Of a DNA stretch of 64,000 nt, positions 1-64,000 are shown in pieces. Positions within the stretch are counted from its first letter, which is position 1, and the number at the start of each line of letters is the position of its first letter. Below the pieces are notes generated by a model. That model was not told the DNA's origin. It searched no databases and saw only the letters and a program-made list of their open reading frames with translations. A program made the translations under genes and the position numbers. Source of the DNA: Streptomyces mobaraensis (GTDB lineage Bacteria > Actinomycetota > Actinomycetes > Streptomycetales > Streptomycetaceae); NCBI RefSeq assembly GCF_020099395.1, contig NZ_CP083590.1, positions 1,550,001-1,614,000 on the forward strand, written 5' to 3'.

Positions 1-717
1 CAGGTGCAGGACGTGGACGCGGGTGCCGTGCCGGCGGGCGACGGCGACGAGCCGTTCGACCGCCGCGTTCTCGGCGTCGCGCGGGCGGGAGGCGAGGAAA
101 CCGGCGTAGCGGGGCCCGTCCGGGCCGGGCGCGCCGGCCAGCCGCTCCGGGTCCTCGGCGTGCACGATCAGCAGCCCGTCGAAGGCGGCGAGCTCGGTGG
201 CGGCCGCCTCCAGGGCGGCGGCGTCCAGGGGCGGGAACTCGTCCACGCCGGACGGCGAGAGGAACGCCTTGAAGCCGAGCACGCCGGCGTCGTGCAGCGG
301 GCGCAGGTCGGCCCGGTTGTCCGGCACCGCGCCGCCCCAGAAGCCGACGTCGACGTGGACGGCGGGCCGGGCCGTGTCCCGCTTGATCCGGAGGTGGTCG
401 ACGGTGGTGGTGGGCGGGACGCTGTTGAGCGGCATGTCGACGAGGGTGGTGATACCGCCGGCCGCGGCGGCGCGGGTGGCGGTGGCGAAGCCCTCCCACT
501 CCGTACGGCCCGGGTCATTGACGTGCACATGAGTATCGACCAGCCCGGGCAGGAGGACGTCGTCCCCGAGATCCTCGACCGGAACGCCCGGGGCGACCGG
601 GGCGGCATGATCGCCGACCTCGGCGATCCGGCCGTCCTCGACGGTGACAGAGGCGGGGCGGGTGCCGTCGGGCGTCACCACGCGCCGGGAACGCAGGACG
701 AGCTGCCGGTCGGACAC
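1..717 (-). CDS. allB: Allantoinase, 5' part (cut by left window edge)
   Basis: Hydrolyses the allantoin ring to allantoate in the cytoplasm, the first step of allantoin use. The visible 239 residues are the N-terminal part of an amidohydrolase of the allantoinase/dihydroorotase type: the metal motif is [10 protein letters not shown], the carbamylated-lysine segment reads [10 protein letters not shown], and HAEDPERL follows. The C-terminal third lies beyond position 1. I chose the GTG at 717 because a GGGGGG stretch sits 5 bases upstream and the protein then begins [10 protein letters not shown], as expected for this family. It is divergent from the IclR regulator at 932, with a palindromic operator between them. 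This allB/regulator/malate synthase arrangement matches the allantoin locus I recall from S. coelicolor. Confidence 0.93.
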
Positions 718-745
718 GACGCCCCCCGAGGGTCAACAGGCGGAT

Positions 746-762
746 TTCAACGTTCTGTTGAA
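746..762. promoter_or_regulatory. Palindromic operator upstream of allB
   Basis: A perfect inverted repeat with arms TTCAAC and GTTGAA around five bases lies 29-45 bases before the allB start. A site with the same half-sites (TCAAC, five bases, GTTGA) stands before the urate operon at 15678-15692. The adjacent IclR-type regulator is the likely ligand; this is inferred from position and repetition, not shown. Confidence 0.6.
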
Positions 763-931
763 CAGCACTGGCCCGCAGTTTTCATCGCTGTCGGAGTCCC
801 GTCAACCCCTCCGCCCCCACCAGGGCGTTTCCGTCCACCGGGATCGCACTTCCACGCCACAGAACCGAGGGTGAGCCACCGGCCACGGCCCGGTAGGCTG
901 CTCCCACCCCACCCCGGAAGGACCGCGACCA

Positions 932-1714
932 GTGCCCTCGTCCGAGCCCAGAACCCCGTCAGCCACCGGGGGCGTGCAGTCCCTCGAGCGCGCCTTCGTC
1001 CTGCTGGAGCGCATGGCCGACGCCGGCGGTGAGGTCGGGCTGAGCGAACTGGCCACGGCCAGCGGCCTGCCGCTGCCCACCATCCACCGGCTGATGCGCA
1101 CCCTCGTCGCCACCGGCTACGTCCGCCAGCAGCCCAACCGCCGCTACGCCCTCGGCCCGCGCCTGATCCGCCTCGGCGAGAGCTCCGCCCGCCTGCTCGG
1201 CACCTGGGCCCGGCCGCACCTGACCCGCTTGGTCGACGAGACCGGCGAGACCGCCAACATGGCCCTGCTCGACGGCGACGAGGTCGTCTACGTCGCCCAG
1301 GTGCCCTCGCGCCACTCGGTCCGCATGTTCACCGAGGTCGGCCGGCGCGTCCTCCCGCACACCACCGGCGTCGGCAAGGCCCTCCTCGCCCAGGCCCCCG
1401 ACGACGAGGTCCGCGCGATCCTCGGCCGCACGGGCATGCCCGCCGCCACCGAGAAGACCATCACGTCACCGGACGTCTTCGTCGACGCCCTGGCCCGCGT
1501 GCGGGACTCCGGCTTCGCGGTCGACGACAACGAACAGGAGATCGGCGTCCGCTGCCTGGCCGTCCCGGTCCCCGACTCCCCCACGGCCGCGGCCATCTCC
1601 ATCTCGGGCCCGGCGGGCCGCGTCACGGAGGAGGCGACGGAACGCATCGTCCCCCTCCTGAAGCAGGCCGCGGCGGAGCTCGCGGCGACCCTGGCCAACA
1701 CGACGCCGGCCTGA
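932..1714 (+). CDS. allR: IclR-family repressor of allantoin/glyoxylate genes (AllR-like)
   Basis: 260-residue IclR-type regulator. Residues ~15-75 form the N-terminal winged helix-turn-helix (LSELATASGLPLPTIHRLM), followed by the C-terminal effector domain with typical IclR segments (HTTGVGKALLA, VDDNEQEIGVRCLAVPV). The GTG at 932 has GGAAGGA 9 bases upstream; a weak -10-like TAGGCT lies at 894-899. It is divergent from allB and upstream of malate synthase. In S. coelicolor the IclR protein AllR represses allantoin and glyoxylate genes, and synteny makes this the probable orthologue. Palindromes at allB, aceB, the urate operon and hyi in this window are candidate targets. The effector would be allantoin or a derivative by analogy; nothing in the sequence proves it. 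Confidence 0.85.
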   Translation: MPSSEPRTPSATGGVQSLERAFVLLERMADAGGEVGLSELATASGLPLPTIHRLMRTLVATGYVRQQPNRRYALGPRLIRLGESSARLLGTWARPHLTRLVDETGETANMALLDGDEVVYVAQVPSRHSVRMFTEVGRRVLPHTTGVGKALLAQAPDDEVRAILGRTGMPAATEKTITSPDVFVDALARVRDSGFAVDDNEQEIGVRCLAVPVPDSPTAAAISISGPAGRVTEEATERIVPLLKQAAAELAATLANTTPA

Positions 1715-1744
1715 CGGCCGGGGGGTGTTCCTGGGGACGAGCCC

Positions 1745-1771
1745 CCGGACGGGCTGTTTCAGCCCGTCCGG
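1745..1771. terminator. Terminator hairpin after allR, start of a dispersed element
   Basis: A perfect 12-bp stem (CCGGACGGGCTG pairing with CAGCCCGTCCGG) with a TTT loop lies 31 bases after the allR stop. It is followed by a degenerate copy of the element tail (GCGGCGAAGCCGCG at about 1787-1800). Related copies occur at 5384, 42245, 48848 and 55085. Confidence 0.8.
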
Positions 1772-1871
1772 CGTGTGAGGACCTCGCGGCGAAGCCGCGA
1801 TGCCGGGGTGCGGCCCCTCCCGCGGAAACGGCGCATGAGGGCCCCCTCCGCCGGGCGGGGCCGGGGCACCC

Positions 1872-2186
1872 CTACCCCGCGAAGCGGTCGATCGCCTCGC
1901 GGACCTCGGTCAGGGCCGGGGCCAGGGCGCTCACCGAGCCGACGGCGCCCGCCACGAGCAGCAGGGAGCTGCGCAGGCGCGAGACCTCCGGAGTGCCCGT
2001 GCGGGCCATCGCGTCGAGGGCGGCCAGCTCGTCCTCGGCGGCCTCCCGGTCGGGTAACCGGGCGGGGTGCGCGGCCAGCGCCCTGCGGAGCCGGGAGACC
2101 GCGGCGCCCAGCTCGTCCACCCTTGGGTCCCGCTCGCCGGTACGGCCCGTCGGCCCCTCTTCCACCACCACGGCGCCTTCCGCCAC
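1872..2186 (-). CDS. Small conserved hypothetical protein (DUF5955-like)
   Basis: 104 residues, acidic and helical, mostly leucine/alanine/arginine heptads (for example ELGAAVSRLRRALAAHP) ending in TEVREAIDRFAG; no membrane segment, no catalytic motif. I chose the GTG at 2186 because AGGGGGAG lies 4 bases before it; an upstream GTG at 2204 in the same frame has no ribosome site. It resembles small coiled-coil proteins annotated DUF5955 in Streptomyces, but I cannot confirm the family. It is divergent from the nucleotidyltransferase at 2340 and convergent with allR. Function unknown. Confidence 0.65.
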   Translation of the reverse strand: MAEGAVVVEEGPTGRTGERDPRVDELGAAVSRLRRALAAHPARLPDREAAEDELAALDAMARTGTPEVSRLRSSLLLVAGAVGSVSALAPALTEVREAIDRFAG

Positions 2187-2339
2187 GAATCTCCCCCTGC
2201 CCACGCCACGCGCGATCAGTTAACGCCACTTTCCGCGGGCCGCGCCACACGGAAAGCGAAATTCAGGCCGCGTCTTCCTGAGCGACCGGCGAACTCCCGT
2301 ACGGCGCGCGGGCGGCCGCGAGTGCGCTATGCAAGGGGC

Positions 2340-2954
2340 ATGACGCTGACGAGGGAAGAAGACGCCCCGCCGGTCGCCGGGCTGCTGCTGGCCGCGGGCG
2401 GGGGGCGGCGGCTCGGGGGCCGGCCCAAGGCGCTGCTGGAGCACCGGGGCCGCACCCTGGCCGAGCGCGCGGTCGCGGAGCTCGCGGCGGGCGGCTGCGG
2501 GCCGGTGCACGTCGTCGCGGGCGCCGGGGCGGCGGAGGTGCGGCGGCGGCTCGCGGGGGCGGCGTGCACGGTGGTCGGGAACCCCGACTGGGCGGACGGC
2601 ATGGGCTCCTCGCTGCGGAGCGGTCTGGCGTCGCTCGCCGGGACCCGGGCGTCGGCGGTGCTGGTGATGCTCGTGGACCAGCCGGGGATCGGCGCGGCGG
2701 CGGTGGCCCGGGTGGTGGCGGCGCACCGCGCGGGGGCCGGGCTGGTGGCCGCGTCGTACGCGGGCCGGCGCGGCCACCCGGTCCTCTTCGCCCGCCCGCA
2801 CTGGGCGGGCGTCGCCGCGTCGGCCACGGGCGACCAGGGCGCGCGGGCGTATCTGCGCGCGCACGCGGCGGCGGTGACCGCCGTGACGTGTGACGACGTC
2901 GCCGATCCGGACGACATCGACGTCCCGGCGGACCTCGTCCGGCTCCTCGGGTGA
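2340..2954 (+). CDS. MobA-like nucleotidyltransferase (MocA-type, molybdopterin cytidylyltransferase-like)
   Basis: 204-residue NTP transferase. The nucleotide-binding N-terminus reads GLLLAAGGGRRLGGRPKALL, with the expected Lys, and the core has GNPDWADGMGSSLRSGL and MLVDQPGI, as in MocA/PucB proteins that make molybdopterin cytosine dinucleotide for xanthine dehydrogenase-type enzymes. Placement beside allantoin genes fits a maturation role for a purine-oxidising molybdoenzyme, although no such enzyme is in the window. The ATG at 2340 has AAGGGG only about one base before it, poorly placed as a ribosome site; a leaderless message or a GTG at 2322 are alternatives. Moderately sure of family, less of substrate. 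Confidence 0.8.
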   Translation: MTLTREEDAPPVAGLLLAAGGGRRLGGRPKALLEHRGRTLAERAVAELAAGGCGPVHVVAGAGAAEVRRRLAGAACTVVGNPDWADGMGSSLRSGLASLAGTRASAVLVMLVDQPGIGAAAVARVVAAHRAGAGLVAASYAGRRGHPVLFARPHWAGVAASATGDQGARAYLRAHAAAVTAVTCDDVADPDDIDVPADLVRLLG

Positions 2955-3045
2955 GTCCCCGGGCCTCGCCGGGCGGCCGCCGGGCGGCCGCCGGGCACGC
3001 CCGGGCCCACCCGGCCCTCCCCGGGCCCCGGCCTCAGCCGCCCCC

Positions 3046-3252
3046 GCCCGCCCCCGCCGAGCAGCCCCAGCGCGCTCAGTACGGCGACGGACAGCGTCAT
3101 CCACCCGAGGAACGCCCCGCCGCCGTACAGCACGGCGCCCGCGGCCGGTTCCCCCGTCGCCCGGGACAGTACCCCCGCCACCACGGCCATCAGCAGCGAG
3201 TCATGAACGCCAGGAGCACGAGGAGCACCTGGACGGGAAATGTCGGTCTCAC
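3046..3252 (-). pseudogene. Frameshifted small membrane-protein gene
   Basis: A GTG at 3252 has an excellent ribosome site (GGAAGGGGA, 8 bases away) but opens only 20 codons, VRPTFPVQVLLVLLAFMTRC, before TGA at 3192-3190. The next frame starts at once (TGATG overlap) and encodes two further hydrophobic segments, MAVVAGVLSRATGEP and GAFLGWMTLSVAVLSALGLL. Joined by one frameshift, the pieces make a plausible three-segment membrane protein, so I read it as a broken gene. The alternative is two translationally coupled mini-genes. The 3' end is unclear because the second frame runs on without a stop, antisense to the nucleotidyltransferase. Confidence 0.4.
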
Positions 3253-3587
3253 CGGTCGATCCCCTTCCGCGAATTCCCGCGAAATTCCGCGAAGCGAAGG
3301 CGGTGGTCGACCCGTCGGCAGGCGCGCCTCGGCCCGGCCACCGCTGTGCGATGGTCCGCCGAGGCTCCGCGACGATCGGAGACTCACGTCGAGCTGGTTA
3401 CGGACGGGGCCCGAGCACTGTCCCCCATCGGACACGTCGCCAGTGCTCCGCTCGGCTCCCGGTCGAGCAACCCTCAACGTAGCCAAGGCCGTTCCGTCGC
3501 ACCACCGCCCCTCGGCCGACGGCACTCCGGGCCACCGGCACTCGCCCGCCCGGCGGCCGGAAAGTGCCCTGCCCCCACCCCGCCGCA
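3253..3587. other. Intergenic region without a recognisable gene
   Basis: This stretch separates the broken membrane gene (leftward) from malate synthase (rightward). It must hold the promoter of the leftward gene. Reading frames cross it on both strands, but none has a ribosome site or recognisable protein composition. Confidence 0.5.
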
Positions 3588-3616
3588 TTGAATTTCCGTC
3601 ATGCGGAATCTAACCT
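3588..3616 (+). promoter_or_regulatory. aceB promoter with operator filling the -35/-10 spacer
   Basis: A -35 TTGAAT (3588-3593) and a -10 TAACCT (3611-3616) are exactly 17 bases apart. The spacer holds a 15-bp palindrome, TTCCG, five bases, CGGAA (3594-3608). A repressor bound there would block polymerase. The same half-sites recur twice before hyi (41406-41441), linking malate synthase and the glyoxylate carboligase operon. Confidence 0.75.
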
Positions 3617-3713
3617 CCATAGAGATCGTCACCGTGCGGCACTCCGTGCCGCACCGACCCCGCACCGACCCGCATCTCCCGAGCCCCTGAGCCCCCGAGC
3701 GAGGAGTGAGCCC

Positions 3714-5330
<1,617 letters not shown>

Positions 5331-5383
5331 TCCGCTTCGCGGGGGCCCCGGTCCCGCCCTTTCTCCCCCAGCTACCGCTGGGA

Positions 5384-5425
5384 GGTGCCCCCAGACGGGC
5401 TGAAATCAGCCCGTCTGGGGGCACC
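5384..5425. terminator. Strong terminator, part of the dispersed intergenic element
   Basis: A perfect 20-bp inverted repeat: the left arm 5384-5403 begins GGTGCCCCCAGACGGG, the right arm is 5406-5425, and the apex is TGAAATCA. The element tail TTTGAGGACGAGCGGCG and a second small stem (GGGTCTGGGGGCGCAGCCCC region) continue to about 5495. Positioned to end aceB transcription. Confidence 0.85.
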
Positions 5426-5679
5426 CCCTCTGGGGGAGTTTGAGGACGAGCGGCGAAGCCGCGACAAGGGGGGTCTGGGGGCGCAGCCCCCAGAAATCGG
5501 CGAATCCCGGATCTCGTCTTGGGGACTTCTGAGGGTAGGGCCTGGTCAGAGCATGCGGAAGCCCCGATCTGGCGCGGGGAGCACCAGACCGAGGCCACCC
5601 GTCAGCGAGGGCGCGCCGCTTCGCTCGTGCACTTGGTGCAGACGTACCGGGAGCGGAGCACGAGCCGCTGACCAGCTAG

Positions 5680-5847
5680 CTACTTCTCTTTGGGCTTGGA
5701 GAGCTCAGTAAGCCACGTGGGCTGCCTGCGCGGCGCCCGTGCGCGCTCCGACTCCTGCCGGTTGCACTCCGGGCATGCGAACTTCAATTGCTGACCGTCG
5801 CCCACTTCTTCGCTGATGTACCCCGTGTTGTTGCACTTGGCGCACAT
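5680..5847 (-). CDS. Small zinc-ribbon protein
   Basis: 55 residues with a four-cysteine knuckle pair: MCAKCNNTGYISEEVG near the start and FACPECN about 20 residues later, then a basic tail ending ELSKPKEK. This is the layout of a rubredoxin-like or treble-clef zinc ribbon. The ATG at 5847 has AGGGAG 7 bases upstream, and the preceding gene stops 11 bases before it, so the two are probably co-translated. Last of five tiny leftward genes that resemble accessory genes of actinomycete integrative elements. Function unknown; DNA or protein binding is only a guess. Confidence 0.7.
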   Translation of the reverse strand: MCAKCNNTGYISEEVGDGQQLKFACPECNRQESERARAPRRQPTWLTELSKPKEK

Positions 5848-5858
5848 GTGATCACTCC

Positions 5859-5969
5859 CTACTGGTTGACCTGTCCGCTTCCGCCACAGGTCTCGCAGGC
5901 GCTCTGCAACCCGGTGTCGGGGTCGCGCACGAACCCCGTCCCGTAGCAGGTCTGGCACGTGGTTCCCAT
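5859..5969 (-). CDS. 36-residue DnaJ-type zinc-finger peptide
   Basis: A very short gene with an ideal ribosome site (AAGGAGG, 7 bases before ATG 5969). The protein has two CxxCxGxG-like units, CQTCYGTGFV and CETCGGSGQV, the pattern of the DnaJ cysteine-rich zinc finger, and ends VNQ. Zinc binding is very likely. It is followed 11 bases later by the zinc-ribbon gene at 5847. The same frame stays open upstream to an ATG about 20 codons earlier, but that one lacks a ribosome site. Role unknown. Confidence 0.65.
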   Translation of the reverse strand: MGTTCQTCYGTGFVRDPDTGLQSACETCGGSGQVNQ

Positions 5970-6099
5970 GGTCTGCCTCCTTAGTTGTACCCCATAGGGG
6001 TGGTGCACCCGCCCGGCGGGCCGGACCATGAGCGCTGCCGGGGCGGGCGGTCGGCCTGCCTCGCCGCTAGGGACGGGCGTCCAGCGGAGAGGCAGGGGG

Positions 6100-6243
6100 C
6101 TAGTGGGTGCCGTGCACCGCGAGCCACACGACGAGGGCCGTGGCCGCTCCGAGGACGGCCAGGAACAACAGCCCCTCAGCGTGGCCGCCCCAGTCGCTCC
6201 GCAAGCCGTCAGAAGGCCCCCTGTGGCGTCGGCGGGGGCTCAT
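6100..6243 (-). CDS. 47-residue single-pass membrane peptide
   Basis: Starts at ATG 6243, overlapping the previous stop in an ATGA arrangement, so translation is probably coupled. The first 24 residues are basic and polar (MSPRRRHRGPSDGLR), then one membrane segment (GLLFLAVLGAATALVVWLAV) and a short HGTH end. No known family. Third gene of the small-gene cluster. Confidence 0.6.
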   Translation of the reverse strand: MSPRRRHRGPSDGLRSDWGGHAEGLLFLAVLGAATALVVWLAVHGTH

Positions 6244-6416
6244 TGCCGCGCTCCGCGCGTCTCGCGTAGATGCTCGTCGTACTGCATGGCGAACTCCCGA
6301 TGGATGCAGCCCAGTTCGGCCACTCGTGCGCGGTCTTTGGCCGCTCGTGCCTCGCGCAGGTCGGCCAGGTGCCGGGTGAACAGGGCCGTCCACCACTCGC
6401 ATGCGGCACGGCGCAC
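6240..6416 (-). CDS. Small helical protein, paralogue of the upstream gene
   Basis: 58 residues, GTG start at 6416, three bases after the previous stop and in the same frame. The sequence (ACEWWTALFTRHLADLREAR, then HREFAMQYDEHLRETR) has the same W-W, charged-helix and D-x-H-L-R layout as the gene at 6420-6599, suggesting tandem duplication, but it lacks the second cysteine of the CxxC pair. The GTG has only a weak ribosome site, so reinitiation after the upstream stop is likely. Function unknown. Confidence 0.6.
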   Translation of the reverse strand: MRRAACEWWTALFTRHLADLREARAAKDRARVAELGCIHREFAMQYDEHLRETRGARQ

Positions 6417-6419
6417 GTT

Positions 6420-6599
6420 TCATCGGCTGTACCGCCCGTGGGGCATCCGGAGGTGGTCCTCCCTGCTGTCCCGGTAGTTCGCCAACTCCGCGTTGAGGCG
6501 CGCCCGTTCCCATCTGTCCAGGGCATCGTGCACCCGCTTTTCCGCCTTGGCGATCATCTCATCCCACCAGGCGCACGACTCGCAGGACTTGCTGCTCAT
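6420..6599 (-). CDS. Small helical CxxC protein
   Basis: 59 residues starting MSSKSCESCAWWDEMIAKAE, then a charged helix and DSREDHLRMPHGRYSR. GGGAGG sits 4 bases before ATG 6599, and the ATG overlaps the TGA of a short upstream frame (ATGA). One CxxC pair is present. It reads like cargo genes of pSAM2-like integrative elements, but I recognise no named family. Third codon positions are less GC-biased than in neighbouring metabolic genes. Confidence 0.65.
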   Translation of the reverse strand: MSSKSCESCAWWDEMIAKAEKRVHDALDRWERARLNAELANYRDSREDHLRMPHGRYSR

Positions 6600-6646
6600 C
6601 GCCCCTCCCGGTTGAGCTGAATCACCCGGGCGCGCAGCCGGTCCAT
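6596..6646 (-). CDS. Possible 16-codon gene or gene remnant
   Basis: A short frame, MDRLRARVIQLNREGR, whose TGA overlaps the next ATG. Codons upstream in the same frame also look protein-like (TWHPAKYRRADA) but reach a TGA without a start codon, while a good AGGAGG lies just beyond at about 6704-6709. This suggests a 5' frameshifted gene. Weak call. Confidence 0.25.
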   Translation of the reverse strand: MDRLRARVIQLNREGR

Positions 6647-6955
6647 GGCGTCGGCCCGGCGATACTTCGCCGGGTGCCATGTGCGTCCGCCCTCTGCGCC
6701 TCAATGACCTCCTAAACCCGTACATAGCGGACCCCCCGCGAGGGACCGTCGAAGACAGTCCCCGACAGGGGGTCGGTCGGCGCCTCGGGGGCGGTGCTGG
6801 CGGGAGGGGTCATATTCTCTGTAGGGACCAGCGAATTCCTGTCGGTACCCTTGACCTGCACCTTTGCCACCACGGGCGATCATCTCCAGACGTACCACTC
6901 TGGAGATCCGGGAAAGGGGTGGGTCTGGGGCACCCCACCCCACCGAGACCGCCGC
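6647..6955. other. Intergenic region between small-gene cluster and ABC exporter
   Basis: No gene is supported. The AGGAGG near 6704-6709 would serve the leftward cluster, so its promoter should lie here. A repeated motif CTGGAGAT/ATCTCCAG occurs around 6890-6906 (TCTCCAGACGTACCACTCTGGAGA), a 9-bp inverted repeat that could be an operator. Confidence 0.4.
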
Positions 6956-6986
6956 TTTACCTCGACAAAGGTTGAGGTCCTACCGT
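6956..6986 (+). promoter_or_regulatory. MerR-type promoter (19-bp spacer) of the ABC exporter
   Basis: A -35 TTTACC (6956-6961) and a -10 TACCGT (6981-6986) are 19 bases apart, the over-long spacer used by MerR-family activators. Inside lies an inverted repeat, ACCTCGAC (6959-6966) and GTTGAGGT (6971-6978), one mismatch. The start codon at 6994 lies 7 bases after the -10, where transcription should begin, so the mRNA is probably leaderless. No MerR gene is in the window. Confidence 0.7.
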
Positions 6987-6993
6987 TCCTCTC

Positions 6994-8937
6994 ATGAGCA
7001 TGGAAACCACCGCCTGGATGCAGCTGCACGGCCTGATCAACGCGCAGCGCAACCAGCGTCCCTTCGCCCGCGCCACCCTGCGCCGCATCGGCGCCTTCGC
7101 CCGCCCGCACCGCCGGCACATCATCCGTTTCGTCCTGCTCAGCATCGCGGGCGCGCTGCTCGCCGTGGCGACGCCGGTGCTCGCCGGGCGGGTCGTGAAC
7201 GCGATCGTGCGCGGCGACGACCCGGGCACGGTCGTCCGGCTCGCCCTGCTGATCGCCGCCATCGCCCTGGGCGAGGCGGCGCTCGGCCTGCTCAACCGCT
7301 GGCTGTCGGCGACCCTCGGCGAGGGGCTGATCCTCGATCTGCGGACGGCGGTCTTCGACCACGTCCAGCGGATGCCGGTGGCGTTCTTCACCCGCACCCG
7401 CACGGGCGCGCTGGTCAGCCGGCTGAACAACGACGTGATCGGCGCGCAGCGGGCGTTCAGCAACTCGCTGTCGGGGGTCGTCGGCAACCTGGTGACGCTG
7501 CTGCTCACCCTCGCCGTGATGCTGACGCTGTCGTGGCGGATCACCCTGCTGGCGCTGGTGCTGCTGCCGGTGTTCGTGATCCCCGCGCGCCGGGTGGGCG
7601 CCCGGATGGCGCGGCTCCAGCGGGAGGCCGCCGACCTCAACGCCGCGATGGGCACCCGGATGACCGAGCGGTTCTCGGCACCGGGCGCCACGCTGGTGAA
7701 GCTGTTCGGGCGGCCGGACGACGAGTCGGCGGAGTTCGCCGCCCGGGCGCGCCGGGTGCGGGACATCGGGGTGCGGACGGCGATGGCCCAGTCGGCGTTC
7801 ATCACCGCCCTCACCCTCGTCTCGGCCCTCGCCCTGGCCCTGGTGTACGGGCTGGGCGGCTGGTTCGCGCTGCGCGGCTCCCTCGAACCGGGCGCCATCG
7901 TCTCCCTCGCGCTGCTGCTCACCCGGCTGTACGCGCCGCTGACCGCGCTGGCCGGCGCCCGCGTCGAGATCATGAGCGCCCTCGTCTCCTTCGAGCGGGT
8001 TTTCGAGGTGCTGGACCTCAAGCCGCTGATCGCGGAGCGGCCGGACGCCCGGCCGGTGCCGGACGGGCCGGTCTCGGTCGAGTTCGACGACGTCCGCTTC
8101 GGCTACCCGTCGGCCGACAAGGTCTCCCTCGCCTCCCTGGAGGAGGTCGCCGCCCTCGACACGCGCGGCGGCACCGAAGTGCTGCACGGCGTCTCGTTCC
8201 GCGCCGAGCCCGGCCAGACGATCGCCCTCGTCGGCTCGTCCGGCGCCGGCAAGTCCACCATCGCGCAGCTGCTGCCCCGGCTGTACGACGCGGACGCGGG
8301 CAGCGTGCGCCTCGGCGGCGTCGACGTCCGCGACCTGACGGCCGCCTCGCTGCGGGCCACGCTCGGCATGGTCACCCAGGACGGCCACCTCTTCCACGAC
8401 ACCGTCCGCGCCAACCTCGCCCTCGCCCGGCCCGGCGCGACGGACGACGAGCTGTGGGACGCGCTGCGCCGGGCCCGCCTCGACGACCTGGTGCGCGCGC
8501 TGCCGGACGGGCTCGACACGGTCGTCGGCGAACGCGGCTACCGGCTCTCCGGCGGCGAGCGGCAGCGGATGACGATCGCCCGGCTGCTGCTGGCCCGCCA
8601 GCGCGTCGTCATCCTGGACGAGGCCACCGCCCACCTCGACAACACCTCCGAGGCCGCCGTGCAGGAGGCCCTGGCGGAGGCGCTGGAGGGCCGGACGGCC
8701 GTGGTGATCGCCCACCGGCTGTCCACGGTCCGGGCCGCCGACCAGATCCTCGTCGTCGAGGCCGGCCGGATCGTCGAACGCGGCACGCACGACGAACTCC
8801 TCGCGCTGGACGGGCGCTACGCGGAGCTGTACCGCACGCAGTTCGCGGGGGCGGAGGGCGCGGTGGGCGCGGAGAGCGCCGAAGGCGCGGTGGGCGACGA
8901 GCGGGAGCTGCCCACGCCGGAGGTCGCGGGGGCGTGA
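6994..8937 (+). CDS. ABC exporter, fused permease and ATPase (MsbA/LmrA-like)
   Basis: 647 residues. The N-terminal half has about six membrane segments (for example FVLLSIAGALLAVATPVLAG); the C-terminal half is an ATPase with Walker A GSSGAGKST, signature LSGGERQRM, Walker B RVVILDEATAHLD and H-loop AHRLSTV. Functions as a homodimer in the membrane exporting a hydrophobic compound, substrate unknown. A serine/leucine-rich insert (VSLASLEEVAALDTRGG) interrupts the start of the ATPase domain. There is no ribosome site at ATG 6994, consistent with a leaderless message from the MerR-type promoter. The acidic, repeat-like C-terminus (GAEGAVGAESAEGAVG) is not typical. Monocistronic. Confidence 0.9.
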   Translation: MSMETTAWMQLHGLINAQRNQRPFARATLRRIGAFARPHRRHIIRFVLLSIAGALLAVATPVLAGRVVNAIVRGDDPGTVVRLALLIAAIALGEAALGLLNRWLSATLGEGLILDLRTAVFDHVQRMPVAFFTRTRTGALVSRLNNDVIGAQRAFSNSLSGVVGNLVTLLLTLAVMLTLSWRITLLALVLLPVFVIPARRVGARMARLQREAADLNAAMGTRMTERFSAPGATLVKLFGRPDDESAEFAARARRVRDIGVRTAMAQSAFITALTLVSALALALVYGLGGWFALRGSLEPGAIVSLALLLTRLYAPLTALAGARVEIMSALVSFERVFEVLDLKPLIAERPDARPVPDGPVSVEFDDVRFGYPSADKVSLASLEEVAALDTRGGTEVLHGVSFRAEPGQTIALVGSSGAGKSTIAQLLPRLYDADAGSVRLGGVDVRDLTAASLRATLGMVTQDGHLFHDTVRANLALARPGATDDELWDALRRARLDDLVRALPDGLDTVVGERGYRLSGGERQRMTIARLLLARQRVVILDEATAHLDNTSEAAVQEALAEALEGRTAVVIAHRLSTVRAADQILVVEAGRIVERGTHDELLALDGRYAELYRTQFAGAEGAVGAESAEGAVGDERELPTPEVAGA

Positions 8938-9069
8938 CGGGCGCGGGGGCGTGACAGGCGCGGGGGCGTGACGGGCACGGGGGAGTCCCCGGGCCTTGGA
9001 CGTTCCCGGGCCTTGGGTGTGACCGGGCCTTGGGCGTCCCCGCGCCTCGGGCGTCCCCGCATCTGGAGG
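8934..9069. repeat. Eight degenerate tandem copies of a 17-bp unit
   Basis: Units start at 8934, 8951, 8968, 8985, 9002, 9019, 9036 and 9053, each beginning GT. The first three follow GTGACGGGCGCGGGGGC, the later ones GTCCCCGGGCCTTGGGC. The array begins over the stop codon of the ABC exporter and fills most of the space before the convergent carrier gene. From 9070 to 9185 nothing is recognisable. Confidence 0.75.
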
Positions 9070-9185
9070 CCCCCGAGCCGGCCCGCGCCGACGGGCCGTT
9101 CTCGCTCCGGAGTACCGGACGGCGACCACAGCGCCCGCACCAGGCGGCAACCACGCCCCGCACCAGGCGGCGCCCGCCCCCCGGC

Positions 9186-10709
9186 CTACGTAGCGACCGC
9201 CCCGAACGCCACGAACCCGCAGATCAGCACCGCCAGCACGGCCAGCAGCGGCCAGACGAAGCGCAGGTACCGGTCGTAGCCCACCTTCGCCAGCGACACC
9301 CCACCCACCACCACGGCCGTCGTCGGCACCCACAGGTTCATCCAGCCGCTGGCCGCCTGCCAGGCCGTCACCACCACCGCCCGGGAGACGCCCGCGAAGT
9401 CGGCGAGCGGGGCGAGGATGGGCATGGCGAGGGTGGCGTGGCCGGAGGTGGAGGGGATGAGGAAGGCGAGGGGGAGGTTGACGATGAAGACCATGACGCC
9501 GAAGAGGGAGGCGGCGGTGCCGGTGACGGCGCTCTCGATCGAGTGCAGCACGGTGTCCGTGATGCGGGCGTTGTTCATGATGACCGTGACGCCGCGGGCG
9601 AGGACGATCGTCAGGGCCGGGGCGAGGAAGTCGGCCGCGCCCTGGACGACGACCGCGCTCAGCCGCCGCTCCCCCAGCCGCGCCACGATCCCCACCAGCA
9701 GCGCGGCCGTGAGGAAGAGGGCCGCCAACTGGGCGAAGGACCAGCCGAGTTCCCAGCCGTAGGGCGTGGCGTCGGCGCGCCCGGTGAGGGCGCTCGCCCA
9801 GGGGATCACCGAGAAGATCATGAAGACGAAGACGGCGGTGACCAGGGCGAGCACGGTCCGGTGCAGCCCGGTGAGGGCGGGCGGTTCGGCGGAGGCGGCG
9901 GCCAGTTCCCGGTCGCCGGGCAGGAAGCCGACGAGGGAGCGCTCGGGGCGGGCGCGCACCCGGTGCGCGTACCAGAGGACGTAGGCGATGGTGACGCCGG
10001 TGAGGACGAGCCACATCGCGAACCGCAGGGTGATCCCGTCGCCGAGCGAGACGTCGGCGGCGGACGACGCCACGCCCGTCGCGAAGGGGTTGACGGTGGA
10101 GGCGAGCACGCCGACGCCGGCGCCCAGGATGATCGTGCCGGTGGCGACCATCCGGTCGTACCCCAGGGCGAGCATCAGCGGCACGATCAGGCCGTAGAAG
10201 CCGAGCGTCTCCTCGGCGAAGCCCTCCACCGTGCCGAGCAGCGAGAAGACGGTCATCACTCCGGCGATCAGCAGGGCGCCGCGGGCGCGCAGCCGGTGGG
10301 CGAGGCGTTCGATGCCGCGGTCGAGGGCGCCGGTGGCGAAGACGACGGTGATGAACGCGCCGATGGCGAGGACGAACAGGAAGACTCCGGCGCTGCCGTA
10401 GAGGGTGCCGGCGGCGTCGGCGGCGACCTGGCCGGTGCGCGGGTCGCGCACGCCGTAGAGGCCGTTGACGGGGGCGAGGAACAGCTCGCCCAGCCGGTGG
10501 ACGAAGTCGCCGGGCGCCGCCTCGCGGTGGTACGTGCCCTGGACGGGGTCGCCGGCCGGGGTCCGCCGGTAGCTGCCGGAGGGGATGACGAAGGCGAGGG
10601 CCCAGACGACGACGGTGACGGCGACGAGCACGGTGAGGGCGCTGGGGAAGACGAATCGGCGGCCGCCGGGCTCGCTGTCGGCGGCGTCCTCGCTTGGCCG
10701 GTCGTCCAT
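9186..10709 (-). CDS. YfcC/DcuC-type membrane carrier
   Basis: 507 residues with about 12 membrane segments, matching the C4-dicarboxylate anaerobic carrier-like YfcC family (conserved stretches GTVEGFAEETLGFYGLIVP, GAGVGVLASTVNPFATGVAS, LIPSTSGHATLAMPILAPLA). Substrates of this family are poorly known (dicarboxylates, amino acids or peptides). The ATG at 10709 has GGAGAGGGG upstream. It is the last gene of the urate operon, 48 bases after the NCS2 permease; that position suggests import of a purine-pathway intermediate, which is inference. Family call is firm, substrate open. Confidence 0.85.
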   Translation of the reverse strand: MDDRPSEDAADSEPGGRRFVFPSALTVLVAVTVVVWALAFVIPSGSYRRTPAGDPVQGTYHREAAPGDFVHRLGELFLAPVNGLYGVRDPRTGQVAADAAGTLYGSAGVFLFVLAIGAFITVVFATGALDRGIERLAHRLRARGALLIAGVMTVFSLLGTVEGFAEETLGFYGLIVPLMLALGYDRMVATGTIILGAGVGVLASTVNPFATGVASSAADVSLGDGITLRFAMWLVLTGVTIAYVLWYAHRVRARPERSLVGFLPGDRELAAASAEPPALTGLHRTVLALVTAVFVFMIFSVIPWASALTGRADATPYGWELGWSFAQLAALFLTAALLVGIVARLGERRLSAVVVQGAADFLAPALTIVLARGVTVIMNNARITDTVLHSIESAVTGTAASLFGVMVFIVNLPLAFLIPSTSGHATLAMPILAPLADFAGVSRAVVVTAWQAASGWMNLWVPTTAVVVGGVSLAKVGYDRYLRFVWPLLAVLAVLICGFVAFGAVAT

Positions 10710-10757
10710 GGGGCCCCTCTCCGCACGACGGGTGCAGTAGATGTGCCCCGATTATCA

Positions 10758-12257
10758 CTAGATCAGTGGTTTCTCCCCTTCCGCCACGCGGGGCGCTTCG
10801 GCGGTCCGCCGGGCGCGCCCCACCCCCTGGAAGGCGAGGTTGAGCAGGACGGCCGTCAGGCAGCCGGCACTGACGCCCGAGCCGAGGACGGTCCGCACCG
10901 CCTCGGGAACGGCGTCTCCGGCGTAGAAGGTCTTGGAGACGACGGGGATCATGCCCATGCCAAGCGAGACGGCGGCGACGAGCACGTTGTCGCCCCGGTC
11001 GAGCCCGGCCTTCACCAGGACGCCGATGCCGCTCGCCGCGACCGTCCCGAACAGCACCAGGCCGGCCCCGCCCAGCACCGGCCGCGGCACCAGCGCGACC
11101 AGCGAGGCGAACGCCGGACTGAGCCCGAGGACGACGAAGACCAGCCCGCAGACCGCGACGGTGAAGCGACTGCGCACGCCGGTGATGGCGACCAGGCCGA
11201 TGTTCTGCGCGAACGCGCTGTTGGTGAAGCCGTTGAACACCGGCGCGACGGCGCTGCCCAGGGTGTCCGCGCGCAGTCCCGCCGCGATCGTCCTCTCGTC
11301 CGCCGGCCGTCCGACGATCTCGCCGAGCGCGAGCATGTCCGCCGTGCTCTCCGTCATGCACACCAGCATCAGGATGGACATGCTCACCACGGCCGACACC
11401 TGGAAGTGCGGGTTCCCGAAGTGGAACGGCTCGGGGAAACCGACGAGCGCCGCGTGCCGGGTGGCGGAGCCGTCCACCGCCCCGAAGGGAACAGCCAGCA
11501 GCGTCCCGGCGACCAGGCCGAGCAGCACGGCGATCTGCCGCAGGAACCCCTGGAGCAGCCGGCGCAGCACCAGCACGATCAGCAGTGTGGCCCCGGCCAG
11601 ACCGAGACCGGTCCCGGTGGCGGGCCGTTCGGGGTGACCGTCCTGGATCCAGCCGAAGGCGACGGGGAGCAGGGTGAGGCCGATGAGGGTGATGACCGTG
11701 CCGCTGACGACCGGCGGGAAGAAGCGGACCAGCCGGCAGAAGTAGGGGGCGAGGAAGAAGCCGAGCACCCCGGCGACCATCACGGCCCCGAAGACCACGG
11801 GCAGCGCGTCCCGCCGGTCCGCCTGCCCGTCCGCGATGGCGAGGACGGGCGCGACCCCCGCGAACGAGACGCCGTTGACGAACGGCAGCCGCGCCCCGAC
11901 CCCGCGGAACCCGATGGTCTGGAGCAGCGTGGCCAGCCCCGCCGTGAACAGGGCGGCCCCGACGAGGAAGGTGATCTGCCGCGCGGACAGCCCGACGGCG
12001 GCCCCGATCACCAGGGGCGGGGCCACGACTCCGGCGTAGCTGGCGGCGACGTGCTGCAGCCCGGTCGCCAGCAGGCGGGCGGGGCGGGGGAGTTCGTCGA
12101 CGGGGTGGACGGGCGGGGGTGCGCCCGGAGGCTCCTCCGGGGGCGTCTCCGGGGGCAACGGCGTCTCCGGGCCGGAAACTTGCCCGCCGCCCGCCGAAGG
12201 CGGCCCCGATTCGGGTGGTTCGGCGGCGGCGTCGGCGGGCGGGCTGGGCACGGTCAC
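10758..12257 (-). CDS. NCS2-family purine (xanthine/urate) permease
   Basis: 499 residues, about 12-14 membrane segments. The NCS2 hallmark AQNIGLVAITGVRSRFTV is present, as is the substrate-site segment MTESTADMLALGEIVG, and the N-terminal helix carries LLATGLQHVAASYAGVVAPP, typical of the xanthine/urate branch (PucJ/PucK, PbuX). The first ~45 residues are a proline/glycine-rich cytoplasmic extension. GTG 12257 has AGGAGG 8 bases upstream; the frame is open to 12302 but without a site. It sits between an 8-oxoguanine-deaminase-like gene and the YfcC carrier in the urate operon, so urate or xanthine is the likely cargo. Confidence 0.9.
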   Translation of the reverse strand: MTVPSPPADAAAEPPESGPPSAGGGQVSGPETPLPPETPPEEPPGAPPPVHPVDELPRPARLLATGLQHVAASYAGVVAPPLVIGAAVGLSARQITFLVGAALFTAGLATLLQTIGFRGVGARLPFVNGVSFAGVAPVLAIADGQADRRDALPVVFGAVMVAGVLGFFLAPYFCRLVRFFPPVVSGTVITLIGLTLLPVAFGWIQDGHPERPATGTGLGLAGATLLIVLVLRRLLQGFLRQIAVLLGLVAGTLLAVPFGAVDGSATRHAALVGFPEPFHFGNPHFQVSAVVSMSILMLVCMTESTADMLALGEIVGRPADERTIAAGLRADTLGSAVAPVFNGFTNSAFAQNIGLVAITGVRSRFTVAVCGLVFVVLGLSPAFASLVALVPRPVLGGAGLVLFGTVAASGIGVLVKAGLDRGDNVLVAAVSLGMGMIPVVSKTFYAGDAVPEAVRTVLGSGVSAGCLTAVLLNLAFQGVGRARRTAEAPRVAEGEKPLI

Positions 12258-12336
12258 GGGGCGTTCCTCCTGTCGTTGTGCGCACCGCCGATGGGGCAGC
12301 ACGGTTTCCGGAGGCGTTGCGAGGGCTTGTGCCCGA

Positions 12337-13722
12337 CTACTCCCCCGCCGCGAGGCGGGTCAGGCGGCGGGACTGCGCGCGGGCGGCGCGGGCGATCCCG
12401 TCCTCGTCGGCGGTGACCAGCCGGCCGTCCTCGACGACCGTCCGCCCGTGGACGAGGGAGAGGGTGACGGGCGCGGGCGGGCCGAGGACGAGGGCGGCCA
12501 CCGGGTCGGCGACGGTGGAGTGGCCGAGCCCGTCGAGGCGCCAGAGGACGAGGTCGGCGAGCTTGCCGGGTTCGAGCGAGCCCAGTTCGTCCGCCCGGCC
12601 GAGCACCCGCGCGCCGCCGTACGTCGCCATGCGCAGCACCTGACGTACCGTCAGTGCATCGGCTTTGCCCGCCAGTCGGTGGACGAGGAGGGAGTTGCGC
12701 AGCTCGGTGTGGAGCTCCCCGGACTCGTTGGAGGCGGTGCCGTCCACGCCGAGCCCGACCAGGACGCCCGCCGTGAGCATCGCGGGGACGGGGGCGGTGC
12801 CGGCGGCGAGCCGGGCGTTGGAGGACGGGCAGTGGGCGACGCCGGTGCCGGTGCGGGCGAAGGCGGCGATGTCGGCGTCGTTCATGTGCACGCAGTGGGC
12901 CATCCACACGTCGTCGCCGAGCCAGCCGGTGGAGTCCAGGTAGTCGGTCGGGCCCATCCCGAACCGCTCCTTGCAGAACCGCTCCTCCTCCACCGTCTCC
13001 GAGCCGTGGGTGTGCAGCCGGACGCCCTTGCGGCGGGCGAGCGCGGCGGCCTCGCGCAGCAGGTCGGTGGTGACGGAGAAGGGCGAGCAGGGCGCGACGC
13101 CGACCCGCAGCATCGAGCCGGGGGACGGGTCGTGGTGGGTGTCGATCGCCTCCTCGGTGGCGGCGAGCGCGGCGTCGAGGGTCTCGACGGCGAAGTCCGG
13201 CGGCAGCCCGCCGTCGGACTCGCCGAGGTCCATCGAGCCCCGGGTGGGGTGGAACCGTACGCCCAGTTCGCGGGCGGCGCGGATCTCGGCGCCGAGGAGG
13301 TCGCCGCTGCCGCGCGGGAAGACGTAGTGGTGGTCGGCGGCGGTCGTCACCCCGCCGCGGACCATCATGGCGAGGGAGGCGCGGGCCGCCTCGTACACCA
13401 TGGGCTCGTCGATGCGCGCCCATATCGGGTAGAGCGCCTTCAGCCAGTCGAAGAGGACGGCGTCCTGGGCGAGTCCGCGGGTGAGCCACTGGTAGAAGTG
13501 GTGGTGGGTGTTGACCAGCCCGGGGGTGGCCAGGTGGCCGCCGGCGTCCACCCGGCGGACGACGCCGGTGAGCCCGGCGGGGGCGGGCCCGGGGCCGACG
13601 GACTCGATCCGCTCGTCCGCGATGACGAGGTGGCCGGTGGGGTGTTCGGTGTCGTGCGCGTCCACGGTCGCGAGGGCGCAGTTCTCGATGACGGTGCGGT
13701 GCTTCGGCTGTGCTGCTGTCAC
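12337..13722 (-). CDS. 8-oxoguanine deaminase-like amidohydrolase
   Basis: 461 residues of the guanine-deaminase/atrazine-chlorohydrolase superfamily, which deaminate purines to urate or xanthine with one metal. Metal ligands are visible as NTHHHFYQW, HTHGSETVEEERF, and WMAHCVHMND; the catalytic Asp lies in GVDGTASNESG. Cytoplasmic. GTG 13722 has GGAGG about 9 bases upstream. Its place directly behind urate oxidase suggests that it feeds urate into the pathway (8-oxoguanine to urate). Guanine deaminase or another substrate cannot be excluded from sequence. Confidence 0.85.
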   Translation of the reverse strand: MTAAQPKHRTVIENCALATVDAHDTEHPTGHLVIADERIESVGPGPAPAGLTGVVRRVDAGGHLATPGLVNTHHHFYQWLTRGLAQDAVLFDWLKALYPIWARIDEPMVYEAARASLAMMVRGGVTTAADHHYVFPRGSGDLLGAEIRAARELGVRFHPTRGSMDLGESDGGLPPDFAVETLDAALAATEEAIDTHHDPSPGSMLRVGVAPCSPFSVTTDLLREAAALARRKGVRLHTHGSETVEEERFCKERFGMGPTDYLDSTGWLGDDVWMAHCVHMNDADIAAFARTGTGVAHCPSSNARLAAGTAPVPAMLTAGVLVGLGVDGTASNESGELHTELRNSLLVHRLAGKADALTVRQVLRMATYGGARVLGRADELGSLEPGKLADLVLWRLDGLGHSTVADPVAALVLGPPAPVTLSLVHGRTVVEDGRLVTADEDGIARAARAQSRRLTRLAAGE

Positions 13723-13758
13723 AGTGCTGATCCTCCGGAGGTGCCATGGGGGGGAGCC

Positions 13759-14718
13759 CTAGAGGCAGGTGAGGTCCACGGGGATGCCGGGCTCCGCCCC
13801 TGCACGCAGGACGGTGGCCTCGATCAGGCCGTAGGGGCGGTCCGCGGCGTAGTAGACCTCGTGGTCGTTCTTGAGGCCGAAGGGCTCCAGATCCACGAGG
13901 AAGTGGTGCTTGTTGGGGAGGGAGAGGCGTATCTCCTCTACCTCCGGGCGGTGTTCGAGGACCCGGCTGCCCATCGAGTGGAGCGTCTGCTGGAGCGAGT
14001 ACGAGTACGTGTCCGCGAAGGCGTGCAGCAGGTGGCCGCGGACGGCGGTCCAGGACGCGTCCCACTCCGGCGCGGGCCGGGCGTCGTCCGTCCAGCCGTA
14101 CCGCCAGCGGGAGTTGACCTCGGTGGCGAGGACGCGGTCGGCGGTCTCTTGGAGGGTGGTGTAGCGGTCCTTGGCGAAGCCGCGGAATTCGGAGCCGGTG
14201 GAGTTGAGGACCACGAGGTCCTTGAGGCCGGAGATCACCTCCCAGGCCGTCCCGTCGTAGGTGATCTGCGCGGTGCGGGTCTCACGGCCCGCTCTGACGA
14301 AGGAGTGCCGGGCGTCCCCGGCTCCCGGCGCGTCGATCCGGTCCCAGGCGTGCTCCTCGACGCGGATGCGCGCCCTGTGGATGGCCTCCTGGCTCGTGAC
14401 GAAGTGCCGGGCGAGGTGGACGCCGAACTCCTCGGCCGACGCGATGCCGCGCTCCTTGGCGAAGGCGAAGACGGTGTTCTTGGTGGTGTCGGTGGTGAGG
14501 ACGTTGGCGTTGGAACCGGAGAGGTGGACGTCATCCATCGCGCCGGAGAGGGCGACGGAGACGACGAGGTCCTTGATGTGGTGGGTCGCGCCGTCGCGGG
14601 TGACGCGGACGACGTGGCACTCGGCCTTGCCGTACTGGTTCTGGCCGAGGACGGCGCGATCGGCGGGACGGCCGGTGGCTTCGGTCACGGGGACTTCGGT
14701 CATGGGGGCTTCGGTCAT
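13759..14718 (-). CDS. uox: Urate oxidase (uricase)
   Basis: Oxidises urate to 5-hydroxyisourate with O2 and no cofactor. 319 residues, near normal length. Signature segments NANVLTTDTTKNTVFAFAK (active-site Thr) and LNSTGSEFRGFAKDRYTTL are intact, and LPNKHHFLVDLEPFG closes the tunnelling fold. The N-terminus is an imperfect repeat (MTEAPMTEVPVTEATG), offering several in-frame starts; the first, ATG 14718, has GGGAG with the upstream stop inside the spacer. Six bases separate it from the upstream UraD-UraH gene, which acts on its product, so the two are clearly co-transcribed. Confidence 0.96.
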   Translation of the reverse strand: MTEAPMTEVPVTEATGRPADRAVLGQNQYGKAECHVVRVTRDGATHHIKDLVVSVALSGAMDDVHLSGSNANVLTTDTTKNTVFAFAKERGIASAEEFGVHLARHFVTSQEAIHRARIRVEEHAWDRIDAPGAGDARHSFVRAGRETRTAQITYDGTAWEVISGLKDLVVLNSTGSEFRGFAKDRYTTLQETADRVLATEVNSRWRYGWTDDARPAPEWDASWTAVRGHLLHAFADTYSYSLQQTLHSMGSRVLEHRPEVEEIRLSLPNKHHFLVDLEPFGLKNDHEVYYAADRPYGLIEATVLRAGAEPGIPVDLTCL

Positions 14719-14724
14719 GGCGTG

Positions 14725-15606
<882 letters not shown>

Positions 15607-15652
15607 GGGAACCTCCGTGGCGCTTCTCGCCGCACTCGGACGCGCTGCGCAC

Positions 15653-15692
15653 AGCTAACGCCCTGGACACCTCGGCGTCAACACTTTGTTGA
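15653..15692 (-). promoter_or_regulatory. Urate operon promoter with overlapping operator
   Basis: On the minus strand, -35 TTGACG (15681-15676) and -10 TTAGCT (15658-15653) are 17 bases apart. The palindrome TCAAC, five bases, GTTGA (15678-15692) overlaps the -35. The same palindrome type lies before allB. Confidence 0.7.
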
Positions 15693-15753
15693 AAAACCAC
15701 GCCTGGCGGGATACCCGGGCGCGGCCGCGCTCATGCGGGCCCGTCGCCGCCGA

Positions 15754-16647
15754 TCAGGATTGCCGCCGCGCCCGTCGGCGGTCGTCGATCTCGTCGAACC
15801 AGCCGCGGTCGGCACCGGCTTCCCCCTCGTCCTCGCCGGAGAGCCGGCGCAGCGTCGCGGTGGCGATGCCGAGGAAGGCGGACGCGGGGCCGGAGGAGCC
15901 GCCCTCCGGCAGCGCCAGACAGGTCTCCACGGGCAGCGCGTCGGTGACGCGGAGGTAGACGAGGTCGGGGCGGGCGTACGAACCCGCGACGCTGAGCGGG
16001 ACGAGGGCGAGGCCCTGCCCGGAGGCGACGAGCTCGAACTTCTCGTCCAGCGAGGACGTCCGCCGCTTCCTGACGTCGAGAATCGGCTCGCCGTCGAGGT
16101 CGGCGACGGTGAGTGCGGCCCGGCCGGCCAGCGGATGCGTCACGGGCAGGCAGACGACCTTGTGCTCGCGGCCGACGGGGACGGTGCGCAGCCCGGCGTC
16201 GTCGAAGGGGCGCCGGAGGAAGCCGACGTGGGCGCGGCCGTCGCGCAGCGGCGCGTCCTGCTCCCACCAGCGCAGCGGCAACACGTCGATCGCCACCTCG
16301 GGGTGGCGGGCCGTGAACTCCCGGATGGCCTCCGATACGCGCAGGCCGGGCGAGAAGGCGACGACGAGCCGCTGCTCGCCGCGATCGGCTTCCCGCACCC
16401 GCCGCAGCGCGGCGTCGACGACGGTGGTGATCCTGCGGGCCTCGTCGTACAGCTGCCGTCCGGCGGGGGTGAGTTCGACGCTGCGGGTGGTGCGGTCGAG
16501 CAGCCGGTACCCCACCTCGTCCTCGAAGGCGCGGATCTGCCGGCTGAGGACCGGCTGGGCGACGAACAGCGCCTGGGCCGCCCGGCCGAAGTGCCGGTGC
16601 TCGGCGACCGCGACGAAGTAGCGGAGCTTGCGCAGGTCCAGATCCAT
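15754..16647 (-). CDS. LysR-family regulator
   Basis: 297 residues. N-terminal winged HTH (MDLDLRKLRYFVAVAEHRHF, then AQPVLSRQIRAFEDEVGYRL) and a substrate-binding-like C-terminal domain with the RWWEQDAPLRDGRAHVGFL segment often seen in aromatic-acid-type LysR proteins. It lies upstream of, and on the same strand as, the urate operon, but is also divergent from the SDR gene at 16785, which is the more usual LysR target. A direct repeat GGTATCAATGG/GGTATTGG lies at 16657-16683 between them. No ribosome site precedes ATG 16647, so the message may be leaderless. Effector unknown. Confidence 0.88.
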   Translation of the reverse strand: MDLDLRKLRYFVAVAEHRHFGRAAQALFVAQPVLSRQIRAFEDEVGYRLLDRTTRSVELTPAGRQLYDEARRITTVVDAALRRVREADRGEQRLVVAFSPGLRVSEAIREFTARHPEVAIDVLPLRWWEQDAPLRDGRAHVGFLRRPFDDAGLRTVPVGREHKVVCLPVTHPLAGRAALTVADLDGEPILDVRKRRTSSLDEKFELVASGQGLALVPLSVAGSYARPDLVYLRVTDALPVETCLALPEGGSSGPASAFLGIATATLRRLSGEDEGEAGADRGWFDEIDDRRRARRQS

Positions 16648-16784
16648 GTCCGAACGGTATCAATGGGGTGAGAAGGGTATTGGACGCGCGGCAGGGCCCG
16701 CTCGGAGACTGAAGCCCTGCCCGTCGGCCCTCGGGCCCGTGCCCGTACCCCTTAACAGGCCCGTATCCAGAACAGGAATCAGCC

Positions 16785-17507
16785 ATGACCGAGACCCGCA
16801 GAACCGCTCTCATCGTCGGGGCCTCCCGGACCCTGGGCCTCGGGATCGCCGCCGCGTACCTGCGGCGCGGCTGGGACGTCGTCGGCACGGTCCGCGGCAC
16901 CCGGCGTACGGGGCTGCACGAGCTGGCCGACCGGGCCGGCACCGATACGTCCGGGGGCCGGGGCCGACTGACCGTCGAGTCACTGGAGATGACCGCCCCG
17001 GACCAGATCGCGGCGCTCCGCGACCGCCTGGCGGCGCGGTCGACGACGCTCGACCTCCTCTTCGTCAACGCCGCGATAACGCGCGGCGACCTCCCGATCG
17101 GCGAGGTCCCGACCGACATGTTCACGGAGGTCATGGTCACCAACGCGCTGAGCCCGATGCGCGTCGTGGAGACCCTCCGCCCGCTGGTCGCCCCGGCCGG
17201 CACCATCGGTGTCATGTCGTCCGACCAGGGCAGCGTCTCCCTGAACACGGAGGGCGGCCAGGACCTCTACCGGGCGAGCAAGTCCGCCCTCAACCAGCTG
17301 ATGCGCTGTCGCGCGGCCCGCCACGCCTCGGACACCCGGACCCTGCTGCTGATGGACCCCGGCTGGGTCCGCACCGGACTCGGCGGCCCGGAGGCGGAAC
17401 TCAGCGTGGAGGAGAGCGTTCCGGGGGTGGTGGAGACGATGGAGGCCCATCGCGGGAAGCAGGGCCTGCACTTCGTCGACCTTGAGGGGAACGTGGTGCC
17501 CTGGTAG
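16785..17507 (+). CDS. Short-chain dehydrogenase/reductase
   Basis: 240 residues, classical SDR fold: cofactor-binding LIVGASRTLGLGIAAAYLRR, the NAA motif in FVNAAITRGD, and catalytic YRASKSALNQL, with a Ser in MSSDQG. Cytoplasmic NAD(P)H-dependent oxidoreductase, substrate unknown. AGGA lies 8 bases before ATG 16785. Divergent from the LysR regulator, which probably controls it. Convergent with the aldo/keto reductase 24 bases further on. Confidence 0.88.
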   Translation: MTETRRTALIVGASRTLGLGIAAAYLRRGWDVVGTVRGTRRTGLHELADRAGTDTSGGRGRLTVESLEMTAPDQIAALRDRLAARSTTLDLLFVNAAITRGDLPIGEVPTDMFTEVMVTNALSPMRVVETLRPLVAPAGTIGVMSSDQGSVSLNTEGGQDLYRASKSALNQLMRCRAARHASDTRTLLLMDPGWVRTGLGGPEAELSVEESVPGVVETMEAHRGKQGLHFVDLEGNVVPW

Positions 17508-17531
17508 CTCACCGGGCCGCGACACCGCGCA

Positions 17532-18596
17532 TCAGCGGCGGGTCTCGATCCGCAGGTCACCCGCGATCACCTTGCGGATGTGGTCGCCGGCGAGCATGTC
17601 GTGCGGGAAACCCAGGTCGACCGCGCTGACCTCATCGAGGCGGGCCAGTTGGGCGGCGGTGAAGTCGACCTCCAAGGCACCCAGGTTGTCCTCCAACTGC
17701 GCGGGCGTGCGGGCGCCGATGACCGGCGCCGTCACGCTCGGCTTCCGCAGCGTCCAGGCCAGCCCGACCTGGGCAGGCGTGCGGCCCAGCTCCGCCGCGA
17801 CCTCCTTCACGGCATCGGCGATGGCGAAGCTCCGTTCGGTCAGCGCGCCCAAGGCAATGTTGAAGCTCTTGCGGGTGCCGTCCCCGGACGCGACGTCCGT
17901 CGCGGTCACATCGTCGCGGCTGTACTTGCCGGTGAGCACCCCGCCGGCCAGCGGTGAGTACGGGATCACGCCCAGCCCCATCTCGCGTGCCATGGGGATC
18001 AGGTCACGTTCCCCGGTGCGCTCGATCAGGTTGTACTCGATTTGCAGCGCGACCAGCGGCGACCACCCGCGCAGGTCGGCGACCGCCTGCATACGGGACA
18101 CCTGCCAGGCCGGTGTATTGCAGATCGCCACGTACAAGACCTTGCCCTGCCGCACCAGATCGTCCATGCCGCGCAGGATCTCCTCGACCGGCGTCGAGAA
18201 ATCCCACACGTGCAGATAGAGCAGATCGATGTAGTCCGTACCGAGCTGCCGCAGACTCGTCTCCACCGAAGCGAACAGGCTCTTGCGGTGACTGCCCGCG
18301 GAGTTCGGGTCGCCGGGCCGGCGCAGCGTCGTGTATTTCGTCGCCAGCACCAGACTTTCGCGATTGCCGCGGGCGAATTCGCCCAGCAGACGCTCGGAAC
18401 TGCCGTTGGTGTAGGTGACGGCGGTGTCGATGAAGTTGCCGCCCCGCCCGACGTAGAGGTCGAACAGCTTGCGTGCCTCGTCCTTCCCGGCTCCCCAGCC
18501 CCAATCGGTGCCGAAGGTCGCCGCGCCCAGCGCCAGTGGCGAGACCCGCAGCCCGGAGCGGCCCAGCAGCCGGTAGCTGTCGAGGGTGAGCGACAT
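17532..18596 (-). CDS. Aldo/keto reductase
   Basis: 354 residues, TIM-barrel AKR. The catalytic Asp and Tyr are in NFIDTAVTYTNGSSE, the Lys in LVLATKYTTL, the His segment in DLLYLHVWD, and the NADPH-binding tail in APVIGARTPAQLEDNLGAL. Reduces carbonyls with NADPH in the cytoplasm; substrate unknown. I chose ATG 18596 (AGGAG 7 bases upstream); the frame is open for over 800 bases further 5' but only as antisense. Divergent from an MmyB-type regulator at 18714, a common Streptomyces pairing for redox enzymes. Confidence 0.9.
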   Translation of the reverse strand: MSLTLDSYRLLGRSGLRVSPLALGAATFGTDWGWGAGKDEARKLFDLYVGRGGNFIDTAVTYTNGSSERLLGEFARGNRESLVLATKYTTLRRPGDPNSAGSHRKSLFASVETSLRQLGTDYIDLLYLHVWDFSTPVEEILRGMDDLVRQGKVLYVAICNTPAWQVSRMQAVADLRGWSPLVALQIEYNLIERTGERDLIPMAREMGLGVIPYSPLAGGVLTGKYSRDDVTATDVASGDGTRKSFNIALGALTERSFAIADAVKEVAAELGRTPAQVGLAWTLRKPSVTAPVIGARTPAQLEDNLGALEVDFTAAQLARLDEVSAVDLGFPHDMLAGDHIRKVIAGDLRIETRR

Positions 18597-18672
18597 CGTT
18601 TTCTCCTGTGCTCTCGGTTCGTTGTCGCACACCAGACTCCGGCCGCCGCGAGCCACGGGTAAGGGAAAGGTG

Positions 18673-18698
18673 TTCCTGGGAACGCCGGTCCTACCCTC
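18673..18698. promoter_or_regulatory. Palindrome and -10-like box between the reductase and its regulator
   Basis: GTTCC and GGAAC flank two bases (18673-18684), followed by a -10-like TACCCT (18693-18698) ahead of the rightward regulator. A further half-site GTTGGAAC lies at 18703-18710. Probably the operator of the divergent pair. Confidence 0.45.
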
Positions 18699-18713
18699 AC
18701 TGTTGGAACGGAC

Positions 18714-19550
18714 ATGACGACCACCCGCACCGTCGACACCACACACGAGCTGGCCGCGTTCCTGCGGGCCCGGCGCGAACGGCTGGACCCGCGCGATCTC
18801 GGTCTGCCGCCAGGACGGCAGGCCCGGCGGACCCCAGGGCTGCGCCGCGAAGAGGTCGCCGAACTGGCCGGGGTGAGCGTCGACTACGTCGTGCGGCTGG
18901 AACAGGGGCGCGGGCCGCGGCCGTCGGCGGACGTGCTGGAGGCGCTGGCCCGTGCGCTGCGCCTGCCCCCCGTCGAACGCGCCTACCTCTTCGACCTGGC
19001 CCGACAGCGCCCCCGCACCGCCGGCCGGCCGGCCACCACCGCGGCACCGCCGCTGGCCGGGCTGGTCGCCGACCTGTCGCCGCTGCCGGCCATGCTGATG
19101 AACCACCGCTACGACATCCTGGCCTGGAACCGCGAAATGACGACGCTGCTCCTGGATTTCGACACGCTTCCTCCGTCGCGGCGCAATGCGATGTGGCTGT
19201 GCCTCGCACATCCGGACATACGCGAGCTCTATGTCGACCGGGAGCGCGTCGTGCGCGAGGGTGTCGCCCACCTGCGCACCGCGTGGGCGGCGCATCCGGA
19301 GGACCGGGCGTTGACCGGTCTCATTGCCGAATTCATGACTCATGATGAGGAATTCGCGCGATGGTGGGCCGAGCGGGACATCCAGGTCAACGGCCGCGGG
19401 CAGAAGGTGATGCGGCATCCCGAAGCCGGAGTGATCGCCCTGTGTTTCGAAGTGCTCATACCGCTTCAGGATCCGAACCAGCGCTTGCTGGTCTTCCGCC
19501 CCGCGGACGAGGCGAGCCGGTCGGCATGGGACCGGCTGTGCGCACCATGA
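18714..19550 (+). CDS. XRE-type regulator with MmyB-like ligand domain
   Basis: 278 residues. HTH in residues ~10-75 (RRTPGLRREEVAELAGVSVD, YVVRLEQGRGPRPSADVLE) followed by the MmyB-like PAS-type ligand domain (MNHRYDILAWNREMTTLLLD, RQRLLVFRPADEAS-like ending). This family usually represses an adjacent oxidoreductase gene and binds a small or fatty-acid-like ligand. ATG 18714 overlaps GGAACGGAC as the only ribosome site. Divergent from the aldo/keto reductase. A second member lies at 30619-31467. Confidence 0.9.
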   Translation: MTTTRTVDTTHELAAFLRARRERLDPRDLGLPPGRQARRTPGLRREEVAELAGVSVDYVVRLEQGRGPRPSADVLEALARALRLPPVERAYLFDLARQRPRTAGRPATTAAPPLAGLVADLSPLPAMLMNHRYDILAWNREMTTLLLDFDTLPPSRRNAMWLCLAHPDIRELYVDRERVVREGVAHLRTAWAAHPEDRALTGLIAEFMTHDEEFARWWAERDIQVNGRGQKVMRHPEAGVIALCFEVLIPLQDPNQRLLVFRPADEASRSAWDRLCAP

Positions 19551-19623
19551 TGCCCGTAGGGGCGCCGGGCCCGCGCTTCGTCGGCCACCGCGCCTGCCGA
19601 AGGAGGGACCGTGCCCCGGTGGC

Positions 19624-21234
19624 TCACCGAGTCACGTCAGGCTTATCCGGCTCGGGCGTACCCCGCTCGGGCGTACCCGGCTCAGGCGTATCCGGCGGGC
19701 CTGGGAGGACCAGCGTGAAGGTGGTCCCGGGGCGCGGGTGGCCGGAGCGGGCGGTGAGGGTGCCGTGGTGGCGCTCGGCGATGTCCCGGGCGATGGCGAG
19801 TCCGAGGCCGCTGCCGCCCGCGTCGCGCGTGCGGGCCTCGTCGAGGCGGGTGAACCGCTCGAAGACGAGCTCGTACTCGTCCGGGGCCAGGGGCGTGCCG
19901 TCGTTGTGGACGGTGACGGTGTGCGCCCGGCCGTCGGTGGTGACGGCCAGGACGACGGCGGTGCGCGCGTGGCGTACGGCGTTGTCGAGGAGGTTGCGCA
20001 GCAGACGGTGGAGCTGTGCGCCGTCGCCGCGGACGGGGGCCCGGTCGGGGCCGGGGCGCAGCGTGACGGGGTGGCCGCGGTGGCGGTACTCGTGGACGAG
20101 TTCCGCGGTGAGGCCGGCCAGGTCGACGAGGGAGTGGGCGGCGGGGCCGTCGGGCCGGTCGGGGCGGGCCAGCAGGAGCAGGTCCTCGGTGAGGGCGTGG
20201 ACGCGCCGGGTGGCCGTGAGGGCGTGGCGGAGCGTCTCGTGCGCGTCGACGGTGTCGGGGTGGGCGAGGGCGGTCTCCAGCTCGTAGCGCAGCGCGGCGA
20301 CGGGAGAGCGCAGTTCGTGCGAGGCGTCCGCGACGAAGCGGCGCTGGCGTTCCACGGCGGTCTCCAGCCGGTCCAGCGTGGTGTTGGTGGTCAGCGCCAG
20401 GCGGCGGACGGGGTCGCGGGCGTCGGGTACGGGGACGCGGCGGTCGAGGCTGGTGTCGGTGATCTCGGCGACCTCCCGGCGGATCGCCTCGACCGGGCGC
20501 AGGGAGCGGCGCGCGGCGGCCCAGGCGAGGGCGGCGACCAGCAGCGCGGCCAGCGGGACGCCCGCCATGAGCGGGGTGCGCAGGGGGACGGTGGCCCGCT
20601 CGGCGTCGTCGGAGGGGACGAGGACGTAGAGGGTGGAACGGCACGATCCGTCGGCCTCGGTGGGCAGGGCGCACGCGGGCGCGGGGGTGTGCACGGCGGT
20701 GGCGAAGACGGTGAGGGTGTGGTGCGCGAGGGCGTGGGCCTGCCGGTGGGCGAGGAGGGCCTGCTGCTCGGCGGAGGTGTCGCTGACGGGCGGCGGCTTC
20801 AGCGTGCCGTCGGGGCGGTGGAAGCGGTCGTGGTCGCGTTCGTCGACCGCGCCGAGGCGGACCGTGCCGCGTTGCGGGCCGCCGGTCGCCCGGCGGGGAG
20901 GCGGGATGGGCGGCGGGGGCAGCCGGGCCGGCAGGCCGGCGAGGTCCTGGGTGCCGCCGGCCGCGGCGACGGTACGGCCCGCCCGGTCGATCTCGATGAG
21001 GGGCCAGCCGCGCAGGGGATCGCCGAGGATCTCCTTGCCGGCGGCCGCCTGGTCGGCGAGCTGGACGGACAGCTCGTACGCCCGGTTGTCCGTCGCCCGG
21101 TAGGCGTCCGCGCGGACGTGCCGGAACAGCCACCACGCCCCGGCGCCGAACAGCAGGAGGGCGGTGACTCCCGCCACGAGCGCGATGCGCGCCTGTCCGG
21201 GGACGCGACGGAGCAGGGCCGGGGCGGCGGCCAT
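19624..21234 (-). CDS. Sensor histidine kinase
   Basis: 536 residues, membrane-bound. Segment 1 at ~17-38 (ALVAGVTALLLFGAGAWWLF), an extracytoplasmic sensor region of ~180 residues rich in proline and histidine, segment 2 at ~225-245, then HAMP, the H-box ADASHELRSPVAALRYELE, N-box LLRNLLDNAVRHA and G-box GGSGLGLAIARDIAERHHG. The start overlaps the stop of the response regulator by one base (TGATG), so the pair is translationally coupled. The C-terminal tail PDTPEPGTPERGTPEPDKPD comes from short repeats in the DNA at 19630-19690. Signal unknown. Confidence 0.93.
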   Translation of the reverse strand: MAAAPALLRRVPGQARIALVAGVTALLLFGAGAWWLFRHVRADAYRATDNRAYELSVQLADQAAAGKEILGDPLRGWPLIEIDRAGRTVAAAGGTQDLAGLPARLPPPPIPPPRRATGGPQRGTVRLGAVDERDHDRFHRPDGTLKPPPVSDTSAEQQALLAHRQAHALAHHTLTVFATAVHTPAPACALPTEADGSCRSTLYVLVPSDDAERATVPLRTPLMAGVPLAALLVAALAWAAARRSLRPVEAIRREVAEITDTSLDRRVPVPDARDPVRRLALTTNTTLDRLETAVERQRRFVADASHELRSPVAALRYELETALAHPDTVDAHETLRHALTATRRVHALTEDLLLLARPDRPDGPAAHSLVDLAGLTAELVHEYRHRGHPVTLRPGPDRAPVRGDGAQLHRLLRNLLDNAVRHARTAVVLAVTTDGRAHTVTVHNDGTPLAPDEYELVFERFTRLDEARTRDAGGSGLGLAIARDIAERHHGTLTARSGHPRPGTTFTLVLPGPPDTPEPGTPERGTPEPDKPDVTR

Positions 21235-21926
21235 CAGAACCGCTCACGGGGCGTGAGGCGGTACCCGTACCCGCGCACGGTCTCGATGCTGTGCGTGGCG
21301 AAGGGGGCGTCGACCTTCTTGCGGAGGGTCGAGATGTAGACCTCCACGATGGCGGTGCCCCCGGTGTAGGCCGGGTCCCAGACCTCGTCGAGGATCTCCT
21401 CCTTCGACACCGGGCGGTCCGGTGTGTGCAGCAGGCAGGTGAGGATCGCGAACTCCTTCGGCGTCAGGGCGAACTCCACGTCGCCCCGGCCCGCGCGGCG
21501 GGAGGTCACGTCCGCCCACAGGTCGCCGACGCGCAGCACGGACCGGTCGGCGGCGGTGGCGGCGGCGCCCCGGCGCAGCAGGGCCCGCAAGCGGGCGAGG
21601 AGGACGACCGAGGAGAACGGCTTGACCAGGTAGTCGTCGGCGCCGGTGTCCAGCCCCTCCGCCTCGTCGTACTCGCCGTCCTTCGCGGTGAGCATCAGCA
21701 CGGGCGTGGTGAGGCCCGCGGCGCGGAGGGCGGCGCAGATGCGGTAGCCGTTCGGACCGGGGAGCATGATGTCGAGCACGATGACCGCGTGGCCACCGGT
21801 CAGGGCCCGCTGCAGCCCGGTGGTGCCGTCGCGGACGAGCTCGACGTCGTAGCCCTCCGCGGTGAGGCCGCGCTGGAGGGCGGGCCCGAGCTGCGGGTCG
21901 TCCTCGATGACCAGGATGCCTTTCAC
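21234..21926 (-). CDS. OmpR/PhoB-type response regulator
   Basis: 230 residues. Receiver domain with acidic pair IEDDPQLG, phospho-acceptor Asp in VIVLDIMLPG, and Lys in DDYLVKPFSS; winged-helix DNA-binding domain in the C-terminal 95 residues (LTPKEFAILTCLL, STLRKKVDAPF, TVRGYGYRL). Partner of the kinase immediately downstream. The GTG start lies inside a 17-base duplication that repeats the first five codons upstream; the copied GAAAGG 9 bases before GTG is the only ribosome-site-like sequence. Confidence 0.94.
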   Translation of the reverse strand: MKGILVIEDDPQLGPALQRGLTAEGYDVELVRDGTTGLQRALTGGHAVIVLDIMLPGPNGYRICAALRAAGLTTPVLMLTAKDGEYDEAEGLDTGADDYLVKPFSSVVLLARLRALLRRGAAATAADRSVLRVGDLWADVTSRRAGRGDVEFALTPKEFAILTCLLHTPDRPVSKEEILDEVWDPAYTGGTAIVEVYISTLRKKVDAPFATHSIETVRGYGYRLTPRERF

Positions 21927-21944
21927 GACAGGATGCCTTTCACG
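21912..21944. repeat. 17-base tandem duplication over the response-regulator start
   Basis: CAGGATGCCTTTCACG occurs at 21912-21927 and again at 21929-21944. On the coding strand this places a second GTGAAAGGCATCCTG in front of the true start; the upstream copy runs into a stop after six codons. Confidence 0.85.
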
Positions 21945-22093
21945 GGATGAAGCCTGTCATGTCGACCGGCTTCTCCCTTAAGACGGCCTTTGGCTTCTTT
22001 AGATCATCTTTGGGCGGATTGCCGCATGCTGTGTCTCCGCCACACGGCCCCACCAGCCCAACCAGCCGCCCACCGCCGGAGGCGTGCGACCCC

Positions 22094-23368
22094 ATGCGTA
22101 TTTCCTTCCTCCTCCACAACGCCTACACCATCGGCGGCACGATCAGATCGACGTTCAACCTCGCCGCCGCACTGGCCGCCGCCGACCACGACGTGGAGAT
22201 CGTCTCGGCCCTCCGCTACCGCGCGACGCCCGCCATGGGCGCCCCGCCGGGCGTCCGGCTGACCCATCTGGTGGACCTGTGCCCCGGCTCCCCGCACTAC
22301 GACGGCGACGACCCCCGCCACGCCCGTCCCGCCCGCGTCTTCCCCCGCGCGGACGGCCGCCACCGGCAGTACAGCCGCCTCACGGACGAACGCATCGGCC
22401 GGTACCTGTCCGGGCTGGAGACGGACGTGATCGTCGGCACCCGGCCGGGCCTCAACGTGCACATCGCCCGGCAGGCCCACCCCGCCGCCATCCGCGTGGG
22501 CCAGGAACACCTCACCCTCTCCGGCCACGGCCTGCGCATGCGCCACGAGATACGCCACCGCTACCCCTTGCTGGACGCGCTCACCACGGTGACCGAAGCC
22601 GACGCCCACGCCTACCGCGGGCTCGCCCTGCCGGGCGTACGGGTGCGGGCGATAGCGAACAGCGTCCCCGCCGCGGCCGAGGGCACGACCGCCGCCACCG
22701 ACCGGAAAGTCGTCGTGGCCGCCGGACGCCTCATCCCGGTGAAGCGCTACGACCTCCTCATCAGGGCCTTCGCCGGCGTCGTCGCCGCCCACCCCGACTG
22801 GCGGCTCCGCATCTTCGGCCGAGGCGACACCACCGGCGACGAACGACGGGCCCTGACCTCCCTCATCGACACCCTCGGCCTGCACAACCACGTCACCCTC
22901 AACGACCACACAGGCACCCTGGACTCCGAGCTGGCGAAAGCTTCCATAGCCGTCTCCACCTCCGACCGGGAGTCCTTCGGCATGACCATCGTCGAAGCCA
23001 TGCGCTCCGGCCTCCCGGTCGTCGCGACCGACTGCCCGAACGGCCCGCGCGAGATCATCACCGACGGCGTCGACGGCCACCTGGTCCGCCCGGGCGACGC
23101 GGCGGGCATCACCGCCGCGTTGTGCGCCCTGATCCGCGACGAGGCGACGCGCCACCGCATGGGCGAAGCGGCCCACCGGAACGCGGCACGCTTCACCCCG
23201 TCCCACATCGCCGCGCAACACCTGGCCTTGTACGAGGACTTGCTGAGCAAAGGCCCGGGCAAACGCACCCTCGGTCCCCTACGGGAAGCCGCCCACCGCT
23301 CACGCACCGCCGCCATCGACACGGCGCATGCGTGGCGGTCGACGGCGCGGCGCGCGCTGAAGAGGTGA
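22094..23368 (+). CDS. Glycosyltransferase family 4
   Basis: 424 residues, GT-B fold. N-terminal acceptor half MRISFLLHNAYTIGGTIRST; C-terminal nucleotide-sugar half with VVVAAGRLIPVKRYDLLIRA, STSDRESFGMTIVEAMRSGL (retaining E-x7-E type) and VVATDCPNGPREIITDGVDG. Transfers a sugar from an NDP-sugar, acceptor unknown; family members often act on cell-wall or capsular glycans. GGAGG lies 11 bases before ATG 22094; the frame extends to 21947 without a better site. Divergent from the two-component system, so co-regulation is possible. Confidence 0.9.
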   Translation: MRISFLLHNAYTIGGTIRSTFNLAAALAAADHDVEIVSALRYRATPAMGAPPGVRLTHLVDLCPGSPHYDGDDPRHARPARVFPRADGRHRQYSRLTDERIGRYLSGLETDVIVGTRPGLNVHIARQAHPAAIRVGQEHLTLSGHGLRMRHEIRHRYPLLDALTTVTEADAHAYRGLALPGVRVRAIANSVPAAAEGTTAATDRKVVVAAGRLIPVKRYDLLIRAFAGVVAAHPDWRLRIFGRGDTTGDERRALTSLIDTLGLHNHVTLNDHTGTLDSELAKASIAVSTSDRESFGMTIVEAMRSGLPVVATDCPNGPREIITDGVDGHLVRPGDAAGITAALCALIRDEATRHRMGEAAHRNAARFTPSHIAAQHLALYEDLLSKGPGKRTLGPLREAAHRSRTAAIDTAHAWRSTARRALKR

Positions 23369-23374
23369 CCCCTG

Positions 23375-23848
23375 CTACCGGGTCGCCCCATCGGGCCAGA
23401 TGACCTGAGTGGGAACGCCGTGACGCTCGGCGTACGCCACGACGTCGGCGGTGCCGCCGTAGCCGCGCGCCGGCTCACCATCCCAAACGGCGACGAGCCG
23501 GTCGACGAGCCCCACCATCAGTTCGCTGCCCGCCATGTGGGCGTGCGAGTCGGAGCTTCGCAGTCCCGTGGCGTGCACGTCGGCAGCTCGGCGCATCAGC
23601 TCGTCGTACTCCGCGTGATGCCAGAGCGGCAGTCCCTGCCGGTACTCCTTGGCGGGAACGACGACTTCGAGCCGCCCGCCATGGGCGAGAACCTCTTGCG
23701 CCAGCCATGTGTCCGGTCCGTCCGCGAGGCAGCTCACAACTACCAGATCCGCGGCGTCCAGGGACTTGACCATGGCAGCGAGCTCCGGACGAACCTGCCT
23801 CTCGACTTCGGCCGCGAGACCACGGTGGCCGGTGATCCCCATCCTCAT
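23375..23848 (-). CDS. SLOG-like Rossmann-fold protein
   Basis: 157 residues beginning MRMGITGHRGL, with DLVVVSCLADGPDTWLAQEV and a late VDRLVAVWDGEPARGYGGTA, the layout of SLOG/YpsA-type proteins that bind nucleotides or nucleotide-derived ligands (T-G-H-R loop, then G-x-G/D-G loop and D-G-x-x-x-G-G-T near the end). GGGAGG is 5 bases before ATG 23848. Stand-alone, convergent with the glycosyltransferase and divergent from the XRE-TPR regulator at 23988. SLOG proteins are often sensors in defence or stress modules; no effector is fused here. Confidence 0.7.
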   Translation of the reverse strand: MRMGITGHRGLAAEVERQVRPELAAMVKSLDAADLVVVSCLADGPDTWLAQEVLAHGGRLEVVVPAKEYRQGLPLWHHAEYDELMRRAADVHATGLRSSDSHAHMAGSELMVGLVDRLVAVWDGEPARGYGGTADVVAYAERHGVPTQVIWPDGATR

Positions 23849-23987
23849 ATGCCCCTCCCGTGACAGAAATGCGCTGAGCAGCCGTCCACCGTCAACTGTG
23901 ACGCCTGTTCCCGGCCTTCAGGGGACCCCCGAGAGGCCGGGACGGGTACGTTCGAAGGTGACCGACGGTGGAACGGAGTGATCGGCC

Positions 23988-25229
23988 ATGCGGTGGAGCG
24001 ACTACAGCAACGGCGAGCGCATCAAGATCCTGCGGGGCAGGGACGTCAACCAGGCCGCTCTGGCCGAGATGACGGGCCTGTCCATCGCCACCATCCAGAA
24101 GGCTGAGCAGGACAAGCAGCTTTCGCTCAACACGCTCATGCAGATCGCCGACGCGCTGGGCGTGGACACGTCGGTCATCCTGGGGCAGCAGGCCCCGCGC
24201 CGGGCCATGGCACAGTCCGACCGAACGATGTTGCGAGCCCTCTCCCAGGCTGTGCACGACACCGCGGCCGGGATGCTCCCGGAGACCGCCGCCGGGAGCG
24301 ACGAACGCGCCCTGCGGGTGGCCATCGGCAAGTGCTGGGATCTCTACTGGCAGGGGCACTACACCAAGGCCGGCGCGCTGGTGGTGCCGGTTCTCGCCGA
24401 GGCTGCCGTCCACCTCGACGAACGTCCCGCCGGAAGCCAGGGCACCGCGTGGGGGCTCCTTGCCGACGCCTACAGGTTGGCGGCGTACGTCGCGAACCTG
24501 ATGGGGTCGCGCGACCTCGCCTACGCGGCGATCGGCCAGGCACAGGCAGCCGCGGAACGGTCGGACGACGAGTTGCGGCCCGCCCTCGTCAGGTCGGGCC
24601 GCGCCTGGGTGTACCTCCGCGACGCGCGGTTGGACGACGCGCTGCGTCTGGCCGAGAAGGCGGCGGTGGACATCGAGCCGCGGTTCTCGCGAGCGACCTC
24701 GGACCAGTTGACCGTCTACGGCTCGCACATCAATTTCGCGGCGGTCGTGGCCAGCCGCATGCAGAAGAAAGACCTGGTCAAGGGCTTCCTGTCTCTGGCG
24801 ACCGCGACGGGCGCCCGACTGGGCGCCGAACACCGCGCCCACGGCACGCTGTTCGGGCCGGTCACGGCCGACACGCAGGCGGTCGGCATCGCCGTGGCAC
24901 TCGGGCAGGCCGGCAAGGCCCTGGAGCTGGTCCGGGGCATCCCGGAGAACAGCCTGAGCGCCCTCACCGAGGCCGCGCGCAACCGCTTCGCGATGGACAA
25001 GGCCATGGCCCAGGCCGACGCCCGGCTGTGGGACGCCTCCCTCGACACGCTGGAAAAGGCCCTGATCCAAGCCCCCGTGTGGGCCCGCCACCAAGCACTG
25101 CCCAGCGTGATCGTCCAGAAGGTCGGACGGGCTTCGACAGCCCGCGTCCGCCGCGTATCGGCGCTGATCGGCGTACGCCCTGGCGTCGAGTCCGGCTTCG
25201 CCCGGGCAACGGCCAAGGCCGCGCCGTAG
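23988..25229 (+). CDS. XRE-type HTH regulator with TPR-like C-terminus (copy 1)
   Basis: 413 residues. HTH at ~8-65 (MTGLSIATIQKAEQDKQLSL, then TSVILGQQAPRR), followed by ~330 residues of helical repeats typical of TPR-type peptide- or protein-binding regulators. It is paralogous to the gene at 25438: the same ...LGQQAPR..., VEPRFSRA/IEPRFSRA and VWARHQALPSVI/EWVRHQALPGVI segments in the same order. A possible 9-bp hairpin (TCCCGGCCT/AGGCCGGGA, 23909-23942) lies upstream. Target genes and ligand unknown; divergence from the SLOG gene suggests local control. Confidence 0.85.
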   Translation: MRWSDYSNGERIKILRGRDVNQAALAEMTGLSIATIQKAEQDKQLSLNTLMQIADALGVDTSVILGQQAPRRAMAQSDRTMLRALSQAVHDTAAGMLPETAAGSDERALRVAIGKCWDLYWQGHYTKAGALVVPVLAEAAVHLDERPAGSQGTAWGLLADAYRLAAYVANLMGSRDLAYAAIGQAQAAAERSDDELRPALVRSGRAWVYLRDARLDDALRLAEKAAVDIEPRFSRATSDQLTVYGSHINFAAVVASRMQKKDLVKGFLSLATATGARLGAEHRAHGTLFGPVTADTQAVGIAVALGQAGKALELVRGIPENSLSALTEAARNRFAMDKAMAQADARLWDASLDTLEKALIQAPVWARHQALPSVIVQKVGRASTARVRRVSALIGVRPGVESGFARATAKAAP

Positions 25230-25246
25230 GGTCGGTTCGGCCGCGT

Positions 25247-25289
25247 GGAGGAGGGGGACTCGTACGCGGCGTACGAGTCCGCCTCCTCC
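25247..25289. terminator. Hairpin terminator after copy 1
   Basis: Inner stem GGACTCGTACG (25256-25266) pairs with CGTACGAGTCC (25270-25280), loop CGG; outer GGAGGAGG (25247-25254) pairs with CCTCCTCC (25282-25289). A related stem follows copy 2 at 26646. Confidence 0.8.
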
Positions 25290-25437
25290 GCTGTTCAACG
25301 CCCGCACCGGACAGCCGAACCGACACGACCGTGATACTTCACCCACCCCAGCCGCTCCACTCTGAGCGCAGGCGCCGCGCCGCAATGCCTACCATCGGAC
25401 GGTAAGTCACCAAGTTCTCCGACCTCTTGGGGTGGCC

Positions 25438-26649
25438 ATGGCCAGTTGGGCGGATCTGACGACCGGCAAGCGGATCAAGGCCCTGCGCGGCTCCGACATG
25501 ACGCAACAGGGCCTCGCCGAGGCGGCCGGCGTCTCGTTGGCCCTGGTGCAGAAGGCGGAGCAGGACAAGGGGGACCTCTCCGTGGGCTCCCTGCTCAAGC
25601 TCGCCGCCGCGCTGCGCACGGACGTGTCTGTGCTGCTCGGCCAGCAGGCGCCGCGGCACGGAATGAACCGCGAGGACCGCACGGCGCTGCGGCGCCTCTC
25701 GGACGCCGTCCACGAAAGTGCGCTGGGAGACTGGGACGCGATCGAGGACCCGAGCGGCATCGCGGAACTCGCCCACGCTCGGGACGAGGCATGGGCCGCG
25801 TACTGGGCCGGTGACAACATCCACGTCAGCACGCTCGCCGCCAAGGTGCTTCTGGAAGGGCACGCCCGGTACGCGACCGCGACGGACGCCGAGCGGGAGC
25901 GGCTCGGGGCGATCCTGGCGAGTACCTACCGCGTGGCCGCGTCGTGTGCCAACGGGTTCGGGCAGCGTGATCTCGCCCTGGCGGCGCTGGTATCGGCGAA
26001 GCGGTGGGCCACCGCAGCCGACGATCCGGTGCTCCTCGCCCTCCTGGAGTCCACCTTGTCGTGGGTGCACCTCCGCAGCGCCAAGCTCCCGCGGGCCATG
26101 GCCGTCGCCGAGCGCGCCGCCCTGACTGTGGAGCCCAGGTTCAGCCGCGCGTCAGAGCCCGAACTGGTCGCCTACGGTCGGTTGATGATCTCCGCCGCGG
26201 TAGCCGCCTCCCGCCACGAGGACGAGGAATCGGCCCAGAACTACCTGTCACAGGCAACGGCGGCAGCCGCCCGTCTCGGCCGGGACGTGGACCTCTACGG
26301 CACGAGCTTCGGACCGACGGCGGCCAAGGCGGAGGCCGTGGGCGTCCACGTGGCGCTGAAGAACTTCGGGCGCGCGCTCAAGCTCGCCACGGAACCCGGG
26401 ATGCAGGGGCTTCCCCGCACCATGTCCATGGTGGCGAGGAACCGGTACAGGCTCGACGTGGCCCTCGCCCAATGTGCCGCAGGGCTCTACGACCAGGCCG
26501 GTGACACACTCATCGAGGTGGGACTCGAAGCACCCGAGTGGGTGCGGCACCAGGCTCTCCCCGGGGTGATCGGACGCCGTCTGGCGAAGGTCTCCTCAGC
26601 GAGGGTCCGCAGCATCAGTCAACTCATCGGCGTGCCCTTGATCGCGTGA
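25438..26649 (+). CDS. XRE-type HTH regulator with TPR-like C-terminus (copy 2)
   Basis: 403 residues, paralogue of the preceding gene (HTH GLAEAAGVSLALVQKAEQDK; SVLLGQQAPRHG; VEPRFSRASEPELVAYG). The two differ at many positions, so duplication is not recent. ATG 25438 has GGGG about 5 bases upstream; a GTG two codons earlier (25432) is an alternative. Followed by a hairpin that overlaps its stop and by three small co-directional genes. Probably senses a peptide or small molecule through the helical domain, by analogy with Rgg/PlcR-type architecture; this is inference. Confidence 0.85.
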   Translation: MASWADLTTGKRIKALRGSDMTQQGLAEAAGVSLALVQKAEQDKGDLSVGSLLKLAAALRTDVSVLLGQQAPRHGMNREDRTALRRLSDAVHESALGDWDAIEDPSGIAELAHARDEAWAAYWAGDNIHVSTLAAKVLLEGHARYATATDAERERLGAILASTYRVAASCANGFGQRDLALAALVSAKRWATAADDPVLLALLESTLSWVHLRSAKLPRAMAVAERAALTVEPRFSRASEPELVAYGRLMISAAVAASRHEDEESAQNYLSQATAAAARLGRDVDLYGTSFGPTAAKAEAVGVHVALKNFGRALKLATEPGMQGLPRTMSMVARNRYRLDVALAQCAAGLYDQAGDTLIEVGLEAPEWVRHQALPGVIGRRLAKVSSARVRSISQLIGVPLIA

Positions 26650-26672
26650 CTCATACGGAGCGTACGAGTCAC
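26646..26672. terminator. Hairpin overlapping the stop of copy 2
   Basis: GTGACTCATACG (26646-26657) pairs with CGTACGAGTCAC (26661-26672) with one mismatch, loop GAG. The core GACTCRTACG/CGTACGAGTC is shared with the hairpin after copy 1. It could be a terminator, or an operator carried with each copy. Confidence 0.65.
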
Positions 26673-26742
26673 TCTCGGTGACCTTGAGCGGTCGTACGCT
26701 TCGTCGGTTCCCCCTCCGCGCCTCCCACAGCAAGATGCAGGT

Positions 26743-27213
26743 ATGCCGGGAAAACAGCGTGGCGAGCCCCGACCCACCTCTGCGGGAAACCGTTCGGCGA
26801 GCGACCACGAGCGCCGTCGCCGCCTCCTGGACATAGCCTCCGGCTTCGAGTCGTCCGTCGTGCGCTTCCCTTGCGTGATCTACGTCCACGCGACGACCGC
26901 GGCCGATTTGGCGCTTGGTCTCCAGGAATGCCGAGACTGCGCCTACGCGCTCGGCTGGCACGTCGTCGGCACGATCGCCTGGACCGGCGAGCGGTGTCGC
27001 ACCGTGGAGCACCGCAACCTCGATCGAGCCATCAGCTACTTCTGGGAACGCCGGGCGAAGGCTCTCCTCACGGTGCACCAGGCCATGCTGCCCCGCTCCG
27101 GAGACCAGTACCGCGCCTTCGTCAGCACGATCGAGGCCCACAACGGCTTCGTGCACTTCAGGAAACCGGCGGCGGGAGCTCCGTCGGCCGAGAGGGGCGA
27201 CGGCTCATGGTGA
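26743..27213 (+). CDS. Serine-recombinase-fold protein lacking the catalytic serine
   Basis: 156 residues. Residues ~44-140 follow the resolvase N-terminal fold in order: strand and loop CVIYVHATTAADL, then LQECRDCAYALGWHVVGTI (compare Q-R-x-x-C-x-x-Y-A-x-x-x-G-W-x-V-V), a mid-domain R91 helix, KALLTVHQAMLPRSGDQYR and a last helix. The usual Y-x-R-V-S-T motif reads Y47-V-H-A-T51-T, so the nucleophilic Ser is Thr and the Arg is His. No C-terminal DNA-binding domain is present. This suggests a non-catalytic relative. The start codon has only a weak ribosome site. The next gene overlaps by 7 bases. The fold assignment is by eye and needs a structure search. Confidence 0.55.
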   Translation: MPGKQRGEPRPTSAGNRSASDHERRRRLLDIASGFESSVVRFPCVIYVHATTAADLALGLQECRDCAYALGWHVVGTIAWTGERCRTVEHRNLDRAISYFWERRAKALLTVHQAMLPRSGDQYRAFVSTIEAHNGFVHFRKPAAGAPSAERGDGSW

Positions 27214-27395
27214 GATACGGCAACTGGGCCACCGACACCCGCGACGGCCGGCTCGGCCAGGTGGTACGCCAGAAGCTCGCGTACGTCGTGCTGCGCGCAC
27301 CGGACGGCGGCAGTGAGTGGGACTGCCCGTTCGACGACCACCGCATCGCGACAGTGCGGGAGCTCAAGGACGCCGGTCTCTGGGAGCGACGATGA
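27207..27395 (+). CDS. Small conserved hypothetical protein
   Basis: 62 residues, MVRYGNWATDTRDGRLGQVV start and EWDCPFDDHRIATVRELKD near the end; probably a small beta-barrel. GAGGGG precedes ATG 27207, which overlaps the end of the previous gene; its own stop overlaps the next ATG (ATGA). Small proteins with W-A-x-D-T-R and E-W-D-C motifs are common beside Streptomyces HTH regulators, function unknown. Confidence 0.75.
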   Translation: MVRYGNWATDTRDGRLGQVVRQKLAYVVLRAPDGGSEWDCPFDDHRIATVRELKDAGLWERR

Positions 27396-27808
27396 ACGCG
27401 GATCCGAAAGCGCCGCGTTCCCGGCTGACGCTGCGCGTCTCACGGGACGGCGGGCGGACGTACGGGAGCACGGTCACGCACCTTCCCTACACCGACCGCC
27501 CGCCGGAATCACCGCTCCGCTTCCCGCCTTGCTCCTGTCCCGCCTGCCACCCGAGGGCCGACCCGATGAACCACCCTCCCCTCCCGATCCCCTTGCCGCA
27601 CAGCAGCGGTCCCCGAGCACTCCCCACCCCGCCATGCCCACCCTGCGACGTCCAAGAGGGCGAACTCCGCGCCCTGGAAGTGGAGCTGCGAGCCGCCGAG
27701 CGCCGCGAAGACGGCAGCCGCGTCGCCCTCCTCAGGCACGAACACGACGAGCGGCTCAAAGCCCTGCGCCGCCACCGCGACGGTCACGTGCGAGGAGCGA
27801 TGCCCTGA
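27392..27808 (+). CDS. Hypothetical protein with CxCxxC cluster
   Basis: 138 residues. The N-terminal half has SRDGGRTYGS and a cysteine/histidine group, FPPCSCPACHP, likely to bind zinc; the middle is proline-rich with a second CPPC; the C-terminal third is a charged helix (GELRALEVELRAAERRED). The start overlaps the preceding stop (ATGA), so it closes a three-gene co-translated unit. No named family recognised. A second ATG at residue 59 would give an 80-residue product, less likely. Confidence 0.65.
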   Translation: MNADPKAPRSRLTLRVSRDGGRTYGSTVTHLPYTDRPPESPLRFPPCSCPACHPRADPMNHPPLPIPLPHSSGPRALPTPPCPPCDVQEGELRALEVELRAAERREDGSRVALLRHEHDERLKALRRHRDGHVRGAMP

Positions 27809-28452
27809 TCTTGCCTTTCAACCGGTTCGTCGGGGCAGCGTTCCGCCCCGGGCGACTGAGCACCGCCGAAGCGGAGACGTCGACGACGTCACGCGGCCCC
27901 GTCCTTTGATCCTGCGGATTGGTTCGATGACCAGTAACTCAGCGAGCCGACCTCTTTGGCCCGCACCGAGCACCCGGCCGCCGGGCACGCAGGGGAGGCG
28001 GCGGTGATCGCCACCGTGCCGTCCGGGCACGGCTACGGCGGCACGGCGCTCCACCTCGGTATCGACCAGGCGGAGCACGAAAGCAGTCAGGGCGTCGGCC
28101 TCGGCGTCGCCACCGCTCGCGGCTTCGGCGGCCTGTACGTGCTGATGGCGTCCGGCACGGCCTGCCGATCCCACTCGCCGACCTCACCGACCGCCAGGGC
28201 GCCTACGTCCGACGGGCCCCGGTCGGGATCTGCGCCGTCACCGGAGGCGAGGCGGTCCGGCACATGCTCCGGCCGTGCCAGATGACGCCGGCCATCGCCC
28301 ACGCGAAGAGCGCGTACCCGCTCACGCTGAAGTCCGCGTCGCCTTCGCGCCGTTCTGCGCCCACCAGGTTGTCATCAAGACGAGCATTCCTGACGAAGTC
28401 GACGTGACGTACCTTCATGAGTGTGGCGCCATAGGCATCGGAGGTGCTCTTG
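27809..28452. other. Region without a clear gene
   Basis: Several frames are open on both strands but none has a ribosome site with a convincing protein. On the plus strand, short protein-like runs appear (HGYGGTALHLGIDQAEHES near 28030; LADLTDRQGAYVRRAPVG near 28175) in different frames, which may be decayed genes. The last bases hold the ribosome site of the next gene. Confidence 0.4.
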
Positions 28453-28905
28453 ATGGCAGCTCTACTCGGCCTCGGTTTCTGGGTCGTCGTGTGCTATTTC
28501 GCGTGGCAGGGGATCTCGGCGCGGCTCAAGGACAAGCCTCCTTCACCTCCCCCGGTTGCACGGAAGAAGCCGGCGAAGCCTCCCCTGCCCCCTGCTCCGC
28601 GACCGCCCAGTACGAAGAAGAAGGGTGGTCCGAAGCCTTCGACGGCGGCATCCGGGGGCTCCAGCACCACTCGCCGTATTCGGGACCAGGGCAGCAGCGG
28701 GTTGTCACATTCGACCCACCACTCCCTTGACCAGGGCAGTGATGGATCGTCACAGCCGAGCCACCACCATCACACTCAACACTCCAGCGGTGGTAGCAGC
28801 CACAGCGGTGGGCAGCACACCACGCACCATCATGATGGGGGCGGTAGCCACCACGGTGGCGGCCACGATACCGGCGGTGGCCACGACGGCGGCTGCGCGT
28901 TCTGA
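28453..28905 (+). CDS. Membrane-anchored histidine-rich protein
   Basis: 150 residues. One N-terminal membrane segment (AALLGLGFWVVVCYFAWQG), then a lysine/proline-rich stretch, and a C-terminal third made almost entirely of His, Gly, Ser and Asp (QPSHHHHTQHSSGG, TTHHHDGGGSHHGGG), ending DGGCAF. The tail could bind metal ions such as Ni, Zn or Cu. Topology (tail in or out) cannot be decided; the positively charged stretch after the helix suggests a cytoplasmic tail. ATG 28453 has GGAGG 8 bases upstream. No family recognised. It lies beside a broken transposase in the accessory island. Confidence 0.65.
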   Translation: MAALLGLGFWVVVCYFAWQGISARLKDKPPSPPPVARKKPAKPPLPPAPRPPSTKKKGGPKPSTAASGGSSTTRRIRDQGSSGLSHSTHHSLDQGSDGSSQPSHHHHTQHSSGGSSHSGGQHTTHHHDGGGSHHGGGHDTGGGHDGGCAF

Positions 28906-29159
28906 CGTCTGCCGCGAAAAGTACGCCACCGGCACAAGGCCCACACCACCTACAACGGGCGCATCCCGATCGTGGGACCACGCCGCAGCGCTTGCGCGAG
29001 CACGGGCCGGCCGGGCCTGCGTTCTGGCGCTTTGGCCGCCCCGGCATCCAGCCGCTGGACGATGCGATCGGCAACCCGCGTGAAGTCGCCGCCGAGGCGG
29101 CCTACCGGTCCGTCGAGGGCCGCCGGGCAGAGCAGCACCGGGCTGAGCTTGTTCATAAC

Positions 29160-29665
29160 GCCCGCCGCGGCGAACCCGGCTGGAGGCCGGCCACCCAAGC
29201 ACGGCGGAGAGTTCGTCTTCGGCGATCCCGCCACCTGGGGCACGGAGCAGCCAGTCACGGTCACCGACACCCGCCTCTACGGCAAGGCCACCGCCCGGGC
29301 GTGGGACCGGCTGCACCCCAGGCCCACCCAGCGGGCCGCCTGGCTGGAGCACGATGGACCGCTGCCCGCATCGAGGGAGCGGCCATCCGCCTGGCCGTCG
29401 ATCACCTGCCGTCCGGCGGGGTGAACAAGCCGGTCTGGCTGTGGTCATCAAGGACCGGCGCCACTACGGCCGACGTCGACCGGTGCCGGCAGGCGTTCCT
29501 GCGATGGTTCGACGTCGAGCACATCTTCCGCACGACGACTGGCACTCCGGCCGGTGCACCGAAACCCACCGCACCCGGCCCCAGCCGCCCGCCCGGCTCG
29601 AAGAACCGGCGACCCGCAACCCGCCACGACGTAGGACGAGTCCTCACCGGCAGCGAGCCATGCCA
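29160..29665 (+). pseudogene. Decayed transposase (NF041680-type)
   Basis: Two frames together give recognisable transposase segments: GGRPPKHGGEFVFGDPATWG, then ARAWDRLHPRPTQRAAWLEH in one frame; after an apparent one-base loss near 29368 (G|CATCGAGGG), IEGAAIRLAVDHLPSGGVNK, KPVWLWSSRTGATTADVDR and FDVEHIFR in the next. The sequence then jumps to AGAPKPTAPGPSRPPGSKNR, RPATRHDVGRVLT, skipping the stretch that in intact relatives carries the last part of the catalytic domain. The 5' half is missing. So it is truncated, frameshifted and internally deleted. No terminal inverted repeats were found. Confidence 0.8.
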
Positions 29666-29735
29666 GCGGCTCGCCCCCCCCCACAAGGTCGGCACCAAAC
29701 CCCGACGAACCGGTCACAAGCTGGCTGCAAGGCCG

Positions 29736-30632
29736 TCAGCTCGCGGCATGTTCCGCGGGGAAGTCGGCGCCGAGCGTCACCTCGCGCCAGCCGTCGAAGG
29801 CCGCCCGGAGGGAGTCGAGCTTGGCGGTGGCGATGTCGTACGCCGCCTTGCCGAGCAGCAGGCGCAGCGGAGGCCGTTCGGCCGTGACGGCGTCGATGAC
29901 GGCCCGGGCGGCGCGTGCGGGGTCGCCGGGCTGGTGGCCGTAGGTGGCGAAGGTGCTGGTGCGCCGGGTGCCCGCGGTGGGGGCGTAGTCGTCGATGACC
30001 GCGGCGGACTGGCGCATGGAGGGGCCGGACCAGTTGGTGCGGAACGCGGCGGGTTCGACGATCGTCACGTTGATGCCCAGGGGGGCGACCTCGGCGGCCA
30101 GGGACTCGGAGAGGCCTTCCACGGCGAACTTGGTCGCGTGGTAGTAGCCGGTGGCGCCGAAGCCGGCGAGGCCGCCGAGGGAGGACATGTTCACGATGTG
30201 GCCCGAGCGTCGGGCGCGCATGCCGGGCAGGACGGCCTTGGTGGTGTCGACCAGGCCGAAGACGTTGGTGTCGAACAGGGCGCGCACCTCGTCGTCCTCG
30301 CCCTCCTCGACGGCGGCGAGGTACCCGTAACCGGCGTTGTTGACCAGGACGTCGATCCGTCCGAAGGCCGCCTCCGCCCGGGCGACCGCCCGCGCGATCT
30401 GGCCGGCGTCGGTGACGTCCAGGGGCAGGGCGAGGGCGCGTTCCCCGTGTCCGGCGACCACGTCGGCGACCTTGCCGGTGTCCCGGGCGGTGACCACGGC
30501 GCGCCATCCCTGTTCCAGCACGGCGCGGGCGAGCGCCCGGCCCAGGCCGGAGGAACAGCCGGTGATGAACCACACGGGAGAGTCAGCGGGAGAGTCAACG
30601 GAGGAGTCATATAGCGAGTCAGAGGTGTTCAT
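29736..30632 (-). CDS. Short-chain dehydrogenase/reductase
   Basis: 298 residues, classical SDR: WFITGCSSGLGRALARAVL cofactor site, VLVNNAGYGYLAAVEE, catalytic Ser in VNMSSLGGLAG and YYHATKFAVEGLSESL. The N-terminal 18 residues are Asp/Ser repeats. Oxidoreductase of unknown substrate. Its first 14 bases overlap the 3' end of the MmyB-type regulator gene upstream on the same strand, so the two form an operon, unlike the divergent pair at 17.5-19.5 kb. Confidence 0.92.
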   Translation of the reverse strand: MNTSDSLYDSSVDSPADSPVWFITGCSSGLGRALARAVLEQGWRAVVTARDTGKVADVVAGHGERALALPLDVTDAGQIARAVARAEAAFGRIDVLVNNAGYGYLAAVEEGEDDEVRALFDTNVFGLVDTTKAVLPGMRARRSGHIVNMSSLGGLAGFGATGYYHATKFAVEGLSESLAAEVAPLGINVTIVEPAAFRTNWSGPSMRQSAAVIDDYAPTAGTRRTSTFATYGHQPGDPARAARAVIDAVTAERPPLRLLLGKAAYDIATAKLDSLRAAFDGWREVTLGADFPAEHAAS

Positions 30633-31467
30633 GCGGGATGTGCCCTTCGCTTTGGGAATCGGTGGGGGTGAGGTCGCCCAGCAGGGTCAGCGACCGTTCG
30701 GCGGCGCTGCCGGGCTCGGCCCGGTAGACGACCAGGTGCTGACCCGGGGCGCTGTTGACGGAGAAGGTCTCGAAGTCCAGCGTGAGGTCGCCGGCCAGCG
30801 GATGCCGGAACCGCTTGGCCGAGGCCGTCTTGGCCCGTACCTCGTGGCGCGCCCACATGCGGGCGAAATCGGCGCTGCACACGCACAGTTCACCGACGAG
30901 TTCGCGGAGCCGCTGGTCGTCGGGGGCGGGATTGGCGGCCCGGAGCGCGGCCACGCATCCCTGCGCCACGACGGCCCAGTCGCGGTAGAAGTCCCGCGCG
31001 GCCGGGTTGAGGAACATGGCCGTGATCAGGCTGTCCTCGCCGCCGAGCCAGGAGAACAGCGCTTCGCCGAGGGGGTTGACGGCCAGCAGGTCGAGGTACC
31101 GGCCGTAGACCAGAGCCGGGGTGTCCGCCCAGGCGTCCAGCAGGGACACCAGTTGCGGGCCGGCGTACTCCCGAGCGGACCGCGGGCGCGGGCGCGGGGG
31201 CGGATCGACCATGGCGCGCAGGTAGGCGGCTTCCTCGTCCTTCAGCAGAAGTGCGGCCGCCAGAGCCCGCAGCACCTGGGACGAGGGATTGCGTTCGCGC
31301 CCCTGTTCCAACCGCACGTAGTAGTCGGTGCTCACCCCGGCGAGGACGGCCACCTCCTCGCGGCGCAGGCCGGGGGTGCGTCGCGCGCCCGGGGGCATCC
31401 CGTGCTCCTCAGGGCGTACCAACGCGCGTCGGGCCCGCAGGAATTCACTCAGCCGGTTGTCGTCCAT
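30619..31467 (-). CDS. XRE-type regulator with MmyB-like ligand domain
   Basis: 282 residues. HTH ~5-65 (RRTPGLRREEVAVLAGVSTD, YYVRLEQGRERNPSSQVLR) and MmyB-like domain (VYGRYLDLLAVNPLGEALFS, HPLAGDLTLDFETFSVN, QHLVVYRAEPGS). ATG 31467 chosen because the protein then starts MDDNRLSEFLRARRALV, as relatives do; a GTG eight codons earlier is possible. No good ribosome site. Likely autoregulates the operon with the downstream SDR gene. Confidence 0.9.
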   Translation of the reverse strand: MDDNRLSEFLRARRALVRPEEHGMPPGARRTPGLRREEVAVLAGVSTDYYVRLEQGRERNPSSQVLRALAAALLLKDEEAAYLRAMVDPPPRPRPRSAREYAGPQLVSLLDAWADTPALVYGRYLDLLAVNPLGEALFSWLGGEDSLITAMFLNPAARDFYRDWAVVAQGCVAALRAANPAPDDQRLRELVGELCVCSADFARMWARHEVRAKTASAKRFRHPLAGDLTLDFETFSVNSAPGQHLVVYRAEPGSAAERSLTLLGDLTPTDSQSEGHIPHEHL

Positions 31468-31594
31468 GCCGACCAACGTACGGGCCGGCACCGCGAAAAG
31501 GGTGGCCCTGCCACACCCACCCCCGGGGTGGGATCAGGAAGTCGCCGCCCTCCCGCGAGCCCCGGCCGCCGGCCGCCAGCCGCCAACCGCCGGC

Positions 31595-32389
31595 TCAGCG
31601 GCCCGAATCGGCCGCGCCCGCGAAGCGCCTCACGGCCCGGGGCCGGGCCGGACCGGCCCTGCGGGGCCTGGGCGCGGGCTCGGGCAGGCGGGCCAGTCTG
31701 CCGCTGATCAGCGACGCCGCGCGGCTCACGGCGTCGCACAGCGGGGGGATCAGCTTCGCGTCCAGGGCGGTCACCGCGATGGCGGCCACCACCTCGCCGG
31801 ACGCCGAGTGCACCGGAGCCGCCACGCACGACAGTGACTCCACGCACTGTTCGTAGTCGAACGCGAGCCTCCGCTCCCGGATCCGCGTGGCCTCACGCGC
31901 CCAGGCGGCCTCGGTCCAGCCGGCGGGCCGCTCCGGCGCCGGGGCGGCCGCCGCCAGGGCCAGTTCGGCCGCGCTGCCGGGTGGCAGGACGGCCCCGGAG
32001 CGCAGCGGGAAGACCTCGTCCACCTGGCCCCGCATGCCCCCGACGACGATGATGTGCCCGGCTTCGGGCACCGACAGGCTCAGGCTCGCCTCACCGCTGA
32101 CCGCCGCGAGATCCCGCAGCGGCTGGGCCGATGCGGCTCGCAGCGCGCGCGCCGGATGCCAGGCCTGCCCGAGCCGGAACGTGCGCGGGCCCAGCCGGTA
32201 GCGGCCTTCGTGACTCTGCACCGCGCCCAGTGCGACCAGCTGCCCGAGCAGCCGGTGGGCGGTGGCCTTCGGCAGCGCGGCGTCGCTCGCCAGCCGGGTC
32301 AGCCCCACCTCGTCGTCGTGCGCGAGTACCTCCATGAGTGCGAACGCGCCTTCCAGCACGCCGCGTCCCTCGGCGCCGGATCTCGCCAT
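31595..32389 (-). CDS. IclR-family regulator
   Basis: 264 residues: winged HTH (EVGLTRLASDAALPKATAHR) and an IclR ligand domain (VDEVFPLRSGAVLPPGSAAE, RRLAFDYEQCVESLSCVAAP). The C-terminal ~25 residues are basic and proline-rich. GAGGGGG precedes ATG 32389. It is transcribed away from the peptide operon at 32954, with 564 bases between; those bases contain tandem repeats and a perfect palindrome, so it may regulate the peptide operon. Effector unknown. Confidence 0.88.
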   Translation of the reverse strand: MARSGAEGRGVLEGAFALMEVLAHDDEVGLTRLASDAALPKATAHRLLGQLVALGAVQSHEGRYRLGPRTFRLGQAWHPARALRAASAQPLRDLAAVSGEASLSLSVPEAGHIIVVGGMRGQVDEVFPLRSGAVLPPGSAAELALAAAAPAPERPAGWTEAAWAREATRIRERRLAFDYEQCVESLSCVAAPVHSASGEVVAAIAVTALDAKLIPPLCDAVSRAASLISGRLARLPEPAPRPRRAGPARPRAVRRFAGAADSGR

Positions 32390-32570
32390 GAGGGTCCCCC
32401 TCTCATGCCGGGCCGTCGATCGGACGGCCCCGCAACTCCCCCGTTCGAACCCTTCCTCCTGGTGTTCGTCGACGAGGCGCGCCGCCCGTCCGGCTTGGCG
32501 GGCGGACCCATGTGGCAGCCGGGGCGACGTGCTTTCCGTGCCACAGCTGGTATGGGCCGTCGTTCCAGTC

Positions 32571-32620
32571 CGGGACGGTCCGGGATGGCCCGGGACAGTC
32601 CGGGACGGTCCGGGAGGTGC
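32571..32620. repeat. Five tandem copies of a 10-bp unit
   Basis: CGGGACGGTC, CGGGATGGCC, CGGGACAGTC, CGGGACGGTC, CGGGAGGTGC follow each other without gaps. Ten base pairs is about one helical turn, so each copy faces the same side of DNA, as in multi-site operators. Confidence 0.8.
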
Positions 32621-32818
32621 GCCTCCGTGTTCCCGTTACCGTCCGGGCAGTGCTGTGTCGCCTTGTTCTCGAACACCGGCAGCGGTGAACCTACTTCAGC
32701 CTCTGCTCCATGAACAGTCAACGTCTGCACAGTGACACCCCCCGCCGGTGACAAAGTGCACAGCGAGCCGGGGCCTGCCTCTGCCCGGCCCCGGGCTGGA
32801 AAGGGTTCCCCTCGGTCC

Positions 32819-32839
32819 CCGGTCCGTTGAACGGACCGG
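32819..32839. promoter_or_regulatory. Perfect 21-bp palindrome upstream of the peptide gene
   Basis: Arms CCGGTCCGTT and AACGGACCGG around a single G, 115 bases before the peptide start. Probably an operator; it could also form a hairpin. The divergent IclR protein is a candidate ligand. Confidence 0.6.
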
Positions 32840-32953
32840 ATCATTGCCCGTGCGCAGTGATCGCGCCACTGTGTTACTCGTCAGGGGACGAAACGCCGGT
32901 GCTCCCAAGGGAGTCGGGCGGGCGTCCACGCACAGCGGACAGGGGAGGCACAT

Positions 32954-33043
32954 ATGAGCGCCATCAAGACGAGCGCGAAGCAGTTCAAGTACGTCATGGG
33001 CGCGATGACGGCTGTCTTCTTCGGCACGTGCTCGGCCAGCTGA
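32954..33043 (+). CDS. 29-residue hydrophobic peptide, putative ribosomal peptide precursor
   Basis: A gene of 29 codons with a strong ribosome site (AGGGGAGG, 5 bases before ATG). Residues 1-12 are basic and polar with three lysines (start MSAIKTSAKQFK); residues 13-24 are hydrophobic (YVMGAMTAVFFG); the C-terminus is TCSAS with a single Cys at 26. It could span a membrane once. Eleven bases after the stop comes a strong hairpin, then a PaaK-like adenylating enzyme and a presenilin-like membrane protein in the same direction. This layout (tiny gene, attenuator, enzymes) is typical of ribosomal peptide precursors. No family recognised. Modification and cleavage sites are unknown. Confidence 0.7.
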   Translation: MSAIKTSAKQFKYVMGAMTAVFFGTCSAS

Positions 33044-33054
33044 AGTAGACGCCG

Positions 33055-33084
33055 GGGGTGGGGGCGGTCCGCCGCCCCCACCCC
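33055..33084 (+). terminator. Attenuator hairpin between peptide and ligase genes
   Basis: A 13-bp perfect stem, GGGGTGGGGGCGG (33055-33067) with CCGCCCCCACCCC (33072-33084), loop TCCG, then TTCGTCCTGTTC. It lies 11 bases after the peptide stop and 33 before the ligase start; partial read-through would favour peptide mRNA. Confidence 0.8.
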
Positions 33085-33116
33085 TTCGTCCTGTTCGAGG
33101 TGCGAGGGAGGCATCA

Positions 33117-34529
33117 GTGCTGGAGACGGCTGTCCGGCAGGTGCGGGTGGCCACGGCCATGGTGTTCGGCCGGCGGCTGAGCGTACGGGCCGTGGAACGG
33201 CTGGTCGCCGACGCGCTCGCCACGCTGGAGGAGTTCGGCTCGCTCGGCGACGACGTCGACGAACTGGCCGACGGACCGTTCACCGATCCGGCCGAGCGCC
33301 GCGACCTGCAGAACCGGGCGCTCCAGCGCACCGTGCGCAGGCTCGCCGCCCGCTCGCCCTTCTACCGGGAACGGCTCGCCGGAGTGGACCCGTCCGGGAT
33401 CACGACCGAGACGCTCACCCGCATCCCGGTGACGCGCAAGGCCGACCTGATCGCCCGCCCCGCCGACTTCCTCTGCGGCAACCCGTACCTGGTGACGCAG
33501 ACCACCGGCACCACCGGCGCGCCGGTGCGGATCTGGCTCTCCCGCTACGAGATGGAGCTGTGGCCCGCCCTGATCGCGCTGTCCCTGGTGCTCCGCGGCG
33601 ACCTCGGCCCCGGCGACCGGATGCAGATCAACCTCAGCTCGCGGGCGACCGCCGCCGTGCAGGAGGACGTCGAGGTGTGCCGCCTCGCCAACGCCGCCTG
33701 TCACGTGGTGGGACAGGTCCCGCCCGAGGAGTCCGTCGAGCACCTGCTCGGCCGCTCCGGCCTCCGGCCTACGGTGCTCACCGGCAACCCCAGCTACCTC
33801 GCCCGCATGGTGCGCGTCGCCCGCGAACGCGGGTACGGGCCGCGGGACTTCGGGCTGCGCGCGGTCTACGCGGGAGGGGAGATGCTGTCCCGCAACCTGG
33901 CGGCCGCCTTCCGCGAGACCTTCGGCGCGCGCACCGTCGGCGACTCCTTCGGGATGACCGAGCTGCTGCCCGTCAGCGGCCGTACGTGTACCCACCATCA
34001 CCTGCACATCGACCCCACCATGGGGTACACGGAGGTCCTCGACCCGGAGACGGGCGAGCCCGCCGGGCCCGGCCGTCTCGGCGAGCTGACGGTCACCCCG
34101 TACTTCCCCTACCGGGAGTGCATGCCCGTCCTGCGGTACAACACCGGTGACCTGGTCCGCACCCTGGACGGCGAGCCCGCCTGCGAACTCGCCTCGGTCC
34201 CCGCGGTCTCCCACATCCTCGGCAAGGCCGGACAGCTGTACCGCACCGCCGACGCCGTCGTCACCCCGCGCGACCTCGTGGAGGCGCTGGACGGCACCCC
34301 CGGCCTGCCGTGGCCGCTGCGCCACCGGGCCGAGGTCACCGCCCGGGGCCGGCTGCGCGTGGAGGTCGTCTCCAAGGAACTCGGCGCGGCCGACGTGACC
34401 GAACGGCTGCGGGCCGAGGGCATCGACGCCGACGTCACCGTCCTGCCGCTGGACGACGCGGAAGCGGCGCTCCGCTTCCCGCTCCGCTGCGACCTGCTGG
34501 AGCACACCTTCACCCGGAGCCACGCATGA
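33117..34529 (+). CDS. PaaK-like adenylating enzyme (AMP-binding)
   Basis: 470 residues, resembling phenylacetate-CoA ligase and CapK-type proteins. N-terminal SPFYRERLAGVDP and LTRIPVTRKADLIARP are typical of PaaK; the ATP loop is TQTTGTTGAPVRIWLS (~125), then GDSFGMTELLPV (~280) and the ribose-binding RYNTGDLVRTL (~340). The usual C-terminal lysine loop (R-G-x-N-V-x-P) is replaced by KAGQLYRTADAVVTPRD, so thioesterification may differ. It should activate a carboxylate as acyl-AMP; the substrate may be an acyl group for the peptide or the peptide itself, which is inference. GTG 33117 has AGGGAGG 5 bases upstream. The stop overlaps the next ATG. Confidence 0.85.
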   Translation: MLETAVRQVRVATAMVFGRRLSVRAVERLVADALATLEEFGSLGDDVDELADGPFTDPAERRDLQNRALQRTVRRLAARSPFYRERLAGVDPSGITTETLTRIPVTRKADLIARPADFLCGNPYLVTQTTGTTGAPVRIWLSRYEMELWPALIALSLVLRGDLGPGDRMQINLSSRATAAVQEDVEVCRLANAACHVVGQVPPEESVEHLLGRSGLRPTVLTGNPSYLARMVRVARERGYGPRDFGLRAVYAGGEMLSRNLAAAFRETFGARTVGDSFGMTELLPVSGRTCTHHHLHIDPTMGYTEVLDPETGEPAGPGRLGELTVTPYFPYRECMPVLRYNTGDLVRTLDGEPACELASVPAVSHILGKAGQLYRTADAVVTPRDLVEALDGTPGLPWPLRHRAEVTARGRLRVEVVSKELGAADVTERLRAEGIDADVTVLPLDDAEAALRFPLRCDLLEHTFTRSHA

Positions 34530-35449
34530 CGGTCTTCTTCCAACTCGCGGTCAGCTGCGCCCTGGCGCTCGCGGTGTGCGCCGGCGCCGTCGGCTACTTC
34601 CGCGCCGTCCGCACCCCCCGGCCGCCGGTCGGCGTCTTCAACGGCGCCGACATCTTCGTGATGATGGGCTTCGTCCTGGCACTGCCGTACCTCTACCTGG
34701 CGCTGCCCGGTGCGGTCCTGCCGGCGGTGCTCGCGGTGGCCTTCGCGGGCGGGCTGTCCGTCGGCTACCAGCCCGTCATCGGCGACGGAAGGCTGCGCTG
34801 GGCGCTGATCGCCGCGCTGATCGCGGCCGTGCTCGGCACCCACCTCGCCTTCGGCGACACCGCCGCGCCGTACTGGATCGCCAACAGCTGCGTCGTCGGC
34901 CTGGTCGTCGTCTCCGCCACCAACATCAGCGTCCAGGGCGGGATGCGGCTGAGGAACGTCGCGTGGTTCCTGCTCGCGCTCACCGCCTACGACGCGTTCT
35001 TCGCCTGGGTCGTCCCCCTGACCGAGGAGCTGTCCGACGCGGTCCAGGGCTACCCCTTCGCCCCCGCGGCCGGGCTGCGCGTCGGGGACGACCTCGGCGC
35101 CGTGCTCGGCATGGGCGATCTGCTGGCCTACGCCCTCTTCACCACCGCCGCCTACAAGGCGTACGGGAAGGCGGGGCTGCGCACCGGCATCGTCCTGGTC
35201 GTGCTCTTCGGCGCGGTGGCCCCGGTGGCCGCCCTGCACATCGTCGGCGCGGTCACCGGGCACGCCGCGACGCTGATCCCGGCCCAGGTCTTCTTCGGCC
35301 CGGCGGCCTTCACCGGCCACCTGCTCCTGCGCCGCCGGGGCCCGGAGCGGCGGATGGCCGAACTCGCGTTCCGCCGCGACCGGATCGGAGCCCCGGGGGC
35401 GGCGGCCGGCCCGCGCCACGGGCAGGAGGCGGCCCGGCTCCTCGGCTGA
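34526..35449 (+). CDS. Nine-helix membrane protein with presenilin/SPP-type motifs
   Basis: 307 residues, about nine membrane segments (approximately 3-24, 41-60, 62-80, 91-108, 116-135, 146-164, 189-208, 220-242, 248-268), then a basic cytoplasmic tail. Helix 6 has LTAYDAFFAW (Y155, D156), helix 7 has LGMGDLLAYA (G195-x-G-D198), and helix 9 has LIPAQVFFG (P252-A-Q). These match in order and spacing the YD, GxGD and PAL motifs of intramembrane aspartyl proteases (presenilin, signal peptide peptidase); the third reads PAQ rather than PAL. If active it would cut a membrane-spanning substrate, and the hydrophobic peptide encoded two genes upstream is an obvious candidate. ATGA overlap with the ligase. 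Function inferred. Confidence 0.75.
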   Translation: MTVFFQLAVSCALALAVCAGAVGYFRAVRTPRPPVGVFNGADIFVMMGFVLALPYLYLALPGAVLPAVLAVAFAGGLSVGYQPVIGDGRLRWALIAALIAAVLGTHLAFGDTAAPYWIANSCVVGLVVVSATNISVQGGMRLRNVAWFLLALTAYDAFFAWVVPLTEELSDAVQGYPFAPAAGLRVGDDLGAVLGMGDLLAYALFTTAAYKAYGKAGLRTGIVLVVLFGAVAPVAALHIVGAVTGHAATLIPAQVFFGPAAFTGHLLLRRRGPERRMAELAFRRDRIGAPGAAAGPRHGQEAARLLG

Positions 35450-35495
35450 CGCCGGGCCGGTCCGCGCATACGTGGGGGGACGGCCGGCCGCCCGG

Positions 35496-35900
35496 TCACT
35501 CCGCCCTGTTCAAGTAGTTGTAGACGGTGAACCGGCTGACCCCCAGCGCCGCCGCGACCTTCTCCACGCCGTGGCGGAGGGTGAAGGCGCCGCGGGACTC
35601 CAGGTTGCGGACGATGGACTGCTTGGTCTTGCGGTCGAGTTGGGCCAGGGGGGCGCCGTGGCGGCGTTCGAGGTCGGTGAGGATGCGGTCGAGGGAGTCG
35701 GCGAGGTGGGGGAGGCGGACGGCGAGGATCTCGTGGCCCTCCCAGCTGAGGACCACGTCGTCCGGTAGGGCCTCGGCCGGGTCGAGGAGGAGGCCGCCCA
35801 TCGCCTCCACCAGGGGGGTCACCGCGGCGCGGAAGCGGTCGGCGTCCGAGGAGGGGGACGGAGAAGGGTCCGGGGAGAGGTCCGGGGAAGGGGTCGTCAC
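35496..35900 (-). CDS. Small HTH protein with DauR/YheO-type C-terminal HTH
   Basis: 134 residues. The acidic N-terminus (about 20 residues) is proline/serine/aspartate repeats; the middle (LSWEGHEILAVRLPHLADSL) is uncharacterised; the C-terminal 55 residues, ending RHGVEKVAAALGVSRFTVYN-YLNRAE, match the HTH of DauR/YheO regulators. The PAS-like domain of full-length relatives is missing. GTG 35900 overlaps the stop of the upstream gene (GTGA), so it is coupled to the thiamine-binding-type protein. Convergent with the membrane-protease gene. Confidence 0.75.
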   Translation of the reverse strand: MTTPSPDLSPDPSPSPSSDADRFRAAVTPLVEAMGGLLLDPAEALPDDVVLSWEGHEILAVRLPHLADSLDRILTDLERRHGAPLAQLDRKTKQSIVRNLESRGAFTLRHGVEKVAAALGVSRFTVYNYLNRAE

Positions 35901-36169
35901 GGGCCGGTCCTCGGGGTGTCCTCCGGCGCGTCCAGGACGTTCAGCTGGAGGGAGACGCGCGTCGCGCCCGCGCCTATCGACCGGCGCAGCAGCTCGCCCA
36001 CGGCGGCGAGGACCGCTTCCGCCCCGCCCTCGGCCGTGTTGCCGAAGGGGCCGACGTCCACGTGGTCGAGGCCGGCGTCCTGGACCACGTCCCGGGCCAC
36101 GACGGCGTGCGGGGGCGGGCGGTCGAGGTCGAACGGCTCCGTGGTGAATTCCACTCTCAGGCGCACCAT
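35897..36169 (-). CDS. Thiamine-binding-type protein (MTH1187/YkoF-like)
   Basis: 90 residues: MVRLRVEFTTEPFDLDRPPP, HVDVGPFGNTAEGG and GATRVSLQLNVLD follow the small ferredoxin-like family (PF01910) whose members form tetramers and bind thiamine or related molecules. ATG 36169 has only a weak ribosome site (TGGCGG). Co-transcribed with the DauR-like HTH gene, which may be regulated by the ligand. No thiamine transport or synthesis gene is nearby, so the ligand is uncertain. Confidence 0.78.
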   Translation of the reverse strand: MVRLRVEFTTEPFDLDRPPPHAVVARDVVQDAGLDHVDVGPFGNTAEGGAEAVLAAVGELLRRSIGAGATRVSLQLNVLDAPEDTPRTGP

Positions 36170-36372
36170 GCCGCCACGGTATCCGGCCCGGCGTCTCACT
36201 TGGCCGCCGTCCAAGTTCGTACGTTCGGAAGAGGGTTCACTCTGTGTCGGCGACACCCGGCCGCCGACGCCACGCTCGGTGACGGGGTCGGATGGCGGGG
36301 CGTCCGAGTTCCCCGTCGGTTTTCACGACCTCCCTGGCGGGTGTGCCACCAAGTGAGACATGAAAAACATTT

Positions 36373-36388
36373 GGTGACGTGGATCACA
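36373..36388. promoter_or_regulatory. CRP-like site
   Basis: GGTGA, six bases, TCACA differs from the CRP consensus TGTGA-N6-TCACA by one base. It lies in an unusually AT-rich stretch (36355-36440) upstream of the DUF4096-like/PKS genes. Confidence 0.5.
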
Positions 36389-36400
36389 TTGCCGCTTCTG

Positions 36401-36417
36401 TGATGGTACATCCATCA
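36401..36417. promoter_or_regulatory. Palindrome TGATGG-N5-CCATCA
   Basis: Six-base perfect arms around five bases, 13 bases after the CRP-like site; another short palindrome, GTTGGCCAAC, follows at 36423-36432. Likely operators for the downstream gene pair. Confidence 0.5.
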
Positions 36418-36607
36418 TTGTGTTGGCCAACGATTAAAGGGTGCTCTTTCGGGATCTCGCGCCACACGTCCCGAATGCCCCGCAGGCAAAAAGGCAGTTG
36501 CCGAAAGACGCCGGTCCAGGTCCCCATCGCCGTGGACACCGGCCGGCGAACGACGCGCACCCCCCGTTTCCCCTACCGCGTGCACACGTGATTACGGAGA
36601 AAACGAA

Positions 36608-37279
36608 GTGAGCTCACCCGCGTTATCCACCCGCCCGTCGGCGCCGGACTTCCGGAGCCCCCTCGCCCTCTCCCTGCCCGCGCCCGCGCCGACCGTCCTC
36701 ACCGGACGCCTCGTCCCGGACGACCTCTGGCACCTGGCCAAGGAGGCGATACCGCCCACGCCGAAACGGCCACAGGGTGGCGGGCAGCGCCGGGTCGACG
36801 ACCGCGAGGTGCTGGCCGCCATCGTGTTCGTGGCGGGATCCGGCTGCAGTTGGCGCCGGCTGCCCCCGGTCTTCGGCGCCTCCTGGCAGACCGTGCACCG
36901 CCGTTTCACCGAATGGAGCGCCGCGGGCCTCTGGGACCTGCTGTGCGCCGCCGCCGAACACCGCGCCGCCGGGGCGCGCGCCGACTGGACGCTCACCGTC
37001 TGCCGCCGCATCCGCGCCCGCGCCGCCGCGTCCTCCGGATCGCCGGGTTCGCTCGGCGCGCTCGGTTCGCCCAGCTCATCCAGCTCGTCCAGCTCCACAG
37101 GCTCGTCCAGCCCTTCCGGCTCGTCCAGCCCCTCCGGCTCTTCCGGTTCATCCGGCTCGTGGGTCTCGTCCGCCTCCGTCGTCCCGGCCGTCCGTCCCGT
37201 CGACGTGCCCCCATCGGACGCCCTCCGGCGCGTGCCACTCGTCACCGTCGCCGCTGCCACCGCTGCCGCCGCCCGCTGA
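36608..37279 (+). CDS. DUF4096-like (IS5 transposase N-terminal domain) protein with Ser-rich tail
   Basis: 223 residues. Residues ~33-120 match the N-terminal DUF4096 domain of IS5-type transposases (WHLAKEAIPPTPKRPQGGGQ, VDDREVLAAIVFVAGSGCSW, ASWQTVHRRFTEWSAAGLWD). No DDE catalytic part follows. Instead there is a low-complexity Ser/Gly/Pro tail (for example SPSSSSSSSSTGSSSPSG) encoded by imperfect repeats at 37070-37160. GTG 36608 has GGAG 8 bases upstream. No terminal inverted repeats are seen. It ends 120 bases before the PKS, in the same direction, so it may be a domesticated DNA-binding protein acting as a PKS regulator; function unproven. Confidence 0.7.
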   Translation: MSSPALSTRPSAPDFRSPLALSLPAPAPTVLTGRLVPDDLWHLAKEAIPPTPKRPQGGGQRRVDDREVLAAIVFVAGSGCSWRRLPPVFGASWQTVHRRFTEWSAAGLWDLLCAAAEHRAAGARADWTLTVCRRIRARAAASSGSPGSLGALGSPSSSSSSSSTGSSSPSGSSSPSGSSGSSGSWVSSASVVPAVRPVDVPPSDALRRVPLVTVAAATAAAAR

Positions 37280-37399
37280 GCCCTTCCCCTAAAGGCCGTT
37301 CGCACCATCCCGCGGAAACACCTGTGCCGTTTCCGCCGCCCCTCCCACCCCCTCCCCCCTCCCCGTTCCACCCACCCTTTTCCCTTCCAAACGAACGGA

Positions 37400-40300
37400 A
37401 TGACGCGCATGCTTCAGCAGCGAGAATCGGTCGCGCTCATCGGTATCGGCTGCCGGTTCCCCGGCGGCATCGACTCCCCGGAATCGTTCTGGAATTTCCT
37501 CTCCGGCGGCAAGGTGTCCGTCGAACCCACCCCCGAGGACCGCTGGCGTCCCTACACGAAGATCAGCCCGGAGTTCTCCGAGGCTTTGCGCCGCGCCGAC
37601 CGGCCGGGCAACTTCATCGGCGACGTCGACGGTTTCGACGCCGAGTTCTTCGGCATCACGCCGCGCGAGGCGGAGTTCATGGACCCGCAGCAGCGGCTCG
37701 TCCTCGAAGTGGCGTGGGAGGCGCTGGAGCACGCCGGCATGGCGCCGCGCTCGGTGGCGGGCTCCGACGCCGGCGTCTACATCGGCACCTGCTCCGACGA
37801 CTACGGGCGGCGGTTACTGGAAGACCTGCCCCGCATCGAGCCGTGGACGGGCATCGGCGCCCAGCTCACCGGCATCGCCAACCGCGTCTCGCACGTCCTC
37901 GACCTGCACGGCCCCAGCTTCGTCCTGGACTCCGCCTGCTCGGCGTCGCTGGTGGCGGTGCACCTGGCCTGCCAGTCGCTGCTCACCGGCGAGACGTCCC
38001 TCGCCCTGGCCGGCGGCGTCAACATCATCCTCTCGCCCGCGTACACCCTCACCCTGGAGGCGGCCGGTGCCCTCTCCCCCGACGGCCGCAGCAAGCCGTT
38101 CGACGCGGAGGGCGACGGCTACGGGCGCGCCGAGGGCTGCGGCGTCCTGGTGCTCAAGCGGCTGGCGGACGCCGAGCGGGACGGCGACCGGATCCTCGCC
38201 GTGATCCGCGGCTCGGCCGTCGCCCAGGACGGCGCGACCAACGGCATCATGGCCCCCAACCCCGACGCCCAGCGCGACCTGCTCCGCCTCGCCTGGCGGC
38301 AGGCGGGCCTGGACCCGGCCACCGCCGGCTACATCGAGGCGCACGGCACCGGCACCCGGCTCGGCGACCCGGTCGAGGCGTCCGGCCTGCACGCGGTGTT
38401 CGGCACCGGGCGGCCGGACGGCAAGCCGTGCTGGATCGGCTCGGTGAAGTCCAACATCGGCCACGCCGAACCCGCTTCGGGCGTCGCCGGGATCATCAAG
38501 GCCACGCTGATGCTCCGCGAGGCGGAGCTGGCGGCGACGGTCCTGACCAGCGAGCCGAGCCCCGACATCCCCTGGGACGACTGGGGGCTGCGGCTGGTCA
38601 CCGAGCACCAGCCGTGGCCGAAGGGCGACACCCCGCGCCGGGCCGGCGTCTCCGGGTACGGGTACGGCGGCACCATCGGGCACATCGTCCTGGAGGAGGC
38701 GCCCGCCGCCGACGAGGAGCCGGTCGCGGAACCGGAGGGCGGCGCCGTCCGCGCGTACCCCCTCTCGTACCGCTCCCGCGCCGGGATCACCGCCTACGCG
38801 GCCCGCCTCGCCGACTGGCTGGAGCAGCACCCGGGCACCCCGCTCTCCGCCGTCGGCCACACCCTCGCCACCCGCCGCAGCCACCTGGAGCACCGGGCGA
38901 CCGTCGTCGCCGACGGCCGCGCCGAACTCGTTTCCCTGTTACGGGAGTTGGCGGCTGACGAGACCGGGGAGCGGCAGCTTGACGGTGTCGTCACCGGTGC
39001 CGTACCGCCCGGGGGCGCGGCGGACACCGGGACGGTGTGGGTGTTCTCAGGGCACGGCTCGCACTGGCCGGGGATGGGGGCCGAACTGCTGGCCGAGCGT
39101 GCCGAGTTCGCGGCTGTCATCGACGCGCTGGAGCCCGTGTTCCGGGAGGAGCTGGGCTTCTCGGCCCGGCAGGCCCTGCTGGACGGCGACTTCGACTCCG
39201 TCGACCGTGCCCAGTCCATGATCTTCGCGATGCAGGTGGGCCTCGCCGAGGTGTGGCGGGCGCACGGGCACCGGCCGTCGGCCGTCATCGGGCACTCGGT
39301 GGGCGAGATCGCCGCGGCCGTGGTGGCCGGGGCGCTGAGCCTGGAGGACGGCGCCCGGCTCAGCGGCCGGCGGTCGGCGCTGCTGCGCCGGGTGGCGGGC
39401 CGGGGCGCGATGGCCATGGTCGGGCTGCCCTTCGACGAGGTGGCGGCGCGGCTCGCGGACGACGGGCGGATCTCGGCCGCCATCGCGTCGTCGCCGCTGT
39501 CGTCGGTGGTCTCCGGCGACGCCGAGGCCGTGGCGGAGCTGGTCCGCGACTGGCAGGCGGAGGGCCTGCCGGTACGGAACGTCAACTCCGACGTCGCCTT
39601 CCACAGCCGGCACATGCTGGAGCTCACGGACGGCCTGCGCGACGCCCTTCAGAAACTTGCCCCACGCGCCCCGGAGGTACCGCTCTACACCACGGCCCTC
39701 GCCGACCCCCGCTCCGACGCCCCGCACGACGCCGCGTACTGGGTGACCAACCTGCGTGAACCGGTCCGGCTCGCGCAGGCGGTGACCGCGGCCGTCGAGG
39801 ACGGGTACCGTCGCTTCCTGGAGGTCTCGCCACATCCGGTCGTCTCCCACTCGATCGGCGAGACGCTGGCCCATCTGGACGTCACCGGCGCGCACATCGG
39901 CCACAGCCTCCGCCGCGACAAGCCCGAAGTGCGGACGCTGCTCGGCCAGTTGGGCGGGCTGCACGCCCACGGCGCCGAGATCGACTGGTCGCTCCACCAC
40001 CCGGCCGGGCCCCCGGCGGAGCTGCCCCCGGTCGTCTGGCAGCACCGCAGGCACTGGCTCGACGCCGTGCTGCCGGCCGCCGCGGCCGTCTCCCACCAGC
40101 ACGACATCAGCGGTCACACCCTGCTCGGCGCCCCCGTGGACCTCGCCACCACCAACGGCACCGCGCTACGGCTATGGAACACCGTCCTGGACGAGGCCAG
40201 CCGCCCCTTCCCCGGCGGGCACTCCCTGCACGGCGCCTCGATCGTCCCCGCCTCCTCGATCATCCACACCTTCCTGGAGGCCGCCCCGGGCGTCGGCGGC

Positions 40301-41293
40301 AGCAAGGCGCTGTTCGACCTCTCGCTGCGCTTCCCCATCGCTCTCGCCTCGGCACGCGAGGTGCAGGTGGTACGGGAGGGGCTGGAACTGCGGCTCAGCA
40401 CCCGGGCCGTGGGCGCGAAGGGCGGCCCGGGCAACTGGCTGACGCACACGTCCGGTTCGACCCTGGCCGACAGCGCCGTACCGTTCCCGGACGCCTTCCT
40501 GACCGTACGCGCCCCGGACGGTCTGGTGACCGCCGACCCGTCGGTGGTGATCGGCCGGCTGGACGCGATCGGCGTCGAGGGGATCGCCTGGCCGTGGGAG
40601 GTGCGCGAACTCCTCCAGGGCGAGAACGTGCTGCGGGCCGTGATCCACGCCCCCGCCGTACCGGGCGACCAGGTCACCTGGGCGCCGCTGCTGGACGCGG
40701 CCCTCGGCGTCGTCCCCGTCATCTACGGCGGGCCGCCCACCGTCCGGATGCCCGCCCACATCCGCGAGGTGCGCGTGGTGGGCGAGGCACCCGAGACCGG
40801 TGTGGTGGACATCCGGCTCGTCGACCCGGAGACGGACACCGTCGACATCGTCATCAGCGACGAGAGCGGGCGGCTGTGCGCCTGGCTGCCGGGGACGCGG
40901 TTCGGCGCCCTGCGCTCGGAGGCGCCGGCCGGGCGCGCGGCGGAGGCGGAGCCCACCGCCGGGCCGGACGAGCCGGCCGCCGTCGATTGGGCGTCCCTGC
41001 CGGCCGACGCCCTCGCCGCCCGGATCGACGAGGAGGTCTGCGGACGACTGGCCCGCGAGATGAAGATCCCGGCGGCGGAGCTGGACCGCGACCGGCCGCT
41101 GACCGATCTGGGGCTGGACTCGGTGATGTCGATGGTCGTCTGCGGGCAGCTGGAGAAGCTGCTCGGGATCCGGCTGCCGGTCACCGTCCTGTGGAACCAC
41201 CCGACGGCGGGGGGCCTCGCGGCGTACGTGGCCGGGCAGTTGGGCGCGCGGGAGGAGAGGCAGGAGGAGGAACAGGAGGTGGCGGCGGCGTAA
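37400..41293 (+). CDS. Iterative type I PKS, orsellinate-synthase type (KS-AT-DH-ACP)
   Basis: 1297 residues. KS ~8-430: active Cys180 in [13 protein letters not shown], His ~315 in [12 protein letters not shown], His ~355 in [12 protein letters not shown] ~540-840: [22 protein letters not shown] (Ser ~633), and VAFHSRHM, indicating malonyl-CoA. DH-type fold ~895-1150 with [10 protein letters not shown] (His ~941, HxxxGxxxxP). ACP ~1215-1285: LGLDSVMS (Ser ~1240). No KR, ER or thioesterase. Size and order match bacterial orsellinic acid synthases such as AviM and CalO5, so four malonyl units giving orsellinate or a related resorcylate is the likely product. No tailoring or KAS III transfer gene is adjacent. 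Start ATG 37400 or 37409, neither with a strong ribosome site. Confidence 0.88.
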
Positions 41294-41373
41294 ACCCCCG
41301 CACCCTCCCCCGACACGGCCGGCCCGTGTGCGACTCGGCGTCGCACACGGGCCGGTCCGCGTCGCGAGGCCCC

Positions 41374-41441
41374 TTGACAGTCCGGGGCCGGTCGGGCACT
41401 TTCTTTTCCGTTGCACGGATTATCAATTCCATACTACGGAA
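41374..41441 (+). promoter_or_regulatory. hyi promoter with two operators
   Basis: A -35 TTGACA (41374-41379) and weak -10 CACTTT (41397-41402), 17 apart. Downstream lie two palindromes of the aceB type: TTCCG-N5-CGGAT (41406-41420) and TTCCA-N5-CGGAA (41427-41441). Their centres are 21 bases apart, two helical turns, so two regulator units would bind on one DNA face. Confidence 0.7.
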
Positions 41442-41452
41442 GAAGGTGTCCT

Positions 41453-42235
41453 GTGGTGGCTCCCGATGATCAGCACCTGGCCGCCAACCTCTCCCTCCTC
41501 CACACCGGCCTCCCACTCCTCGAACGCCCCGCCGCCGCGGCCGCCGCAGGCTTCACCGCCGTCGAACTGTGGTGGCCGTGGCCGGACGAGCCCTGCCCGC
41601 CCCGCTCCGAACTCGACGCGCTGCGTGCCGCGTTGACGTCGGCCGGCACCCGCCTCGTGGGGCTCAACTTCTACGCGGGCCGGCTGCCCGGGCCCGACCG
41701 GGGTGCACTGTCCCTGCCGGGACGGGAGTCGGAGCGGTTCCGCGCCAACATCGACGTCGCCGCCGACTTCGCCGGGTCGCTGGGCTGTACGGGCCTCAAC
41801 GCCCTCTACGGCAACCGCCTGCCGGACACGGACCCGGCCGTCCAGGACGCGCTCGCCCTCGACAACCTCGTTCTCGCGGCACGCGCGGCGCACCGGGTCG
41901 GCGCGGATCTGCTGATCGAGGCGCTCAACTCGGCCGAGTCGCCGGACTATCCGCTCGTGACGGCGGAGGCGGCCGTCGCCGTGGTGGAGCGGGTCAACGC
42001 GGTGACGGGGTTGGGGAACGCGAAGTTTCTGATGGATCTGTATCACTTGGCGATGGGCGGTGCGGAGTTGGACGCCGTCATCGATCGGTACGGAGGCGTG
42101 GCCGGGCATGTGCAGTTCGCGGACTGGCCGGGGCGGGGGGCGCCGGGAACGGGGCGCTTGGATTTCAATGCGCTGGTCGCGCGGCTTCGTAAGGCGGGGT
42201 ACGGCGGGTGGGTCGCGTTGGAGTACCGGCCGTAA
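41453..42235 (+). CDS. hyi: Hydroxypyruvate isomerase
   Basis: Interconverts hydroxypyruvate and tartronate semialdehyde. 260 residues, TIM-barrel of the xylose-isomerase-like type: ANLSLLHTGLPLLERPAAAA, GFTAVELWWPWP, LNFYAGRLPGPDRG, LLIEALNS (metal Glu), KFLMDLYHLAMGG, HVQFADWPGRGAPGTG, GGWVALEYRP. GTG 41453 has GAAGG 6 bases upstream; an adjacent GTG at 41456 is equivalent. The upstream in-frame ATG at 41411 lies inside an operator and is rejected. First gene of hyi-glxR-gcl. Confidence 0.93.
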   Translation: MVAPDDQHLAANLSLLHTGLPLLERPAAAAAAGFTAVELWWPWPDEPCPPRSELDALRAALTSAGTRLVGLNFYAGRLPGPDRGALSLPGRESERFRANIDVAADFAGSLGCTGLNALYGNRLPDTDPAVQDALALDNLVLAARAAHRVGADLLIEALNSAESPDYPLVTAEAAVAVVERVNAVTGLGNAKFLMDLYHLAMGGAELDAVIDRYGGVAGHVQFADWPGRGAPGTGRLDFNALVARLRKAGYGGWVALEYRP

Positions 42236-42244
42236 CGGGGGGTT

Positions 42245-42460
42245 TGCCCCAGTCCCGCCCCTTCCCGTTTCTCGCGGGGGCTGCGCCCCCGCACCCCCGA
42301 AACCGCGCTGCGCGCGGTTGTCCTCAAACGCCGGACGGGCTGGATTCGGCCCGGGACGGCAATTTCAGCCCGTCCGGCGTTTGAGGACGAGCGGCGAAGC
42401 CGCGACAAGCGGGGTCTGGGGCGCAGCCCCAGGAAACGGCGAAGGGGCGGGACCGGGGCA
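42245..42460. repeat. Long inverted repeat made of two facing dispersed elements
   Basis: Left arm 42245-42342 and right arm 42366-42460 are imperfect inverted copies of the Streptomyces intergenic element; the innermost 23 bp (42320-42342 with 42366-42388, GTCCTCAAACGCCGG...) are perfect. It separates hyi from glxR and would attenuate downstream transcription or form a cruciform. Confidence 0.85.
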
Positions 42461-42485
42461 CACCCCACAACCGAAAGGAACCCCC

Positions 42486-43361
42486 ATGCACATCGCCTGG
42501 ATCGGCCTGGGAATCATGGGCTCCCCCATGGCCCACAACCTCCTCAAAGCCAACTACCCCCTCACCGCTCACACCCTCGAACAGCACAAACTCGACCACC
42601 TCGCCGCCCACGGCGGCACCCCCGCCCCCACCATCGCGGAAGCCGTCCGCGACGCGGACGTCATCATCACCATGCTCCCGGCGGACGCCGAGGTGACGGC
42701 CGTCGCACTGGACAGCGAAGACGGCGTCTTCGAACACGCCCGCCCGGGCGCCCTGTTCATCGACATGTCGACGGTCACACCCCGCACGGCCGTCACCCTG
42801 GCCAGGGAGGGCGCCGACCGCGGCCTGCGCGTCCTGGACGCCCCCGTCTCCGGGGGCGAGGCAGGTGCCATCGAGGGCACCCTCTCCATCATGGCGGGCG
42901 GGGAGCGGGCGGACTTCGAGGCGGCGCGGCCGCTGTTCGACGTCCTCGGGTCGACGGCCGCGCTGTGCGGTCCGCACGGCGCCGGCCAGACCGTCAAGGC
43001 GGCGAACCAGCTGATCGTCGCGGCGACGCTGCAAGCCTGCGCCGAGGCCGTCGTCTTCCTGGAGCGTTCCGGGGTGGATCCGGCCGTCGCGCTGGACGTG
43101 CTGAACGGCGGGCTCGCCGGCTCGGCGGTCCTCGACCGGAAGAAGCACGCCTTCCTCACCCGGAACTTCACCCCGGGCTTCCGGATCGACCTGCACCACA
43201 AGGACATGGGCATCGTCACCGCCGCCGCCCGCGAGGCCGGCGTCGCCCTGCCCCTCTGCGGGCTGGTCGCTCAACTGGTCGCGGCGGTCCGGGCGCAGGG
43301 CGACGGCGGGCTGGACCACTCGGCCCTGCTGCGCGGTGTGGAGAGGATGTCGGCGTCATGA
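42486..43361 (+). CDS. glxR: Tartronate semialdehyde reductase
   Basis: Reduces tartronate semialdehyde to D-glycerate with NAD(P)H. 291 residues of the beta-hydroxyacid dehydrogenase family: IAWIGLGIMGSPMAHNLLKA dinucleotide site, FIDMSTVTPRTA, the substrate motif DAPVSGGEAGAIEGTLSIM, catalytic Lys in GAGQTVKAANQLIV, and FRIDLHHKDMGI. AAAGGAA lies 7 bases before ATG 42486. The stop overlaps the gcl start (ATGA). Confidence 0.94.
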   Translation: MHIAWIGLGIMGSPMAHNLLKANYPLTAHTLEQHKLDHLAAHGGTPAPTIAEAVRDADVIITMLPADAEVTAVALDSEDGVFEHARPGALFIDMSTVTPRTAVTLAREGADRGLRVLDAPVSGGEAGAIEGTLSIMAGGERADFEAARPLFDVLGSTAALCGPHGAGQTVKAANQLIVAATLQACAEAVVFLERSGVDPAVALDVLNGGLAGSAVLDRKKHAFLTRNFTPGFRIDLHHKDMGIVTAAAREAGVALPLCGLVAQLVAAVRAQGDGGLDHSALLRGVERMSAS

Positions 43362-45157
43362 GCGGAGTCGTGAACGGAGGCACGGGCGGAGGCACGAGCG
43401 GAGGCATGCGCGGAGTCACCGTGCCCCGGATCCCCGCGATGCGCGCGGTGGTGCACATCCTCAAGGACGAGGGCGTCGACACCGTCTTCGGCTGCCCCGG
43501 CGCCGCCATCCTCCCCCTCTACCAGGCGCTGGAGGCGGACGGCGGCGTCGAGCACCTCGTCGTCCGGCACGAGGAGGCCGCGGCGCACATGGCCGACGGC
43601 TGGGCCCGCACCAACGGGCGGGTCGGCGTGGCCCTGGCGACCTCGGGGCCGGGCGCCACCAACCTGATCACCGGTCTCTACACGGCGCACGCGGACTCGG
43701 TCCCGATGGTCTGCGTCACCGGGCAGGCGGTCTCCGGCAAGCTGCCCCAGGAGGCGTTCCAGGCGGTGGACATCGTGGCGGTGGCCCGGCCGGTCACCAA
43801 GTGGGCCGTGCAGGTCAAGGAGGCGGCGCAGCTGCCGTGGGTGTTCCGGGAGGCGTTCCGCACCGCCCGCGAGGGGCGGCCGGGGCCGGTGCTCGTCGAC
43901 ATCCCGCTGGACGTGGCCCGGCACGAGATCGCGTACGCGCCCGGGACCGACGCCCGGCTGCCCGTCCGGCCGTGTCCGCCGCACGGGCCGTCCGTCGAGG
44001 CCGCCCTGGATCTGCTGCTCGCCGCGGAACGGCCGCTCGTGCTGGCCGGCGGCGGGGTCGTCACCGCGGGCGCGGCGGCGGAACTCCGGGCGCTCGTCGA
44101 GGAGCTGCGGCTGCCGTTTCAGGTGACGCTGATGGGCAAGGGCGTCATCGAGGACGACCACGAGCTCAACATGGGCACCACCGGCATCCAGACGTCCCAG
44201 CGGTATGCCAACGCCTCGTTCCTGGAGGCCGACTTCGTGCTTGCCGTCGGCGCCCGCTTCGGCGACCGCCACACCGGCGCCGACCTCTCCGTCTACCGGG
44301 GGACGCGCACCTTCGTGCAGGTGGACGTCGAACCCACCCAGCTGGGCCGGGTGGTCGCGCCGGAGCTGGGGATCGTCTCGGACGCCCGCGCCTTCCTCGC
44401 CGCGCTGCTGACCGCCGCCCGGGCCCGCTCGGCCGGGAGCGGAGCCGCCCGGCCGCGGATCGGTCCCTGGCGGGCCCGGTGCGCCGAGCTGAAGCGGACC
44501 CTCGTCCGCCGCGAGGACTTCGACACCGTGCCCGTCAAGGCGCCCCGGGTCTACAAGGAGATCAACGAGGTCTTCGGCGCGGACACGTACTTCGTCACCG
44601 CCATCGGCCTCTACCAGATCTGGGGCGGCCAGCATCAGAAGGCCCACCGGCCGCGCCACTACCAGGTCTGCGGTCAGGCCGGGCCGCTCGGCTGGGAGGT
44701 GCCGGCCGCGATCGGCGTCAAGAAGGCGCTGGAGGGCATGGGCCGGGGCGCGACGGAAGTGGTGGGCGTCGTGGGGGACTACGGGTTCCAGTACACGGTC
44801 GAGGAACTGGCCGTGGCCGCCCAGTACGCCATCCCCTTCGTACTGATCATGCTCAACAACGAGTACCTGGGCCTCATCCGGCAGGCGTCCCTGCCCTACG
44901 CCATGAACTACCAGGTCGACATCCATTACGACGAGACGGGCACGGACAACGTCAAGATCATGGAGGCGTACGGCTGTTCAGGACGGCGGGTCGTCCGGCC
45001 CGGCGACATCCGGCCCGCCATCGAGTGGGCGCGCGAGAAAGCCGTCGCCACCTCGCGTCCCGTGCTGGTCGAGATCATGATCGAGCGGGAGGCCAACACC
45101 CCGCACGGCACCGACATCGACGCCGTCCGCGAGTACGAGCCACTGCCCGCCCCCTAA
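43358..45157 (+). CDS. gcl: Glyoxylate carboligase
   Basis: Joins two glyoxylates to tartronate semialdehyde and CO2, a ThDP enzyme. 599 residues with a 27-residue Gly-rich N-terminal extension. Gcl-type features: FQAVDIVAVARPVTKWAVQV, NMGTTGIQTSQRYANASFLE, GARFGDRHTGADLSVY, VQVDVEPTQLGRVV, and the ThDP motif VGDYGFQYTVEELAVAAQ. Oddly, the residue aligned with E. coli Gcl Val51 is Glu72 (VRHEEAAAHMADG), the glutamate found in ordinary ThDP enzymes. Operon and other motifs favour Gcl over acetolactate synthase. Start ATG 43358 overlaps the glxR stop; Met17 is an alternative. Confidence 0.9.
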   Translation: MSGVVNGGTGGGTSGGMRGVTVPRIPAMRAVVHILKDEGVDTVFGCPGAAILPLYQALEADGGVEHLVVRHEEAAAHMADGWARTNGRVGVALATSGPGATNLITGLYTAHADSVPMVCVTGQAVSGKLPQEAFQAVDIVAVARPVTKWAVQVKEAAQLPWVFREAFRTAREGRPGPVLVDIPLDVARHEIAYAPGTDARLPVRPCPPHGPSVEAALDLLLAAERPLVLAGGGVVTAGAAAELRALVEELRLPFQVTLMGKGVIEDDHELNMGTTGIQTSQRYANASFLEADFVLAVGARFGDRHTGADLSVYRGTRTFVQVDVEPTQLGRVVAPELGIVSDARAFLAALLTAARARSAGSGAARPRIGPWRARCAELKRTLVRREDFDTVPVKAPRVYKEINEVFGADTYFVTAIGLYQIWGGQHQKAHRPRHYQVCGQAGPLGWEVPAAIGVKKALEGMGRGATEVVGVVGDYGFQYTVEELAVAAQYAIPFVLIMLNNEYLGLIRQASLPYAMNYQVDIHYDETGTDNVKIMEAYGCSGRRVVRPGDIRPAIEWAREKAVATSRPVLVEIMIEREANTPHGTDIDAVREYEPLPAP

Positions 45158-45304
45158 ACCCCCGGACGGTGGCGTCCCCACCGCCGGGTCGCGCCGCGGC
45201 GCCGCCGTCCGGGTCCCCGCTTCGGCCATTCGCGCCCCCCGCGGCGTCCGCTTCGTGGACTATGGAGTGCCTCAGTCCTACGGACCCGTTCGCTGGAGCC
45301 GACC

Positions 45305-46000
45305 ATGGCCAAGAGCGTTCCGGTGCACTGCCCGACGTGCGGCCGGGAGCACCCGTTCACTCCGCCCACCTATCCCTGCGCCTGCGGCGCTCCCCTCACC
45401 CTGCCCGTCTCCCCCGGTTCCGTTCCGCATCCGGTCGCCCACCGCACCTGGCGCAACGGCTGGGTCGCCGTCCGCTGCGGCGGCTGCGGGCGCCAGGGCC
45501 AGTGGCCCAGACCGGAGTTCGACTGCTCGTGCGGGGCCGTGGTGCAGCTCTCCGTGGAGTCCGCCGCGCCGGCCGGCGGCGAGGGGCGCGCCGGAACCCG
45601 GCGGACGAACCGGCCGGACTTCCGGCCCGTCGCCATCCGCACCGAGCGCGACGCCGTCACCGCCGCCCAGCGCTATCTGCGCTGGCTCGGCTTCGCCCAG
45701 GTCCGGCGTCCGGACCGGCCGGCCGGGCCGACGGGCACGGGCCTGGTGGACCTGCTCGCCAACGGCCTGGTCGTACGGGTCGATCCCACGACCCTGCCCA
45801 CGACCACGCGGGACGTCGAGTGCCTCTGGCTGCGCGCCCTCACCGAGGACGCCACCGGGGTCTGCTTCTCGCTCGCCGGCTACACGACCGAGGCCCGCTC
45901 CCGGGCGGACGACTGCCGGCTCCCGCTGTTCGTCATGGACCTCACGGGCGCGCCACGCGCGCTCAACGCGTGCGCGGAGGAGCTGGTCCGCCGGCGGTGA
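45305..46000 (+). CDS. Zinc-ribbon protein with a restriction-endonuclease-like domain
   Basis: 231 residues. Two N-terminal zinc ribbons (VHCPTCGREHPF with PCACGAP; VRCGGCGRQGQW with CSCGA). The C-terminal 120 residues look like a PD-(D/E)xK-type fold of the Mrr kind: AAQRYLRWLGFAQVRRPDRP, GLVDLLANGLVVRVDPTT and TTEARSRADDCRLPLFVMDL. The expected catalytic lysine is not evident, so activity is doubtful. TGGAG precedes ATG 45305. It stands alone after gcl. The fold call is by eye. Confidence 0.6.
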   Translation: MAKSVPVHCPTCGREHPFTPPTYPCACGAPLTLPVSPGSVPHPVAHRTWRNGWVAVRCGGCGRQGQWPRPEFDCSCGAVVQLSVESAAPAGGEGRAGTRRTNRPDFRPVAIRTERDAVTAAQRYLRWLGFAQVRRPDRPAGPTGTGLVDLLANGLVVRVDPTTLPTTTRDVECLWLRALTEDATGVCFSLAGYTTEARSRADDCRLPLFVMDLTGAPRALNACAEELVRRR

Positions 46001-46016
46001 GCCCTTTGGGGGGGCG

Positions 46017-46135
46017 TCGGCGCTGGGTTCCTCCCAGGTCCGACGTCGCTGGGCCTTTCCCCGGGCCCGCCGTCGCTGGGCCTTTCCCGGGGTCCGCCGT
46101 CGCTGGGCCCTTCCTGGGGTCCGCCGTGGTCGGCC
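46017..46135. repeat. 27-bp tandem repeat, three good copies plus flanks
   Basis: Copies start at 46044, 46071 and 46098 (unit CGTCGCTGGGCCTTTCCCGG plus GGTCCGC), with a degenerate copy before and a partial one after. Twenty-seven is nine codons, but no supported gene reads through it. Confidence 0.75.
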
Positions 46136-46166
46136 CCGCCGGATGCCGGGCGGTCCCGGCCCTCCG

Positions 46167-46400
46167 TCAGCCCTGCTGCCCGGCCGGCTTCCGCAGGGCC
46201 ATGACGTTGCCGACCGTCTCGGCGGCCTCCTGCTTCCACGCCTCCAGGGCGTCCTTGCCCGAGCTCACGACACCGTCGAAGAAGCCCGCCCCGGCGGCGG
46301 GCGAACCACCGGCGGCGGACGGCGCGGCACCCCGCGCGGGGCCGGAGAGCACACCCAGGAACGCGGCGGCGCGGAGGGTCATTACGGCGAAGCTGCGCAT
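46167..46400 (-). CDS. Small secreted protein
   Basis: 77 residues with a signal-peptide-like start (MRSFAVMTLRAAAFLGVLSG, likely cut after a G-A-A region near 25), an Ala/Gly-rich linker and an amphipathic helix (GKDALEAWKQEAAETVGNV), ending RKPAGQQG. AGAGG is 6 bases before ATG 46400. No family recognised. Alone between the repeat array and a LysR gene. Confidence 0.6.
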   Translation of the reverse strand: MRSFAVMTLRAAAFLGVLSGPARGAAPSAAGGSPAAGAGFFDGVVSSGKDALEAWKQEAAETVGNVMALRKPAGQQG

Positions 46401-46756
46401 GAAGTACCTCTAATCCGCTCATCGGCTGAGACACATCACGAATGCCCTGGGCCCTGCGGCCCCATGCCGCGCGTCACCCCCACGAGGTGACCGGGGAAGC
46501 ACCGAAACGTTCCCCCGGCCAGGAGTTCGGGTCGCCGTCCCGCCCGGGCGCTCGTCCTCGCACCGAGCCTCCCCGGCCGCCGGGCCGGGCAAAACGATGC
46601 GCCCGGCACTCCACCCCACAGGGGGAATTGCCGGTCATGTCAGCGCATTCGGGGCGGGCGCGGCACGGTTGTTCCGGAGCGCGGGCACGGGCGGGCGCGG
46701 GCGCGCGCGGCACCGGAGGCGCGGAGGCGGGGCACAGAGGGAGTGCGCTCCCCCGC
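46401..46756. other. Intergenic region, no gene seen
   Basis: Carries the promoter side of the small secreted protein and the 3' flank of the LysR gene. The stretch 46690-46730 is alternating G/C-rich (GGGCGCGGGCGCGCGCGGC). No protein with a ribosome site could be supported. Confidence 0.5.
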
Positions 46757-47623
46757 TCACGCCCGGAGCGCGCGGATCAGCTCGCGGACCGCCGCACTGC
46801 CCGCGAGCTCCGGGGTCGTGACGTAGCCGACGCTCCGCCGCGGGCCCGTCGGGCCCAGGTCCACGACGGTGACGCCGGCGGGGGCCATGGCCAGGGCGAG
46901 GGACGGCATGATGGCCATGCCGAGGCCCTGGGCGACCATCGAGAGGACGACGCTGTCGTCCTCCGCGTTGATCGTGGCGGGCGGGATCCAGTCCTGCCCG
47001 GCCCACCAGTCCCGGGTGTACGAGCCGCAGTTCTCGGCCCAGTCGACCAACGGCAGGGAGCGCGGCGCCGGATGGCCCGCCGGGTGGACCAGGGAGTAGG
47101 GCTCGGTGATCAGCGGTGCCGCCACCAGGCCGGGCGGCAGCGGCTGGGTGCCGTCCAGGGTGGCGATGCCCAGGTCAGCGCGGCCGTCGGCGACTTCACC
47201 GGCCGTACCGCGGCCGATCTCCCGCACGATGCGCACCTCGGGCGCGAGCCCCGGGTGCCGTGCCGCGAGCCGGGCCAGCGCCCCGGGCAGCAACTGGGCG
47301 GCCGCACTGCGGAACGCGGCGATCCGCAGAGGTCCGGAGAGCCCTTCCGGACCCGGCCCACGGGTCTCGGCGCCCATGGTCTCCAGCAGCCGCAGGATGC
47401 GCCGGGCCCGGGCCACGGCCCGCGTCCCGGCCTCCGTGGGGCGGGCGCCGTGCCGGCCGCGGTCGAAGAGGACGGCGCCGAGCTTGCGTTCACAGGTGCG
47501 CACGGCGTGCGAGACCGCGGACTGCGTCAGTCCCAGCCGGGCTCCGGCGGCGGTGAAGCTGCCCACCGCGTCCACGGCAGCGAGGACGCGGAGCTCGGGG
47601 AAGGTGATCTCGTTCTGTGGCAC
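46757..47623 (-). CDS. LysR-family regulator
   Basis: 288 residues: HTH FPELRVLAAVDAVGSFTAAG, ARLGLTQSAVSHAVRTCERK; C-terminal effector domain with GPLRIAAFRSAAAQLLPGAL and MVAQGLGMAIMPSLALAMAP. GTG 47623 lies only 15 bases from a 21-bp palindrome. Divergent from the quinone-oxidoreductase-like gene at 47722, its probable target; autoregulation is likely. Confidence 0.9.
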   Translation of the reverse strand: MPQNEITFPELRVLAAVDAVGSFTAAGARLGLTQSAVSHAVRTCERKLGAVLFDRGRHGARPTEAGTRAVARARRILRLLETMGAETRGPGPEGLSGPLRIAAFRSAAAQLLPGALARLAARHPGLAPEVRIVREIGRGTAGEVADGRADLGIATLDGTQPLPPGLVAAPLITEPYSLVHPAGHPAPRSLPLVDWAENCGSYTRDWWAGQDWIPPATINAEDDSVVLSMVAQGLGMAIMPSLALAMAPAGVTVVDLGPTGPRRSVGYVTTPELAGSAAVRELIRALRA

Positions 47624-47637
47624 CGGGTGAATCTACG

Positions 47638-47658
47638 TCCATGAACGGGATTCATGGA
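47638..47658. promoter_or_regulatory. Palindromic LysR operator
   Basis: TCCATGAA, five bases, TTCATGGA: perfect 8-bp arms, containing a T-N11-A core, between the LysR gene and the divergent oxidoreductase. Confidence 0.7.
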
Positions 47659-47721
47659 AGCCCTCGGTCCATCGACGCCAGGGGCTGGGTACCGCCCCGA
47701 GCCCCGGCCTACGGTCCTCCC

Positions 47722-48840
47722 ATGACCAGCACAGCCCTCACCAGCACCGTCCCGACCGGCACCATCGCGACCGGCACGCTTCCGGCCGGAACACTTCCGA
47801 CTGCCACGCTTCCGGCCGAAACGCTTCCGGCCGGCACCGCGCGCGGCACCCTCCGCGCCGTCCACCAGACCGCCCGCCCGCAGGGCATGCCGACCGCCGC
47901 GCACTTCGCCTTCGTCGAGGAGCCGCTGCCCGCGGTGCCGCCCGGCGCGGCGCTGGTGGAGAACCTCCTGCTGTCCGTCGACCCGTACATGCGGGAGGCC
48001 ATGGACTCCGCGTGGGAGCTGAACGCGCCGCTGGAGGGCCGGGCGGTCGGGCGGGTGGTGGAGTCCCGCGATCCAGCACTGGCCGTCGGCGACCTGGTCT
48101 TCCACCGGAAGGGCTGGCGGACGCACGCGGTGGTGAGCACGGCGGAGGGCGCACGGGTGCTGCCGCGGCACGAGGGCGTACCGGTGAGCGCCTGGCTCGG
48201 GCTGCTGGGCGGGACGGGCCTCAGCGCGTACGTCGGGCTGACGCGCGTGGCGAAGGTGCGGCCAGGGGACACCGTCTTCATCTCGGCGGCCGCCGGCGGC
48301 GTGGGCAGCACGGCCGGGCAACTGGCCCGGCTGCTGGGCGCGGGCCGGGTGATCGGCAGCGCCGGCTCGGCCGCCAAGGTCGCGCACCTCGTGGACGACC
48401 TGGGCTTCGACGCCGCCTTCGACTACCACGACGGGCCGGTGGCCGAGCAGCTGGCGAAGGCGGCCCCGGACGGCATCGACGTCTACCTCGACAACGTCGG
48501 CGGCGACCACCTGGAGGCGGCCATCGCGTCGATGCGCCCGCACGGCCGGATCGCGTGGTGCGGCGCGGTGGCCCAGTACAACAGCGCGGAGCCGCCGCCC
48601 GCGCCCCGCAACCTCTACGACATCGTGGAGAAGAGCATCCGTCTGGAGGGCTTCCTGGTCCGCGAGCACGGCGACGCGCAGGAGGAGTGGGAGGAGTTCC
48701 TCGTCCCGCACATCGCGGCCGGGCGGGTGGTGCGGGACGAGACGGTCGTGGAGGGGTTCGACCGGGTGGTGGAGGCGTTCCTCGGGATGCTGGGTGGGTG
48801 GAACACGGGCAAGATGCTCGTTCGGGCGGCCGTCGCGTAG
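47722..48840 (+). CDS. NADPH-dependent MDR oxidoreductase (prostaglandin-reductase-like)
   Basis: 372 residues, medium-chain dehydrogenase without zinc ligands. Core: SVDPYMREAMDS, GDLVFHRKGWRTHAVV, the cofactor segment FISAAAGGVGSTAGQLARLL, YLDNVGGDHLEAAIASM, and RIAWCGAVAQYN, typical of leukotriene B4 dehydrogenase/enone reductases (CurA-like). The first 35 residues are an extra repeat of five-residue units (TLPAG, TLPTA, TLPAE, TLPAG) from DNA repeats at 47760-47840; an internal start is possible, but none has a ribosome site. Controlled probably by the divergent LysR. Confidence 0.9.
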   Translation: MTSTALTSTVPTGTIATGTLPAGTLPTATLPAETLPAGTARGTLRAVHQTARPQGMPTAAHFAFVEEPLPAVPPGAALVENLLLSVDPYMREAMDSAWELNAPLEGRAVGRVVESRDPALAVGDLVFHRKGWRTHAVVSTAEGARVLPRHEGVPVSAWLGLLGGTGLSAYVGLTRVAKVRPGDTVFISAAAGGVGSTAGQLARLLGAGRVIGSAGSAAKVAHLVDDLGFDAAFDYHDGPVAEQLAKAAPDGIDVYLDNVGGDHLEAAIASMRPHGRIAWCGAVAQYNSAEPPPAPRNLYDIVEKSIRLEGFLVREHGDAQEEWEEFLVPHIAAGRVVRDETVVEGFDRVVEAFLGMLGGWNTGKMLVRAAVA

Positions 48841-48847
48841 GGGGTGC

Positions 48848-48915
48848 CCCACCCCGCCCCTTCTCCGTTTCTTGCGGGGGCAAGCCCCCGCACCCCCGAA
48901 GCGCGCTGCGCGCGG
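48848..48915. repeat. Partial dispersed intergenic element
   Basis: The CCCCGCCCCTTCTCCGTTTC and GCGGGGGC...GCCCCCGC modules of the element seen at 42245, plus GCGCGCTGCGCGCGG, lie between two convergent genes and abut the stop of the leftward ligase. Two hairpins can form, so it probably serves as a terminator for both genes. Confidence 0.7.
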
Positions 48916-50547
48916 CTACCGCGCCCCCGCCCCCTCCAGCAACGCCACAGCCTCCTCCCTCAACTCCACCTTCCGTACCTTCCCGCTCACCGTCATCGGA
49001 AAGGTCTCCATGACCCGCAGATAGCGCGGCACCTTGTAGTGGGCGAGCCGGCCCCGGCAGTAGCGGGCCAGTTCGTCGCGGCTGAGGCCGCCCGCGTCGT
49101 CGTGGAGGATGACGCAGGCCATGATCTCCTCGCCCATCTGGTCGTCGGGCACCCCGATGACCTGGACGTCGGCGATCTTCGGGTGGGTGTGCAGGAACTC
49201 CTCGATCTCGCGCGGGTAGACGTTCTCCCCGCCCCGGATGATCATGTCCTTGCTGCGGCCGACGATCCGGACGTACCCCTCCTCGTCCATCACCGCGAGG
49301 TCGCCCGTGTGCATCCAGCGGTCGGCGTCGATGGCCTCGGCGGTCCGCTCGGGGTCGTTCCAGTAGCCGAGCATCACCGAATAGCCGCGGGTGCAGAGTT
49401 CGCCGGGCTCGCCGCGGGGGACGGTGGCGCCGGTCTCGGGGTCGGTGATCTTCACCTCGATGTGCGGGAGCACCCGGCCGACCGTGCCCGTCCGGCGGTC
49501 CAGGTCGTCGTCGCGCCGGGTCTGGGTGGAGACCGGGGAGGTCTCGGTCATGCCGTAGCAGATGGTGACCTCCTCCATGTGCATCTCGGCGACGACGCGC
49601 TTCATCACCTCGGCGGGGCAGGGCGAGCCCGCCATGATGCCGGTGCGCAGCGTGGAGAGGTCGTAGGTGGCGAAGTCCGGCAGGTCGAGCTCGGCGATGA
49701 ACATCGTGGGGACGCCGTAGAGCGAGGTGCACCGCTCGCGTTCGACGGCGTGCAGGGTGGCCGTGGGGTCGAAGGTGGGCGCGGGGATGACGACGCAGGC
49801 GCCGTGGGTGGTGGCCGCGAGGTTTCCCATGACCATGCCGAAGCAGTGGTAGAAGGGGACGGGCAGGGCGATCCGGTCCTCTTCCGTGTAGCCCAGCGTC
49901 TCGCCCACGAAATAACCGTTGTTGAGGATGTTGCGGTGGGAGAGGGTGGCGCCCTTGGCGAAGCCGGTGGTGCCCGAGGTGTACTGGATGTTGACGGGGT
50001 CCTCGGGGCTCAGCCCGGCCTCCCGTTCGGCCAGCCGCTCGCGGGGCGTCCCGGCGCCGAGCCGGACCAGGCCCGTCCACGTCCGGTCGTCCAGGTAGAC
50101 GACGTCGCGCAGCGCGGGGCAGTCCCCGCGGACCTGCTCGACCATGCGCCGGTAGTCGCTCGTCTTGTACGCGGTGGCCGAGACCAGTACCGAGACCCCG
50201 GACTGCCGCAGGACGTAGGAGAGTTCGTGCACGCGGTAGGCCGGGTTGATGTTGACCATGATCGCGCCGATGCGGGCGGTCGCGTACTGGACGATCATCC
50301 ACTCCGGGCAGTTGACGGCCCAGATGCCGACCCGGTCGCCCTGGGCCACCCCCTTGGCGAGCAGCCCCAGCGCCACCTCCTCCACGGCGCGTCCGAACTC
50401 CGCGTACGTCCACCGGCGTCCGCCCTGGACGTCGACGAGCGCCTCGCGTTCACCGAAGAGGGCGACGGAACGGGTGAGGCTGGTGCCGATGGTCTCTCGA
50501 AGCAGGGGGGTGTCGACGGGGCCGCCCGCGTACGAGGGTGTGCTCAC
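48916..50547 (-). CDS. Fatty acyl-CoA synthetase (FadD-type)
   Basis: 543 residues, ANL superfamily. ATP loop [16 protein letters not shown], substrate pocket [42 protein letters not shown]-terminal [20 protein letters not shown] and catalytic Lys in [11 protein letters not shown]. Activates medium or long-chain fatty acids to CoA esters. GTG 50547 overlaps the stop of the upstream ligase gene (GTGA), so the two are translationally coupled. Exact chain length unknown. Confidence 0.93.
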
Positions 50548-52316
50548 CGGTGGTCTTCCTCTCTGAATTCGGTACCGCCGCCCTGCGCGGTGCGTTCGCG
50601 CAGCTCGATGCGGCGGATCTTGCCGGACACGGTCTTGGGCAGCTCGGCGAACTCCAGCCGGCGGACGCGTTTGTACGGCGCGAGGACGGCGCGCGAGTGG
50701 GCGAACAGCGCCTTCGCGGTGTCCGGCCCCGGCTCCCAGCCCTCGGCGAGGACGACGTACGCCTTGGGCACCGACAGCCGCAGCGGATCGGGCGCGGGCA
50801 CGACGGCGGCCTCCGCGACGGCCTCGTGCTCCAGGAGCGCGCTCTCCAGCTCGAACGGCGAGATCTTGTAGTCGCTGGACTTGAACACGTCGTCCGCGCG
50901 GCCGATGTAGGTGATGTAGCCGTCCGCGTCCCGCGCGCCGATGTCGCCGGTGCGGTAGTAGCCGCCGGCCATCGCCTCGGCGGTGCGCTCGGGGTCCCCG
51001 GCGTAGCCGGTCATCAGGCCGACGGGCCGGGTGGCAGGGTCGCCCGTGAGGTCGAGGCAGATCTCCCCCTCGTCGGCCGGCTCACCGGTGACCGGGTCGA
51101 GCAGGACGACGGTGAAGCCGGGGCTCGGACGGCCCATGGAACCCGATTTCAGCGGCTGCCCGGGCGGGTTGGCGACCTGGACGGAGGTCTCCGTCTGCCC
51201 GAAGCCGTCCCGGATCGCGACGCCCCAGGCGCGCCGGACGGCCTCGATGACCTCCGGGTTGAGCGGTTCGCCCGCCGCCACGACCTCGCGCGGCGGGGTG
51301 CGCAGGGCGCGCAGGTCCGCCTGGATGAGCATGCGCCAGACGGTCGGCGGGGCACAGAAGCTCGTCACACCGCAGCGGTCCATCTCGGCCATCAGGCGCG
51401 CCGGGTCGAAGCGCGTGTAGTTGACGACGAAGACCGTCGCGCCGGCGTTCCAGGGCGCGAAGAAGTTGGACCAGGCGTGTTTGGCCCACCCGGGCGAGGA
51501 GATGTTGAGGTGCACGTCGCCAGGGCGCAACCCGATCCAGTACATCGTGGACAAGTGGCCGATGGGGTACGAGGTGTGGGTGTGCTCGACGAGCTTGGGG
51601 CGGGCGGTGGTTCCGGAGGTGAAGTACAGGAGGAGGGGGGCGTCGGCGGGGGTGGGCCCGTCGGGCACGAAGCTCTCGTCGTCCGGGATGAAGCTCTCGC
51701 CGTTCCCCTCTTCCGCCGCACCATCCTCGAACGGAAGCCAGCCGGGCGGCGGGGTGCCGCCGACGGCGATCCGGGTGTAGTCGCCCGGCACCTCGGCGAA
51801 CTTGCCGGTGTCGGCGGTCCGCACGACGACATGCCGGGCCCGGCCGCGGCCGATCCGGTCGGCGAGGTCGGCGGGCCCGAGCAGCGGGGTGGCGGGGATG
51901 ACGACGGCGCGCAGCTTCATCGCGGCGAGCATGGTCTCCCACAGCTCCGCCTGGTTGCCGAGCATGACGACGATCCGGTCGCCGGCGCGGACGCCGCGGG
52001 CACGCAGCCGGCGGGCGGTCCGGTCGGAGCGGCGGCGCAGGTCGTCGAAGGACAGCTTCGTCTCGGAGCCGTCCTCCTCCACGATCCACAGGGCGGTGGC
52101 GTCGTTCCCCCGGGCGAGCGGGTCGAACCAGTCGAGCGCCCAGTTGAACTCCGCGGGCCGGGGCCAGACGAAGCCGTCGTACGCGGCGCGGTAGTCCTCC
52201 CGGTGGGCGAGCAGGAAGTCCCGTGCCGCCCGGAAGGTTTCGGCGCCGTTCGCCGCTCCGTCCGGTGCTCCCGCCCTGTTCCCCGCCGCCTTCTCCGCCG
52301 CCTTCTCTGTCGCCAC
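50544..52316 (-). CDS. Acetyl-/medium-chain acyl-CoA synthetase-like ligase
   Basis: 590 residues, second ANL ligase of the pair. [20 protein letters not shown] near the N-terminus and [20 protein letters not shown] are typical of the acyl-CoA synthetase (MACS/Acs) branch; later [58 protein letters not shown], and Lys in [11 protein letters not shown]. Differs in subfamily from its downstream partner, so they are not recent duplicates. The N-terminal [12 protein letters not shown] stretch is extra. Substrate probably a short, branched or aromatic acid. Confidence 0.9.
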
Positions 52317-52880
52317 GTGTTCCTCCAGTTGCCGCGCGAGCCGTCGATCCGCAGGTGAGCATCGTGCGTCGGTGATCGAAGACCCGCCAGCCCCGGACGG
52401 GACTGTCCGCGCCGCGCGAACAGGGGATTCCCGCCGGGGTTCCCGGGGGACGGCCGTCCCCGCACTAGTCCTTCCGAATTCTTTGCCCGCTCATGGCAGA
52501 GTGGTAGTGGGACCCGGCGCACGGGAGGGGCGCACACCCGGCGCACGGGTTCACGGCGGGCGGTCGCGCGCCGGGTGATCCGCCGTCCGCGGCGGTGCGC
52601 GGCCGTGCCGGGGTGGGGAACGCGCCGGTATGGCGCCGCTGTCGCGTCGCTATCGCACCGGTATGGCTTCGGTATCGCTTCGTATCGCGTCGCTTGCGTC
52701 AACGGGCCGTCAAGGCTCACGTGTGGCGGGTCAACAGGCTGTCAAGGAAACGGTCGTCCGGCGTCCGGCCGGGCATACCGTGGGCAGCACGGCGCCCCGG
52801 CCGCCGGCTCGGGCGCAGCGTCCCTGTCCCACCCCGCTCACCCCCGGTTCACTTTCCTCTCATCCTCCCCGAGGACTGTC
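52317..52880. other. Intergenic region, divergent promoters
   Basis: No gene supported. At 52620-52700 the motifs CACCGGTATGG, TCGCTATCG and TTCGTATCG recur several times with CGGTAT/CGTATC cores, giving a locally repetitive, slightly AT-richer stretch that may hold operators. Ends with the ribosome site of the SAV_915-like gene. Confidence 0.45.
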
Positions 52881-53336
52881 ATGCGTGTAAACCGAACTCC
52901 CGCCGAAGCCGCCGCGGTAGCGGCCGTGACGGCCGCCCACAGCCCGGTGGCCGACGGCGGGGAGTCCTCCGAAGAGCCCTCCCATCCCGGCGGGACGCCG
53001 CTCCCGGCCTCCGCTTCTCCCGCTCCTTCCCCCACCTCCGTCCTTCCGGCGCTGTACGTGCCGGTCCGGCCCTGTCCCGTCGGCTTCGCGCTGCGCGTCT
53101 TCCGTACGCCGCTCGGGGGCCGGACGGCCGTCGCCTTCACCACGCCCGCGCGGCTCACCGCGTGCCTCGGCGCCCACCAGCCGACCGTCCGGCTGGCCCT
53201 GCCGGCGGTACGGGCGCTCGCCGCGCCCCTCGGCGTCACCCTCGTCTCCGTGGACCCGCAACTCACGGCCCCGGCGGTCCGCCGCTCCCCCGACGGGCCG
53301 TCGCCCGCTGCGCTGCTGCCCACGCTCGGGGGCTGA
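52881..53336 (+). CDS. SAV_915-like conserved hypothetical protein
   Basis: 151 residues. The N-terminal half is Ala/Ser/Pro-rich; the C-terminal 85 residues (LYVPVRPCPVGFALRVFRTP, GGRTAVAFTTPARLTACLGA, LAAPLGVTLVSVDPQL) match a Streptomyces family annotated SAV_915, distantly like the SseB N-terminal domain. GAGGA is 7 bases before ATG 52881. It precedes the diaminopimelate decarboxylase, an association I recall from other Streptomyces. Function unknown. Confidence 0.75.
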   Translation: MRVNRTPAEAAAVAAVTAAHSPVADGGESSEEPSHPGGTPLPASASPAPSPTSVLPALYVPVRPCPVGFALRVFRTPLGGRTAVAFTTPARLTACLGAHQPTVRLALPAVRALAAPLGVTLVSVDPQLTAPAVRRSPDGPSPAALLPTLGG

Positions 53337-53469
53337 GTTCGCGGTCGCGTGAGCGGCTCGCGGGCGGGGCGGGGGCGGCGCGGGGGCGGTTCGGGCCCGG
53401 CGCGGTTCGTGGTGCGCGGTGCGCGTGCCCGGCCGGAGCACCACGGTCACCGCCGCCCCGCACGCCTAC

Positions 53470-53532
53470 GAGCCGCGAGCCGCGAGCCGCGAGCCGCGAG
53501 CCGCGAGCCGCGAGCCGCGAGCCGCGAGCCGC
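53470..53532. repeat. Nine perfect tandem copies of GAGCCGC
   Basis: A 7-bp unit repeated nine times without error, 151 bases before the lysA-like start codon. Because seven is not a multiple of three, any reading frame through it shifts with copy number. The rest of 53337-53682 holds no supported gene. Confidence 0.9.
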
Positions 53533-53682
53533 GAGTGAGCGCCCACGTCCACGCGGAGATGCGCGGGACCGGAGAAGCCGCCGTGACCACGGACGCGCCC
53601 CGGTACGTACCCCGGCCCCTCTCTCCGCCTCCCCACCAACCACCCACGCCCCTCCAGGCCCAAAGGCGTCGAAGGAACCCCC

Positions 53683-55071
53683 GTGCCCCTCCCCCACCCC
53701 GCCCCGATCCCGCCCGCGCCCATAACCTCCGTACCTCCCGGGGTCTCCGGATCCCCCGAAGCCGCCGAAGCCGTCGGTCCGGCGCCCCTGTGGCCGGCCT
53801 CCGCCCGTACCCTGCCGTCCGGCGAGGTGGCCGTCGGCGGGGTCCCCCTGGCTGAACTCGCCGACCGCTTCGGCACCCCGGCGTACGTCCTCGACGAGGA
53901 CGAGGTCCGCGCCCGGGCGCGCGCCTGGCGTGCCGCGCTCCCCGACGCCGGGATCGCCTACGCCGGCAAGGCGTTCCTCTGCCGCGCCATGGTCCGCTGG
54001 ATCGACGAGGAGGGGCTGGACCTCGACGTCTGCTCCGCCGGGGAGCTCGACCTCGCCGTGCACGCCGGATTTCCCGCCGAGCGCGTCGTGCTGCACGGCA
54101 ACGCCAAGAGCCCCGCCGACCTGCGCGCCGCGCTCCGGTTCGGCGTGGGCCGGATCGCCCTGGACAGCACGGGCGAGATCGCCCGGCTCGCCGCGCTCGT
54201 GCCCGCGGGGACCCGGCAGCGGGTGCTGCTGCGGGTGGTCCCGGGGGTGGCCGCGGGGGCGCACGCGGCGGTACGGACGGGGGTGGAGGGACAGAAGTTC
54301 GGGCTGCCGATCGCGGGCGGCGAGGCCGAGGAGGCGGTGGTACGCATCCTGGGCCAGCCCCGGCTCGAACTCGTCGGCCTGCACTGCCATCTCGGCTCGC
54401 AGATCACCTCCACCGACCCGTACGCGGTCGCCGTCCGGAAGCTCGTGGAGCTGCTCGCCCGGCTGCGCGACCGGCACGGCGTCACCTTCCCCGAACTGGA
54501 CCTGGGCGGCGGCTTCGGCATCGCCTACCGCCCCGGCGACCCGGCCGTGGACCCCGCCGCGTACGCCGACCGCGTCACGGCGGAACTCGCCCTGCGCTGC
54601 GCCCACGCCGAACTCCCCGTCCCCCGGCTGACGGTCGAACCGGGCCGCTGGATCGCGGGCCCCGCCGGGGTGGCCCTCTACCGGGTGCTCGCGGTCAAGA
54701 CGACGGGCGGGCGCACCTTCGTCGCCGTCGACGGCGGCATGAGCGACAATCCCCGTCCCGCCCTGTACGGGGCCCGGTACACCGTCCACCTGGCGAACCG
54801 TTCCTCCCTGGCACCGGCCCGTACCGTGACGGTGGTCGGCCGGCACTGCGAGGCCGGCGACGTCCTCGCCGAGGACGTCCCGCTCCCGGGCGACCTCCGC
54901 CCGGGCGATCTCCTGGCGGTCCCCGCCGCGGGTGCGTACCACCTGTCCATGGCCTCCGCGTACAACCACGTCGGCCGCCCGCCCGTGGCGGCGGTCTCGG
55001 GGGGCCGGGGGCGGCTCGTGGTGCGCCGGGAGACGCTTGAGGATCTGCGGAGCCGCGACGTCGGGGTGTAG
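53683..55071 (+). CDS. lysA: Diaminopimelate decarboxylase-type PLP enzyme
   Basis: 462 residues, alanine-racemase-fold decarboxylase. PLP Lys in IAYAGKAFLCRAMVRW, LDVCSAGELDLAVHAGFP, LVGLHCHLGSQI, LDLGGGFGIAYRPGD, VEPGRWIAGPAG, catalytic Cys in GRHCEAGDVLAEDV, and Tyr in YHLSMASAYNHVGRP. Makes lysine from meso-diaminopimelate if it is the biosynthetic enzyme; being a probable second copy beside SAV_915, it may act in a specialised pathway. The first 45 residues are a proline-rich extension. GTG 53683 has AAGGAA 6 bases upstream. Confidence 0.9.
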   Translation: MPLPHPAPIPPAPITSVPPGVSGSPEAAEAVGPAPLWPASARTLPSGEVAVGGVPLAELADRFGTPAYVLDEDEVRARARAWRAALPDAGIAYAGKAFLCRAMVRWIDEEGLDLDVCSAGELDLAVHAGFPAERVVLHGNAKSPADLRAALRFGVGRIALDSTGEIARLAALVPAGTRQRVLLRVVPGVAAGAHAAVRTGVEGQKFGLPIAGGEAEEAVVRILGQPRLELVGLHCHLGSQITSTDPYAVAVRKLVELLARLRDRHGVTFPELDLGGGFGIAYRPGDPAVDPAAYADRVTAELALRCAHAELPVPRLTVEPGRWIAGPAGVALYRVLAVKTTGGRTFVAVDGGMSDNPRPALYGARYTVHLANRSSLAPARTVTVVGRHCEAGDVLAEDVPLPGDLRPGDLLAVPAAGAYHLSMASAYNHVGRPPVAAVSGGRGRLVVRRETLEDLRSRDVGV

Positions 55072-55084
55072 GGGGTGTGCCCCG

Positions 55085-55193
55085 GTCCCTCCCCCAGAGG
55101 GGGGCACCCCCATTCACCGTTTCTTGCGGGGGCTGCGCCCCCGCACCCCCGAAACCGCGCTCCGCGCGGTTGTCCTCAAACGCCGGACGGGCT
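55085..55193. repeat. Dispersed intergenic element between convergent genes
   Basis: Same modules as at 42245 (CCGTTTCTTGCGGGGGC, GCCCCCGCACCCCCGAAACC, CGCTCCGCGCG, TCCTCAAACGCCGGACGGGC). Its end abuts the stop codon of the leftward regulator. Likely bidirectional terminator. Confidence 0.75.
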
Positions 55194-56044
55194 CAGATCT
55201 CCCGCGCCACCGCCCGCACCAGGGCCCGGGACTCCTCCCGGTCCAGAGCCGCGTTCTCCATCCACGCCAGTTGAGCCCGGCACTTCGTCAACTGCAACTC
55301 CGCGTGCCAGAACAGCGGCCCGAGCTCCGAGTCCAGTTGCGCCGTGTCGAGTTGCCGGACCGGCCCCTCCGCGTACAGCAGCGAGTGGCCGGCTCCGGGA
55401 AAGGCACCGCTGGAGACGGGGACGACCCGCAGGACGACGTGGTCCAGCTCGGACACCTCGGCCAGGTACTCCAGTTGGCGCCGGGTGACGTCCCGGCCGC
55501 CGAAGCGGGTGCGCAGGGCGGTCTCGTGGATGTATCCGACGTAGTCCAGCGGCCGGTCGCCGCGGAGGACGCGGGCCCGTTCCATCCGGAAGGCCACCCG
55601 GAGTTCCACCTCCAGCCGGCTCGGCGGTGGCAGGACCGCCGCGAAGATGGAGCGGGCGTAGTCCTCGGTCTGGAGGAGCCCGGGGAGGTGCATGACCTGG
55701 GAGGTCAGGACCCGTTCCGCGTGCCACTCCAGCTCCGCGATGTCGAGCATGCCGGGCGGCAGGTCCGCCCGGTACCGCTCCCACCAGCCTTGTTTGCGGT
55801 CGGTGGCCATGTCGGCGAGGGCCTCGATGTACCGCTCGTCGGAACACGCGTAGTTGCAGGCGAGGATGCGCAGTCTCTCCGGCGAGACGACGCGCGTCCC
55901 GGACTCCATGTGGGAGATCTTCGTACGGTCGACGCCGAGCAGGCGGGCGGCGTAGTCGGTGGAAACCCCGGCCGCGGTGCGCATCTTGCGCAGCTCGCTC
56001 CCCAGCCTCTTCTGGCGTTCGGTGGGTGTCGTTCTGGGCGGCAT
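55193..56044 (-). CDS. XRE-type regulator with DUF5753 domain
   Basis: 283 residues. HTH at ~12-70 (ELRKMRTAAGVSTDYAARLL, TKISHMESGTRVVSPERLRI) then DUF5753 (WWERYRADLPPGMLDIAELE, VMHLPGLLQTEDYARSIFAA, RRQLEYLAEVSELDHVVLRV, GHSLLYAEGPVRQLD). Same architecture as WhiJ-type developmental regulators of Streptomyces. The usual small DUF397 partner is absent on either side. ATG 56044 has no strong ribosome site (AGGAAAGGCAC lies close). Function unknown. Confidence 0.92.
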   Translation of the reverse strand: MPPRTTPTERQKRLGSELRKMRTAAGVSTDYAARLLGVDRTKISHMESGTRVVSPERLRILACNYACSDERYIEALADMATDRKQGWWERYRADLPPGMLDIAELEWHAERVLTSQVMHLPGLLQTEDYARSIFAAVLPPPSRLEVELRVAFRMERARVLRGDRPLDYVGYIHETALRTRFGGRDVTRRQLEYLAEVSELDHVVLRVVPVSSGAFPGAGHSLLYAEGPVRQLDTAQLDSELGPLFWHAELQLTKCRAQLAWMENAALDREESRALVRAVAREI

Positions 56045-56395
56045 GTGCCTTTCCTACTGGCTTGCGGGCGCGCCCGGCCCGGTACGGCCGCCCGTTCACC
56101 CGATGGAGGCATGAGCCACCGGCGTGGTGGCACAGGTGCCCCCACTGCGGCGAGCGCACCGGGACCCTCCGGACGGCGCCGGCAGGGCTCTCGAACGACG
56201 CCGCATGCGGCGAAAGCATTCGGACAGTGAGCATACGGAATTAGCCGATCCGGTCTCACATGCCACACAAGCCTCTCTTTGCACTCCCACATCACCCATG
56301 ATCGTTTCCGCCGGACGGCGGACACCGTTCGACCAGCGGTACCGCCGTGCCATGCCCGGCTCGACCAGCCAGGGCTGAACCGACGGGAGAAACAC
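56045..56395. other. Intergenic region, divergent promoters
   Basis: No convincing gene. The middle (56200-56300) is relatively AT-rich for this genome (CATACGGAATTAG and similar) and should hold the promoters of the leftward regulator and the rightward secreted-protein gene. The GGGAG ribosome site of the latter closes it. Confidence 0.45.
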
Positions 56396-56947
56396 GTGAA
56401 GTTCACCAGACTGACCACCCTCACCGCCGCCCTCACCACGGTGGCCGTCCTCGGCACCGGCGTCTCGCACGCCGCCGCCGCGGCCACCCGCACCCCGGCG
56501 GCCCATCCGGCGGCGGCCGCCGTCGCGGACCCGCGCCCGACGGCCGCGCAGGAGCTGGAGACCCCCGACGGACAGCGGTTCCTCGCCGCCCTGACCGTGA
56601 TCGACGGTATGCCCGACGACGTGGTGGGGCGCGGGGACGACGCGGTCCGCGCGTATCTCGCCGAGCACCTCCCCACCGGGCCGGACGGCGTCGTGGCCTT
56701 CGGTTGGTGGCAGACCACCAAGTGTGTCGCCGCCATCACCGCCGCCGTGGCGGGCGGTGCCGTTCCCGTCGCCAAGGTCCTCAAGCTCAAGGCGTTCATC
56801 AGCAAGGCCGGCGGCGTCAAGAAGGCCGCCTACCTCCTGATCCGCGTCGCCAAGGGCGAGGAGAAGATCAGTGAGCTGGGCGCCACCCTCGGCGGCCTGG
56901 CCTCGGCCATCCTGGGCATCGACCAGATCAAGAAGCAGTGCCGCTGA
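56396..56947 (+). CDS. Secreted small protein with hydrophobic, pore-like C-terminus
   Basis: 183 residues. Signal peptide MKFTRLTTLTAALTTVAVLG with cleavage near residue 27, then an Ala/Pro linker and TPDGQRFLAALTVIDGMPDD. The C-terminal 75 residues alternate hydrophobic Gly/Ala helices and lysines: CVAAITAAVAGGAVPVAKVL, then KAGGVKKAAYLLIRVAKGEE, then LGATLGGLASAILGIDQ. Only two cysteines (110 and 182) flank this block and could form one disulphide. The composition resembles pore-forming bacteriocins, but I recognise no family. GTG 56396 has GGGAG 6 bases upstream. The next gene follows after 19 bases. Confidence 0.65.
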   Translation: MKFTRLTTLTAALTTVAVLGTGVSHAAAAATRTPAAHPAAAAVADPRPTAAQELETPDGQRFLAALTVIDGMPDDVVGRGDDAVRAYLAEHLPTGPDGVVAFGWWQTTKCVAAITAAVAGGAVPVAKVLKLKAFISKAGGVKKAAYLLIRVAKGEEKISELGATLGGLASAILGIDQIKKQCR

Positions 56948-56966
56948 CCGGGGAGGCCCCATCGCC

Positions 56967-57347
56967 ATGACGAGCACCAAGACGCGTACGACGGCGCTGA
57001 TCACCCCGGTGGGCCCCGAGGCCCAGGACGAGGCACGGACGCTGGCCGCCGAGGGCCGCACGGCCAAGGCCGTCCGCCGCCTGCGGAAGGACTCCGGCCT
57101 CGGGCTGCACACGGCCTCCGCGGCCCTGGACCTGCTCGGCCGGGGCCACACCCTGCCCACCAGCTACCGGCAGGCGCTGGAATCCCTCCGACACCTCGAC
57201 GCCCCCCTGGTCGACGAGCTGACGGAACTGCTCCGGGGAGGCGGACGCGACGCCGCGATCAAGCTGCTCCGCGAGCGGACCGACATCGACCTGGCCGGGG
57301 GCTACCACCTCGTCATGGAACTGGCGGCGGACATCGGTTCAGCCTGA
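56967..57347 (+). CDS. L7/L12 C-terminal-domain-like protein
   Basis: 126 residues containing two helix-turn units similar to the ribosomal L7/L12 C-terminal fold: GRTAKAVRRLRKDSGLGLHT and GRDAAIKLLRERTDIDLAGG (compare the K-I-x-x-I-K-x-V-R-x-x-T-G-L-G-L pattern). No signal peptide; cytoplasmic. Co-directional with the secreted protein 19 bases upstream, so it may be an immunity or accessory factor, which is inference. GGGGAGG lies 12 bases before ATG 56967. Confidence 0.65.
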   Translation: MTSTKTRTTALITPVGPEAQDEARTLAAEGRTAKAVRRLRKDSGLGLHTASAALDLLGRGHTLPTSYRQALESLRHLDAPLVDELTELLRGGGRDAAIKLLRERTDIDLAGGYHLVMELAADIGSA

Positions 57348-57439
57348 ACAGCCTGAGCGCTTGCCGCCCTTGGAGGCCACGGCCCGGAACCGGCCGTGGC
57401 CTCCGCGACGGCTCCTGGAGCGGAGCCCCGCCCCGCGCC

Positions 57440-57967
57440 TCACACCTCCCGGCGCATGCACACCCGCGGCCACCGGTCCAGCCCGTGCGCGGCCTCCCGC
57501 TCCCGGACCGCCCGCAGCTCCGGAGTGATCTCGTCCACGGCCAGCCGGCGGAAGCCGCAGCGTTCGTAATAGGGCGCGTTCCAGGGGACGTCGGCGAACG
57601 TGGTCAGGGTCAGCGCGGGGATTCCCGCCGCGCGGGCGACGGTCGCGAGGTGCTCCAGCAGGGCCCGCCCGACGCCCCGGCGCGCGGCGGCGGGGTGGAC
57701 GGAGACCTGCTCGACGTGGAGGTTGCCGTCGATCCGGTCGGCGAGCAGGTACGCGACGACCGGAGGGCCCCCGTCCGCGTCCCGTTCCCCGGCCTCCGTC
57801 GCCACCCAGGCCCGTCCGGCCCGGCGGTACTGCTCCAGTTCGTCGACCTGAAGCGGCTCGTCCGCGGCGATCTCCGCCATGCCGATGTCACGGAACCGTT
57901 CGCCCGCGGCCCGTTCCACGTCCCGGAGGAGCGGCAGTTCGGCGGGGTGAGGAGGGCGTATGCGCAT
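57440..57967 (-). CDS. GNAT-family N-acetyltransferase
   Basis: 175 residues. Acetyl-CoA motif A is intact: VEQVSVHPAAARRGVGRALL, then LEHLATVARAAGIPALTLTT, and motif B WNAPYYERCGFRRL. Transfers an acetyl group to an unknown amine. ATG 57967 follows no ribosome site (upstream GTCCCC); a CAGACT -10-like box 6 bases before it suggests a leaderless mRNA. Convergent with the L7/L12-like gene. Confidence 0.88.
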   Translation of the reverse strand: MRIRPPHPAELPLLRDVERAAGERFRDIGMAEIAADEPLQVDELEQYRRAGRAWVATEAGERDADGGPPVVAYLLADRIDGNLHVEQVSVHPAAARRGVGRALLEHLATVARAAGIPALTLTTFADVPWNAPYYERCGFRRLAVDEITPELRAVREREAAHGLDRWPRVCMRREV

Positions 57968-58234
57968 GGGGACAGTCTGGTGGGCGGCGACGCGGCACGT
58001 CGAACCGTTAAGCCGAGCCGCGCCATCGGGCCGCCGGGTCCGAGCCGTCCGAGCCGTTTGACGCCCACCCCGCGATCCACCATCATGAGCCGTCAACTGA
58101 ACACGTCAGGCTGGCGCCATGGTGGTAGGTGGGTGCGCCGGCCGGCCCCGCCTCGCGCCGGGACCGGCCGTCACGCGTACCGTACGGGTCGTGTGCCGCC
58201 GGTCCGGGAGAGGCCCGACCACCGGGAGTCCCCC

Positions 58235-58918
58235 GTGACCCACCACTCTTCCGAGACCACCACCCCTGACCTGGTGGACCAGACCCACCTCGCCATCGAG
58301 GCGTTCTTCACCGCGCTCGTGGACGACCACCCCGCACCGGACGGCCTCGCCGCCCGCCTCCGCGAGCGGTACGAGCGCCTCCGCGCCGACCAGCGGCACC
58401 TGGCCGAGGACGAGTCGTCCCGCCACAACCTGGCCGTCTCCCTCGCCGTCCTGGCCGCGTACCGGGAGCTCTCGCCCGACCACCCCGACGAGGAGCTGCT
58501 GCCGCTCCTGGAGCGGGCGTTCGTCGAACCGCTCCGGGCGGAGATGCTGGCCGGGGTCGGTGCCGCGCTCGACGCAGCGCCGGACGCGTTCGCGCTGATG
58601 GTGGAGTTCAGCCGGCAGCGCGAACGCGACTACTTCGGCCCCGCCTTCACCTTCAGCCACCCCCGTGACGACGACCGCGAGCACATCGCCCAGGTGGAGC
58701 ACTGCTTCTACCACCAGGTGCTGGAGGCGAACGGCGCCGGGCGGCTGACGCCGGTGCTCTGCGCCTTCGACGCCAACTGGAGCGACGCCGTCGACCCGGA
58801 GCGGCACGGCTTCGCCTTCGAGCGGCCGACGACCATCGGGCACGGCGGCCCGAACTGCCCGTTCGTCTTCCGCCGCACGACCGGGAGGGAGGGCCCGTCC
58901 GAGGTCACCGCCCCGTGA
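58235..58918 (+). CDS. ATC-hydrolase-like protein (L-2-amino-thiazoline-4-carboxylate hydrolase family)
   Basis: 227 residues. The C-terminal half (RERDYFGPAFTFSHPRDDDR, VEHCFYHQVLEANGAGRLTP, CAFDANWSDAVDPERHGFAF, RPTTIGHGGPNCPFVFRRT) has the conserved Cys, Asp-x-x-W and G-x-x-x-C-x-F arrangement of the ATC hydrolase family, which opens thiazoline rings towards cysteine. The N-terminal half is helical. The physiological substrate is unknown. GTG 58235 with GGGAG 5 bases upstream. It overlaps the convergent MgtC-like gene by 14 bases. Confidence 0.65.
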   Translation: MTHHSSETTTPDLVDQTHLAIEAFFTALVDDHPAPDGLAARLRERYERLRADQRHLAEDESSRHNLAVSLAVLAAYRELSPDHPDEELLPLLERAFVEPLRAEMLAGVGAALDAAPDAFALMVEFSRQRERDYFGPAFTFSHPRDDDREHIAQVEHCFYHQVLEANGAGRLTPVLCAFDANWSDAVDPERHGFAFERPTTIGHGGPNCPFVFRRTTGREGPSEVTAP

Positions 58919-59705
58919 ACAGGTTCCGCACCCGCCGCCGGGCCCGGCCGGCCGGCCCGTAGTCGTCGTCCCCGTCCCCCTCCGACTCCTCGTCGGAGGT
59001 GTTCAGGACGGTCCAGCTGACCGCCGAGACGGCCGGTTCGAGGGAGAGCCGGCTGACGGCCTCCTCCAGGAGGCTGTCGTCTCGGCGCTCGGTGGTCAGG
59101 TCGGCGGAGACGGTGACCTTCCCGGCGTCCTCCGCGTCGCGGCTGTGCACCGAGCGCAGCCGGAACCCGGGGCGGCCGACGGCCTGGACGACGAGGGTGC
59201 GGACGTGGGCCTCCTCGGGTTCGGTGCAGACGACCTCGAAGTGGTAGTCGGTCGCCACCTCCGCCCCGCCGCGCGGCTCCCGGTCCAGCCGCCGGGCGAG
59301 CGGCCGCAGCAGGGTGTTGGCGGCGACGACGCCGGCCGTGCCGAGGATCGCGATCACGTACAGCCCGGTGCCGGCGAGCGCGCCGACGGCGGCCGAACAC
59401 CACAGCGTGGCGGCCGTGTTCAGACCGCGCACCCGCAGGCCGTCGCGCATGATGACACCCGCGCCGAGGAAACCGATCCCCGAGACGATCTGCGCCGCCA
59501 CGCGCGACCCGTCGTAGCCCGTGGTGCTGGTGGCGTCGGAGAAGCCGAACGTGGAGAGGAGCACGAAGAGGGCGGACCCGGCGGCGACGAGGGCGTTCGT
59601 CCGCAGCCCCGCCATCCGGGCCCGCCACTGGCGCTCCAGCCCGATGACCGAGCCCAGCCCCAGCCCAGCCCCGATGTTGGCCGCCATGTGCCACTCCTGC
59701 ACCAT
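58905..59705 (-). CDS. MgtC/SapB-family membrane protein
   Basis: 266 residues. N-terminal membrane domain with the family core GSVIGLERQWRARMAGLRTN, SGIGFLGAGVIMRDGLRVRG, LNTAATLWCSAAVGALAGTG; C-terminal ~110 residues form an ACT-like cytoplasmic domain (YHFEVVCTEPEEAHVRTLVV). MgtC-type proteins help survival at low magnesium or in hosts, partly by acting on ATP synthase. AAGGAGG 7 bases before ATG 59705. No Mg transporter or leader RNA is recognised nearby. Confidence 0.92.
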   Translation of the reverse strand: MVQEWHMAANIGAGLGLGSVIGLERQWRARMAGLRTNALVAAGSALFVLLSTFGFSDATSTTGYDGSRVAAQIVSGIGFLGAGVIMRDGLRVRGLNTAATLWCSAAVGALAGTGLYVIAILGTAGVVAANTLLRPLARRLDREPRGGAEVATDYHFEVVCTEPEEAHVRTLVVQAVGRPGFRLRSVHSRDAEDAGKVTVSADLTTERRDDSLLEEAVSRLSLEPAVSAVSWTVLNTSDEESEGDGDDDYGPAGRARRRVRNLFTGR

Positions 59706-59931
59706 CGTCCGCCTCCTTCTCCATGCTCTCCGCGTCGCTTTGATATCGGCGGGACGCGGCCGGCTGTTGAATCGGCACGGCGACAGGCCACCACCGCCGC
59801 AGGGCCGCAGGAGCCACCCCCGTCCCCACCGAGATCCGGCGGGCGCCTGCCCCGGCTGATCTCTTCCATAACCGGCGGACGGCGGGAAATCCGGGCGACA
59901 AGGACGGGCGGACGCGCGGACGCGCGCGGCG

Positions 59932-60369
59932 CTATCCGCAGTCGCCCAGGACGGGCCCGGAGCCGACGGGCGAGTACGTGGCGTACAGCAGAAAGAGTTC
60001 GAGCGGGATCGTGAGCACGGCGGGCCACGCGCCGAGGTACGCCACGAGCCCCGGCCCGGTCCCCGCGAGCCGGACACCGCGCCGGCGGCGGAGCCACCGG
60101 GCGAGCAGGACGCAGACGACGACCGCCGAGACCCCGAGGGCCGGGCCCGCCCACGCGGCGACGTGCTCCGCCGTCGGGAAGGCCAGGCGCCGGCACGCCG
60201 CCTGCTGCCGGTCCACCCAGTCACCGTCGATGCGCTGCACCTGCCAGGAGGTGACCACGCCGGCGACGGTCGCGAACGGCACCCAGAGCGCGGCGATCAG
60301 TGTGCCGGGGGTGTGGGGGCGCCGTGGTCCGGTGCCGCCGCCGGACGGGGGTGCGGCGGAGACGTCCAT
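59932..60369 (-). CDS. Small membrane protein
   Basis: 145 residues with three membrane segments (TLIAALWVPFATVAGVVTSW, WAGPALGVSAVVVCVLLARW, LGAWPAVLTIPLELFLLYAT); an extracytoplasmic loop of ~25 residues (RIDGDWVDRQQAACRRLAFP) and a C-terminal Cys. No family recognised. ATG 60369 has GGGTGG 5 bases upstream. Alone between MgtC-like and protease genes. Confidence 0.65.
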   Translation of the reverse strand: MDVSAAPPSGGGTGPRRPHTPGTLIAALWVPFATVAGVVTSWQVQRIDGDWVDRQQAACRRLAFPTAEHVAAWAGPALGVSAVVVCVLLARWLRRRRGVRLAGTGPGLVAYLGAWPAVLTIPLELFLLYATYSPVGSGPVLGDCG

Positions 60370-60567
60370 GGGTACCACCCGTCGGAGTCGGAGAGCGGGG
60401 ACAAAGTGGACGACGTAGCGGAAGCCGGCCGCCGGAAAGAGGGAAGAAGGGGAGCGGGGCGGCCCCGGTTCGTCCACCGGCGCCCCCTTCCGTGTCGCGG
60501 TGTCACCGCACGCGTCGTCAGACGCGTCATCAGACCCGTCGGCTCACGCGTCGGCGAACGCGTCCGC

Positions 60568-62460
60568 TCACGGCGACACCATGGTCTTCCAGGTGCCGAT
60601 CCGCTTCGGGCCGGTGCCCTCGTAGAGGGAGGTCTCGCCCTCGACCCAGCGGACCAGCAGGTCGGCGCGCCGGCCGGAGCCGGTGAAGTCGCCCGCCGCC
60701 ATCGCGGAGTTGCGGGTGTACGAGGGGTGGGCGGGCTGGAGGACGGCGCCCCCGCCGAGGCGGCCGGACGTGGCCGTGATGCCGGAGAACGCCTCCAGCT
60801 TGCCGTCCGCGCGGCGGACGAGCAGGTCGGCGCCCTTGCCCGAGAGCTGGGCTGTGGTGAGGGAGACGGCGTCCTTCCAGGCGGCGTCCTTGCTCACCAG
60901 CGTCCGTTCGCGGCCGGTGCCGCTGCCGGTGACGCCGCTGTGCAGGGTGACGTCGCCGTCCTTCCAGCGGACGACGACGTCGTTCGCCTTGCCCGAGTTG
61001 AAGGCGCCGGCGGTGATCGCCGTCGCGTACTTCCACTCGGAGCCGGCCTGCTGGACGACGTACTCCTTGGTGCCGGTCAGCCGCGCCGCGCTGATGTCGG
61101 AGTACACGCTCACCTTGCCGGTGGAGGTGTCCTTCTTGTCGTCCTTGGCCCACAGGACCATGAGGTCGGGGCGGCCGTCGCCGGTGAAGTCGCCCGTGGT
61201 GACCGAGCGGGCGTTCTTCCAGAAGCTCTTCTGCTTGGCGAGGGTGCGCGGGGTGCCGAAGCCGCCGCGGCCGTCGCCCGGGTAGAGCGTGGCCTCGCCG
61301 TCCTTCCAGATGACCAGCAGGTCGTCGTGGCCGTCGGCGTCGACGTCGGCGGCCACGACGTGGGTGGCGTACTTCCAGTCGCTCGCGGGCCCGGCCAGCT
61401 TGCCCTCGTACAGGCCGCGCGGCGGGGCGCTGCCCGGGGCGCGGTCGGCGACGGCGGCGCGGTAGAGGTCCTGGATCTCCTGCCCGTAGACGGGCGAGTA
61501 GCTCATCCAGTCGTCGTGGCCGGAGCTGCGCGGCGGGCCGCCGCCGTAGTAGCCGCCGACGTTGCCGATGACGTCGCCGGTGCGGGTCTTGGCGTTGTAG
61601 CCGGTGACCCACGGGCCGCCGGAGACGCCGCCGTAGAACCCGGAGCACCGCATCAGCATCTGGCGGAAGCCCGCGAGCCGCTCGGTCGGCACGGTGCAGC
61701 TGATCGCCCGCTGGCCGTTGCCGCTGAGGTGCGGGTAGCCGTGGACGGTGACCTGGTTGGCGAGGCGCGGGGTGTCACGCAGCCGCAGCCCGGCGCCGGT
61801 GACCTCCTCCACCTGCTTCTTGCGCTGGTACTCCGGGCCGACGCGCAGGAACGCGAAGTCGAGGTCGGAGTCGGCGCGCATGCTGTTGGGCTGGTAGTTG
61901 GCGTAGGTGAACGCCTTCTGGACCGGGTAGCCGCCGAAGGGCTGGTCCTTCACCGCCTTGCCCTTGCGGAACTGCGGGATGAAGATGCCCTTGTCGGCCG
62001 CGTGCTTGGCGCAGTGCCCGGCGGTGAGGACGAGGTTCCGGTGCGCGCTGCGGACGATGCTCGCGGAGCAGTACGTGGCGCCCGTGGCCTTGGTGTCGAA
62101 GAAGAACGTGCCGACGGCGGGTATGCCGTCCCCGTACACGCCCTTGGGGGTGCCCTTGGGGGCGGTGCCGACGGGTCCGGGCGGGGCCAGCTGGGAGACC
62201 CCGGGGCGCGGGGACGCGACGGGCGTGCCCCGGCCGGCGTCCAGCGGCACGGCGGCGGCGAGGCGGTCGGCCGTCCAGAACTTCTCCACCGCGGACGGGG
62301 TCGCGCGGGTGGCGGGGGCCGACGCGGAGGGCGTGGGCCTGGATGCGGTACCGGAGCCCGGGCCGGGGCCGGGGGCCGCCACGGCGGCGGTGGCGGAGGC
62401 GCCACAGGCCGCCATGGCGAGGACGGTGGCGAGGCTCCGGGACCATCTGTGAGGTGTCAA
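60568..62460 (-). CDS. Secreted trypsin-like serine protease with FG-GAP repeats
   Basis: 630 residues. Signal peptide ~1-29 (SLATVLAMAACGASATAAVA), Pro/Ser/Ala linker, then a chymotrypsin-fold domain: His in LVLTAGHCAKHAADKG, Asp in DSDLDFAFLRVG, Ser in GVSGGPWVTGYN, cysteines at the usual places (YCSAS, AGHC). The last ~250 residues are FG-GAP/VCBS-type beta-propeller repeats (AADVDADGHDDLLVIWKDGE, TGDFTGDGRPDLMVLWAKDD), often calcium-binding. Secreted, probably nutritional. The start is a TTG at 62460 with a weak ribosome site. An AT-rich palindrome 31 bases upstream probably controls it. Confidence 0.92.
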   Translation of the reverse strand: MTPHRWSRSLATVLAMAACGASATAAVAAPGPGPGSGTASRPTPSASAPATRATPSAVEKFWTADRLAAAVPLDAGRGTPVASPRPGVSQLAPPGPVGTAPKGTPKGVYGDGIPAVGTFFFDTKATGATYCSASIVRSAHRNLVLTAGHCAKHAADKGIFIPQFRKGKAVKDQPFGGYPVQKAFTYANYQPNSMRADSDLDFAFLRVGPEYQRKKQVEEVTGAGLRLRDTPRLANQVTVHGYPHLSGNGQRAISCTVPTERLAGFRQMLMRCSGFYGGVSGGPWVTGYNAKTRTGDVIGNVGGYYGGGPPRSSGHDDWMSYSPVYGQEIQDLYRAAVADRAPGSAPPRGLYEGKLAGPASDWKYATHVVAADVDADGHDDLLVIWKDGEATLYPGDGRGGFGTPRTLAKQKSFWKNARSVTTGDFTGDGRPDLMVLWAKDDKKDTSTGKVSVYSDISAARLTGTKEYVVQQAGSEWKYATAITAGAFNSGKANDVVVRWKDGDVTLHSGVTGSGTGRERTLVSKDAAWKDAVSLTTAQLSGKGADLLVRRADGKLEAFSGITATSGRLGGGAVLQPAHPSYTRNSAMAAGDFTGSGRRADLLVRWVEGETSLYEGTGPKRIGTWKTMVSP

Positions 62461-62490
62461 GACGACTCACTGCACTAGGGAACAGGGGAC

Positions 62491-62510
62491 AAATATTCGA
62501 ACGAATATTT
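62491..62510. promoter_or_regulatory. AT-rich palindrome upstream of the protease
   Basis: Arms AAATATTCG and CGAATATTT around AA, perfect 9-bp arms. Its AT content is exceptional for this genome, and it lies where a promoter or operator of the protease would be. The regulator is not in the window. Confidence 0.6.
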
Positions 62511-62573
62511 GCACAGTGCGGTGGTCGTGAAGCCGCCGGGGTGGGGCGGACCGACGCCCCCGGCCCTCCCCTC

Positions 62574-64000
<1,427 letters not shown>

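What the first reader, a model, noticed from the sequence alone, without database searches (positions are those of the whole stretch)
32954..35449. Peptide, adenylating enzyme and presenilin-like protease operon: candidate new peptide-signal or peptide-natural-product system
Seen: three co-directional genes. First a 29-codon hydrophobic peptide gene with a very strong ribosome site, then a 13-bp hairpin, then a PaaK-like AMP-forming enzyme whose stop overlaps the start of a nine-helix protein carrying YD, GxGD and PAL-like motifs. Known: tiny gene plus attenuator plus enzymes is the usual layout for ribosomal peptides; GxGD proteases cut single-pass membrane segments. Inference: the ligase activates a carboxylate (a fatty or aryl acid for the peptide, or the peptide C-terminus) and the protease releases the modified peptide from the membrane. 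I know of no described bacterial system with this set.
Basis: partly seen in the sequence, partly recalled or inferred. Interest (0 to 1): 0.93.

Follow-up and report, generated by a model that had tools for sequence, protein, structure and literature searches.

The report
Tiny peptide with presenilin-like protease
Some soil actinobacteria carry a compact three-gene unit, a 22-31 residue membrane peptide, an ATP-using ligase-like enzyme and a membrane protein with the fold of the human Alzheimer's-linked protease presenilin, inherited together, which looks like an undescribed way of making or releasing a small peptide signal or compound.

Summary

Of 54 loci, 50 have the peptide just upstream of the ligase, including 5 of 5 held-out loci (one recognised only by eye); 1 is cut by a contig end, 3 are decayed. 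Peptides share K/R-Y-x2-G/S-x-L/M...F and variable 3-8 residue tails. A hairpin follows them, with unrelated sequence in different clades.

Best reading: an SPP-type protease dedicated to a co-encoded micropeptide, with a PaaK-like partner that modifies it; product and role unknown. I found no such bacterial system in the open-access papers searched.

The parts
32819..32839 (.). 21-bp perfect palindrome CCGGTCCGTTGAACGGACCGG, possible operator of the divergent IclR-type regulator (inference)
   Evidence: 10-bp arms in the window; its left half GGTCCGTTGA found 133-136 bp before the peptide start in 12 of the 13 closest Streptomyces loci scanned (not L108), in 0 of 12 loci scanned from other clades
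31595..32389 (-). IclR-type regulator gene, divergent
   Evidence: Pfam HTH_IclR and IclR_C; homologue at the same place in the 10 loci of this Streptomyces clade that were clustered, window included
32942..32948 (+). strong Shine-Dalgarno sequence of the peptide gene (GGGGAGG)
   Evidence: Sequence; purine-rich sites such as AAGGAGG, GGGGAGG or AAGGGAG before the peptide start in the relatives
32954..33043 (+). 29-aa membrane peptide gene (stop included)
   Evidence: present in 50 of 54 loci; median dN/dS 0.25 among 18 close peptides
33054..33085 (+). RNA hairpin after the peptide stop (14 pairs), probable attenuator or stability element (inference)
   Evidence: in 45 loci the 78 nt from the peptide stop fold at -35 to -65 kcal/mol (z <= -2 in 36 of 45), with unrelated stem sequences between clades
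33117..34529 (+). PaaK-like AMP-ligase gene (470 aa, GTG start)
34526..35449 (+). presenilin/SPP-fold nine-helix membrane protein gene (307 aa)

Best explanation
A self-contained peptide-processing module. SHOWN (sequence or computed): a 22-31 residue peptide with basic N-terminus and uncharged or nearly uncharged C-terminal stretch; a stable stem-loop region right after its stop; a PaaK-fold enzyme; a presenilin/SPP-fold protein with both catalytic Asp invariant; the three inherited together. INFERRED: the peptide is made in excess of the two enzymes and inserts N-in into the membrane. The SPP-oriented intramembrane protease (N-out, C-in by charge) cuts it in or near the ...F-tail stretch and frees a short C-terminal piece to the outside or an N-terminal piece to the cytosol. 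The PaaK-like enzyme, which keeps the ATP site but not the A10 lysine, joins a small acid or amine to the peptide (before or after cleavage), and the product works as a secreted signal or small natural product under control of a neighbouring IclR or SARP/AfsR-type regulator. My estimates: the module is real 0.97; aspartyl intramembrane protease 0.9; peptide is its substrate 0.75; ligase acts covalently on the peptide 0.5; product is a signal or natural product 0.4.
Against: No activity data. The stretch after the last Lys/Arg (about 15-19 residues) is short for a full membrane span. The PAL motif is PAQ/PSQ/PVQ in one clade and PLL-like in the other, not PAL. The A10 lysine of adenylating enzymes is absent, so ligase chemistry is doubtful. 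Clustering showed no exporter or receptor gene shared across the loci. Lysine is not conserved as an acceptor (none in L095/L096). Hairpin z is weaker than -2 in 9 of 45 loci.
Confidence: 0.5

Rival explanations
1. Carrier-peptide pathway: the micropeptide is a scaffold. The ligase adds a small amine or amino acid at its C-terminus (or activates that carboxylate), and the membrane protease clips off the finished small molecule, as in the 3-thiaglutamate (TglA/TglB/TglG) logic.
For: Published precedent for a ribosomal scaffold peptide with C-terminal amino-acid addition and a membrane protease that releases the C-terminal residue (passages of PMC10885120; listing with abstract starts). The hairpin and strong ribosome site suggest excess peptide. 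Non-CoA PaaK relatives are close in fold (NatL2, ClxA, AjiA1), and NatL2 makes an ester (passages).
Against: The C-terminal residues are the most variable part of the peptide; a C-terminal ligation scaffold should keep them. No further tailoring enzyme is shared across the loci clustered.
Confidence: 0.15
2. Leader-peptide attenuator: the ORF senses translation or an effector, and the hairpin controls expression of ligase and protease.
For: Short conserved ORF followed by a stable fold in 45 loci, z <= -2 in 36; T-run after the stem in L004, L007 and L008.
Against: Most stems lack a T-run as read; distance from the conserved Phe to the stop varies from 3 to 8 codons; the conserved part is a basic-hydrophobic membrane-like segment; the operon encodes an intramembrane protease, which needs such a substrate.
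Confidence: 0.12
3. Toxin-antitoxin-like pair: the peptide is a membrane-active toxin and the presenilin-like protease (with the ligase) inactivates it.
For: Small basic-hydrophobic peptide; in E. coli the intramembrane protease RseP degrades small membrane proteins and counters HokB (PMC10470546, listing and abstract start only). Patchy distribution and plasmid copies.
Against: No PADLOC match for ligase or protease. A PaaK-like enzyme has no obvious place. Neutral: decayed loci have lost the peptide side while keeping protease remnants, which would also fit a toxin lost first.
Confidence: 0.08
4. The peptide is a stoichiometric small subunit or membrane anchor of the ligase-protease complex, not a substrate.
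For: Close co-occurrence and conserved core; human gamma-secretase has small subunits (general knowledge).
Against: Expression layout (strong ribosome site, hairpin) suggests unequal amounts; the tail varies; SPP does not require additional proteins (PMC2947513 passage).
Confidence: 0.1

Closest known systems
Signal peptide peptidase / SPPL and presenilin (GxGD intramembrane aspartyl proteases), archaeal PSH (MCMJR1)
   Same: Nine-helix fold, YD and GxGD at the equivalent places, two short strands before the GxGD helix, SPP-like orientation by charge
   Different: No sequence-family match; PAQ or PLL-like in place of PAL; bacterial; encoded with one dedicated micropeptide and a ligase
PaaK family of AMP-ligases: PaaK1, 2-HIB-CoA ligase, NatL2, AjiA1, ClxA
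   Different: Extra N-terminal helices relative to PaaK1; A10 lysine missing, invariant Glu462 at the place of NatL2 Lys418 (pairing inferred)
Daptide (MpaP) and epipeptide (EpeP) ribosomal peptide clusters
   Same: Short hydrophobic ribosomal peptide, tailoring enzyme(s), intramembrane protease (passages)
   Different: Their protease is a site-2 metalloprotease (daptide: RRE-fused S2P; epipeptide: M50); the other enzymes differ
3-Thiaglutamate carrier-peptide pathway (TglA/TglB/TglG)
   Same: Small ribosomal peptide, a ligase, a membrane protease
   Different: tRNA-dependent ligation and an M50 protease; 50-residue scaffold

Membership tests
Presenilin/SPP (GxGD intramembrane aspartyl proteases) | YD motif in TM6 and GxGD in TM7 with both Asp | tested here: met
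   Invariant in 44 of 44 aligned sequences, window included; 5 of 49 (L097, L105, L106, L113, L121) left out as cut or decayed
Presenilin/SPP (GxGD intramembrane aspartyl proteases) | nine-helix presenilin fold | tested here: met
Presenilin/SPP (GxGD intramembrane aspartyl proteases) | PAL motif in TM9 | tested here: inconclusive
   Pro252 in 90% or more; followed by AQ/SQ/VQ or LL and the like, not AL
Presenilin/SPP (GxGD intramembrane aspartyl proteases) | sequence match to a curated family or solved chain (supporting, not defining) | tested here: not met
   No Pfam or NCBIfam match above its cut-off, no PDB chain by profile at E <= 10
Presenilin/SPP (GxGD intramembrane aspartyl proteases) | cleaves a transmembrane peptide | not testable with these tools
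   Needs experiment
PaaK-like ANL adenylating enzymes | ANL fold with P-loop and A5/A7 motifs | tested here: met
PaaK-like ANL adenylating enzymes | A10 catalytic lysine | tested here: not met
   K108 is the only invariant Lys in 46 sequences; Glu462 invariant at the place of NatL2 Lys418/AjiA1 418; so I do not file it as a working acyl-CoA ligase
RiPP biosynthesis | gene-encoded precursor-like peptide beside enzymes | tested here: met
   50 of 54 loci
RiPP biosynthesis | post-translational modification of the peptide | not testable with these tools
   No mass data
Daptides / epipeptides / 3-thiaGlu carriers | S2P (M50) metalloprotease | tested here: not met
   The unit's protease has the aspartyl presenilin fold instead
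Leader-peptide attenuators | fixed spacing of conserved residues to the stop | tested here: not met
   3-8 codons between the conserved Phe and the stop
Leader-peptide attenuators | terminator-like stem with T-run | tested here: inconclusive
   Stable fold after the stop in 45 loci; T-run seen only in L004, L007, L008
Known defence systems (PADLOC) | match to a PADLOC model | tested here: not met
   0 families for ligase and protease of the window and of L117

The most novel reading that the evidence does not exclude
A previously undescribed bacterial clade of SPP/presenilin proteases, each paired with one cognate micropeptide and an altered PaaK enzyme. Together they make a new class of ribosomal peptide hormone or natural product: the ligase's lost catalytic lysine is made up by, or replaced by chemistry on, the peptide itself, and intramembrane aspartyl proteolysis frees a clade-specific 3-8 residue tail or acyl-peptide as the signal.
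Probability: 0.3. Interest if true: 0.96.

Novelty: categorically new. Interest (0 to 1): 0.88.

Why it matters
It gives bacteria a presenilin/SPP-fold protease with an obvious, tiny, co-encoded candidate substrate. That makes intramembrane aspartyl proteolysis testable in a simple genetic host and could offer a minimal model for gamma-secretase and SPP chemistry. It also points to a kind of peptide pathway that tools looking for known peptide-product classes may pass over: in the one annotated record read, the genes are only 'phenylacetate--CoA ligase family protein' and 'hypothetical protein', and no peptide gene is listed (that collection's gene table is incomplete). If the peptide turns out to be a RiPP-type precursor, the rating drops to a new variant of a known kind.

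Tried and rejected
Ligase N-terminal helix as a copy of the peptide: looked striking by eye (RQFRLALGM against KQFKYVMGAM) but best-window rank 1 in 9 of 45 against a shuffled mean of 6.0 and maximum 13; rejected. Known families: Pfam DUF4400 (E 0.028) and NCBIfam TafF (E 0.22) hits for the protease are below their cut-offs. PHROGs and PADLOC gave nothing for ligase or protease; Rfam gave one match below its gathering score, outside the unit at 32434-32512. BFVD's only match to the protease model at E <= 0.001 was a viral signal peptide peptidase. A wider net: 1 of 394 genomes of the class (the window's own) and 3 of 346 of the phylum (own plus two matches of 21-23 bits that I take as chance). 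PaaK paralogues for the A10 comparison: only 3 of 12 came out in the right frame; L028 and L037 show RSxGK. I read A10 from the AjiA1 alignment and the NatL2 paper passage instead; the exact residue pairing at Glu462 is inference, the absence of an invariant C-terminal Lys is not.

The peptide motif was written after seeing the first loci; the 5 held-out loci are the fair test: 4 of 5 by the fixed pattern, the fifth (L130, Leu in place of Tyr) only by eye. The hairpin z-scores use 60 shuffles; 9 of 45 are weaker than -2. Rows dropped before counts: L097, L105, L106, L113, L121 from the 44 protease sequences; L105 and L113 from the 46 ligases.

Full report
WHAT IS THERE. The peptide gene (32954-33043) encodes MSAIKTSAKQFKYVMGAMTAVFFGTCSAS behind GGGGAGG. 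A 14-pair hairpin (33054-33085) starts 10 nt after its stop. The ligase (33117-34529) is an AMP-binding enzyme, and its stop overlaps the start of the 307-aa membrane protein (34526-35449). A divergent IclR-type gene lies upstream, with a 21-bp palindrome between.

THE PEPTIDE. Thirteen relatives came from genome contigs, then 35 further regions from two genome samples. The ligase lies directly upstream of the protease gene in 34 of those 35, two of them truncated. The peptide ORF stands just before the ligase in 45 of the 49 loci (window included); L003 is cut by its contig end; L105, L113 and L121 lack it. Those three have a ligase cut at the 5' side or missing, and a protease gene that is split between frames or partial. 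As the motif was written after the first loci, I took five fresh ones: three plasmid loci and two from relatives. The fixed pattern found the peptide in 4 of 5; the fifth, L130, has MLKQYVKLAVSTIGAAMFAQNY at the right place with a Shine-Dalgarno-like sequence, seen by eye. So 50 of 54 in all, that is, every locus that could be tested and was not decayed. The pattern scanned 715,327 bases in six frames and gave 45 hits, none elsewhere. Lengths are 22 to 31 aa. The shared core is K/R-Y-x2-G/S-x-L/M-x3-hydrophobic-F; in a 20-row alignment Tyr13 and Phe23 are invariant, though L130, not in it, has Leu for the Tyr. The tail after Phe is 3-8 residues and varies most: in 18 close peptides of 29 aa, positions 10-23 hold at least 7 amino-acid changes, the 6-residue tail at least 14, yet Cys26 and Ser29 are fixed there; median dN/dS 0.25 over the pairs with dS above 0.

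THE HAIRPIN. In 45 loci the 78 nt from the peptide stop fold at -35 to -65 kcal/mol; z is -2 or lower in 36 of 45, weaker in 9. The stem sequence is unrelated between clades (for example GGGGTGGGGGCGG, GTGCGGGGAGG, GGTCGGCCGGTC, GCCTGGACCGGG), and its exact start varies, so a structure rather than a sequence is kept. A run of four or more T follows in L004, L007 and L008. I read it as a device for making more peptide than enzyme; that is inference.

ONE UNIT. Over 44 loci the ligase and protease distance matrices correlate at 0.968, 0 of 2000 permutations as high, and both trees show the same main clades. In two draws of 295 Streptomyces genomes, whose listed handles agree, 19 have the protease gene and 18 the ligase at E <= 1e-50; the 18 are shared, and the 19th (G717) is the remnant L121. 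The unit is patchy: 19 of 295 Streptomyces, 20 of 297 in the family of G394, which holds the Streptosporangiaceae MAG of L013, 6 of 61 relatives, and only the window's own genome in a class sample of 394. A protein search with profile A1 gave 674 relatives, 120 listed; one with profile A4 gave 117, including Kitasatospora, Embleya, Streptacidiphilus, Sphaerisporangium, Micromonospora, Actinacidiphila and an Acidimicrobiales MAG. Both scored a capped set of candidates, and I read neighbourhoods only for the 54 loci.

NEIGHBOURS. In the 45 loci clustered, no gene outside the unit is shared by more than 12. An IclR-type gene is divergent in the window's clade. Large regulators lie beside 11 loci; the two scanned, L095 and L103, have BTAD, NB-ARC and TPR domains of the AfsR/SARP kind, the other nine are grouped by BLAST only. 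Six Streptosporangiaceae-type loci (L013, L014, L087, L093, L094, L106) have a small anchored protein with cupredoxin-like His, Cys and Met just before the peptide gene; Pfam does not recognise it, so the name rests on its look and on the P0219 fusion.

HOW IT WORKS. The protease needs a membrane-inserted substrate, and the operon supplies one short peptide with N-in charge, in keeping with an SPP-oriented enzyme. I therefore take the peptide as the substrate (0.75). That the ligase acts on the peptide is the natural reading of their pairing but is unproven (0.5). Variable tails partly fixed within clades would suit a pheromone; SARP-type neighbours would suit a natural product.

KNOWN OR NEW. 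Daptides and epipeptides pair a ribosomal peptide with an intramembrane protease, but a site-2 metalloprotease (passages of PMC10036551; passages of PMC10885120). The 3-thiaglutamate route is the nearest carrier-peptide logic (passages; listing and abstract starts). A 2025 review of membrane proteases (PMC12067869, passages) treats presenilin through gamma-secretase and the archaeal PSH; its bacterial section, as seen in those passages, concerns SPase I and LspA. Searches showed, in their listings, no bacterial presenilin-fold system with a peptide and a ligase; they cover open-access papers only and each lists its best rows.

Noticed in passing
P0219 (metagenome protein, 422 aa): Presenilin-fold relative fused to a Pfam-recognised cupredoxin domain at its C-terminus; suggests an extracellular copper protein as a fourth partner in one clade.
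   Followed up: partly
L013, L014, L087, L093, L094, L106, directly upstream of the peptide gene: Small membrane-anchored cupredoxin-like protein (invariant His64, Cys110, Met116 in alignment A6) in these six loci; no Pfam hit.
   Followed up: partly
L105, L113, L121: Three decayed operons: 5' side with the peptide and ligase start gone, protease gene split between frames or partial.
   Followed up: yes
NZ_CP108387.1, NZ_CP109493.1 (Streptomyces) and NZ_CP108777.1 (Embleya): The unit sits on linear plasmids in three strains, so it may move.
   Followed up: partly
window 32819-32839: Perfect 21-bp palindrome between the IclR-type gene and the peptide gene; its left half is found in 12 of the 13 closest Streptomyces loci scanned.
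   Followed up: partly
window 23988-25229 and 25432-26649: Two neighbouring, related genes of 413 and 405 aa (helix-turn-helix by look, not scanned), also clustered with genes in L002 and L108.
   Followed up: no
window 37400-41293: Single-module polyketide synthase gene (ketosynthase, acyltransferase, dehydratase, carrier domains) downstream; it clustered with no gene of the other loci read.
   Followed up: no
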